NCBI GenBank assembly: GCA_003142575.1
Contig: PLMS01000140.1
Coordinates: forward strand, 26,286-67,282
DNA from: Ignavibacteriota bacterium
GTDB taxonomy: Bacteria > Bacteroidota > Ignavibacteria > UBA10030
DNA: 40,997 nt
Direction: 5' to 3'
Shown: in pieces, positions 1 through 40,997 of the stretch
Layout of the letters: each line of letters starts with the position of its first letter
Position numbering within the stretch: position 1 is the stretch's first letter
Position numbers and translations under genes: made by a program
The notes under the pieces: model-generated
What the model was told of the DNA's origin: nothing
Database searches by the model: none
Seen by the model: only the letters and a program-made list of their open reading frames with translations

Positions 1-2037
1 CCCGATGTATACCTGATCACGGATGAATTCCTGTATGGTCATCGCTCGATCGAGTGCAGTATTCCATTGTTCTCGTGTCAGATCATCTGTTCCGAGCAAA
101 GCACAGAGGGAAGCAAAAGCATGTTTTTGCTTTTCAAGGGGATACTGTTGCCACAATGTGTTATATCGATCATGAATATCTTTCCATCCGGCAAGCTTTC
201 CTGATCCGATGTCTGACCGGATCTGATCCACATCTTTTTCAGGAATCAGTTGTCCGCCGAGGTTTATCCATTTTGTTAGGCGGTTGCCTTTCAATGTCTT
301 GCACATAGCTGTAAACGTGCCGCTGGAATTTGCCTTTAGATAGTCCAGCAGGTTCTTCACAGCGTAATAATGAATCATATCTGCATATGCATGATAAGAT
401 TTATGTGCTTTGAGAATCACGACTTTCCGTTCCGACTTTTCCATATTCTCGCCGAGAATGTCTAATTGGACAATTTTCTTTTCTGCTCCGGAAAGGAGTT
501 CTCGTCCAATTCGGATAAGTTCTTTTTCATCGTTCTTAATTGAAGAACTTTGTTGACGAAGTTTGGCTTTCGCTGTCCAGATTTCTAAGAGGTGGCGGGC
601 ATGAAACATCTCTTCAACCGTATCAGGAGCGAGTGAATCAAATTCAATATTCTGAATTTTGTTTTTTCGCTTGTCCCGATTCTGGAATTTCCATGTATTT
701 CGTGCGAGCGCGTACATATTGTACAACCACCAGAAAGCCGGCAGCACTTCAAGTTCGTCTTTGGCTGTGTTGTTGTTCAGCAAAGAGAACGGCAGTGGAA
801 TATCCATCTCTGCCGGATAGTCTGCTTTGGATAGCAACATAAACGATGCGAATCGACAAGAATGCTTGATGCTGGAACACAATCCCGGCCAGAACCCGCG
901 GCCTGCTTGAACCTCGTTATCATTGGCTCTGCTGTTGTGATTAGAGCCAATAGTGGCTCCGGCGGCTATGTTGCTCTGTCCTAAAACAACTGATGCGATT
1001 AAAAACGAATTGTTGTGATGTTGTTCGTGCGCAGGAAAAATGAGATTGTTGAGTACTTCGCAGCACGAAATTGTAGAATTGTCCCCGAGGTAAGAATGGA
1101 TCAGTCGTGCCCCGTATTTGAGGTTGGAGTTGTTCCCCAGAATGAAACGAACTGCTTTGGAACCATAAAAAATGTGGCATCCATAACCGATGATGCCATT
1201 GACAAGTTCAACACCTTCTCCGATTTGTGTTGGTTCATCTTCAGAGGAGTTGATCGTAAGATTCTTCAGTTTGTTGGCACCTTTGATATAACAATGTGAG
1301 CCGATTTTTACATCTTTGAGAATTCCGGAGTTCTTAATGACGCATTGATTCTCAACTGTACCATAGAATCCACGGTGGTTGTCAAAACTATTTTGCGTTA
1401 TGGTTAATAATTTATCCTGTAATGCAATGTCGTCCCGATACTTTGCCCAGAGGTAGGCATCTGCCGGAATGATGCCATCGAACGGCAGCACGCGGCGGCA
1501 GCCGGCTTCATTCATGAGTTCAAGCCATACGCGGACGTCTTCGTGTTCGCCTTCTTTAATAATACCATTCCCGAATTTAGCGTGGTTTGTAGTGTGCATT
1601 TCGTCGATGTTGAGCAGCATGCATTGATCACCGACGATGTAATGTGCCAGATACCGTACGTGATGAATAGCTGCGTTATCTCCAATGTCACAGGCGATGA
1701 TGGTACTGTTCGTGATCCCTACCGATACCTGCAGATCATGATGCTCGAGAAGCACGTTTTGGATACGTCCAATCCGGACTAGACCGAAAAAAGCTGTATT
1801 CTTGATTCTCTTTGGATCGAATGGGTCTGTGACGAAGATTTCATTCCAGTTGTCGGATGTATTGTTGTTTTGGACAAGTAGTTCTACTTCGTCTGTCCGC
1901 AGACGGCGCCACCGATTTAGCGGCCACGGAACTTGTGTGTTGCGGTGGCAATACTCGTCTTTGCCGCTTGGAATAAATTCTTTTGGGATAAAATTTCTTC
2001 CGATGCTATTTGCCGGAAGAATGGATACGTTGTCCAT
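1..2037 (-). CDS. DUF4954 family protein, left-handed beta-helix type, 3' end cut off by window edge
   Basis: Reading the minus strand from ATG at 2035-2037 gives 679 open codons to the window edge, so the C-terminus is missing. An AG-rich ribosome site (GAGG) lies about 7 bases before the ATG. The translation has FDPKRIKN, FGLVRIGRIQN, FGNGIIKEGEHEDVRVW and LMNEAGCRRVLPFDGI near residues 65-210, followed by hexapeptide-like turns (GVELVNGIIGYGCHIFYGS), which match the DUF4954 family of Bacteroidetes-type genomes. Family members are about 650-750 residues and resemble sugar-phosphate nucleotidylyl/acyl transferases with a left-handed beta-helix. Their substrate is not established, so I assign no reaction. 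It lies about 170 bp upstream of murI on the same strand, which would allow a separate promoter. Every plus-strand ORF in this stretch is a shadow. Confidence is good for the family and low for function. Confidence 0.85.
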   Translation of the reverse strand, partial: MDNVSILPANSIGRNFIPKEFIPSGKDEYCHRNTQVPWPLNRWRRLRTDEVELLVQNNNTSDNWNEIFVTDPFDPKRIKNTAFFGLVRIGRIQNVLLEHHDLQVSVGITNSTIIACDIGDNAAIHHVRYLAHYIVGDQCMLLNIDEMHTTNHAKFGNGIIKEGEHEDVRVWLELMNEAGCRRVLPFDGIIPADAYLWAKYRDDIALQDKLLTITQNSFDNHRGFYGTVENQCVIKNSGILKDVKIGSHCYIKGANKLKNLTINSSEDEPTQIGEGVELVNGIIGYGCHIFYGSKAVRFILGNNSNLKYGARLIHSYLGDNSTISCCEVLNNLIFPAHEQHHNNSFLIASVVLGQSNIAAGATIGSNHNSRANDNEVQAGRGFWPGLCSSIKHSCRFASFMLLSKADYPAEMDIPLPFSLLNNNTAKDELEVLPAFWWLYNMYALARNTWKFQNRDKRKNKIQNIEFDSLAPDTVEEMFHARHLLEIWTAKAKLRQQSSSIKNDEKELIRIGRELLSGAEKKIVQLDILGENMEKSERKVVILKAHKSYHAYADMIHYYAVKNLLDYLKANSSGTFTAMCKTLKGNRLTKWINLGGQLIPEKDVDQIRSDIGSGKLAGWKDIHDRYNTLWQQYPLEKQKHAFASLCALLGTDDLTREQWNTALDRAMTIQEFIRDQVYIG

Positions 2038-2211
2038 ATCATGCCTCGTCTATCGCTTCAGAATGGTTATATGACTATAGATAGTTCAGTTCAGTGTAAG
2101 AAATAAAGTACATCATTATCAATCGGATGGATTCGCAATATGTATTCGTTCTTTAATCAAAGCGAAACCGATCGTTCTATCAATAAGAAACATCTGACAG
2201 ATTTTATAAAC

Positions 2212-3027
2212 TTAACTCAAGAAACCTTCAACACGATGCACTTTACCAAGTGTTGTACCGAGAAATCGTTCGCCTATCTCCGCAAACTTATGCGGTACAT
2301 CGCTTACGAAGAACTGTAAGTTGGGTTTCATTATGCTCGTATTTTCTAAATGTAATTCTGTCAGCATGTTCTTCACAATGACAGCGGTGGCTTCTCCGGA
2401 ATCAATCAGCATGACGTCGTTGTGCAGCACCTTATTGATGACTTTCCGCAAGATGGGATAATGCGTGCATCCAAGCACGAGCGTATCAATTTTCTCAAGA
2501 GTCAAAGGAAACAAATATTCCTTAGCGATCAATTCTGTCGCCTTATGGTCGGTCCAGCCTTCTTCAGCAAGAGGGACAAAAAGTGGACATGGTTGTCCGA
2601 ATACTTTGATTGCTGGATTGAGCTGGCGAATGGCATTTGTATAGGCGTTACTAAAAATCGTGCCCAATGTTCCAATGACACCAATCCGTTTCTTTTTTGA
2701 AGCCAGGACAGCTGCATCTGCTCCCGGAAGGATCACGCCAACCACCGGTATCTTCGCACGTTTCTGCACAATATCAAGCGCAACTGCAGAAACTGTGTTA
2801 CATGCGATGACGATGAGTTTGACATCATGTTGAAGCAGGACATCGGTATCTTGCAATGCATACTCGCGCACGACCTGCGGCGATTTTGGGCCGTAGGGAA
2901 CGCGCGCGGTGTCGCCAAAGTACACAATGTTTTCATGCGGCAAGTGCTGCATGAGTGCACGCACGACGGTCATGCCGCCAATGCCGGAATCAAATACACC
3001 GATGGGTTGTGCGTTATTCATGGTCAT
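2212..3027 (-). CDS. murI: Glutamate racemase
   Basis: Interconverts L- and D-glutamate in the cytoplasm, supplying D-Glu for peptidoglycan. The 271 residues are normal for the family. The N-terminal signature IGVFDSGIGGMTV contains the conserved Asp13-Ser14. The two catalytic cysteines sit in IACNTVSA (Cys76) and LGCTHYP (near residue 187), and FGDTARVPYG is the usual substrate-loop motif. The ATG at 3025-3027 directly abuts the glnD stop codon (3028-3030), so the two are probably co-transcribed and perhaps translationally coupled. A second in-frame ATG two codons in is an equally possible start, because no clear ribosome site distinguishes them. Confidence 0.96.
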   Translation of the reverse strand: MTMNNAQPIGVFDSGIGGMTVVRALMQHLPHENIVYFGDTARVPYGPKSPQVVREYALQDTDVLLQHDVKLIVIACNTVSAVALDIVQKRAKIPVVGVILPGADAAVLASKKKRIGVIGTLGTIFSNAYTNAIRQLNPAIKVFGQPCPLFVPLAEEGWTDHKATELIAKEYLFPLTLEKIDTLVLGCTHYPILRKVINKVLHNDVMLIDSGEATAVIVKNMLTELHLENTSIMKPNLQFFVSDVPHKFAEIGERFLGTTLGKVHRVEGFLS

Positions 3028-5670
3028 TTAAGTTGTTGTTGATGGTACGAGTTCCGATTTAGATAGACTTCGAATGGTTGTGAGAATTTCTTGTTTCGCT
3101 TGCTCTCTTCGCTCCGGATTGTCAAGTTTCTTTCCGTCGTTATCCAGCAAATAGAACGAATCAACAATACCGTCGACGCGTGTGGAAATCTTTGCGAATG
3201 TAATATTGAGCCCAAGTCGTGATATCGTTTCTGTGAGACGATAGAGAAAGCCAAGTGTATCCGGTGCATAGACATCAATAATGGTGAACTTTGGATGATC
3301 CTCAAACTCCACATCGCAACGAACATTCAAATTCATGGGCTGAGTGCGGCGTTTCCATCGCATTCGGTGGCGCTCAATCAACTTTGAAATTTCAACACGG
3401 CCTTCTGAAACTTCTTTAATATTGTGAGAGATTCGCTCGCACAGTTCTTCCGAAAGAGGAATGTGCGAGACAAATTCCACTACCCGAAACTTGTCTATGA
3501 CGATACCATCGCGCCGGGTGAAAACCTGCGCATCAAAAATATTTGCATCATTTGCTGTCAGTACACCGCAAAACTTGGAAAGCACACCTGGAGAATCGCG
3601 GGAGATAAATGTAACATCAGTGAAACTGTTGGATTGCTGAAAAAGCACTGTGACCTGATCATGTGTACGGATTATCTGAAGATGTTCAGCAATCTCTTCC
3701 GGTTTGAACGTTGCAAGGTACGAGGTGTCTGAGAAGAGTGCAAGGTGTGTGTCTACTTCTTCAGGAGGGAATTCCGGAATAAGGCTCCGAAGAATATCGG
3801 CACGCGTCGCTTCTGCTTGTTGCACGGAGCGTTCGTGAACCTGCTCGCTTGTCATCTGTTCTTCTAAGATATTCCGAGTTTTTCGATATAATTCCCATAG
3901 AAGAAGTTCTTTCCATTCTGTCCAGACGTTCTTATTCACTGCTGAAAGATCGGCATAGGTCAATACATATAAATAATCGAGTTGTTCTATGCGTTCGAAC
4001 ATGTGTGCGAAATCGATAATGGTTTGCGGATCGTTGAGGTTGCGCCGGAATGCGATCTGTTCCATGAGAAGATGATGACGGACAAGGAATGAAACGTCAT
4101 CGATGAGATCGTCGTACATAATACGTTGGAGAAATCGCCGGGCAATCGGTATTCCCTTGATTTCATGTTTTCCAAGGAGGGAGGGCTTTGCAATATCATG
4201 AAACAAACATGCAAGATACAATGTGTCTCTTCGAGGCAGGGAACGGAACACGTTCCCAAAAGAGGAAGATGACTGTTCGAGTGCTTCAGCATTGGCGAGA
4301 ACAATCAATGTGTGTTCATCGGCAGTATAAAAATGGTATTGGTTATGCTGGAAGAATGATACCATCGGTTTCCATTCCGGTATCCATCGTTCGAGTAATC
4401 CAAGATCATTCATTTTGTGAAGTGCATTGGCTACGCCATTCGGTCGATGGAGAAGAAGCCGGAAGAGATTCGTTTCTGTTTGTGTCTTCAAAGGTCTCAG
4501 GGAATGCAATCGTCTATGAATAGCATCTTCTAATGCGTAAGAAAATTCCACACGCCGTTCGCTTCTCAGCAAGAACGCGTTGAGGAGAATTTCATTGGTG
4601 ATATGTATGTTGCGTTGTGCACAATGAATGCGTCCATCACGAAGAATAAATGTGCTGCCGATCTTGGTTGTTTTTGTCTTTGAGTCTTTAGTAGGCCACC
4701 GGTGGTTTGCCCAATCAAGGATCCGTGAGCAGAAGAGAGCTACTGTCTTCGATGCAATATAATAGTCCTGCATAAAACGATCGACTTGCGTTCTTTTCGA
4801 CTTCGCCCGATAGCGCAGATGCGAAGCAATGCGCGGCTGAAGACCAAATTCAAGTGTATCGTGGAGTGCTTTGGATTGGAGATGCATCTCGTTGCGTACC
4901 CGGAGGAGAGTATCAAAGGCAATTCGTGACTCTGTGAGAAACGATGAAGTGAATTGTTGTTTGACAATCGGTGACTTAAGAAGATGGAGGATCGCCGTTT
5001 CTGTTGAACGAAGAGTTTTTGGAAGCGGGATCGCACCAGTTCCTCGCATCATCCAAAGTGCAGAATGAATATCGCGTAAACCTCCTGCGCTGTTTTTGAT
5101 ATTTGGTTCCAGCAATTTTGAGGAACTTCCATATTTCCTATGGCGAGCGTACTGCATCTCAGACACTCTCTGTACAAAAGCAACACGATCTTCTTCTTGA
5201 ATTCTTTGTTTCAATACAGTCTGGAGTTTGGTGAATGTCTCTTGATCACCACAAACATAGCGTGCTTCAATGAGTGACATCCACGACTCTATATCTTCTC
5301 CCGCGAGTGCGATGCATTCATGTGTCGTGCGAAAACTGTGACCGACATCAAGGCCAATGTCCAAAAGTTGATGGAGAAATTTCTGTACAGCGGGTGTGGT
5401 ATTATCTCGGAAGAGTTCATCAGCGATAAGAAACATGACATCGGTATCAGAGGAAAAACAAAGTTCTTTTCTGCCGTATCCTCCCAAAGCAACGACTGTC
5501 AAATATTTCGAATCGTTCTCGAGATGCCGGTAGATCGTTTGGAGAAGTGTATCAAGTCGTTGTGTCAGCGCAAGTGCAACTCGAATTCCTCCGGCGCCGG
5601 CACGGTGCAGTTGGAGAATAGCCTGAGTGCTTTTTTCGTATTTTTTTTTAAGGTGCTGCAGTATTATCAT
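3028..5670 (-). CDS. glnD: Bifunctional [protein-PII] uridylyltransferase / uridylyl-removing enzyme
   Basis: Senses glutamine and adds or removes UMP on PII proteins (GlnB/GlnK), controlling nitrogen assimilation. The 880-residue length fits the family. Domains in order: nucleotidyltransferase with GGYGRKELCFSSDTD around residues 65-80; a GlnD PII-UTase region, including NSAGGLRDIHSALW; an HD hydrolase domain with LACLFHDIAKP and VRHHLL in the middle third (uridylyl-removing activity); and two C-terminal ACT domains (SPGVLSKFCGVL and DTLGFLYRLTETISRLG) that bind glutamine. Both catalytic signatures look intact. It lies 30 bp downstream of the outer-membrane protein gene and abuts murI, all on the minus strand, so a shared transcript is likely. 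No PII gene is in view. Confidence 0.94.
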   Translation of the reverse strand: MIILQHLKKKYEKSTQAILQLHRAGAGGIRVALALTQRLDTLLQTIYRHLENDSKYLTVVALGGYGRKELCFSSDTDVMFLIADELFRDNTTPAVQKFLHQLLDIGLDVGHSFRTTHECIALAGEDIESWMSLIEARYVCGDQETFTKLQTVLKQRIQEEDRVAFVQRVSEMQYARHRKYGSSSKLLEPNIKNSAGGLRDIHSALWMMRGTGAIPLPKTLRSTETAILHLLKSPIVKQQFTSSFLTESRIAFDTLLRVRNEMHLQSKALHDTLEFGLQPRIASHLRYRAKSKRTQVDRFMQDYYIASKTVALFCSRILDWANHRWPTKDSKTKTTKIGSTFILRDGRIHCAQRNIHITNEILLNAFLLRSERRVEFSYALEDAIHRRLHSLRPLKTQTETNLFRLLLHRPNGVANALHKMNDLGLLERWIPEWKPMVSFFQHNQYHFYTADEHTLIVLANAEALEQSSSSFGNVFRSLPRRDTLYLACLFHDIAKPSLLGKHEIKGIPIARRFLQRIMYDDLIDDVSFLVRHHLLMEQIAFRRNLNDPQTIIDFAHMFERIEQLDYLYVLTYADLSAVNKNVWTEWKELLLWELYRKTRNILEEQMTSEQVHERSVQQAEATRADILRSLIPEFPPEEVDTHLALFSDTSYLATFKPEEIAEHLQIIRTHDQVTVLFQQSNSFTDVTFISRDSPGVLSKFCGVLTANDANIFDAQVFTRRDGIVIDKFRVVEFVSHIPLSEELCERISHNIKEVSEGRVEISKLIERHRMRWKRRTQPMNLNVRCDVEFEDHPKFTIIDVYAPDTLGFLYRLTETISRLGLNITFAKISTRVDGIVDSFYLLDNDGKKLDNPERREQAKQEILTTIRSLSKSELVPSTTT

Positions 5671-5700
5671 AGATTCAATATAATCAATGGTGAAGAATGG

Positions 5701-8244
5701 TCAAAACATGAATCCCATCGTTGTATAGAATGCGATTTTATCTTCCGAACGTGCGAGGGAGAAATTAGCTATATATTCAGGCTTGATGATGGAGAACCAT
5801 AGTCCGCCGCCGATGACGTTGTGCCAGCGATTGGAGTGTTCACCAGTGAGGAATACACGGCCGGTTTCTGCAAATGCAGAAATACCTGACCATAATGGAA
5901 CGATAAAAGGAATCCGTGCTACTTGTGTACGGACTTCTGCACTACCAAGGATGGAAGCGTCACCGGAAAAACGTTGACGCTCGAATCCGCGAAGTGATTC
6001 GTTTCCCCCGAGGAAGGCTGATTCAAAGAATGGATGCTTACCCCAAAGCTTTTCACCGATTGTTCGAAATGCAATTGTCATGGATGGAATGTTTTCCAAA
6101 GTGAAATAAGTTCGAAGTTCACCTTGCAGTTTATAAAATGAATTCTCATTGTCTAAAAAATTTGGGAAGTAAGAAATTTCTACAACGCTGTATATCCCTT
6201 GTGTTGGAAGTTTTTTATTGACCCGAGTATCCCTTTGAACTCGTGCACTGATGTTTAAGTAGGTAAGGCTTTTATTATAGAGAGGGAGCTTCAAGGAGTC
6301 TAATAAGGTACCATGCTGTGGATTATTATCAATGAGTTTCAGAGTACTGCCGATTTCAGTGCTCACTTCAGGAAAAAGTGTAAAATCGAGTGCGGCATGA
6401 AAAAATATTTGCCGCTGATCTACTTTATAGAATACGGCATCGGCAAGTGATTGGCTAAACGTTGTTTCATTCCCGAGTCCAAAAAAGTTAGAGAGATCGA
6501 GTTGTGAAGCGTGAAGCTGGAGAAATGTGCGAACACCACGGAACCAATCTCGGAATTCTCCAGCGGCATCAAGTCGGTACCGGTTGGTACGGGTTGCCAA
6601 TCCGGCGCGCACGCTTATTTGTTGTGCATAAGGTTCCATACGATACTCATATTGTGTATATACCGGCCCTCCACCAATAAAGAGGCCGTCATCCGGATTG
6701 ATATCGAACCATGGACTAAAACTCCATTCGCTGCCCCAGTCGCGATACGACTGGCTCACCGTTTTGTTTTGTTCACCTGCAAGATTCCTTGCTTGATCAT
6801 GAATAATTTGAATGTCGCTATGTGTCGTTATGCGAAATTCCGGATCGCTCGTATAGAAAATCGTTCCTCGTGACGAAAGTGGATTAAGAGAGGCAAATAA
6901 ATTTCTACTCTTGGTCTTATCTATGAGTTCATTCTTTCCGTCGCCGCCATCAATAATGATTTTGATGGTACTGCTTTCTTCGCCTTCAAGAGTGATGATG
7001 TCATCGCCGCCAAGCAGCAGGATTCGAATTTCTTCCGTGTAATCATCATGAAACAATCTTTGAAAGAGTTGTGTTCGCGTTGTATCCTCGCGATCGAATA
7101 TTGTTACAGATACGATGTGTCGTCCTATCCGGTGTATCTCTGCGCGTTCTGCTTTGTTGCTGCCATGCAACTCCACGTTTGCCGACAACAGCTTATAAAA
7201 TTCCTCAGCAGCTTTCGGCAATTGTGCTCGTCGCGATTGAAGAAGATGGAAAAGCTTTGTTCCTTCTTTTTCAAAAATCGAAGTAGGAAGTTGTCTAAGA
7301 GCTTGCATGAGAACTGAATCAGAAAGTTGTGATTGAATCCAGAGCGCCAGCGAGTCCCATGGTTGCTTGGTAAAAGAAACCAGAAGCCTTCTATCAAGAG
7401 ATCGTCCTGTGAGCGTGAGATTGTCGACGCCGGAAATATTCTCGTCGCAATGTTCTAACTGTGGAAGAGCCATACCTGCGATAGTGGGAAGGATACCGTT
7501 CAGCCGGATAAAAGCCTGCTGATGATTGAGTGGTATAGGTTTCCAGATGGTGCGTCCATTCCTATCAACACTGACCCAGTGCCATTGATTTGCCGAACGA
7601 TCCCAGTCACCGAGGAGAATGTCAATGAAGCGGGCTTTTAAATATTGAAGCTCATCGATGCAAGCGCGATTGTCTCCTTCCAGCGAATCCAGCATTTGTA
7701 GAGTGCCGACAAATTTATATGAAATAGAATCATATTCATCGGAAGAAATATTACGCCATGGTTCTTCAAGAATTCCAAGGTGAGTGTTCACCTGCAAACT
7801 CTCTTTCTCAAAGTGCCTCTTTTCGGAAAGTGCAGCGAGTTGATTTTCTCGATAAGGAAGATTGACAGCACGGAGAATTGGAACGACTATGATTGGTGCA
7901 AACGGATTCAATGCACTGATTTGATCGATCACAATATTTCTCGGCAGCAACTGTGCAAGTTCGATAGGGAGTGATAGAATAGAATCCTGATCGAACGGAG
8001 TGAAAGAATATGCTTTGTCGATTAAATCATCTGGATGAAGGACCCTTACGTTCACCGGTGTTGCCCAGACATCGCGCCAGAGAGAGCCAAAGAGAAATCG
8101 ATGAAGTCCGTTTGCCTGGAGATTCAGATTGGCGGCAAGAGTTGTACTGTCTTGAGCAGTGGAATAGGTGAGCGGCTGCGCAGCCACATGATGCAGGAGG
8201 AAAAACATCAGCACTGGGATGACAATACTCGCTCGGTGTATCAT
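5701..8244 (-). CDS. BamA/Omp85-like outer-membrane beta-barrel protein (surface antigen D15 C-terminal domain)
   Basis: Starts with a signal peptide (hydrophobic run ending near HHVAAQ), consistent with Sec export and an outer-membrane location. Around residues 205-240 it has LLGDWDRSANQWHW and IWKPIPLNHQQAF, a conserved region of large Bacteroidetes BamA-like proteins. Residues around 390-440 include FDREDTTRTQLF and EIRILLLGGDDI, another block of this group. The last ~350 residues are a predicted barrel. FLGGNESLRGFERQRF and AFAETGRVF near the C-terminus match the D15/Omp85 signature, and the protein ends in phenylalanine, as barrel substrates of BAM usually do. No POTRA domains are obvious, so it is probably not the essential BamA. 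Cargo or role is unknown. It lies 30 bp upstream of glnD. Confidence 0.82.
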   Translation of the reverse strand: MIHRASIVIPVLMFFLLHHVAAQPLTYSTAQDSTTLAANLNLQANGLHRFLFGSLWRDVWATPVNVRVLHPDDLIDKAYSFTPFDQDSILSLPIELAQLLPRNIVIDQISALNPFAPIIVVPILRAVNLPYRENQLAALSEKRHFEKESLQVNTHLGILEEPWRNISSDEYDSISYKFVGTLQMLDSLEGDNRACIDELQYLKARFIDILLGDWDRSANQWHWVSVDRNGRTIWKPIPLNHQQAFIRLNGILPTIAGMALPQLEHCDENISGVDNLTLTGRSLDRRLLVSFTKQPWDSLALWIQSQLSDSVLMQALRQLPTSIFEKEGTKLFHLLQSRRAQLPKAAEEFYKLLSANVELHGSNKAERAEIHRIGRHIVSVTIFDREDTTRTQLFQRLFHDDYTEEIRILLLGGDDIITLEGEESSTIKIIIDGGDGKNELIDKTKSRNLFASLNPLSSRGTIFYTSDPEFRITTHSDIQIIHDQARNLAGEQNKTVSQSYRDWGSEWSFSPWFDINPDDGLFIGGGPVYTQYEYRMEPYAQQISVRAGLATRTNRYRLDAAGEFRDWFRGVRTFLQLHASQLDLSNFFGLGNETTFSQSLADAVFYKVDQRQIFFHAALDFTLFPEVSTEIGSTLKLIDNNPQHGTLLDSLKLPLYNKSLTYLNISARVQRDTRVNKKLPTQGIYSVVEISYFPNFLDNENSFYKLQGELRTYFTLENIPSMTIAFRTIGEKLWGKHPFFESAFLGGNESLRGFERQRFSGDASILGSAEVRTQVARIPFIVPLWSGISAFAETGRVFLTGEHSNRWHNVIGGGLWFSIIKPEYIANFSLARSEDKIAFYTTMGFMF

Positions 8245-8294
8245 TTATGGGATAAGTTGATTCTTTGTTATGATGAGATCCCAAACAAATTGTG

Positions 8295-9047
8295 TTACAC
8301 TTTTCGGCCAAGCCAATCAAGAATTCCCGTTATAAACGTAAGAGGATGCGGAGGGCACCCCGGAATGTATAAATCGATATTGTGTGCTATGAGGAATGTT
8401 CTATCGATTTCTAGAGAACCCTTGAATATTCCACCGCTGATTGCACAAGCACCTACCAGAATAATGATTTTTGGGGCGGGAACTGCGTCAAAGCAGAGTT
8501 CTGTGGCTTGCGCCATTGCTTTTGTTAATGGACCGGTAATGACAACCCCATCAGCATGCCGAGGCGAGGCGACAAACTCGATGCCGAAACGGCCCATATC
8601 GAAATTCACATTGCTCGATGCATTTAATTCTAATTCACAACCATTGCAACCGCCAGCAGAAATTTGCCGGAGTTTTAACGACTTGCCGAAGTAGTTTCTA
8701 ATTTTTTTTGATGCGATTTCCGGTGTTATGCGGACGTATGTTCTATCGACAATGAGTTGACTGCGTGAGCTGCATGAAATGTGATATTCATTGGTAAAGT
8801 GAATTACTTTTTCAGGACAGCGTTGTTCACAGAGAGGACAAAAGACGCACAGCCCAAGATCTATCCGTAGGGGATGGAGTTGAATAGCTCCGGTCGGACA
8901 AATGTCTACACATTCTTTGCATCCGTCAGGGCATTTCTCTGGATGAAGCTCCGGCATTCCACGAAAGAGCGGCGGGAGCGCTGCATGATGAACATCGTGA
9001 ACGATCGGGTCGCCCTGTAATATTCGTAATTGAATACTCTCAATCAT
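8295..9047 (-). CDS. Ehr/group 4 hydrogenase-like complex: ferredoxin domain fused to small (NuoB/HyfI-like) subunit
   Basis: The N-terminal ~90 residues are a two-cluster ferredoxin domain with CPDGCKECVDICPTGAI and LGLCVFCPLCEQRCPE, each a CxxC-type [4Fe-4S] set (HyfH/HycF-like). The rest is a NuoB/HyfI-like small subunit with GGCNGCELELNA, GACAISGGIF and PGCPPHP, which give four cysteines for the proximal [4Fe-4S] cluster. This is a natural fusion of subunits encoded separately in E. coli hyf/hyc. It would take electrons from a soluble donor and pass them towards the large subunit at the cytoplasmic face of the membrane arm. I prefer ATG 9045-9047, because AGGAG at 9061-9065 is 11-13 bases away. 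The in-frame TTG at 9059 sits directly on that site. Last gene of the operon, about 20 bp after the large-subunit stop. Confidence 0.86.
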   Translation of the reverse strand: MIESIQLRILQGDPIVHDVHHAALPPLFRGMPELHPEKCPDGCKECVDICPTGAIQLHPLRIDLGLCVFCPLCEQRCPEKVIHFTNEYHISCSSRSQLIVDRTYVRITPEIASKKIRNYFGKSLKLRQISAGGCNGCELELNASSNVNFDMGRFGIEFVASPRHADGVVITGPLTKAMAQATELCFDAVPAPKIIILVGACAISGGIFKGSLEIDRTFLIAHNIDLYIPGCPPHPLTFITGILDWLGRKV

Positions 9048-9066
9048 AAATTCTGACAACTCCTAA

Positions 9067-10548
9067 CTAAAGATCGTGCCCCGAATAAGATAAATCAAAA
9101 CTCTTGTTGCATAAGGGAAAATCGGAAATGGCTTCGCTTCGCAAGGCTAAGCCTAATCCGTACCAGTTATGGAATGATGGATCTTTAATCTTATATCGTT
9201 TCCATTTTCCATTTGAATCTGTGAAGGCGCAATGTGCAATTTCACCTCTCCATCCCTCTGTCAGTGAGACGACTCCACTGTGAGGGCTGATTTCATTTAT
9301 TTCACTCTGTACCGAACCTGCAGGAAGATTTTCCAACTGGTCAAAAATGAACCGAAGTGATTCATCAATTTCCAGGGAGCGCATGCGCGCCCGTGCAAAC
9401 ACATCGCAAGACGACAGCGTAATGAGTGGAAGATGTATGTACTTATACGCTCCATAGGGGAATTGACTTCTTGTGTCCAGATCAATGCCGCTTGCTCGTG
9501 CTGCAGGTCCGACCATGCCTATAGATTGTGCCCAGTCTCTTTCCACGGTCCCTGTGTGATCAAGCCGTCCTAAAACACTTGTTGAATTGAACATGACCTC
9601 ATTAATAACCTGCACATCATTTTGCACTATATGTAAATTCTTTTTGAGTGTTTTTATTGCATCGTCCATAGGATCAAATTGAAGTCCGCCGGGCACAATA
9701 AATCCTCTTCCAAAACGTGAGCCGCAAAGAAGCGCAGTACTATTGATTATGAGTGTCCGCAGCCTTCCGTACGATGCCGAACCAATGGCATATCCGACGT
9801 CGTTGGCGATGCCGCCGAGTCCGGCAAGATGCATAGCAATACGTTCAAGTTCTTCAGCAAGGGAGCGAAAAATCTGGGCTCGAAGACTCACAGAAGCATT
9901 TGATAACGCCTCGACTGCGAGTGAATATGCCAGAGAATGGCCTATGACTGTATCGCCGGTAATGGATTCGCATAAAATGATTTGCTGAGATGGAGAAGCG
10001 TTGAGTAATAACTTTTCAATTCCACGATGCTGGTAGCCAAGAACGATTTCGAGGTGGTACACCAATTCACCGTGGCATTGAAATCGAAAATGTCCCGGTT
10101 CGATAACACCTGCATGAATCGGTCCGACGGCAACTTCGTGAATTTCTTCGCCTTCCATCTTATACATTGAATATGGTTGATGGCCAACAATGACCGTCTG
10201 TTTGCGCACCGGGCGAAGCCATGGATGACCTTCAGGAATGATCTGATGGTTTTCTGCAAGTTCACATTCAAAATAATTGGTCTGGGGATGGACATCCGCG
10301 AAACTGTGATACCGATTGTTCGCGGGAGAAAATGTCGTTCCAAGAAGATGAATAGTGGAGGTTGCCGAATGGCTTAACACTGCAATGACCGTTGTTGTGG
10401 ATTCTGTGGTTTCCAATCCAAACAATCCAATCATCCGTGCTTGTGTGAGCAATGCCTCTCGAATTGAGTCTTCAAATTCTTTCACAGAAAGAATCGGAAT
10501 GTCAGCAACAGCAAACGGCTGTTGGTTCTGAACGGTGAGTGAATTCAT
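9067..10548 (-). CDS. Ehr-type large subunit (HyfG/HycE-like, NuoCD-like) lacking Ni-Fe ligands
   Basis: A fusion of an N-terminal NuoC-like domain (about residues 1-130) and a NuoD/hydrogenase large-subunit domain. GPIHAGVIEPGHFRF and LGYQHRGIEKLL clearly place it in the group 4 hydrogenase large-subunit family. Where hydrogenases have the L1 motif CGxCxxxH, this protein reads CESITGDTVIGHS. Where they have the C-terminal L2 motif DPCxxC, it reads DPSFHNW. Neither pair of Ni-Fe ligand cysteines is present, so H2 activation is not expected. This pattern defines energy-converting-hydrogenase-related (Ehr) complexes. The ATG overlaps the upstream stop as ATGA (10545-10548), indicating translational coupling. 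The physiological electron acceptor or donor is unknown. Confidence 0.88.
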   Translation of the reverse strand: MNSLTVQNQQPFAVADIPILSVKEFEDSIREALLTQARMIGLFGLETTESTTTVIAVLSHSATSTIHLLGTTFSPANNRYHSFADVHPQTNYFECELAENHQIIPEGHPWLRPVRKQTVIVGHQPYSMYKMEGEEIHEVAVGPIHAGVIEPGHFRFQCHGELVYHLEIVLGYQHRGIEKLLLNASPSQQIILCESITGDTVIGHSLAYSLAVEALSNASVSLRAQIFRSLAEELERIAMHLAGLGGIANDVGYAIGSASYGRLRTLIINSTALLCGSRFGRGFIVPGGLQFDPMDDAIKTLKKNLHIVQNDVQVINEVMFNSTSVLGRLDHTGTVERDWAQSIGMVGPAARASGIDLDTRSQFPYGAYKYIHLPLITLSSCDVFARARMRSLEIDESLRFIFDQLENLPAGSVQSEINEISPHSGVVSLTEGWRGEIAHCAFTDSNGKWKRYKIKDPSFHNWYGLGLALRSEAISDFPLCNKSFDLSYSGHDL

Positions 10549-11993
10549 AAGAGTATTCCAAAATCTTTTGAGATTTGCACTACAGTGTTATATAATTGCG
10601 ATGGCATACAGATGCCGAGCACAATTAACAGAACAAGTAAAGTCAGGGAAGCAAAATGTGTAATTTCGAATTTCTCAGTAATGATCGTGGTGTCCCCAGC
10701 AGGTGGAGCAGTGTAGAGCATGTGAAATACCGTTTTACTCATTCCGACAAAAATAAAAAACAAGAAGAACAGTACAGCAGCTAATAAAAATGGCTTTGTT
10801 AACAGCCCTTGAAAAATCATCAACTCGCTGAAGAAAATACCGAACGGCGGCATCGCGATAATCGCAAAGAACCCAAAAAGAAAAAGCCATCCTGTCCATG
10901 GCATTGCCTGCAATACATTCCATACTGAGTGCACTTCACGCGAACGATACGCCCGGTGAATATTTCCTGCATTCAGAAAGAGAACAACTTTTGTGAGTGA
11001 ATTAAATACTGTATGAAGCATTGCACCTACAAAGGCAATGCCGCCGGTGCCAATGCCGAGTGTAATCAGTCCAAGATGCTCAACACTGGAATATGCAATC
11101 ATCCGTTTATAGTTGGTTACTTTGAACATAAACACGAATGCGACAAAGAGGGAAAACAATCCGCCGATAATCATAATAGTGCGTGCAAAGTCTGCGGTTA
11201 CGGTTGGCACCATAATTTGATAGAGGCGTAAGACACCCAAGAGAGCTGTTCCCCGCAGCGATCCGGACATAAGCGCCGCTACCGGACTTGGAGCATTGCT
11301 GGTTGCGTCAATATCGCCGGGATGCATTGGTGCAATACCAATTTTTGTGCTCAAGCCGACAAAGACGAAAATGAAACTTGCTTTCAACCAGATAGGATTG
11401 AGTTGTGTTGCATGTTGAGTAAAGGAAGTCACTAATAATTGTTGTCCTTCCAGTATTGTTCCGCCGGCAGAAAGTGCAAGAAATAAAAACCCAATAAAGG
11501 CAAAAGCGATTCCGACCGAAACCAAAAATAGGTACTTCCACATTGCTTCGAGAGATTCTTCATCCCGATAATAATAGATCAGCGGAGCAACACTTAACGT
11601 TGTCGTTTCCGATGCTACCCAAAACACTCCCAAATGATTGCTGATCAAAGCAAGCGTGTTGGCAAAGAGATAGACATTCAGCATAGTAAAATACAGTTTT
11701 TTACTTTTCTCTTCTTTGACGACGAGCGGACGGTTCAGATATGAATACGAAACAAGCACAACCCAGAAATACACATGTGAGAGAATAAGCAAGAAAAGCC
11801 TGTTCAATGCGTCGAATCGGAAAAAATCATTTCCAGCCGGAATGAATAATCCTGAAAAAACAAAATAGGAACATACGAGATGTGCAATAGCAACGAATAA
11901 AGAAATGATGTACTGCGCTTTTCGGATATGAACGAAATAACAAACGCCGATGCTGAGAATCGGGAGTACGGTTAAGACAAGAAGTATGCTCAT
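10545..11993 (-). CDS. HyfF/NuoN-like proton-translocating membrane subunit of the Ehr complex
   Basis: A 482-residue integral membrane protein with about 13-14 hydrophobic segments, of the complex I antiporter-like family (Proton_antipo_M). Conserved features are VFWVASETTTLS, with the membrane glutamate of the NuoL/M/N family, and GLSTKIGIAPMHPGDIDAT, with the transmembrane lysine. The usual WLPDAH of related subunits is replaced by GDIDAT, but APSPVAALMSGSLRGTALL follows as in HyfF. The start overlaps the HyfE-like stop (TAATG at 11991-11995) and the stop overlaps the large-subunit ATG. Position and order (B-C-E-F-G-H/I) match the hyf operon without hyfD. Presumed role: part of the ion-pumping membrane arm. 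Confidence 0.88.
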   Translation of the reverse strand: MSILLVLTVLPILSIGVCYFVHIRKAQYIISLFVAIAHLVCSYFVFSGLFIPAGNDFFRFDALNRLFLLILSHVYFWVVLVSYSYLNRPLVVKEEKSKKLYFTMLNVYLFANTLALISNHLGVFWVASETTTLSVAPLIYYYRDEESLEAMWKYLFLVSVGIAFAFIGFLFLALSAGGTILEGQQLLVTSFTQHATQLNPIWLKASFIFVFVGLSTKIGIAPMHPGDIDATSNAPSPVAALMSGSLRGTALLGVLRLYQIMVPTVTADFARTIMIIGGLFSLFVAFVFMFKVTNYKRMIAYSSVEHLGLITLGIGTGGIAFVGAMLHTVFNSLTKVVLFLNAGNIHRAYRSREVHSVWNVLQAMPWTGWLFLFGFFAIIAMPPFGIFFSELMIFQGLLTKPFLLAAVLFFLFFIFVGMSKTVFHMLYTAPPAGDTTIITEKFEITHFASLTLLVLLIVLGICMPSQLYNTVVQISKDFGILL

Positions 11994-12625
11994 TAGTCCT
12001 TCAGTCTCCCCAGAACGGTCACATCTTGTTTAGCAAACGTAGAACTAATTTTATTGATTGCAATACCCATGAGAAACACTACAACAAAGACGTCGAGCAT
12101 TGCGCCAAGTTCAACGATGGTAGGCATCTCAGCGGCAACAGATGTTCCAAAAAGGAAAATTCCGTTTTCCAATATGAGAAATCCAACAACATGTATGATG
12201 AGTTTTTTTCTAAAAATAATGAGAAATATTCCTGTGATAATAGCGGTGAATGCAGACGCAAACGGAATAGGTTCAATTGGTGTATATCCCGAGAGAACGT
12301 GTGCCGCGACAAAAATTGCAGACATTGAAGCAACAGTGAGCAGTAAAAAATTAAACGGCTGTATGCTTGGCTCCACAATACGCTTTACATCAAGATCGAT
12401 AATGATTTTATTAATAAAACGGGGAACAATAATTGCCTTTACGATAAAAGACATCAGTGGGATGATGAGAATATGCACAGATAAATGACGTATAAAAGGA
12501 AATATCATGATTGCTGAGAGTAACACTCCCTGTGTCCTTAAAATGGCAACATATGTTTTGAGTCGAGATGTTATGACTAAATACAATAACGTAAGACAAA
12601 ATAAAATACTTAATACATTTTCCAT
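11993..12625 (-). CDS. HyfE/NuoK-like membrane subunit of the Ehr complex
   Basis: A 210-residue protein with about six membrane segments. The C-terminal half has FLILENGIFLFGTSVAAEMPTI and ELGAMLDVFVVVFLMGIAINKI. The pattern of a membrane glutamate in the LxxENG context followed by an ELG..LD helix is typical of HyfE/HycC-associated small subunits related to NuoK. It probably carries one proton channel of the complex. It shares one base with the next gene (TAATG) and lies 16 bp after the HyfC-like gene, so it is within one operon. Family assignment rests on these motifs and on gene order. Confidence 0.83.
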   Translation of the reverse strand: MENVLSILFCLTLLYLVITSRLKTYVAILRTQGVLLSAIMIFPFIRHLSVHILIIPLMSFIVKAIIVPRFINKIIIDLDVKRIVEPSIQPFNFLLLTVASMSAIFVAAHVLSGYTPIEPIPFASAFTAIITGIFLIIFRKKLIIHVVGFLILENGIFLFGTSVAAEMPTIVELGAMLDVFVVVFLMGIAINKISSTFAKQDVTVLGRLKD

Positions 12626-12641
12626 ATAGTTCTCTGAATGT

Positions 12642-13565
12642 TTATCGGACGAACGTGTAAATGAGCAAATTTAAAATTCCAATCGCCGAAGCAAATAATA
12701 AATACTGCGGGATGCTTTTTATTTTCAATCGAGCAATCATCGTTTCTACCCATGCAATGATCGTGGAAAGAAGCAAGAGGAGAATTACAAATAATGAAAA
12801 TCCCAACCACTGATTGTGCAAACTGAATGGATTGAAAAACAATACTTCATAAATTCCATAGATCATGATTTTTATATAACTCGAGTATTGATAGAGGAAT
12901 AAATCAATTCCGGAGTTATCGAGAATCATCACTTCGTGAATCATCGTCAATTCCAAATGCGTCGTCGGATCATCAATCGGCATACGTGAACATTCTGTCA
13001 CCATTAAAAAGAAAGCCGAGATGGAACTCACAATAATGAATACGAGCGAAGACGGATTATCTAAATGGATGGAAAGATACACCTCATACATAGATGTATA
13101 GCCGCTGACGAATGCCAAACTCCCAATTGTAAAAAAATAAATTGGTTCTGCAAATATCGCAAACGTTGCTTCGCGTGCTGCGCCCATTCCTTCAAAGGAA
13201 CTTCCAATATCCATTGCGCCAAGAATTTGAAAGAATCGAGCAAGTCCAAGTAAGTACGCGAATACAATAATATCGCCGCTAAAACTCAATAATGGCCGCA
13301 TATATCCGATGGGCAGCATGAAACCTGCAATGAGAATCGCGGAGAATGAAACAACAGGTGCAAGCCGGCTTATGAACGATGCTGTTACTGCATAAATTGT
13401 TTCTTTGCGGCTGATTCGAAACAGATCATAATACGGCTGCCAGACTGGCGCACCGAGACGGCCTGTGAGTCGCGCCTTTTGTTTGTTGATGATGCCAACA
13501 AGCAATGGCGATGCGCCGAGAATGAATAAGAAGGGGAGGAGCCCCTGAAATATCAATGTGGCCAT
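12642..13565 (-). CDS. HyfC/HycD (NuoH-like) membrane anchor subunit of the Ehr complex
   Basis: A 307-residue protein with about eight membrane segments. PVWQPYYDLFRISRKE near residues 41-56, FEGMGAAREATFAIFAEP near 123-140 and PIDDPTTHLELTMIHEVMI near 200 are the charged loops conserved from NuoH to HyfC/EchB. These loops form the interface between the membrane arm and the small and large subunits, where quinone or proton input is coupled. It overlaps the HyfB-like gene by 13 bp. The acidic loop residues expected for coupling look intact even though the large subunit has lost its Ni-Fe site, suggesting the complex still couples a redox reaction to ion movement (inference). Confidence 0.88.
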   Translation of the reverse strand: MATLIFQGLLPFLFILGASPLLVGIINKQKARLTGRLGAPVWQPYYDLFRISRKETIYAVTASFISRLAPVVSFSAILIAGFMLPIGYMRPLLSFSGDIIVFAYLLGLARFFQILGAMDIGSSFEGMGAAREATFAIFAEPIYFFTIGSLAFVSGYTSMYEVYLSIHLDNPSSLVFIIVSSISAFFLMVTECSRMPIDDPTTHLELTMIHEVMILDNSGIDLFLYQYSSYIKIMIYGIYEVLFFNPFSLHNQWLGFSLFVILLLLLSTIIAWVETMIARLKIKSIPQYLLFASAIGILNLLIYTFVR

Positions 13566-15523
13566 ACTATTGCGATCCCGCCGTAAATGATTGCAATGAT
13601 TAACATAAAGGAAATGTAAAAACGAATATCTGTTCTGCTTAAATATTCAAACGAATTAATTTTGTTCACAACGTAGCCATACATCGGCGCAATGAATTTT
13701 TTTTCTGAAAAATCTTCCGCGTGAGAAACAAAATGGGATGGTTGCGGAAATAAGGTTTTCGGTGCAGTTACATGTTTTCGAAAGTGGAGCATATGAGAAG
13801 CGATGCTGTTAATTTCATCAGCGTAGGATGAAGCAGTGTACTGCATTCGCGGCGTCAGCGATGTATAACCGCATCCCCACGCTTGAGAGATCCGTTGTTG
13901 TGTATTGAATTTTTTCCACAAGATAACGCATACGATGGTCAGCAACACACCGACGAATATCACAGTAAGAAATTCCCAATGTGCAAACATAGTGTATGGA
14001 TGAATGATAATTCCACTATGGTTGAACGTAATGACAGAAGAAATTATTCCAAGTACAGACTGCGGATAGATTCCGAACAAAATACAAAGGAACGCTAACA
14101 TTCCTAATGCAGCATACTCTGTACGGGAAACTTTAAATAATTGGAGGCTGCTTCGCTCTGTGCCGAGAAACATGATACTGTTGATTTTTGTAAAGCATAC
14201 GAAAGCTAATCCGCCAACGAACGCTAATCCGACAGCCAGGAGGAGCATCAGGAGAGGGAAGTAGTTTCCTAATGCCGTTGCGGCATTAAAAAATCCTTTA
14301 TAAATTAAAAATTCAGACATGAAACCGTTGAGCGGCGGAATACCGCTAATAGCAATTGAACCGATAAGAAACAGCGCAACAAACCACGAAGCGTGATGAA
14401 CAATCCCGCCCATCTTTTCAATATCCCGCGTACGACAATTATGACAAATAATTCCCGATCCGAGAAATAATAATGTCTTAAAAATTGCGTGGTTGAACGT
14501 ATGAAATAATGCGCCGCCGAATCCCAACCATACCAGTGATTGAACTGAATACGAAACGCCCAGTACGCCTAGTCCGATACCAATGCCGATGATCCCGATA
14601 TTTTCAATGGAGTGGTAGGCGAGTAATTTTTTTATATCATGTTGTGCAAGTGCATACCATACGCCAAATATTGCGCTGAACACACTCACCACTAAAATAA
14701 TGATGCCTATCCATACCGGCAGCGGAGAGCAAAACTCTATGACTCGAAAGATTCCGTATATTCCAGTTTTGATCATGACGCCGGAAAGAAACGCGCTGAG
14801 CACGGTCGGTGCGATGGGATGTGCCCATGGAAGCCAGAAATGCATGGGCATAAATCCCGCTTTAATTCCAAATCCTAAAAATCCGAATCCGCATACGAGA
14901 TAAAATATTGTTCCCATGGTGGATGTTAGATGAAAATCGTTGAATGACCAGCTTCCGAAATGATTGTGCAAGAGAAAGAAAAAAATGTACAAGAAAAATG
15001 TTGCCATGTGCATTGTGGTGAAAAAAATAAAACTTCCTTTTTGCACTTCCTCTTTTTCTTTCTCCAATAGCATTCCAAGATAAGCCATCAGTGTCATTAA
15101 CTCCCAGAAAACAAGGAAAACAATGCTGTGATTTGCAAACACAAGTAATTGTGTCGAAAGCAGAAGGAGTGAAAAGGAGATAAGGAACGAGCGAACGGAT
15201 GCTTCTTTGTGAAGATAATGCTGCAAATATGAGTAAGTAGAAATGACCGTCGGTATGGCAACGGTGGTAATCACCAAAAGGAAAAAAAGAGCAAGGCCGT
15301 CGGCGCGAAACAGTGAAGCATATTCTGAAAAAATCGGAAAGAGATCGGTTACCGTTGGCAATGCAAACAATCTTGCGAGTGCAAAGACAAGATTGAGTGA
15401 TAGCGCCAAAACAGTTATCCCGACAAAAATGGTAATTGCACGTTTGATTGGTCGAATCAACAATGCAGCGATTGTTCCAATAAAAAATAAACCGCATCCT
15501 AAAAGAAATAAATATTGCATCAC
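13553..15523 (-). CDS. HyfB/NuoL-like proton-translocating membrane subunit of the Ehr complex
   Basis: A 656-residue membrane protein of the complex I antiporter-like family and the first structural gene of the operon. LVFWELMTLMAYLGMLLE carries the family's key glutamate. GFGIKAGFMPMHFWLPWAHP carries the lysine and the WLPxAH motif, followed by APTVLSAFLSGVMIKTG. The extended C-terminal region after the 14 core helices ends in another helix and resembles HyfB/HycC. The first codon may be GTG (15521-15523) or the adjacent ATG (15518-15520), and I see no strong ribosome site. It lies 94 bp downstream of the HTH-EIIA gene, so it is either the next gene of the same transcript or under its own promoter in that gap. 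Confidence 0.88.
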   Translation of the reverse strand: MMQYLFLLGCGLFFIGTIAALLIRPIKRAITIFVGITVLALSLNLVFALARLFALPTVTDLFPIFSEYASLFRADGLALFFLLVITTVAIPTVISTYSYLQHYLHKEASVRSFLISFSLLLLSTQLLVFANHSIVFLVFWELMTLMAYLGMLLEKEKEEVQKGSFIFFTTMHMATFFLYIFFFLLHNHFGSWSFNDFHLTSTMGTIFYLVCGFGFLGFGIKAGFMPMHFWLPWAHPIAPTVLSAFLSGVMIKTGIYGIFRVIEFCSPLPVWIGIIILVVSVFSAIFGVWYALAQHDIKKLLAYHSIENIGIIGIGIGLGVLGVSYSVQSLVWLGFGGALFHTFNHAIFKTLLFLGSGIICHNCRTRDIEKMGGIVHHASWFVALFLIGSIAISGIPPLNGFMSEFLIYKGFFNAATALGNYFPLLMLLLAVGLAFVGGLAFVCFTKINSIMFLGTERSSLQLFKVSRTEYAALGMLAFLCILFGIYPQSVLGIISSVITFNHSGIIIHPYTMFAHWEFLTVIFVGVLLTIVCVILWKKFNTQQRISQAWGCGYTSLTPRMQYTASSYADEINSIASHMLHFRKHVTAPKTLFPQPSHFVSHAEDFSEKKFIAPMYGYVVNKINSFEYLSRTDIRFYISFMLIIAIIYGGIAIVWPH

Positions 15524-15617
15524 TCTAGTACCTGTTTATAAAATATTTGTTAGAAAAAGGTTCAACTTCTATTGCGTTTTATAATAGAAGACATTTTTAT
15601 TCTGAAAAATAACCCGA

Positions 15618-16286
15618 TCATCGCTGTACTGGTTTCTCCAATGATTTTATTAGCGAAAGAAGTTCTGTGTACGGTTGCCGAGCTTTCAGCGCTTGCCGAA
15701 TTTCTTTTTTGGAAAGAAGATGGCTTAAATGTGCCAGCAAGCTGAGATGCTGTTTGGTTGTCTGAGAAATAATGAGAATCAGCGTGTGTACTGGTTTGCC
15801 GTCCAACGCATGGAGATTTAGAAATGCATTGGGAAAGAAAAAATGAATGAGCGGTTTATCCCGCCCGATCACCAACGGGATGCGTGGATGAGGCAAGCTG
15901 ATACCATGGCCGATAGCGGTGGACATCAATTGTTCGCGGCTTTTTAACAGCTGCACGACAACATCGCGGTCGACAGATTTGTCGAACGATGCAAGCTGTG
16001 TCATTTGTTCGATATACTGGTCTTCTGAAAATGAACAATTGTAAAAAAACGATTGTTTGGTGAGCAAGGGAAGCAAACTCTTAATTTGATATTCTTCGAA
16101 ATGTGCATTCCCAGAAATGTTCAAGGGCATATTTTTTCCCAACGCCCATTCAATGATTTTATCTTTATTGAAAACAACTCTGTCTTGAATAACTTGATGG
16201 GGAATATCGTTCTCTTTCACAAGTTTGAGAACTTCTTTTTCAGGCATGACCAGCAATTGTGCTATATCTTTAATTTTTAGATCCAC
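15618..16286 (-). CDS. HTH-EIIA fusion: excisionase-like DNA-binding domain plus PTS EIIA (PtsN-like) domain
   Basis: The N-terminal ~55 residues (IKDIAQLLVMPEKEVLKLVK, then RVVFNKDKIIEWAL) look like the helix-turn-helix fold of the excisionase/HTH_17 family. The C-terminal ~150 residues form a fructose/nitrogen-type EIIA domain. GHGISLPHPRIP contains the phosphorylatable histidine in the same context as PtsN (GIAIPHGK). The protein is probably a phosphorylation-responsive regulator and not a sugar transporter part, since no EIIB/C gene is near. GTG start. The start overlaps the merR-type gene by 17 bp, so the two regulators are translated together. Its place directly before the Ehr operon suggests it controls that operon (inference). 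Confidence 0.78.
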   Translation of the reverse strand: MDLKIKDIAQLLVMPEKEVLKLVKENDIPHQVIQDRVVFNKDKIIEWALGKNMPLNISGNAHFEEYQIKSLLPLLTKQSFFYNCSFSEDQYIEQMTQLASFDKSVDRDVVVQLLKSREQLMSTAIGHGISLPHPRIPLVIGRDKPLIHFFFPNAFLNLHALDGKPVHTLILIISQTTKQHLSLLAHLSHLLSKKEIRQALKARQPYTELLSLIKSLEKPVQR

Positions 16287-16677
16287 CGCTTTTTCGGCCT
16301 TTCTTTCTCAATTGTACTAAACGACTTTGTGTAAACTGCATTTGCTCTTTCAACTCTTTTTTTACGTTGTTGAGCAATTTGATTTTACTGTCAATATCAT
16401 CCAAATGAACTCGCAGGTAATTCAATGTTTTTTCTTTTGCTTCGACCTTTTTCTTCTGATGGAAATATAACCCGATGACTTCCTTAATTTCATCAAGCGA
16501 AAGGCCAACTCGTTGTAATTCACGGATACGAGTGATCACGACAAGCGTGCCATCATCGTAATAGCGATACCCTTTCGTACTGACGTTGGAGGGAACGAAT
16601 AAGCCCACTTGTTCATAGTATCGAAGTGTGCGTGTCGTAACGCCCGCCTGCTTTGCTATTTCACCGATTTTAAACAT
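16270..16677 (-). CDS. MerR family transcriptional regulator
   Basis: The N-terminal winged helix reads KIGEIAKQAGVTTRTLRYYE followed by GLFVPSNVSTKGYRYY and RIRELQRVGLSLDEIKEVI, a textbook MerR DNA-binding domain. It is followed by a dimerisation coiled coil (about residues 75-125) with many Lys/Glu. The C-terminus is short and basic (KKGRKSGGSKN) with no cysteine pair, so no metal sensing is indicated and the effector is unknown. I start it at ATG 16675-16677, because AAGG lies just upstream. A GTG two codons earlier (16683) is possible. It is the first gene of the minus-strand regulator/Ehr unit, and an inverted repeat sits right before it. Confidence 0.88.
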   Translation of the reverse strand: MFKIGEIAKQAGVTTRTLRYYEQVGLFVPSNVSTKGYRYYDDGTLVVITRIRELQRVGLSLDEIKEVIGLYFHQKKKVEAKEKTLNYLRVHLDDIDSKIKLLNNVKKELKEQMQFTQSRLVQLRKKGRKSGGSKN

Positions 16678-16687
16678 TTCCACCTTT

Positions 16688-16703
16688 ACCTTAACGATAA
16701 GGT
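16688..16703. promoter_or_regulatory. Perfect inverted repeat, candidate MerR operator
   Basis: ACCTTA-ACGA-TAAGGT is a perfect 6-bp dyad with a 4-base spacer, 11-26 bases before the merR-type ATG and in the divergent region shared with the dehydrogenase gene. MerR proteins bind dyads in their own promoters. Here the dyad is so close to the start codon that autorepression is as likely as spacer-type activation. Assignment to this regulator is inference. Confidence 0.5.
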
Positions 16704-16862
16704 TAATATACCGATACTTCGTTTCAGATGCATGTAATTCCTGCGGTTTTTAAGGATAGAAAGATGAAATTGTTTTCATTTCCTGAAGGCAACTATTCTA
16801 AAAAATCACTAAGTTATACTCACATTATTATTTTCTAAGAACTAACTAAAAGGATATCTGCT

Positions 16863-18419
16863 TTGGCATTGAAACCTTTTAAGAATGAGCCGCCGACCGA
16901 TTTTTCCAAACCAGTAAATCGGAAAGCGATGGAAAAAGCGCTCGCGAAGGTTAAGACGATGCTGGGAAAAGAATATCCGCTGGTTATCGGCGGAGAAGAA
17001 ATTATCACCGATGATAAACTGAAATCCATCAACCCCTCGCGGCCGGGCGAAATAGTTGGAGTATTCTCGAAGGCAAATCCGGAATTGGCAAATAAAGCAA
17101 TCGAGACTGCAGTTGCTAAGTTCGAAGAATGGAAATGGGTCGATCCAAAAAAACGCGCCGAGTATCTTGTTAAAGCTGCGAAGCTGATGCGTCAGCGCAA
17201 ACATGAATTCAGCGCCGTGATGATCTATGAAGTCGGCAAGACCTGGCCGGAAGCAGATGCAGATACAGCCGAGGCGATCGATTTTCTCGAGTTTTATGTG
17301 CGCGAAATGCTTCGCTTTGCGGCAAAGCAGCCGATTACAAAATATCCGGGTGAAAAGAATGAACTGTGGTATATCTCGCTCGGTGTCGGGGTTGTTGTGC
17401 CGCCATGGAATTTTGCGCTGGCGATTCTTACCGGCATGACTTCTGCCGCTGTGGTTACGGGCAATACCGTGGTGTTGAAACCCTCCAGCGATTCTCCCTT
17501 GACCGGTTGGATGTTTTTTAATCTGATGCGTGAGGTCGGTTTACCGGCTGGTGTAATTAATTTCGTTACCGGTTCCGGCGCATCGATCGGCGATGTTCTT
17601 GTTGCTCATCCGAAGACGCGTTTTGTGTCTTTCACCGGATCGAAGGAAGTCGGCATACACATCAATGAACTGGCGGCGAAAGTACAGCCCGGACAAAAAT
17701 GGCTGAAGCGTGTAATTATTGAAATGGGCGGAAAAGATTCCATCGTGATCGATGATCAAACGGATCTCGATGCAGCGGCACAGGCAGTGATGGTGTCTGC
17801 GTTTGGTTTTCAAGGACAGAAATGTTCAGCGGCTTCGCGCCTCATCGTGATAGAAAAAGTCTACGATAAATTTCTCGAAATCCTGAAAACCAAGGTTGAC
17901 AAACTTACAATTGGTAAATCAGATAACCCGGCAAACTATTTGGGTCCGGTTGTTAATAAGGGTTCGGAAGAGAAAATTCTTTCTTATATTAAGAAAGGGA
18001 TACAAGAAGGGGGTTATTTGATTTGTGGCGGGGCCAAAGCAGCGGGAGATGGATATTTCATACAGCCGACCGTGATTGCTGTGGTCAATCCGATGGCAAC
18101 GATTGCGCAGGAAGAAATTTTCGGACCGGTACTTGCCGTTATCAAAGCGAAAGATTTCGATCACGCACTTGAAATAGCAAACAATACCGAGTTTGGACTT
18201 ACCGGCGGTGTGTGGACGAGGAACAGAAAGAAAATTGGTAAAGCAAAGAAAGTGTTTCACGTTGGAAATTTCTATGTGAATCGTAAGATCACCGGAGCGC
18301 TCGTTGGTGTGCATCCGTTTGGCGGATTTAATATGTCCGGCACAGATTCAAAAGCAGGTGGAAGAGATTATTTACTCCTCTTTATGCAGGCAAAAGCATT
18401 GTCGGAGAAGATGAGATAA
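16863..18419 (+). CDS. Delta-1-pyrroline-5-carboxylate dehydrogenase (aldehyde dehydrogenase superfamily)
   Basis: Oxidises glutamate-5-semialdehyde to glutamate with NAD+, the second step of proline degradation. The 518-residue length fits stand-alone P5C dehydrogenases (RocA/PruA type). Motifs: VVPPWNFALAILTGM (active-site Asn region), FTGSKEVG (NAD loop), IEMGGKDSIVI (catalytic Glu), FGFQGQKCSAASRLIV (catalytic Cys near residue 320), QEEIFGPVLAVI, and HPFGGFNMSGTDSKAGG near the C-terminus. The start is TTG at 16863-16865, preceded by AAAGGA at about 16850-16855. No proline dehydrogenase gene is adjacent. It is divergent from the merR-type gene, with the shared intergenic region holding the candidate operator. 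Confidence 0.92.
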   Translation: MALKPFKNEPPTDFSKPVNRKAMEKALAKVKTMLGKEYPLVIGGEEIITDDKLKSINPSRPGEIVGVFSKANPELANKAIETAVAKFEEWKWVDPKKRAEYLVKAAKLMRQRKHEFSAVMIYEVGKTWPEADADTAEAIDFLEFYVREMLRFAAKQPITKYPGEKNELWYISLGVGVVVPPWNFALAILTGMTSAAVVTGNTVVLKPSSDSPLTGWMFFNLMREVGLPAGVINFVTGSGASIGDVLVAHPKTRFVSFTGSKEVGIHINELAAKVQPGQKWLKRVIIEMGGKDSIVIDDQTDLDAAAQAVMVSAFGFQGQKCSAASRLIVIEKVYDKFLEILKTKVDKLTIGKSDNPANYLGPVVNKGSEEKILSYIKKGIQEGGYLICGGAKAAGDGYFIQPTVIAVVNPMATIAQEEIFGPVLAVIKAKDFDHALEIANNTEFGLTGGVWTRNRKKIGKAKKVFHVGNFYVNRKITGALVGVHPFGGFNMSGTDSKAGGRDYLLLFMQAKALSEKMR

Positions 18420-18490
18420 AATTTATCGATCTTCGATTTTATGAATTGGTGATTGAGAAAAAGAGAACATTAAACTTTATTCAATGATAG

Positions 18491-18919
18491 ATGCCTGATT
18501 TGACAACTTGCTCCAACTGTTCCGAAGAAGTGACAACCGACAGCGATTTTTGTCCGCATTGCGGATATTTGTTTAAAGAGGCTCCTGTGGTTCATTGTGA
18601 AAGAGATTTTAATCAGGAAGCTTCCGGTGTATGTATCATTTGCCAAAAGGTTGTATGTCCTCGGTGTAGAGAAGTCAGGAACCACCGGTTGTTTTGTATC
18701 GAGCATAAGGATGTATTGGTGCAGGAGAATTGGGCGTTGGTGTTTGAATCTCGCGATGTTGTCGATGTAGAATTAATGAAGAGTTACCTCGACGCAAACG
18801 GTATTCAAGCTCTTGTTCAAAATATGGGAATGCGTGCAAGAAGCCGCGGTTCAGCCCGAGTCTTCGTACCGATCCCTGAATATCTTCCTGCAAAGAAAAC
18901 GCTTGAAGAGGTCGCTTAA
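18491..18919 (+). CDS. Zinc-ribbon plus DUF2007-like protein (copy 1)
   Basis: A small (142-residue) protein. The N-terminus is a zinc ribbon (TCSNCSEEV, then DFCPHCGYLF). A second cysteine-rich segment (VCIICQKVVCPRCREV, then LFCIEHK) resembles a B-box-type zinc fold. The C-terminal ~65 residues (WALVFESRDVVDVELMKSYL, then RVFVPIPEYLPAKKTLEEV) match the DUF2007 'putative signal-transducing' domain. Its function is unknown. The next gene has the same architecture, so the pair arose by tandem duplication. Spacing to copy 2 is 26 bp, consistent with one transcript. Confidence 0.72.
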   Translation: MPDLTTCSNCSEEVTTDSDFCPHCGYLFKEAPVVHCERDFNQEASGVCIICQKVVCPRCREVRNHRLFCIEHKDVLVQENWALVFESRDVVDVELMKSYLDANGIQALVQNMGMRARSRGSARVFVPIPEYLPAKKTLEEVA

Positions 18920-18945
18920 TTTCATGAAGAAAGAAAAGACAAATC

Positions 18946-19455
18946 GTGAGTGAATTAACAAAATGCCATAATTGCAGCGAAGAAGTGACAGAAGATAGTG
19001 ATTTCTGTCCTCATTGCGGTGTATTGTTTGCCGAAGCTGGAGAAGTTTTTTGTGATGAACATTTGCAGGAATCAGCGATAGGTGTGTGTATTATCTGTCG
19101 AAAAGTATGCTGTGAAGATTGTGGAGTGAAAGTTGCCGGGCGCATTTTTTGTCAGGCGCATCGCAAAGTAAAAGTGCAAGAGGATTGGGCTGAAGTATTT
19201 CGGTCCACTGAGGTTGCAGATGCAGAATTAGTAAAATCCCTGCTGGAATCGACCAGCCATAAAGTTCTCTGTCAAAATTTTAATTCGATTGGCTTTGTAT
19301 GGGATGGCGGCGGTGATTCGCCAATCTCACGCAGCAATATTAATAAACCTGCAAAAGTATTTGTACCGATTCCGGAATATCTCCAAGCCATGGAAGTTAT
19401 ATATGATTGGCGTTCGTCGCAGGCAGTCATACAGTCTGATGATGCAGGAATGTAA
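18946..19455 (+). CDS. Zinc-ribbon plus DUF2007-like protein (copy 2)
   Basis: 169 residues from a GTG start. It has the same order as the preceding gene: zinc ribbon (KCHNCSEEV, DFCPHCGVLF), second Cys/His-rich segment (VCIICRKVCCEDCGVKV, IFCQAHRK), and DUF2007-like C-terminus (WAEVFRSTEVADAELVKSLL, KVFVPIPEYLQAMEVI). It is longer than copy 1 through an insertion before KVFVPIPEYL and an extra tail. Sequence divergence indicates an old duplication. Function is unknown. It ends 23 bp before sucC, so it may share that transcript. Confidence 0.72.
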   Translation: MSELTKCHNCSEEVTEDSDFCPHCGVLFAEAGEVFCDEHLQESAIGVCIICRKVCCEDCGVKVAGRIFCQAHRKVKVQEDWAEVFRSTEVADAELVKSLLESTSHKVLCQNFNSIGFVWDGGGDSPISRSNINKPAKVFVPIPEYLQAMEVIYDWRSSQAVIQSDDAGM

Positions 19456-19478
19456 TTCATTGAAAAGACGGAGTCTTT

Positions 19479-20642
19479 ATGAAGATTCACGAATATCAAG
19501 GAAAAGAGATTCTTAAAAAATATGGTGTTGCCGTACCGAAAGGAGAGGTTGCATTCACTATTGATGAAGCAGTGAAGACGGCGGAAAAAATCGGCGGCAG
19601 CATGTGGGTTGTGAAAGCGCAGATCCATGCCGGCGGGCGGGGAAAAGGTGGCGGTGTGAAGCTTGCGCGAAGTTTCGAGGAAGTCCGTGAACGAGCAGGA
19701 GAAATTCTCGGGATGCGCCTGATTACGCATCAAACTGGTCCGGAAGGGCGTATCGTCCGACGGATTCTTGTTGAACAAGGGATGAATATCGCGCGTGAGT
19801 TATATGTCGGAATTACACTTGATCGTCAACGCGCACAAAATGTTGTGATGGTTTCCACGGAAGGCGGAATGGAGATCGAGAAAGTCGCAATGGAGACTCC
19901 GGAGAGGATATTAAAAGAAGCAGTGGATCCTACTGTTGGACTTCAGCAATTTCAAGCGCGTTCTCTTTGTATCAATCTTGGTTTAACTGGCGATTCTCTG
20001 AAGAATTGCGTACAATTTTTAATGATGCTCTACAAAGCATATGAAGCTTCCGATGCATCGCTGGCGGAAATCAATCCGCTTGTGATTACACAGGAAGGAC
20101 ATGTCATTGCGCTTGATGCAAAGATCAACTTTGATGATAATGCGCTCTTCCGTCATCCGGACTATGAAAACTTTCGGGATATCGACGAAGAGGATGCACT
20201 GGAAGTCGAAGCAGCAGCTTCAAATCTTAATTATATTAAACTCGATGGGAATGTAGGTTGTATGGTGAACGGTGCCGGACTTGCGATGGCGACGATGGAT
20301 ATTATCAAGCTCGCCGGTGGAATGCCGGCAAACTTTCTCGATGTCGGCGGTGGAGCAAATGCGCAGACCGTAGAAGCGGGATTTAAGATCATCCTCAAAG
20401 ATGAAAATGTGAAAGCGATTCTTATTAACATTTTCGGCGGGATCGTCCGTTGCGACCGTGTGGCAACGGGTGTGGTTGAAGCGGCAAAGAAAGTTGATGT
20501 GCAGATTCCGATTGTTATCCGTCTTGCCGGAACGAATGCAGAACTCGCTGCGGAGATTCTGCAGAACTCCGGATTGAAATTCCTGGTCGCAAGCAATTTA
20601 AAAGATGCGGCTCAGAAAGTAACACGTGCAATTGCGGCATAA
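19479..20642 (+). CDS. sucC: Succinate-CoA ligase [ADP-forming] subunit beta
   Basis: Catalyses succinyl-CoA to succinate conversion with substrate-level phosphorylation in the TCA cycle, together with the alpha subunit. The 387 residues are the normal length. The N-terminal ATP-grasp domain begins MKIHEYQGKEILKKYGV and contains VVKAQIHAGGRGKGGGVKLA. SLAEINPLV is the conserved metal/nucleotide region. The C-terminal CoA-ligase domain contains LDVGGGANAQTV and NIFGGIVRCDRVA. sucD is not adjacent, so the genes are split in this genome. An A/G-rich site (AGACGGAG) lies before the ATG. Confidence 0.96.
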   Translation: MKIHEYQGKEILKKYGVAVPKGEVAFTIDEAVKTAEKIGGSMWVVKAQIHAGGRGKGGGVKLARSFEEVRERAGEILGMRLITHQTGPEGRIVRRILVEQGMNIARELYVGITLDRQRAQNVVMVSTEGGMEIEKVAMETPERILKEAVDPTVGLQQFQARSLCINLGLTGDSLKNCVQFLMMLYKAYEASDASLAEINPLVITQEGHVIALDAKINFDDNALFRHPDYENFRDIDEEDALEVEAAASNLNYIKLDGNVGCMVNGAGLAMATMDIIKLAGGMPANFLDVGGGANAQTVEAGFKIILKDENVKAILINIFGGIVRCDRVATGVVEAAKKVDVQIPIVIRLAGTNAELAAEILQNSGLKFLVASNLKDAAQKVTRAIAA

Positions 20643-20670
20643 GTTTTTTCATTAGGCGTTTTTCCTTTAT

Positions 20671-20706
20671 CTCATTGACTCAAATACTCATTATCTCATA
20701 GACTTT
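20671..20706. repeat. Degenerate CTCA(T/A)...GACT repeat cluster, upstream of gatB
   Basis: Several imperfect copies of a ~9-base unit (CTCATTGACT, ATACTCAT, CTCATAGACT) fill the sucC-gatB gap. The same unit in both orientations flanks the four-helix-bundle gene downstream of gatB. No coding signal. Confidence 0.55.
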
Positions 20707-20709
20707 ATT

Positions 20710-22167
20710 ATGCCCTGGAATGAAAAATACGAACCGGTAATCGGACTTGAAGTTCACGCACAACTTTTAACCAAGTCGAAGACATTCTGTGGCTGCTCGA
20801 CGAAATTTGGGAATGAGCCGAATTCTAACGTGTGCCCCATCTGTCTTGGAATGCCGGGAGTGCTGCCGGTGATGAACAAGAATCATGTGGAATATATTAT
20901 GAAGATGGGATTGGCAACGAATTGCACGATCGCGCCAAAATCTATCTTTGAACGGAAGAATTATTTCTACCCCGATCTTCCGAAGGGCTACCAGATTTCG
21001 CAGTACGAAGAGCCTATCTGCATCAACGGCTGGCTGGATGTTGAATTAAAGGATGGCTCAACCAAGCGTCTCGGTATCACACGCATCCATATGGAAGAAG
21101 ATGCGGGCAAGTCGATACACGATCAGGATGTCGACACGCTGGTGGATGTGAACCGCTGCGGCGTTCCGCTCATTGAGATCGTGAGTGAGCCGGACATGCG
21201 CTCACCGCACGAAGCTTATCAGTACCTCTATAAAATTCGTCAGCTTGTGACCTACCTCGGTATCTGCGATGGCAATATGGAAGAGGGAAGTTTACGGTGC
21301 GATGCAAACGTTTCGGTGCGAAAAAAAGGAGAAACAAAGCTTGGAACAAAAAGGGAAGTGAAAAATCTGAACTCGTTCAGGTTTGTCGAAAAAGCATTGG
21401 AGTATGAAATTGAGAAACAGATAGAAGCGTTAGAAAACGGCGAAACGATTGTTCAACAGACATTATTATGGGACTCCGGTAAAGGGATTTGTATTCCGAT
21501 GCGTTCGAAAGAAGAAGCGCATGATTACCGGTATTTTCCTGATCCCGATCTCGTCCCGGTATTGGTTGGTCAAGAGTGGGTCAACTCCGTGAAGGCAACG
21601 CTGCCTGAACTTCCAACGGTACGTCGTGATCGTTACATCAGTGAATTTAAATTGCCGAAGTACGATGCCGACATCCTTACTGCTGAACGTGAACTGGCGA
21701 ATTATTTTGAAGGCATTGTTACTTGTCTCAGCAAAAAAAATGAAGAAACGTACAAGCTTGCGAGCAACTGGACGATGGTGGATGTTCTGCGGGTCGTGAA
21801 TGATCAGCACATCTCGGTTTCCGACTTTCCGGTTTCACCCAAGAATTTATCCGAGATGATCGATTTGATTGTCGATGGAACTATCAGCGGCAAGATTGCC
21901 AAAGATGTTTTTGAGGAAATGCTGAAAACGCAGGATTCACCCAAATCGATTGTGGAAAAGAAGGGGTTGATGCAGGTAAGCGATGAATCTGCCATCGAAA
22001 AAGTGATCGATGAAATTCTTGCAAGCAATCAGGGGCAAGTAGAACAGTATAAAAGTGGAAAGCAACAGGTCTTTGGATTTTTTGTCGGTGCGACAATGAA
22101 AACGATGAAGGGGAAAGCAAATCCGAAAGTGGTGAATGAGGTGTTGAAGAGGAAGTTGAGTCTTTGA
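20710..22167 (+). CDS. gatB: Aspartyl/glutamyl-tRNA(Asn/Gln) amidotransferase subunit B
   Basis: The subunit of the GatCAB complex that activates misacylated Glu-tRNAGln or Asp-tRNAAsn for amidation, used where GlnRS and/or AsnRS is missing. 485 residues, normal length. [20 protein letters not shown] opens the protein. The [18 protein letters not shown] cysteines form the Zn site. [22 protein letters not shown] and [14 protein letters not shown] form the kinase/phosphate region, and the C-terminal YqeY/tail domain ends [16 protein letters not shown]. gatA and gatC are not adjacent. The last codons run into the repeat cluster that precedes the next gene. Confidence 0.96.
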
Positions 22168-22204
22168 GTCTATAAGTCGATGAGTCGTTGAGTAGATGAG
22201 TAAA
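22156..22204. repeat. Degenerate GAGTC tandem repeats, left flank of four-helix-bundle gene
   Basis: TTGAGTC, TTGAGTC, ATGAGTC, TTGAGT and ATGAGT follow each other at 8-14 base spacing, overlapping the last four gatB codons. The cluster is an inverted counterpart of the one after the next gene (22586-22620). Confidence 0.6.
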
Positions 22205-22230
22205 TAAATATTGCAGAGTAAAGTCGCCGG

Positions 22231-22584
22231 ATGAATCGATTTAAGAATTTGCGAGTTTATGAAAAAGCACTTGATTATTCCTTTGATGTTCGTCAATGTG
22301 TACGAAAATTTCCGAAGGAAGAAATGTTTGGATTAACTTCTCAATGGCGGAGAGCGGCAGATTCGATTGTTTTGAATATTGCCGAAGGTGCGGGAAATTC
22401 ATCAAAATTGGAATATGCCAGGTTCTTGGATATTGCCATTCGTTCCCGGTTTGAGTGTTTAGCTTGTTTGGATATTGCAATTCGGAGTAGCTATGTGGAT
22501 AAAATAAATTATGACAAACTTTCTTCTCAGACAAATGAAATTATTGCTATGCTGGATGGATTGAAAAAAGCGATCAAGAAATAA
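22231..22584 (+). CDS. Four helix bundle protein, 23S rRNA-intervening-sequence type
   Basis: A 117-residue all-helical protein. It has FKNLRVYEKALDYSFDVRQC, FPKEEMFGLTSQWRRAADSI and LNIAEGAGNSSKLEYARFLD, then a C-terminal helix with NEIIAMLDGLKKAIKK. This is the TIGR02436/IVS protein family, known from insertions in 23S rRNA genes and as free-standing ORFs in many genomes. It is related in fold to the Avd accessory protein of diversity-generating retroelements. Biological function is unsettled. Here it is inserted between gatB and tpiA and bordered on both sides by degenerate repeats, suggesting it moves as a small unit. Confidence 0.88.
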   Translation: MNRFKNLRVYEKALDYSFDVRQCVRKFPKEEMFGLTSQWRRAADSIVLNIAEGAGNSSKLEYARFLDIAIRSRFECLACLDIAIRSSYVDKINYDKLSSQTNEIIAMLDGLKKAIKK

Positions 22585-22585
22585 A

Positions 22586-22620
22586 AACTCAAAGACGTAT
22601 AGACTAATAACTCATAGACA
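22586..22620. repeat. Degenerate ACTC/AGAC repeats, right flank of four-helix-bundle gene
   Basis: ACTCAAAGAC, GTATAGACTA, ACTCATAGAC: the same unit as at 22156-22204 in opposite orientation, giving imperfect inverted flanks around the four-helix-bundle gene. It also resembles 20671-20706 in the same orientation. Confidence 0.55.
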
Positions 22621-22636
22621 TACATAAAGGATAACA

Positions 22637-23395
22637 ATGCGAACCAAAGTAATTGCCGGTAACTGGAAAATGAACAAAGACCTCAGCGAGTCAGCAGAAC
22701 TTATCAACGGTCTCAAATCGAAACTTGCAACAATGCCGAATGGCGTGAAAGCCATCGTCTGTCCGCCATTTGTGTCTCTTGCACTTGCAAAGGAACTACT
22801 CAAGGGATCGCCCATCGAACTGGGTGCACAGAATATGTATTTTGAAGATGAAGGCGCTTTTACAGGAGAAGTTTCGGCAAAAATGCTTAAATCGGTCGGA
22901 TGCAAATATGTCATCCTCGGTCATTCCGAACGTCGTCAGTATTTTAAAGAATCGGACGAGTTCATCAATACAAAAGCTAAGAAAACTCTTGCATCGGGAT
23001 TGATTCCAATCATTTGTGTTGGCGAGACGCTGCAGGAACGCGAAAAGAATATCACAAATCAAGTTGTAACAACTCAAGTCGCCGGATGTTTGAAAGGCAT
23101 TTCGGCATTCGATATCGAAAAATCGATTATTGCGTACGAACCTGTCTGGGCAATTGGTACCGGCAAAGTCGCGACCCCTCAGCAAGCACAGGATGTGCAC
23201 AAACTCATCCGCGGACTTATTGCTCAATTGTACGGCCCTGCGACAGCAGAGAAAGTTGTCATTCAATACGGCGGCAGTGTAAAACCGGATAATGCAAAAG
23301 AGTTAATGCATCAACCCGACATTGACGGCGCACTTGTCGGCGGTGCTTGTCTGAAAGCAGATTCGTTTGCGGCAATTGTGTTGGCGGCGGCTTAA
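22637..23395 (+). CDS. tpiA: Triosephosphate isomerase
   Basis: Interconverts glyceraldehyde-3-phosphate and dihydroxyacetone phosphate in glycolysis/gluconeogenesis. 252 residues, normal length. VIAGNWKMNKD contains the substrate-binding Asn-Lys. VILGHSERRQYF contains the electrophilic His, and AYEPVWAIGTGKVATPQQA contains the catalytic Glu and the flexible loop 6. QYGGSVKPDNA and DGALVGGACL form the phosphate-binding end. The start ATG follows an AAAGGA ribosome site at about 22626-22631. No other glycolytic gene is adjacent. Confidence 0.97.
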   Translation: MRTKVIAGNWKMNKDLSESAELINGLKSKLATMPNGVKAIVCPPFVSLALAKELLKGSPIELGAQNMYFEDEGAFTGEVSAKMLKSVGCKYVILGHSERRQYFKESDEFINTKAKKTLASGLIPIICVGETLQEREKNITNQVVTTQVAGCLKGISAFDIEKSIIAYEPVWAIGTGKVATPQQAQDVHKLIRGLIAQLYGPATAEKVVIQYGGSVKPDNAKELMHQPDIDGALVGGACLKADSFAAIVLAAA

Positions 23396-23464
23396 GAGAA
23401 ATTACTAATCCAAATCTATCAAGGGATCTTAGCCGGCCATCGGTCACCTTGATCTGGGAAGAAC

Positions 23465-24940
23465 ATGAACGAACTCAATGATCTTATTACCCTTATAAAG
23501 TCGCGTACTCCGATCATTGTTGTTGAAACGGAGGACGAAGTTCGCGCAAATGAATTAATCCGCTATGCATCACAACATCTCAAGCAAAATTTTTATAGAT
23601 GGAGTGTGGCCGATGGACTGACCATGGGGAATAACGTCCAACAAACCGATAGAGGATATCAAGAGCCGATTGAATTGCTACGCTACCTATGGGGTTTAAA
23701 ATATCCGGGAGTATTCCTTCTGTTGGATTTCCATCCTTTTATCAACGATCCAAAAAATATTCGAATAATCAAAGAGATTGCGTTACGTACGGATCAAACT
23801 CAACAGATCATAGTTTTTCTGAGCGTGAAATTCGACCTGCCCGGTGAATTGAATACCTTTGCCGCCCATTTTGAGTTGGAGCTTCCGACGAGAGAGATTA
23901 TTGAGAAGATAATTTGCTCGCAAGTGAAGAATTGGTCCATTCAGAATGGGGGACAGAATCCGAATCTGACGAATGATGAAATTCATCAAATGTCACGCGT
24001 CCTTTACGATCTTTCGACAACGGAAGTCAAGAAAGCAGTGAACCAAACATTAAGGGAAACCGGCGCTAAAAATCACATCTCGGAAATCGGTAAGCTCAAG
24101 TATGAAATCCTCAAACAAAGCAGCGTCCTTGCGTATGAATGTGAAACATCGAATTTGTCACAGGTTGGCGGATTTAAAAACCTCAAAGAGTGGCTCCAGA
24201 AACGGCAAATGATATTCCTCGGTGAAAAAAATATACCGGGTCTTGACGCTCCGAAAGGCATTCTTCTTTTAGGCGTGTAGGGCGGAGGGAAAAGTCTTGC
24301 CGCGAAAGCTGTTGCGGGTACGTGGGGAGTTCCGCTTTTACGGCTCGATATCGGCGCACTCTATGATAAATATATAGGCGAGACCGAACGGAAGACGAGA
24401 GATTCGTTAAAAATGGCTGAAAGGATGTCGCCGTGCGTGCTTTGGATTGATGAAATTGAAAAAGGAATCTCCATTGGTGGTGAGAATGACGGCGGAGTAT
24501 CTCAACGAGTGTTGGGTACATTGTTGACATGGATGGCTGAAAAAAAAGAGCCGGTGTTCGTGGTGGCAACTGCGAATAATGTGCAAACCCTTCCGCCCGA
24601 GCTGTTGCGCAAAGGAAGATTTGATGAAGTTTTTTTTGTCGACCTTCCCGATGAAAAAATGCGCCAGGAGATTTTTTCCATTCATCTTAAAAAGAGAGGA
24701 TTTGATCCTGCATCGTTCGATCTGGACAGCCTTTCTCAGGTATCCCATGGATTCTCGGGAGCAGAAATCGAACAAGCGATCGTTTCCGGCCTTTATTCGA
24801 TGGCAAGCGGATCGGGAATTCTGACGAATGATATTCTTATAACCGAAGTAAAGGCGACCCGGCCCTTGTCTGTCCTCATGGCGGAACAGGTCGATGCATT
24901 GCGTGACTGGGCGCGTGATAGAACTGTTTCTGCAAATTAA
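23465..24940 (+). pseudogene. Ycf46-like AAA+ ATPase interrupted by an in-frame amber codon in the Walker A motif
   Basis: One reading frame of 491 codons plus the final stop is broken only by TAG at 24278-24280. Before it lie 271 residues with the Ycf46-type N-terminal domain (LITLIKSRTPIIVVETEDE, RWSVADGL). The frame then resumes with GGGKSLAAKAV, IGETERKTRDSL, VLWIDEIEKG (Walker B), VVATANN (sensor 1), LLRKGRFDEVFFVDLP (arginine finger region) and GFSGAEIEQA. Homologues have Gln at the stop position (GxQGGGKS), so one C-to-T change (CAG to TAG) explains it. No other frame damage is visible. It could be a recent pseudogene, a sequencing error or an amber-readthrough gene. The intact protein would be a cytoplasmic ATPase of unclear role. 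Confidence 0.85.
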
Positions 24941-25030
24941 GTTATTCCCGCAATAAGACGTTTTCGGCTACTTTCCTGTTTAGCATATGGTTAGTGATGC
25001 CAGGAATTTCTTCCTGACATTCAACGGTAT

Positions 25031-25054
25031 CGGTCAGGACGCAAGTCCTGACCG
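25031..25054. repeat. Perfect palindromic hairpin in the ATPase-aminotransferase gap
   Basis: A 10-bp stem (CGGTCAGGAC / GTCCTGACCG) with a GCAA tetraloop. The gap 24941-25241 otherwise holds no gene that I can support. There is no U-tract after it, so it is more like a REP-type palindrome than a terminator. Confidence 0.6.
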
Positions 25055-25241
25055 CACTAAAATGAGACACTACCCAATTTTTTCGGAAATTGAAATTAAA
25101 CAGTCTCCTTCCGTTGAATTATTCTGAAAAACATGTAACTTATTAATAGAATGTGTTGTTCTATAATAAACAGACACAGTTGTTCGCTGTGACGAATCCA
25201 TTTCTTCGTGAGTCAGCAATTAAATAATTGGAGTATCATTC

Positions 25242-26456
25242 ATGGATATCAGCAAGTTAGCAGCATCCATCGCTGAATCGCCAACGGTAAAACTCAACGC
25301 CGAAGCTGCGAAGCTGCGTGCACAAGGCGAGGCAATTGTACACTTCGGGATTGGCGAGCCCAAAAATAAAGCCCCGATGAGCGCAATTTCGAGCGCCATC
25401 GAAAAATTGAACTCGGGTGAGGTGAAGTATGCACCCTCTGACGGTTTGCCTTCATTGAAAAAAGCTATTGTTCGATACACGGAAAAGAATTACGGGAGAA
25501 CGATCGATCCGGCAAATGTGATTGTCTCTGATGGTGCCAAGCATTCCATATTCAATGTGCTCTATGCTCTTATCAATCCGGGAGATCAAGTTATTATTCT
25601 TGCTCCGTATTGGGTGAGTTATCCGGAAATGGTCAAGATGGTCAACGGTGTCCCCGTGATTGTCACACCAGCCGATGGGAGCTTTTATCCAAAACTATCG
25701 GAGATTGAAAAAGCAGTTACTCCATCGACCCGTGCAATTATCATCAATAGCCCGAACAATCCTTCCGGCGCTATTTTCTCGGATGAGCTTGTCGGTGAGA
25801 TTGTCGAGTTCTGTGAACGAAAAAATATCTATCTCCTGACGGACGATATTTATCACAAACTCATATTTGACGGCAAAAAAATTGCGCCCGTTTATAATTT
25901 TACTAAAAAAGATATTGAATCGACCAATGTTATTGTGATTAACGGTATTTCAAAAACGTACGGCATGACCGGTTTTCGCGTGGGCTGGGTTGTTGCGAAT
26001 CGAAAACTCGTGAAGGTCATGACAAATATTCAAGGACAAATTACCACATGCAATTCACCGATTTGCCAGGTCGCTGCAGAAGCGGCACTGAACGGCGATC
26101 AGAGTTGTGTTGATACTCTACGCGATACAATTGAGAAGAACCGGGATACAGTCATGCGGGAATTACAATCTATTCCCGGGATGAAAGTCGTAAAGCCGCA
26201 AGGAGCATTTTACTGTTTCCCCGATTTTAGCGCATTTAATAAAGATTCTATGGCGTTGGCGGATTTTTTATTGAAGAAAGCCCTCGTGGTAACCGTACCG
26301 GGCAAAGAATTCGGTATGGAAGGTCACTTGCGACTCAGTTATGCCGGCGCGCCCAGCGAGGTTGCAGATGGTTTAGCGCGCATCAAATGGGCTTTGGATC
26401 CGAATGCGCCGCGGGAGATCCAGATTGGCAATCGTAAAGTTACACGCGATTGGTAA
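25242..26456 (+). CDS. Aspartate aminotransferase-type class I/II aminotransferase
   Basis: A PLP enzyme of fold type I, 404 residues. HFGIGEPKNKAP and YAPSDGLPSLKKAI open the domain. SDGAKHSIFNVLYALINPGD, INSPNNPSGAIFS, LTDDIYHKLIF (Asp/Tyr contacts to PLP) and NGISKTYGMTGFRVGW (Schiff-base lysine) are all present. LRLSYAG gives the C-terminal substrate arginine. The sequence is closest to subgroup I-gamma-like bacterial aspartate aminotransferases, producing oxaloacetate and glutamate. Sister specificities (prephenate, aromatic) cannot be excluded. GGAG lies about 6 bases before the ATG. The next gene uses oxaloacetate, which makes the pairing with PEP carboxykinase metabolically sensible. 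Confidence 0.88.
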   Translation: MDISKLAASIAESPTVKLNAEAAKLRAQGEAIVHFGIGEPKNKAPMSAISSAIEKLNSGEVKYAPSDGLPSLKKAIVRYTEKNYGRTIDPANVIVSDGAKHSIFNVLYALINPGDQVIILAPYWVSYPEMVKMVNGVPVIVTPADGSFYPKLSEIEKAVTPSTRAIIINSPNNPSGAIFSDELVGEIVEFCERKNIYLLTDDIYHKLIFDGKKIAPVYNFTKKDIESTNVIVINGISKTYGMTGFRVGWVVANRKLVKVMTNIQGQITTCNSPICQVAAEAALNGDQSCVDTLRDTIEKNRDTVMRELQSIPGMKVVKPQGAFYCFPDFSAFNKDSMALADFLLKKALVVTVPGKEFGMEGHLRLSYAGAPSEVADGLARIKWALDPNAPREIQIGNRKVTRDW

Positions 26457-26510
26457 GAAACCTTTAGAGAAAAATCTTTGTTCTTTTATTAACAAATGAA
26501 TGGATGAATT

Positions 26511-28322
26511 ATGAATGTTCCGGCATACGTCAAAAATGAAAAAGCAATTTCCTGGATAAAAGAAATTGCTGCCATAACAAAGCCAGACAATGTGTACTGG
26601 TGCGACGGTTCTCAAGCCGAAAATGATACTATGTATCAACAGCTTGTGAAGTCCGGATCATTCATAAAATTGAATGAGAAAAAACGTCCCAACAGCTACC
26701 TCGTCCGATCGGATGTGAGTGATGTAGCGCGCGTGGAAGACCGCACATTTATTTGCAGTGTGAAGAAGAGCGACGCGGGCCCGACAAATAATTGGGCTGA
26801 TCCGCGGGAGATGAAAGCAACTCTGAATAAGTTATTCGACGGCTGTATGCGCGGACGCACCCTGTATGTCATCCCATTTAGCATGGGACCGCTGGGATCT
26901 CACATCGCGCACATCGGCATCGAACTGACAGATTCCCTTTATGTTGTAGTTAATATGCGCATTATGACTCGTATGGGAAAAGCCGTCTGGGATGTTCTAG
27001 GCAGTACCGGTGAGTTTGTGCCATGCGTTCATTCTGTTGGCGCACCTTTGGCGCCGGGTCAAAAAGATGTGGCGTGGCCTTGCAACAAAGAAAAATATAT
27101 CGTTCACTATCCGGAAGAACATGCAATTTGGTCATTCGGAAGCGGGTATGGCGGCAACGCGTTACTTGGTAAAAAATGTTTTGCTCTCCGTATTGCATCC
27201 ACGATGGCGCGTGAACAAGGCTGGATGGCTGAACACATGCTTATTATGGGAATCGAATCACCTCAAGGGGAAAAGACGTATGTGGCTGCGGCATTCCCAA
27301 GTGCGTGCGGTAAGACGAACCTTGCCATGCTTATTCCGCCAAATTCTTTTAAAGGTTGGAAAGTGACGACTGTCGGCGATGACATTGCGTGGATTAAACC
27401 GGGCAAAGATGGCCAACTCTACGCCATTAATCCGGAAAACGGATATTTTGGAGTTGCCCCCGGCACTTCTGAAAAAACAAATCCCAATGCTATGGCAACA
27501 GCAAGCAAGAATTCTATTTTTACAAATGTCGCGCTTACCCCGGATGGAGATGTTTGGTGGGAGGGGATGTCGAAGACGCCGCCCCCCGAGTTGATCGATT
27601 GGACCGGACAGGCGTGGACACCGGACTGCGGACGTAAAGCCGCACATCCGAATGCACGCTTTACAACTCCGGCAAGCCAATGCCCTTGCATTGATCCCGA
27701 ATGGGAAAATCCGAATGGTGTCCCGATCAAAGCATTTATCTTTGGCGGACGCCGAAGCAATACAACTCCGCTCGTATGTCAATCCGAAGATTGGGCACAT
27801 GGTGTCTATCTCGCCGCTACCGTTGGCTCCGAAACAACTGCCGCTGCTGCCGGTAAAGTCGGGCAAGTGCGCCGCGATCCATTTGCCATGCTCCCATTTT
27901 GCGGATACCATATGGCAGATTATTTTAACCATTGGCTTGAAATGGGACGTCGTGCAGCACATCCGCCGAAAATTTTTGGAGTCAATTGGTTCCGCGTTGA
28001 CGAGAATGGCAGTTTCCTCTGGCCGGGATTCGGCGATAATATGCGCGTACTCAAATGGATTGTTGAGCGTGTGAATGGAAAGGCACAGGCGGTTCAAAGT
28101 CCGCTTGGCTGGATACCGAAGTACGAAGACATTGACTGGAACGGATTAGAGTTTACACAAAAGCAGTTTGAGAATGTCATGAACATCGACGCGGAGTTGT
28201 GGAAAAAAGAAATCCAGCTCCATGAAGAATTGTTCCTCAGTCTTCAGGACAAGCTGCCGAAAGAACTCAACTCGATGTGTAAGCAGCTTCTTACTAAAAT
28301 TTCCAGTTCCTCAACATCATGA
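26511..28322 (+). CDS. pckG: Phosphoenolpyruvate carboxykinase (GTP)
   Basis: Converts oxaloacetate and GTP to PEP, CO2 and GDP (gluconeogenesis/anaplerosis). The 603 residues match the GTP-dependent family. [10 protein letters not shown] and RTFICS in the N-terminal domain; [20 protein letters not shown]; the kinase P-loop [12 protein letters not shown] with the reactive cysteine; [15 protein letters not shown] (metal-binding aspartates); and [14 protein letters not shown] plus [20 protein letters not shown] near the guanine site. All key residues look intact. It follows the aminotransferase by 54 bp and ends before a strong terminator, so the two probably form an operon. Confidence 0.97.
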
Positions 28323-28361
28323 GTATGACAAAATTATAACTGAATATTTATAAAAAAAATC

Positions 28362-28397
28362 AAAGCCGCTGCGTTTATCGACGAAGCGGCTTTTTGG
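28362..28397 (+). terminator. Rho-independent terminator after pckG
   Basis: Stem AAAGCCGCT / AGCGGCTTT (28362-28370 with 28385-28393) with a ~14-base loop followed by TTTTTGG, starting 40 bases after the pckG stop. Its strength and position mark the end of the plus-strand metabolic block. Confidence 0.85.
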
Positions 28398-28895
28398 TTT
28401 TTATCAATACATGGGGAATACATACGACAGATTTTCTGTGAAGAAAGCAGAGCTTTCACGAGATAGCCGCTCATTCTGCAGAACCGGCATTCCCTCCTCC
28501 TGCTGCTGTCGGCGGAAAAGTAAAATCAGACCGCCTATAGTCCCCCTCGCACATGAGGGGGACAGTTTGAAGCGTTCTATTTGCATTTGATTCATCCTGG
28601 TGAGATACTCGATGATTTCACATATATGGAATGAATTTAGCTATCTCACGGGATAAAGATGAATCTTTCCAAATGGTGGGACGCACAGTTGTGCGTCCCT
28701 ACAAATCTCTTCTTTTTATCTTGCCCTCCCATCGGGAAACATGTATATTATAGCAGCAAAAATCTCAACTCTCTGATTAGTACCATTGGGGGACCGCCAA
28801 TGACAGTTCTTGAGAAATCAAATGTAATATTAAACACAGAGTCTATATTTCACGCTTATAAGCGCAAAAGATAGACTAAGTCTATCTAATCAGTA
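28398..28895. other. Non-coding spacer with hairpins between pckG and the cassette array
   Basis: I see no supportable gene. It contains two perfect hairpins (28541-28548 with 28555-28562, TCCCCCTC/GAGGGGGA; 28678-28687 with 28690-28699, GGGACGCACA/TGTGCGTCCC) and an 8-bp hairpin AGATAGAC-TAA-GTCTATCT at 28869-28887. The last ends 9 bases before the first cassette junction. Short ORFs here lack ribosome sites and run through the palindromes. No integrase gene or attI-like site is recognisable. Confidence 0.55.
28678..28699. repeat. Perfect 10-bp palindrome, REP-like
   Basis: GGGACGCACA-GT-TGTGCGTCCC folds into a 10-bp stem with a minimal 2-base centre. It resembles dispersed intergenic palindromes, but only one copy is in view. 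Confidence 0.5.
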
Positions 28896-28939
28896 GTTAT
28901 GTCGCTTGTCTTTTTAGAGGATTGGATATAAACTAATTT

Positions 28940-29854
28940 ATGATTAGTCGAAGAACTGCAAAATCTTTAGCAGAGCTCGTCGTGGTGAATTTTCGTAAGT
29001 ACCATTATTTACGAAATTCAGGGAACGGCTATTTTACAGTCGATATAGAAAAGATTTACGATTTTCTTTTTGAAAATGATTACCCAGCTTGGCTCTGTAA
29101 TGCTATTAAAAAAACTTGGACTTCCACAGAAACCCGTCAACTTAAAGAATTCGTAATGAAACTTCATACTGGTGAAAGTCAATTAGATGCTACACAAAAT
29201 TGGTCTTGGGAACAAAGAGAGAAACTCGGTCAGAGTTATCTAAAAGAGTTGTCTGAAGATATGCTAAATTATTATTCTGCCAATCCACCTTCAGGATATA
29301 GTTCAGAGAGTTTAGTCTCAATGATTCAATTCTTACGGGAAAACCTCGAACTTGACGGGCACATTTATAAAGATCATCGGTTACTATATTCAGAATCAGA
29401 TGTACTAGAAACCACCGAAGAAATGGGAATACTTCAATCACTCTATGTGAGTCTTGAACTTGGCGGTAAAGATACTGCATTTCATCACCTTAAACTTTCT
29501 GAGGAACACTATCTTGAACATCGTTGGGATGATTCAATTTCGAATTCCCGAAAATTTCTTGAATGTGTTTTACGTGAAATAGCTGTCTTGTTCAGCCAAA
29601 AGGTTAAGAATGTTAGCTTACCGGAATCTGTTTATTCTAGGCCATTACAAATTCGTGAATATCTTTCTAAAGAGGGACTTCTCGAAGTGAAGGAGAAAGA
29701 GGCCGTCGCATCTGTTTATGGTCTATTAAGTGAGACTGGAAGTCATCCATATATGGCACAAAATGAGCAAGCTCGATTATTGCGACATCTATCGCTTACT
29801 TTTTCACAATTTGTAATGCTTAGATTGCAAGGGCATCTGTCTCAAAAGAATTGA
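28940..29854 (+). CDS. Unknown helical protein in first cassette, C-terminal domain resembles HEPN/Abi-like modules
   Basis: 304 residues, predicted largely helical, with no signal peptide or membrane segment. I do not recognise the N-terminal half. The C-terminal half (about 175-295) has YLEHRWDDSISNSRKFLE, a helix with LREIAVLF, and GLLSETGSHPYMAQNEQARL followed by a long helix. This layout recalls C-terminal domains of abortive-infection and HEPN-type proteins, but a clear RxxxxH catalytic motif is not visible (RLLRH is the nearest), so this is only a suggestion. AT-richer than the housekeeping genes. It is the only protein gene of a cassette that also carries a tRNA-like gene 27 bp downstream. 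Confidence 0.6.
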   Translation: MISRRTAKSLAELVVVNFRKYHYLRNSGNGYFTVDIEKIYDFLFENDYPAWLCNAIKKTWTSTETRQLKEFVMKLHTGESQLDATQNWSWEQREKLGQSYLKELSEDMLNYYSANPPSGYSSESLVSMIQFLRENLELDGHIYKDHRLLYSESDVLETTEEMGILQSLYVSLELGGKDTAFHHLKLSEEHYLEHRWDDSISNSRKFLECVLREIAVLFSQKVKNVSLPESVYSRPLQIREYLSKEGLLEVKEKEAVASVYGLLSETGSHPYMAQNEQARLLRHLSLTFSQFVMLRLQGHLSQKN

Positions 29855-29881
29855 GAATATTTTTTTTTGAAGTGTTAAATT

Positions 29882-29968
29882 GGAGGGGTGCGGTGTTGGT
29901 AGCCGCAAGACGTCTGAAAAACGTTTGATCGGTGTTCCCGATTCGGGGGTTCGATTCCCCCTCCCTTT
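29882..29968 (+). tRNA. Class II tRNA-like gene, anticodon loop CTGAAAA (GAA), unusual or degenerate acceptor
   Basis: Reads as a tRNA with a long variable arm. D-stem GCGG/CCGC (29890-29893, 29903-29906) encloses GTTGGTAG. Anticodon stem GACGT/ACGTT (29909-29913, 29921-29925, extendable by one A-T) has loop CTGAAAA with GAA at 29916-29918. Variable arm ATCGG/CCGAT (29928-29932, 29938-29942). T-arm GGGGG/CCCCC around TTCGATT (29945-29961). The acceptor GGAGGGG pairs with TCCCTTT only with three G-U pairs. It would pair perfectly with CCCCTCC at 29958-29964, as if 4-5 bases of C-run were lost between T-stem and acceptor. No CCA, and a T-tract follows. A GAA anticodon (Phe) with a class II arm is not standard. 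The start GGAGGGGT and loop CTG(T)AAA recall tRNA-Tyr. Confidence 0.6.
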
Positions 29969-30017
29969 TTTATTTTTGAAGCATGTCTCTAGATATGTAT
30001 ATAATCAAAGACAAGCG

Positions 30018-30215
30018 GCATAACCAGCAACTCAAGCTCGGCTTGTCCAGATAACTGAATCGCGCGAAGCGCGATACTAATTACAAATGAGCTTGGTACG
30101 TTAAGCATGGCGCTCAGAGGCGTAATGCAAGATTGGAAATTATCAGAATGAACTTGGTTCGTTTACAGCAACTTGCGGGTTATCGTTGCCGCAGCTCAGT
30201 TGCCATCCGTTAGGG
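30018..30215 (+). other. attC1, long (198 bp)
   Basis: R'' GCATAAC (30018-30024) to R' GTTAGGG (30209-30215). Contains the shared module 30033-30092 (CAAGCTCGGCTTGTCCAG ... AATGAGC) with an inner CGCGC/GCGCG palindrome. Closes the tRNA-like cassette. The 15 bases GACAAGCGGCATAAC (30010-30024) are complementary, with one wobble, to the cassette's first 15 at 28896-28910. Confidence 0.8.
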
Positions 30216-30284
30216 CGCAAAAACTTATTGCGTTGAAGTTCAATACGAGACTCGTTTCTAACACACTTGAAAGGAATCTTATCA

Positions 30285-30554
30285 ATGGCAAGTCTATATC
30301 AACGGGGGAAAAAAGTATGTGATGTATTGTCCGTTTCAGTTGTGCGCGGTCAGAGAAAAATGGAAAGAGTCGGCAATGAGATTGTGCCGGGAAGAAAAGA
30401 TGCGGATTCGGTTACCTTCATCTGCCCTGAACCAATTCTTCTTGATCCGACGTATGAATTGGAACTCGATGATGGGACAAAGCTTTCAATTGTAATTGAA
30501 CATACGACAGGCACACAAGGTGGTTCAAATGTACGTGCATTGATTCAACCGTAG
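30285..30554 (+). CDS. Unknown small cassette protein (89 aa)
   Basis: ATG 30285 is preceded by AAAGGA with 9-base spacing, so I prefer it over an in-frame TTG at 30267. No signal peptide or membrane segment. The sequence alternates basic (SVVRGQRKMERVGN) and beta-prone stretches ending VIEHTTGTQGGSNVRALIQP. It looks like a small beta-rich soluble protein, with no family recognised. Sole gene of the cassette 30210-30665. Its cassette ends (TTAGGGCGC and GCGTTCTAA) pair with G-T wobble, supporting it as one mobile unit. Confidence 0.6.
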   Translation: MASLYQRGKKVCDVLSVSVVRGQRKMERVGNEIVPGRKDADSVTFICPEPILLDPTYELELDDGTKLSIVIEHTTGTQGGSNVRALIQP

Positions 30555-30609
30555 CTTTAAGCATGTACGTGAGTTAGTGGAACATTAATTAGAATTTTTA
30601 TCGTGTGCG

Positions 30610-30671
30610 TTCTAACCAGGCGCTCCCCAACAAAAACATTTGGGGATAAACTTAGCGCCAGTCCGTTAGGC
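30610..30671 (+). other. attC2, short (62 bp)
   Basis: R'' TTCTAAC (30610-30616), L'' GGCGCT, central hairpin CCCCAA/TTGGGG, L' AGCGCC, R' GTTAGGC (30665-30671). A compact canonical attC. Confidence 0.88.
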
Positions 30672-30711
30672 AGTTTTGAATAAATATTGACATTCAAATA
30701 AGGAGTCTCAA

Positions 30712-31539
30712 ATGAAATATTTTTATTTGACTACAAATATCATCCTTCTTTTAGTTTTTTGGGGATGCACTCCAGATGTTTTAAATAATTTTGACCATCG
30801 AGTGCAGATAATGGAAGTTCAATCTCCAAACTGTTTTAATGATGGTAGAATTCTTCAATATGAAAACGATACCATTCGGATAGGATATATGTTTTGGTCG
30901 GATGGTGGCACAATGGGTTTGTATATCCACAATAAATTAAACCGACCTATATATATTGACTGGAAAAAGACTTCCTTCGTTGCCGGAACAACGAAAAATG
31001 ATTATTGGGATGAAAATGTGATGATCAAGGAAAGTGGAACCTCAGGCGGTTCATCCATAAGAATTATGAGTATGTTTTTAAATAATTCATCCTTTTCTTC
31101 AATAACAAAACTTACAAAATCGGAGAGGATTACTTTTATTCCACCTGGAACAACAATTGAAAAAACGCTTTTTAGAATTACAGATGACTTAGTTGCTCTT
31201 AATGGGGATATTGCTAAGGATACTCTATTGATATTAAAACAATCGCAATGGTTAACAGGGAAGTATTATTATGATAAAACGACAAAGGTTCGCATATTAA
31301 TTCAAAAGTTCACGGAGGAAACATCTCCACTAAAATTCCGTTCTTTCATAACTTATTCTTTAGATGAAAAATTTTCTGTTGAAGCATATGTAAATAGCCC
31401 TTTTTACATTTCAGGTATCATTCAAATACCATTCTGGGCATTTGATGCAAAGAGAATTTCAGATCCCAAAGAAGGAACAACTCAAAACATTTGGATAACC
31501 CCAAATTCCTTTTATAGGACATCAGATCCACTTTATTAG
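30712..31539 (+). CDS. Putative lipoprotein in cassette (275 aa)
   Basis: Signal peptide with lipobox LVFWGC, cysteine near residue 19, so a membrane-anchored lipoprotein on the periplasmic or outer face. AAGGAG lies about 8 bases before the ATG. The mature part is rich in beta-prone, aromatic segments (IGYMFWSDGGTMGLYIHNK, IDWKKTSF) and low in cysteine. No domain recognised. It sits alone in a 1.1-kb cassette. AT-rich compared with the core genes, in line with lateral origin. Function unknown. Confidence 0.75.
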   Translation: MKYFYLTTNIILLLVFWGCTPDVLNNFDHRVQIMEVQSPNCFNDGRILQYENDTIRIGYMFWSDGGTMGLYIHNKLNRPIYIDWKKTSFVAGTTKNDYWDENVMIKESGTSGGSSIRIMSMFLNNSSFSSITKLTKSERITFIPPGTTIEKTLFRITDDLVALNGDIAKDTLLILKQSQWLTGKYYYDKTTKVRILIQKFTEETSPLKFRSFITYSLDEKFSVEAYVNSPFYISGIIQIPFWAFDAKRISDPKEGTTQNIWITPNSFYRTSDPLY

Positions 31540-31565
31540 ATCAAAAATATGGAACATTCAATACC

Positions 31566-31807
31566 GCCTAACCCGCGTCTCAAGCTCGGCTTGTCCAGAT
31601 AACTGAATCGCGCAAAGCGCGATACTAATTATAAATGAGCGCCCGCCCAAAGATAAAGCATGGCGGGTAAATTGGTGCGTTAAGTCCCGCTGTACGGGAT
31701 GCCGTAAAGCGGCACATGGCGTGCAACGGTTTAGTATATTTTGGAAGCTATCAACTTGAAAATTATCAGTGCCGCATCCCGATTTATCGGGAGCTGGTCC
31801 GTTAGGC
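31566..31807 (+). other. attC3, long (242 bp)
   Basis: R'' GCCTAAC (31566-31572) to R' GTTAGGC (31801-31807). Contains the shared 60-base module (31581-31640), an internal GTTAAGT, and CCCGATTTATCGGGAG before the end. This accounts for most of the gap 31540-31854. Confidence 0.85.
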
Positions 31808-31854
31808 TGCAGCTATAGCTACAAAAGAAAATTCAATAACAATAAGGAGATAAC

Positions 31855-32646
31855 ATGACATTTAGATTACTTCACCTCTTTCTGAGCTTTATCATAATTA
31901 CTCTTCTTATAAGTTCGTGCTCAAATCCAAAGAAGGATTATGAGCCAGTTCAACAGCTTCAAACAACTACAGAGCAAAGCATCGCTGGCACAAGTGATGC
32001 TGCGGCTAACATCAAATCTTGTCAAAGTGTTATCGACGTTCTACAAAATTTCATAAAGACTCATCCAGAAGGCGAATGGAATGTGACTGCAAAAGCTGCT
32101 TTATATGGTTGGCAAGCAAAGAGAGATTCGCTGCAAGAGGTTGTAAACCGCATATCGGATTTCGAGAAAATCCAGAAACTCCAAGGGGCTGCTGAAGACG
32201 TGATGCAACATTCATTTGATTACGTCGTGCGAATGAAAAGTTGTGATGACATGATAGGCGCATTGCAAGAATATTTTTCGAACCACCCTCAGAGCGATTG
32301 GAGCACCTCAGCTCAGACAGCTCTCATGTCTTGGAAATCTAGAAAGGCCAATTTAGTCCAACAACTTAGCTTCCTTTTCAACAAGCTCTCGAAACTTATG
32401 GAGCAAAGGGCAATTCAAGAAGCGGAAAAAGTTCATCAAATGTCCAATGTTGAAAAGATACAACTCGAAAGATCCGATACAACTTCGGTTGGCGGCAATA
32501 TAAATATTACTAAAGTCTATGCCGTCCGAATGGTTGGTTCTATTGCTGGCAAACACATATTTAAATTAGACATTACAATTTCTGGGGGTATCAACCCTGA
32601 AACTAAACAGACTTTCGTCAAAGAAAATGTTAAAGTTGTAGAATAA
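31855..32646 (+). CDS. Putative lipoprotein in cassette with two repeated helical units (263 aa)
   Basis: Signal peptide with lipobox LISSC, cysteine near residue 22. The mature part holds two similar helical units: SCQSVIDVLQNFIKTHPEGEW..AKAALYGWQAKRDSLQE and SCDDMIGALQEYFSNHPQSDWS..AQTALMSWKSRKANLVQ. These are an internal duplication of about 85 residues, tetratricopeptide-like in pattern. A charged coiled coil (EQRAIQEAEKVHQMSNVEKI) and a beta-rich tail follow. The repeats suggest a protein-binding envelope scaffold (inference). No family recognised. AAGGAG lies upstream of the ATG. Confidence 0.75.
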   Translation: MTFRLLHLFLSFIIITLLISSCSNPKKDYEPVQQLQTTTEQSIAGTSDAAANIKSCQSVIDVLQNFIKTHPEGEWNVTAKAALYGWQAKRDSLQEVVNRISDFEKIQKLQGAAEDVMQHSFDYVVRMKSCDDMIGALQEYFSNHPQSDWSTSAQTALMSWKSRKANLVQQLSFLFNKLSKLMEQRAIQEAEKVHQMSNVEKIQLERSDTTSVGGNINITKVYAVRMVGSIAGKHIFKLDITISGGINPETKQTFVKENVKVVE

Positions 32647-32678
32647 GTTATCTGCGCATAACGATCAGCTATGCTGCG

Positions 32679-32733
32679 CCCTAACGAGGCGCTCCCAGCT
32701 AATCCCGATTTATCGGGAGCCGGTCCGTTAGGT
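32679..32733 (+). other. attC4, short (55 bp)
   Basis: R'' CCCTAAC (32679-32685), GGCGCT, hairpin CCCGATTTATCGGG, R' GTTAGGT (32727-32733). The hairpin is the same module as in attC3, attC7 and attC8. Confidence 0.86.
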
Positions 32734-32760
32734 GGCGCACGGAAGGAAAATATAGATCTC

Positions 32761-33147
32761 ATGAAAACATTTAATGGTATTGGTACTACACTTTATGGTA
32801 AAAGCGAAGAATTCCCTGATGGATCATTCATCTCAACGGAATGGTTTGTCTTTGCCAATATACCAATAATTCCACTTTCATCGTACAGAGTTTATGAAGC
32901 TCTGCCTGTCGAAAGAAGCCTTACATCTTCAAGAACGGAATATCAACTTAAAAAAATACCAATATATTGGAAACAAGTACTTAAAATATTCGCTTTTGTT
33001 TGGGGGTCCATTTTAGGGCTCGTATTGCTAGTCAAATATATCCCTATGATTGAAGATACATCAATTCGTCTTTTATTAATTGCGGGAATAATTGTTTATG
33101 CTGGATTTGCAATTTATTATGTCGTTTCAAATATTCCAGATAATTAA
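32761..33147 (+). CDS. Unknown cassette membrane protein (128 aa)
   Basis: The frame is open from 32671, but that upstream part is attC4, so I start at ATG 32761 (MKTFNGIGTTLYGK), with GGAAGG about 14 bases before. An N-terminal soluble part with WFVFANIPIIPLSSYRVYEA is followed by two membrane helices (about residues 75-95 and 100-120). The TTLYGKSEEFPDGSFISTEW-type opening with WFVF..IPIIPL resembles small proteins of unknown function in several phyla. No role is proposed. Confidence 0.68.
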   Translation: MKTFNGIGTTLYGKSEEFPDGSFISTEWFVFANIPIIPLSSYRVYEALPVERSLTSSRTEYQLKKIPIYWKQVLKIFAFVWGSILGLVLLVKYIPMIEDTSIRLLLIAGIIVYAGFAIYYVVSNIPDN

Positions 33148-33162
33148 GAATATAGTATCCTT

Positions 33163-33182
33163 GCGCCCATTCGTTGGGGTGC
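33163..33182 (+). other. Truncated attC remnant (attC5)
   Basis: GCGCCCATTC-GTTGGGG-TGC matches the right end of attC6 (GCGCCCATCCATTAGGG), but the left half with R''/L'' is absent. It still marks a cassette junction: TTGGGGTGC pairs with the next cassette's GCGCCCTAA (33734-33742) through two wobbles. Confidence 0.55.
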
Positions 33183-33198
33183 ACGCAATGGAGGGAAA

Positions 33199-33729
33199 AT
33201 GCCTGATTCAATAAATCAAATAATTCACACTTTGAAGCTATCTTCCGATTCATTACATATCGTTTTATCACAGCCAGCAAATTCATCTAACATAACTCAA
33301 TGGCTATCTCTTGCAATTGCACTTTTAGCTATTATTGTGGGTCCTGCTATTCAAATCAGTATCGCGAAACGCCAAATCAGGGCGACGGTTTTATCCGCAA
33401 ATAGACAACAATGGTTAAACAGTCTTCGTGAACAAGTTGCTGAATATAATTCGGTATTATATAAAACAACTCTCACCTATAGCACTATAACCGAAAAGGA
33501 AAAGAGGGAATTGCATAGTCGAGCAGTGTTGCTAAGTTCTAAAATTCAAATGTTTATTAATCCAGATAAGCCTTTACAAAAAGCATTGTTTGATTCTATT
33601 AATAATTCAATGGAATTGTTAGCAGAAGAGTCTGATGGCAAGAAATTGGCCAAGTCCATAATTGAAATCAATCATGCTGCACAAAAGTTATTTCGAGACA
33701 CCTGGATAAAAGTAAAAAATCAAAAATAG
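33199..33729 (+). CDS. Unknown cassette protein with one membrane helix (176 aa)
   Basis: ATG 33199 follows a GGAGGG ribosome site. One strong membrane helix at about residues 33-53 (LAIALLAIIVGPAIQISIA) is followed by a basic, helical cytoplasmic part (KRQIRATVLSANRQQWLNSL, then coiled-coil-prone helices to the C-terminus). Similar single-helix proteins with a QQWLNSLR-type helix occur as hypotheticals in many genomes. I cannot assign a function. Sole gene of the cassette 33174-33787. Confidence 0.68.
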   Translation: MPDSINQIIHTLKLSSDSLHIVLSQPANSSNITQWLSLAIALLAIIVGPAIQISIAKRQIRATVLSANRQQWLNSLREQVAEYNSVLYKTTLTYSTITEKEKRELHSRAVLLSSKIQMFINPDKPLQKALFDSINNSMELLAEESDGKKLAKSIIEINHAAQKLFRDTWIKVKNQK

Positions 33730-33736
33730 CATTGCG

Positions 33737-33793
33737 CCCTAACCAGGCGCTCCCTACAAAAAAGTAGCGGGTTTTAGCGCCCATCCATTAGGG
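33737..33793 (+). other. attC6, short, with non-consensus crossover triplet (57 bp)
   Basis: R'' CCCTAAC (33737-33743), GGCGCT..AGCGCC arms, R' reads ATTAGGG (33787-33793), where the invariant G of GTT is A. Otherwise canonical. Confidence 0.78.
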
Positions 33794-33869
33794 CGGCAAT
33801 CAAACAGCTGAGATAAAACTCTTTGATTTGAATCAAGATTGGAACTAATTAACATCACAGGAGGCAAAA

Positions 33870-34415
33870 ATGAAAGTTCGAATATTCTTATTGCTAATCT
33901 TGTTTTTTGCCATCTGCAAAGAAGTTAAATCGGCTGACTGGAAATTCATTGGAGGGTCTATCATATATGGGGAAAATTACTACGGATTTTATGATGAGGA
34001 GACAAAAGAACGAAGGTCGAATGGCAATATTGTAGTCTGGATTAAATACATTAGTGTGCAACAGATTGATAGTATAACGAATGCTAAACAAGACACATTG
34101 GGTACTCTCGCTGTAAAAAAGCTTCTTCACAAATATTATCCACCATACGCGTTTATACAATCGGATACTTCGTTTAATGCAATGCTTGGTATTCTCCAAA
34201 AGGAGGTTGCTATAAATAATTTCCGAACAATAACAAAATTGATGATGCGTACCGAGTTCGATTGTAAACATAGAAAATCTAGAGGATTGTCTACGGTTGT
34301 TTACAATGATATCGGTGGAGTTGAGAATAGTTCAGCAACAAAAAATGAATGGAGCGATATTGTTCCAGAATCGAGTGGTGAATCAATGCTTAAAGTTCTC
34401 TGTAGTAAATATTAA
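33870..34415 (+). CDS. Secreted/periplasmic unknown protein in cassette (181 aa)
   Basis: AGGAGG lies 6 bases before the ATG. N-terminal Sec signal peptide (MKVRIFLLLILFFAIC, cleavage probably after KSA near residue 22). The mature part contains GGSIIYGENYYGFYDEET and NIVVWIKYISVQQIDSI, in a pattern seen in small hypotheticals that report on surface or stress variables. A C-terminal segment has TEFDCKHRKSRGL and SIVPES-like tails. No family named. The stop is 4 bases before attC7 R'', a tight cassette layout. Confidence 0.7.
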   Translation: MKVRIFLLLILFFAICKEVKSADWKFIGGSIIYGENYYGFYDEETKERRSNGNIVVWIKYISVQQIDSITNAKQDTLGTLAVKKLLHKYYPPYAFIQSDTSFNAMLGILQKEVAINNFRTITKLMMRTEFDCKHRKSRGLSTVVYNDIGGVENSSATKNEWSDIVPESSGESMLKVLCSKY

Positions 34416-34419
34416 TGCC

Positions 34420-34471
34420 GCCTAACCAGGCGCTCCCGCATCCCGATTTATCGGGAGCCGGTACGTTAGGC
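34420..34471 (+). other. attC7, short (52 bp)
   Basis: R'' GCCTAAC (34420-34426), GGCGCT, hairpin CCCGATTTATCGGG, GCCGGTAC, R' GTTAGGC (34465-34471). Confidence 0.88.
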
Positions 34472-34523
34472 GGCGGTAATTAAATCAATATATTCTCAAA
34501 AATTAATACTGGCAGATTAAATA

Positions 34524-34691
34524 ATGTTCTGGAAAGATTTTATACTTGGAATTGTATTTATTGTAGTCGGACTGGTTATTATGTGGAAAAATTACCCACA
34601 TCTCATGAGTAACGTCGGTTATTTAGGATTCATTTCATTATTTATTGGTATGATTTTAATATTTACTGCGATAATTAATAATTTTAACTGA
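34524..34691 (+). CDS. Small two-helix membrane protein in cassette (55 aa)
   Basis: ATG 34524 to TGA 34691, a 55-residue protein. It has two hydrophobic helices (FILGIVFIVVGLVIMW and YLGFISLFIGMILIFTAII) separated by a short polar turn, typical of a helical hairpin membrane peptide. It is the only coding candidate of the cassette 34466-34937, whose ends are perfectly complementary over 11 bases. No strong ribosome site. Role unknown. A toxin or a membrane modulator would fit the size, but nothing proves it. Confidence 0.6.
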   Translation: MFWKDFILGIVFIVVGLVIMWKNYPHLMSNVGYLGFISLFIGMILIFTAIINNFN

Positions 34692-34715
34692 AAAATATAT
34701 TTGAGCAACTCCGCC

Positions 34716-34943
34716 GCCTAACCAGGTGCTCCCGCCCAATAAGATGGCGGGCAGGCAAGCTCGGCTTGTCCAGAAGATTGAATCGCGCAAAGCGCGATAC
34801 TAATTATAAATGAGCGCGGTACGTTAAGTCCCGCTAAAAAGAAGCGGGATGCCGTAAAGCGGCACATGGCGAGTAGAGGTTTAGTGTTTAATTGAAAATT
34901 ATCAGCGCCGCATCCCGATTTATCGGGAGCCGGTTCGTTAGGT
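34716..34943 (+). other. attC8, long (228 bp)
   Basis: R'' GCCTAAC (34716-34722) to R' GTTAGGT (34937-34943). Includes the shared module at 34756-34815, an internal GTACGTTAAGT, and CCCGATTTATCGGG near the end. Fills the gap 34692-34992. Confidence 0.85.
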
Positions 34944-34992
34944 GGCAACCATAAATAAAGCGACAGCTATATATAAATGAAAGGAGTGGCAA

Positions 34993-35796
34993 TTGAATAG
35001 AATATTATTCCTAATTACATCAGTTTTACTCTTCCTGTGTGCACCAATGGCCGATACAGTGTGTGGTCAATCAAAAGACACAACACGCGCAAATGTTGTC
35101 AAACTTGCTCAAGGCTGCATACTGGTTTTAGATGAAAAAATCGACATAACCGATTCTCTTTCAGTTGAAATTATTGCGAGAATACAGAACATCATTCCAC
35201 GGATACAAAAATTGATACCTGCAGACAGCATAACTATCGACTTGGCAATGAGCAGTAGCGAAGTCTTGCCTATGTTTGGTGTGGGGGGAAGGACAACAAG
35301 CGACCATTCACTATCAATGTATTTCGATCCAAAGAATCCGAACTTTAGGGTAGAATTCTTGGTGCGTAGTTTGGTTCACGAATGTCTCCATCCTACTCGA
35401 CTCCGTATGCTTCATTGGCAATTGACACTGCTTGAATGCATGATTACGGAAGGTCTTGCCGACCATTTTATGATAGAACTTCTCAAGGGAGATCGACCAG
35501 CTTGGACTTCAGCGCTTACCGAAGAGGAAATTAAACAATACTTGGTTAAAGTAAAACCTGTGTTGCGACTCAAGCATGAATTATGGAACAATAAATTTAC
35601 TCAAAATTATTTTGTCCCGTGGATGTTCGGGAGAAAAGGAGACAATCCGATTCCTGGATGGACCGGCTATACACTCGGCTGGAGGATAGTTGATAACTAT
35701 TTAAGAGCTCATCCTGAAGTTCGAACTTCCGATTTAGTGTTTACACCAGCTGAGGTAATTGCTAGTTCGACTCCTGAATTAGTCGATTCGAAATAG
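34993..35796 (+). CDS. Putative exported Zn metalloprotease, DUF2268-like, in cassette
   Basis: 267 residues. TTG start (34993-34995) with AAGGAG at 34981-34986. A signal peptide (LFLITSVLLFLCAPMADTVCG) indicates export, and the Cys in it is not in a good lipobox. VHECLHPTRL supplies an HExxH zinc motif, and ECMITEGLADHF supplies the third (Glu) ligand region. PGWTGYTLGWRIVDNYL is a motif of the DUF2268 predicted Zn-dependent protease family. Cassettes rarely encode proteases, so this is a notable cargo. Substrate unknown. Confidence 0.75.
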   Translation: MNRILFLITSVLLFLCAPMADTVCGQSKDTTRANVVKLAQGCILVLDEKIDITDSLSVEIIARIQNIIPRIQKLIPADSITIDLAMSSSEVLPMFGVGGRTTSDHSLSMYFDPKNPNFRVEFLVRSLVHECLHPTRLRMLHWQLTLLECMITEGLADHFMIELLKGDRPAWTSALTEEEIKQYLVKVKPVLRLKHELWNNKFTQNYFVPWMFGRKGDNPIPGWTGYTLGWRIVDNYLRAHPEVRTSDLVFTPAEVIASSTPELVDSK

Positions 35797-35873
35797 CCGT
35801 TTAGACCACAACATTGTGCATTAACTCATAATCGTTCTTTTGATTTCAGGTGTATATAACCTACTGTGTTGCG

Positions 35874-35941
35874 GCATAACCAGGCGCTCCCTGCTAATCT
35901 CGTAAAAAGCACGGGATAAACTTAGCGCCGGTCCGTTAGGC
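35874..35941 (+). other. attC9, medium (68 bp)
   Basis: R'' GCATAAC (35874-35880), GGCGCT, hairpin CCCGT/ACGGG type module (CTCGTAAAAAGCACGGG), AGCGCC, R' GTTAGGC (35935-35941). The ~180 bases between it and the next ATG hold only a tiny ORF without supporting signal. Confidence 0.86.
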
Positions 35942-36123
35942 AGCAATCAAAACTTTTATCATGACAAAATATATTATCAATTTATTCCTTGCATTAAATG
36001 TAATGGAAATCCTGCCGCACGTAAATTCTTTTACGAGCTAGAGAAGTGATGACATTTAATTATATTCATGTATCGGAACAATCTAATTCCACGGATGTTA
36101 CAAGAATAATGCTGTGAGAGACA

Positions 36124-37584
36124 ATGAAGATTCATATACCATCTAAAATGTTTTCGATAATATTATTAATAAATCAAAGTGCATTTTTCATTCTTCTAGT
36201 GCTTTTATTCACCGCACCAGTATTATCGCAGCTGCCGACGGCATCTGAAATTGCAAAAAACATGAAGGCAGGCTGGAATATTGTTAACACATTGGAAGTT
36301 CCGAACAGCGATCTTAATGCCGAAACATATTGGGGTAATCCAAAAGTCAACCAAACATTGATTACTGCAGTGCGCAATGCAGGATTTAATACTATTCGCA
36401 TCCCTTGTGCGTGGGATAGCCATGCAAATAAAATGACGATGGTTATCGATACGGCATGGCTTAGACGTGTTAGAGAAGTTGTTGATTATTGCTATGCTAA
36501 TAATATGTACATATTCATTAACTGCCATTGGGATAATGGCTGGCTTGAGAATAATGTGACTGTTGCAATGAAAGATTCCGTCAACAAAAAACAAAACGCA
36601 TATTGGACACAGATAGCTAATTATTTTAAGAACTACGACGAGCATCTTTTATTTGCCAGCGCAAACGAACCGAATGTGAGCGATGCAACCGGGATGACTG
36701 TTTTATTATCCTATCATCAAACATTTATCGATGCCGTGCGCTCCACCGGCGGCAATAACAGCTCGCGTGTGTTGATCATCCAATGCCCATCAACGGATAT
36801 TCAAACAACCAATACCTATATGAACACGCTGCCGACTGATCAAATCAACAACCGGCTGATGGTCGAACTTCATTATTATACACCATGGAATTTTTGCGGT
36901 ATGTCAAGCGATGCCAGCTGGGGCAATATGTTTTACTTCTGGGGAAACAATTATCATTCGACAACAAATCCAAGCAGAAATGCGACCTGGGGCGAGGAAA
37001 GCACCGTTGAATCCTATTTTCAATTAATGAAGACAAAGTTCTTCGATAAGGGAATTCCAATAATCCTCGGTGAATATGGTGCCATTAAACGTACATCTCT
37101 TACAGGAGACGATCTGGCGCTCCACATCGCTTCAAGGGAATACTGGTTTCAATATATCACCAATGCGGCTCTCCGGTATGGTATGATTCCCTTTTGTTGG
37201 GATAACGGAATATTTGATCGAAATAATGGAGCAGTTCTTGATCAGGGCACATTGGATGCTATCATGAGAGGTGCCATCGTGGCAACATCGGTGCAAACGT
37301 CCAAAAAGTCGGAATCGAATGCGACAGCGGAATATGTCACGGCGATGCCCAATCCGGTAAGAGCTTCAACGACGATTCAATTTTCTATACGCACGAATGC
37401 CCGCACGGACATTATGATCTACAATATTCTTGGGCAGCAAGTTGCTCGCTTTAACGATTTACCGATTGGCACCGGGCTGCAAAGTGTCGCATGGAATCCT
37501 GCTACCTTAACAAACGGCATCTATTTTATCGTTGTCCACAGCGGTAATCGCATGTTGACGAATAAGATTGTATTAGTACGTTAA
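36124..37584 (+). CDS. Secreted glycoside hydrolase family 5 (cellulase-like) with T9SS type A sorting tail, in cassette
   Basis: 486 residues. Signal peptide (FFILLVLLFTAPVLSQ). GH5 domain about residues 45-370: MKAGWNIVNTLE, AGFNTIRIPCAWD, YIFINCHWDNGW (conserved His), FASANEPNV (acid/base Glu), MVELHYYTPWNF and IILGEYGAI (nucleophile Glu). Catalytic residues are intact. The C-terminal ~75 residues (MPNPVRASTTIQFSI, YNILGQQVARF, GIYFIVVHSG..TNKIVLVR) are a Por secretion (type 9) sorting domain. It should be exported and surface-attached or released, hydrolysing beta-glucans or similar. It occupies a 1.9-kb cassette, large for an integron cassette. Confidence 0.9.
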   Translation: MKIHIPSKMFSIILLINQSAFFILLVLLFTAPVLSQLPTASEIAKNMKAGWNIVNTLEVPNSDLNAETYWGNPKVNQTLITAVRNAGFNTIRIPCAWDSHANKMTMVIDTAWLRRVREVVDYCYANNMYIFINCHWDNGWLENNVTVAMKDSVNKKQNAYWTQIANYFKNYDEHLLFASANEPNVSDATGMTVLLSYHQTFIDAVRSTGGNNSSRVLIIQCPSTDIQTTNTYMNTLPTDQINNRLMVELHYYTPWNFCGMSSDASWGNMFYFWGNNYHSTTNPSRNATWGEESTVESYFQLMKTKFFDKGIPIILGEYGAIKRTSLTGDDLALHIASREYWFQYITNAALRYGMIPFCWDNGIFDRNNGAVLDQGTLDAIMRGAIVATSVQTSKKSESNATAEYVTAMPNPVRASTTIQFSIRTNARTDIMIYNILGQQVARFNDLPIGTGLQSVAWNPATLTNGIYFIVVHSGNRMLTNKIVLVR

Positions 37585-37682
37585 GAACAAAATATGGTGC
37601 ATGATTTAACGTCGCATTCAAAAAAAGAACAAACACTTTTAGTTACCACTCCTAAATATTAACTTCATACTATTGAATTGCC

Positions 37683-37834
37683 GCCTAACCAAGCGCTCAA
37701 GCTGACGGAATGAGCTGGGTGCGAAAGTCATGGCGCGCATAGGTTGAGTACAAAATTGAAAGTTAGTATAATGAACTATAAAAATAGTAATCCCGCAAAG
37801 CGGGATTACAGTTATGGGGCTCCGCCTGTTAGGC
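37683..37834 (+). other. attC10, long (152 bp)
   Basis: R'' GCCTAAC (37683-37689) to R' GTTAGGC (37828-37834). Includes AAGCTGACGGAATGAGCT and ATCCCGCAAAGCGGGAT palindromes and the ACAGTTATGGGGCTCCGCCT end module shared with attC11. Cassette start TTAGGCAGCAAT pairs with its R'' ATTGCCGCCTAA. Confidence 0.85.
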
Positions 37835-37877
37835 GGCAAGAAATTAGTTTTTCTAATGAGAAGGGTGTGTTAGTGGA

Positions 37878-38246
37878 ATGCCAGTAGCATATCGTTTCGA
37901 TTCTAATATAATTGTCATAGAAATGGTTGGTGAATATTCTTTGGACGATATTCGCACGACAATTCTCAACTCGCTTGCTGATTCTAAATGCCCGACCACC
38001 CCTTTCATATTGGTTAATCTTAGTGGATCTCGGAGTATTTATAATAGGTCTTCAGATGATGTTAAAACTATAGCACTTTCTCTTGCCTCGCTGGCCAAAC
38101 GCTTCAATAATCGTATTGCTTTGGTTGCTCCAGACGATTTCCCGTACGGACTAATGCGTATGGGTTCAGTATTCTCAGCAATGGCTGGATTTGAGCCAGA
38201 AGTATTTCGCACTTATGCTGACGCTCGGAAATGGATACTATCATGA
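37878..38246 (+). CDS. SpoIIAA/STAS-like cassette protein (122 aa)
   Basis: A small soluble protein without signal peptide. The pattern beta-turn-helix (IIVIEMVGEYSLDDIRTTIL, then PFILVNLSGSRSIYNRSSDD) and RIALVAPDDFPYGLMRMGSV with a C-terminal YADARKWIL helix resembles SpoIIAA-like/STAS-related proteins found as hypotheticals. The key phosphorylatable serine position cannot be fixed by eye. It is the sole gene of the cassette 37829-38550. The ribosome site is weak (AAGG about 15 bases upstream). Function unknown. Confidence 0.65.
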   Translation: MPVAYRFDSNIIVIEMVGEYSLDDIRTTILNSLADSKCPTTPFILVNLSGSRSIYNRSSDDVKTIALSLASLAKRFNNRIALVAPDDFPYGLMRMGSVFSAMAGFEPEVFRTYADARKWILS

Positions 38247-38258
38247 AATTCTCTTGCC

Positions 38259-38556
38259 AGCTAACCAGTCGCTTCCCGCTAATCCCGTAAAAAACACGGG
38301 ACGCAAAAAACGCGAATACAGCGGGGTAAGCAAGCTCGGCTTGTCCAGATGATTGAATCGCAGCCGAAGGCCTGAGAATGTTATTGCACGAAGTGCAATT
38401 CAAATTAGTGAGATGCAAAATTCATGTCGAGCATGGGTTTTATTTTAATTTGTGAGCCAAAGGCTCATGCGCGTCAGGCGCAAAAGTTGGTATAATGAAC
38501 TATAGAAGAGGAAACACGCTTCGCGTGTTACAGTTATGGGGCTCCGCCTGTTAGGC
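38259..38556 (+). other. attC11, very long (298 bp)
   Basis: R'' AGCTAAC (38259-38265) to R' GTTAGGC (38550-38556). Built of modules: CCCGTAAAAAACACGGG, a diverged copy of the 60-base module (from 38331), GTGAGCCAAAGGCTCATGC, GCGTCAGGCGC, ACACGCTTCGCGTGT and the ACAGTTATGGGGCTCCGCCT end. Fills the gap 38247-38571. Confidence 0.82.
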
Positions 38557-38571
38557 AGTTAAAGAATATTT

Positions 38572-39000
38572 ATGGACAGAATCATAGTATTTATATTAAC
38601 GTGTAGTCTTGGTAGTATAATTGGATTGATATGGTCTTTAATAAATCTTTGGCGAGGTTTACAAAGTCGGTATTGGGACCGAGTTGACTGTGAGATTCTT
38701 GAGTCTCGATTAAGCCTGTTCCCTTTTAAGTTTTATCCGTTCATTTCCTATCAATACAAAATTGATGGTATACCCTGCAAAGGGAAGAGAATAAAATATG
38801 GTGGCGTAAGGCAAGGTTATTTCAGAGCAAGTGCTTATTGTGATCAATATATTAAAGGGGAAACATATCAGGTAAGTGTCGACCCAAATAATTTTAGAAG
38901 AAGCGTTTTAGAACCTGGTCCTTCTCCGCAAATCTACGGGGCGATTATCCTTTGTATACTTATCGGATTAATAGGTTTAAATGGATTATTAACTTACTGA
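38572..39000 (+). CDS. DUF3592-like membrane protein in cassette (142 aa)
   Basis: N-terminal membrane helix (IIVFILTCSLGSIIGLIWSL), soluble middle and C-terminal helix (IYGAIILCILIGLIGLNGLL). RYWDRVDCEILESR, YPFISYQYKIDGIPCKGKRI and GETYQVSVDPNNFRRSVLEP correspond to the W..V.g.I / Y.Y...G..y.g.ri / y.V.vdP.np..svLe pattern of DUF3592. Integral membrane protein of unknown role. Sole gene of the cassette 38551-39379. Confidence 0.78.
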   Translation: MDRIIVFILTCSLGSIIGLIWSLINLWRGLQSRYWDRVDCEILESRLSLFPFKFYPFISYQYKIDGIPCKGKRIKYGGVRQGYFRASAYCDQYIKGETYQVSVDPNNFRRSVLEPGPSPQIYGAIILCILIGLIGLNGLLTY

Positions 39001-39051
39001 TGGACTCATCGTTAAAAGAACGACTATTGTGTCAAAATTCAATCTGTCGCC

Positions 39052-39385
39052 GCCTAACCATGTGCTTCCCGACCAAGAGCGTCGGGACAGGCAAGCTCGG
39101 CTTGTCCAGATAACTGAATCGCGCGAAGCGCGATACTAAAATATGAATGAGCGTCCCGTAAAAAGCACGGGATAAATGGATAAGTTAAGCATGGCTTGCA
39201 ACGGTTTTGTATATTTTGTGAGCCAAAGGCTCATGCGCCTCTGGCGCAAAAGCTATCAGCATGAACTTGTTTCGTAATCTACATATTGAAAGTTTGCAGT
39301 GCCGCAGTCCGATCCCGCATAAGCGGGATCGCGATCGCGTTCCATTGTGTAACAATGGAACGGACTTAGCGCCCGTCCGTTATGC
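39052..39385 (+). other. attC12, very long (334 bp)
   Basis: R'' GCCTAAC (39052-39058) to R' GTTATGC (39379-39385). Contains the 60-base module (39092-39152), CCCGTAAAAAGCACGGG, GTGAGCCAAAGGCTCATGC, GATCCCGCATAAGCGGGATC and GTTCCATTGTGTAACAATGG hairpins, then AGCGCC near the end. The longest attC here. Explains the gap 39001-39487, including an internal ORF. Confidence 0.8.
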
Positions 39386-39487
39386 CGCTTGTGCTTTAAC
39401 AGAAGTTAGCGCCAAGCAAAATAGATTAAAAATCAATAACTTTACATTTTATAATTACGATTATGTTTAATAAAAATTAGTTGAAAC

Positions 39488-40997
39488 ATGAAGAAAACTC
39501 TTATAATGACATTGCTCATTCAATTGAGTTATTTAGCGAATGCACAGTATCAAACTAATACTATTAAAAAAGGCGATGGGTATTATTTGAATCCAATTTT
39601 CGCTGGAGATTACCCTGACCCAAGTATATTGCGCGATGGCAGTGATTACTATATAGTCCATTCATCTTTCGAATATTATCCGGGGTTATTAATTTGGCAT
39701 TCAAAAGATTTAATAAACTGGACTCCAGTTACAAATGCATTGCACAAATATGTGGGTTCGGTTTGGGCACCCAATCTCGTGAAATATAAAAACAAATATT
39801 ACATCTATTTTCCTGCCAATAATACCAATTATGTAGTCACTACCGATTCAATTATAGGTCCATGGAGTGATCCTGTAGATTTGAAAATAGGTAATATCGA
39901 TCCAGGACATTTTACTGACGCTGAAGGAAAACGATATTTGTACTTTAGTAGTGGAGGGTATGTTCCATTGTCTGACGATGGACTTTCTGTTACAGGCGAA
40001 ATCAAAAATACTTACAGTGGCTGGCCAATACCTCGCGAATGGACAATTGAATGTTTTTGTATGGAAGGTCCGAAGCTCGTTCAACGAGGCGATTATTATT
40101 ATCTGACAGTTGCTGAAGGTGGAACAGCTGGTCCTGCGACAAGTCACATGGTAATTTCTGCACGTTCAAAGTCGCCTTTTGGTCCCTGGGAGAATTCGCC
40201 GTTCAACCCTATCATTCGAACACAAGAAAGCTCTGAAAGATGGTGGTCCAAAGGACATGGTACGTTATTCGAAGATGCAACAGGAAATTGGTGGATGGTA
40301 TTTCACGGATATGAAAACGGACATTATAATATGGGCCGTCAAACTTTACTTCAGCCCATTGAATGGACAAAAGACGGTTGGTTTAAAACACCAGATGGTA
40401 TTAAAACAGATGAACCAATTAAAAAAACTGCAGGAATAGTTTCAGATGCTGTATTTTCCTTAAATGATAACTTTGAAGGCAATAAGTTAAAACCACAATG
40501 GAAATTCTTTGGTGAATACGATACCAGTAGATTTCATTTGATTGATAACAGTTTGCTTATTAAGACCAAAGGGCACTCTGTTGGTGATTGTTCTCCATTA
40601 CTTTGTATTCCATCAGACCATTCATATACAGCACAGGTAGAGTTATTTATTGAAGGAGAAGCAACCGGCGGATTGGTACTTTTTTATAACAATAATGCGT
40701 ATTCGGGTATATTAGCAGACAAAGAAAATATTTTAGCTAATCTCCGAGGTTGGCAATTCCCTACCGAAAAACAGGCAACTAAAAATCACGTATTTCTTCG
40801 CATCGAAAATATTAATAATACAGTTAATATGTATTACAGCAATGATGGAGAAAAATGGAACAAAATAGAAAATTCTCTTGAAGTTTCTGCTTACCATCAT
40901 AATGTTCTCGGTGGTTTTTTAAGTTTACGGCTTGGACTTTGTTCTATAGGTGATGGGAAAGTCAAATTTAAGAACTTCATATACAAATCCATAAAAT
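39488..40997 (+). CDS. Secreted glycoside hydrolase family 43 enzyme (xylosidase/arabinofuranosidase-like), cut at right edge
   Basis: 503 codons to the edge. Signal peptide (LIMTLLIQLSYLANAQ). GH43 five-bladed propeller: AGDYPDPSILRDGSDYY (catalytic base Asp), GSVWAPNLVKYKNKYYIYF, NIDPGHFTDAEGKRYLYF (pKa-modulating Asp region), FCMEGPKLVQRGDYYYLTVA (general-acid Glu), SKGHGTLFEDATGNWWMVFH. A C-terminal beta-sandwich (FEGNKLKPQWKFFGEYD, then GGLVLFYNN and LSLRLGLCSIGDGKVKFKNF) is the usual GH43 accessory domain and seems nearly complete. It should act on arabinose- or xylose-containing polysaccharides outside the cell. It follows attC12, so it is probably another cassette, but its closing attC is outside the window. 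Confidence 0.9.
   Translation, partial: MKKTLIMTLLIQLSYLANAQYQTNTIKKGDGYYLNPIFAGDYPDPSILRDGSDYYIVHSSFEYYPGLLIWHSKDLINWTPVTNALHKYVGSVWAPNLVKYKNKYYIYFPANNTNYVVTTDSIIGPWSDPVDLKIGNIDPGHFTDAEGKRYLYFSSGGYVPLSDDGLSVTGEIKNTYSGWPIPREWTIECFCMEGPKLVQRGDYYYLTVAEGGTAGPATSHMVISARSKSPFGPWENSPFNPIIRTQESSERWWSKGHGTLFEDATGNWWMVFHGYENGHYNMGRQTLLQPIEWTKDGWFKTPDGIKTDEPIKKTAGIVSDAVFSLNDNFEGNKLKPQWKFFGEYDTSRFHLIDNSLLIKTKGHSVGDCSPLLCIPSDHSYTAQVELFIEGEATGGLVLFYNNNAYSGILADKENILANLRGWQFPTEKQATKNHVFLRIENINNTVNMYYSNDGEKWNKIENSLEVSAYHHNVLGGFLSLRLGLCSIGDGKVKFKNFIYKSIK

Follow-up and report, generated by a model that had tools for sequence, protein, structure and literature searches.

What does a tRNA-like gene that joins a long variable arm to a phenylalanine anticodon do inside an integron cassette? 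An initial annotation of the 40,997-nucleotide stretch of Ignavibacteriota DNA analysed here (the window) raised this question by describing a class II tRNA-like gene within such a cassette, and both parts of that description are borne out: ARAGORN calls the gene, and the cassette is delimited by complementarity between its head and its attC. The cassette spans positions 28897-30209 of the forward strand. Its head, GTTATGTCGCTTGTCTTT (28896-28913), is complementary to AAAGACAAGCGGCATAAC (30007-30024) over 18 positions, one of them a G-U pair, so that the excised circle would carry one long attC hairpin. The locus thus has both complementary R and L boxes and a head that pairs with its own attC. 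The attC itself (30007-30215, +) is about 200 nt long, with R'' at 30018-30024 and R' at 30209-30215, and an attC-like site lies on the upstream side of the cassette (28762-28902, +; CTGATTAG at 28773, CTAATCAG at 28886). More R'-like motifs follow downstream. tRNA genes as integron cassette cargo are not described in the literature that we searched, most subscription papers being outside that search.

Within the cassette, an ORF of 304 amino acids (28940-29854, +) is followed by the tRNA-like gene and then by the attC. The ORF product is an orphan of no confident family: Pfam, PADLOC, PHROGs and NCBIfam returned no family above cut-off, no relatives were found in plasmids, phages or viral contigs, and the phylum sample contained only the protein itself and one match at the E = 0.001 limit. 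Reading the function of the tRNA-like gene from this neighbour was abandoned because the ORF is an orphan, and a single-sequence fold of its product (pLDDT 37) was not used. The same genome carries two intact integron integrase genes on other contigs (G000:C29:2821-3762 and C56:1603-2544) and R'-like motifs on several further contigs. A promoter-like TTGAAG-18-TATAAT lies between the tRNA-like gene and the attC (29976-30005) and is directed into the next cassette. The tRNA-like gene is also flanked by a direct repeat, TTTTTGAAG (29864-29872 and 29973-29981), which about 2% of shuffled flanks equal.

The only tRNA gene that ARAGORN detected in the window is this tRNA-Phe(GAA) at 29882-29969 (+). 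It scored 114.9, inside the span of 114.4-124.4 set by the genome's working tRNAs; two tRNA-like remnants at other loci of this genome reached 100.8 and 104.9. No tRNA match was obtained from 10.2 Mb of dinucleotide-shuffled window, which rules out a chance origin. The cloverleaf has D, anticodon and T arms with their conserved loop features (GG in the D loop, U33, a TTCGA T loop). As originally described, a long variable arm accompanies the anticodon loop CTGAAAA: the anticodon arm GACGT-CTGAAAA-ACGTT occupies 29909-29925, with GAA at 29916-29918, and the variable arm GATCGG-TGTTC-CCGATT occupies 29927-29943, with one nucleotide (C) left before the T stem. The T arm GGGGG-TTCGATT-CCCCC continues straight into TCC, the shortened 3' strand of the acceptor (together 29945-29964). 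The D loop counts 9 nt, A14 is absent and CCA is not encoded. A run of six T directly adjoins the element (29966-29971) and may serve as a transcription end; scans gave no clear separate terminator and no clear promoter just upstream. Searches with blastn returned no homologues in relatives, phages or plasmids, and no second cassette copy was found in relatives, leaving a single known cassette copy. Since the host already has an ordinary tRNA-Phe(GAA) together with the four serine isoacceptors TGA, GGA, CGA and a partly masked GCT, the cassette element is dispensable for decoding.

From which tRNA does this gene derive? An Rfam scan of the element gave no family reaching its gathering score, the best match being tRNA-Sec (RF01852; 42.1 bits, E 5.5e-7, gathering threshold 47). 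Ordinary tRNA-Ser genes of the same genome reach 45.7 and 44.4 bits with this model, so the match reflects a serine-like body, and a tRNA-Sec identity was rejected on the score and on the lack of a UCA anticodon. A model built from the element retrieved only tRNA-Ser genes among its top 29 loci in 391 genomes of the class. As this set is biased by the origin of the model, the comparison was repeated on an unbiased set of class II tRNAs drawn from whole genomes (the element's own genome, G031, G053 and G077). Against these profiles the element scored 16.1 bits for Ser, 7.0 for Leu and 3.2 for Tyr, and the six closest sequences were all tRNA-Ser. Its variable stem of six pairs, with one nucleotide before the T stem, follows the serine pattern; Leu tRNAs mostly have two nucleotides there and Tyr tRNAs three. 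The suggestion that the gene is a decayed tRNA-Tyr is not upheld by these data. tRNA-Phe is class I, with a short variable loop and A73, while the element has a 17-nt variable arm and U73; Leu, Tyr or Phe ancestry runs against the isotype scores. On these sequence comparisons the body is serine-type, not Tyr, Leu or Phe.

The anticodon is not a serine one (NGA or GCU); the loop CTGAAAA differs from the Ser GGA loop CTGGAAA by a single change, G35A. Like bacterial tRNA-Ser, the element has a 5' acceptor strand of the GGRRGGG type, UG at positions 8-9, the six-pair variable stem with its single following nucleotide, a TTCGAWT T loop and C48. Unlike bacterial tRNA-Ser it has the GAA anticodon, a short 3' acceptor strand, G1-U72, G2-U71 and U73 in the canonical register, no A14 and a D loop of 9 rather than 11 nt. 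Across the 26 stem pairs shared with the nearest tRNA-Ser (L067), 16 are identical, four have changed on one side and six on both, and none is broken. An equal number of random changes would be expected to break about 10.6 of the 26, indicating that the body retained its cloverleaf while diverging.

The acceptor end is odd. The 5' strand GGAGGGG (29882-29888) pairs perfectly with CCCCTCC (29958-29964), which overlaps the 3' strand of the T stem (29957-29961) so that four of its bases also belong to the T stem. Thus, as the initial annotation held, a perfect acceptor requires sharing the C-run of the T stem. A weaker canonical 7/5 reading of the 12-bp acceptor/T branch also exists (GGAGGGG/UCCCUUU), which is reached only through three G-U pairs and has a predicted probability of 0.07. 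The branch falls some four nucleotides short of that in a normal tRNA. One explanation is that a decaying tRNA-Ser was caught by chance in a cassette, its short end the result of slippage that recently removed 4 nt from a C-run, and any likeness to phage genes coincidental. Contraction of C9 to C5 would account for the end, and the single copy without relatives, the T-rich 3' end and the short D loop fit such a history, but a decaying gene with some 30% stem divergence would hardly leave all 26 pairs unbroken. The odd end looked like decay until phage contigs carrying the same shortened end came to light.

These contigs emerged from two complementary searches of viral sequences. The first asked for a serine-type body with a CTGAAAA loop and left the 3' end unconstrained; it retrieved L135, L136 and L137 (L135 and L137 are identical), all of them short-ended. 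The second worked in the opposite direction, leaving the anticodon free and asking for GGAAGGGTG with a T arm resembling the short end; it contributed L142 (GAA) and L141 (GAU), and the sixth sequence it retrieved, L143, is an ordinary tRNA-Ser. In this anticodon-blind search the distinct short-ended matches thus bore GAA three times and GAU once. Third and fourth scans gave, as other matches, only ordinary Ser and Tyr tRNAs. Four distinct phage contigs therefore hold serine-type tRNA-like genes with the same shortened end, three with GAA and one with GAU. The matches L143-L157 that fall outside this group proved to be ordinary Ser or Tyr tRNAs, which were used as controls; the pattern matches L059, L061 and L062 are not tRNAs.

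All four phage copies are stand-alone genes of temperate phages and have the shared acceptor/T strand: L137 (2309-2394, -), L142 (5137-5222, +), L141 (1124-1209, -) and L136 (4374-4459, -). In L137 and L142 the gene sits on the opposite strand between the genes for the terminase large subunit and the portal protein. The gap that holds it measures about 200 nt, against about 15-20 nt in four related phages, which lack the insertion. The L141 gene precedes HNH and terminase genes and that of L136 precedes a DNA invertase gene. Just upstream of every copy, on the same strand, lies a promoter-like site with 10 of its 12 positions matched. Downstream, L137, L142 and L136 have a strong separate terminator hairpin, and L141 a weaker scan match. 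Judged from these predicted sites, the layout is that of accessory genes that would be expressed in the prophage state. The nearest relatives of the phage terminases are found in phages of Firmicutes.

The window and phage genes were aligned as five distinct sequences (86 nt, one gap). Each of the five anticodon-stem pairs varies on both sides, with every cell still paired, and the variable and T stems are 100% paired. The covariation score was 0.671, compared with 0.228 for shuffles and at most 0.195 for slid controls. The initial annotation had looked to homologues for covariation in the acceptor and variable arms; this holds for the variable arm, but in the phages the canonical acceptor loses its outer pairs, 1-72 and 2-71 being unpaired in 4/4 members. 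The shared register is 97% paired. Perfect 7/7 pairing of the 5' strand with the shared T-stem strand is seen in five of five members versus none of the 187 ordinary tRNAs collected. In predicted folds the shared acceptor dominates in four of the five (0.71-0.99; 0.19 in L137), and the canonical acceptor has a probability of 0-0.07 in all five versus 0.99 in an ordinary Ser control. On the strength of the phage sequences, the odd acceptor end is not merely decay: the GAA anticodon and the shared acceptor, each of them rare, are found together again in phages.

Whether the window copy truly belongs with the phage genes is less clear. It shares their serine-type body, GAA or GAU anticodon and 7/7 pairing with the T-stem strand, but lacks the promoter-like site found close upstream in 4/4 phage members. 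It is the most divergent of the five, with a differing D arm, and on a covariance model of the five members it scores 81.4 bits, below the ordinary tRNA-Ser genes L145 (87.3) and L154 (83.1), so that sequence alone does not establish its membership. These same points (the lower model score, the differing D arm, the lack of a clear promoter) leave room for chance decay of the window copy, a reading that we weigh as unlikely against the intact stems and the recurrence in phages. The window copy and the phage genes may be linked by descent or by convergence.

The phage copies also bear on whether the element is simply the terminator of the preceding gene, or an RNA-processing signal of the cassette ORF built from a tRNA remnant. 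The element starts 27 nt after the ORF stop, the T run lies directly 3' and a terminator scan matched 29945-29971. However, 4 nt separate the T-arm stem from the T run, and a terminator has no need of the anticodon and variable arms of a tRNA, whose stems covary. Moreover, each phage copy comes with a promoter-like site of its own, and in three of them a strong terminator lies apart from the element. A role as nothing but a terminator is therefore very improbable, though the T run may still end transcription.

The reading that we favour, with a probability of roughly 0.45, is that of a non-translating tRNA mimic or decoy travelling as mobile cargo, since the group keeps the parts seen by tRNA-binding proteins and loses the acceptor end. 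A mimic or decoy carried as cassette cargo had been among the options first proposed, and the sequence evidence supports it as a possible reading. The gene would encode a small RNA derived from tRNA-Ser, its anticodon having turned to GAA, one step (G35A) from the serine anticodon GGA. Such an RNA would retain the anticodon arm, variable arm and elbow and would have lost the normal 3' acceptor end, offering a phenylalanine-type anticodon arm on a serine-type body to proteins or RNA that recognise tRNAs. Candidate partners include anticodon nucleases, tRNA-modifying enzymes and a synthetase, for which it might act as decoy or regulator. On this view the window copy would be expressed in its host, stay off the ribosome, act as a decoy and share its ancestry with the phage genes. 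More tentatively, and with some doubt, an undescribed RNA family derived from tRNA-Ser may travel on temperate phages and integrons; its members would be expressed independently, bear Phe or Ile anticodons and a short acceptor kept by selection, and serve outside translation to decoy factors that target tRNAs. A recurring phage RNA with serine body, phenylalanine anticodon and short acceptor is not described in the literature searched. Should they prove to be decoys, these RNAs would amount to a counter-defence or immunity factor made of RNA alone; should they be charged, they would count as natural mistranslators.

The latter case is the main functional rival: a working missense suppressor, charged by SerRS through the long variable arm, that inserts serine at the phenylalanine codons UUU and UUC. 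Serine identity lies mainly in the variable arm and the anticodon is ignored (PMC9976931), and a human tRNA-Ser carrying G35A (anticodon AAA) puts serine at phenylalanine codons (PMC9956149). The ARAGORN score is like that of a real tRNA and the canonical 7/5 acceptor can pair through three G-U pairs. However, G1-C72, G2-C71 and G73, which are important for tRNA-Ser (PMC9976931) and typical of the bacterial ones, are replaced here by G-U, G-U and U; CCA is not encoded and A14 is missing; the phage look-alikes wholly lack pairs 1-72 and 2-71; and Phe-to-Ser mistranslation would carry a high cost. The recoding tRNA that the initial annotation had considered thus survives as an option but without the usual serine identity elements at its acceptor end, and we consider it quite unlikely.

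A long shot is that these RNAs compete for T-box-type RNA switches that sense tRNAs, binding through the Phe or Ile anticodon without a proper 3' end. T-boxes are not known to be common in Bacteroidota, to which the host of the window belongs, but the phages that carry the look-alikes are related to Firmicutes phages. In B. cereus, the pseudo-tRNA tRNA-Other, acting outside translation, affects a T-box gene (PMC3399842). This tRNA-like RNA is tied to mobile DNA, poorly aminoacylated and absent from polysomes, with an extra-translational role (PMC3399842), and we propose, by analogy, that the mimic or decoy considered here works most like it. Both are tRNA-like RNAs on mobile DNA, with extra-translational action a proposal in the case of our element; unlike it, tRNA-Other has a Trp anticodon, is part of a longer transcript and is not described as serine-type with a shared acceptor/T strand.

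Other known systems share some features with the element. Allo-tRNAs and selC* tRNA-Cys likewise have a long variable arm, and non-serine anticodons on serine-type bodies (PMC7609411), but their 12-bp branch is arranged as 8/4 or 9/3 (Mukai et al. 2017, reviewed in PMC7609411), while in the element it is either 7/5, G-U pairs included, or runs to about 8 bp through the shared strand. An 8/4 or 9/3 arrangement was rejected, as the eighth pair in that register would be U x C. The element is thus not an allo-tRNA under the 8/4 or 9/3 definition, nor is it tRNA-Sec, tRNA-Phe or tRNA-Tyr. Phage tRNAs needed for lysogeny are also single tRNA genes carried as accessory cargo by temperate phages; unlike the element group, they replace a host tRNA broken by integration and must function (PMC10865867). 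Class II tRNA-Phe(GAA) genes in large phage tRNA arrays (L052:129-214, L054:4040-4125 and L056:3992-4077) combine GAA with a longer variable region, but their variable-arm geometry differs, with three nucleotides between variable and T stems, and they have an intact acceptor of their own type, no serine-type body and no shared strand.

A Leu-like class II gene with a GAA anticodon and a poorly paired acceptor was also seen in Tenacibaculum (L060:1461-1552, and L138 in genome G181). Within the genome of the window, the other odd tRNA matches are either fragments at contig ends or loci away from integrons. Among the latter are two tRNA-like sequences, one Gly ACC and one Leu-like, both poorly paired (L032:2745-2815 and 2984-3051, G000:C26). 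A further tRNA-like copy (L037:1731-1820; G000:C124:12230) lies about 350 nt after a tRNA-Leu(CAA) with which it has its 3' half in common, and is probably an attachment-site duplication.
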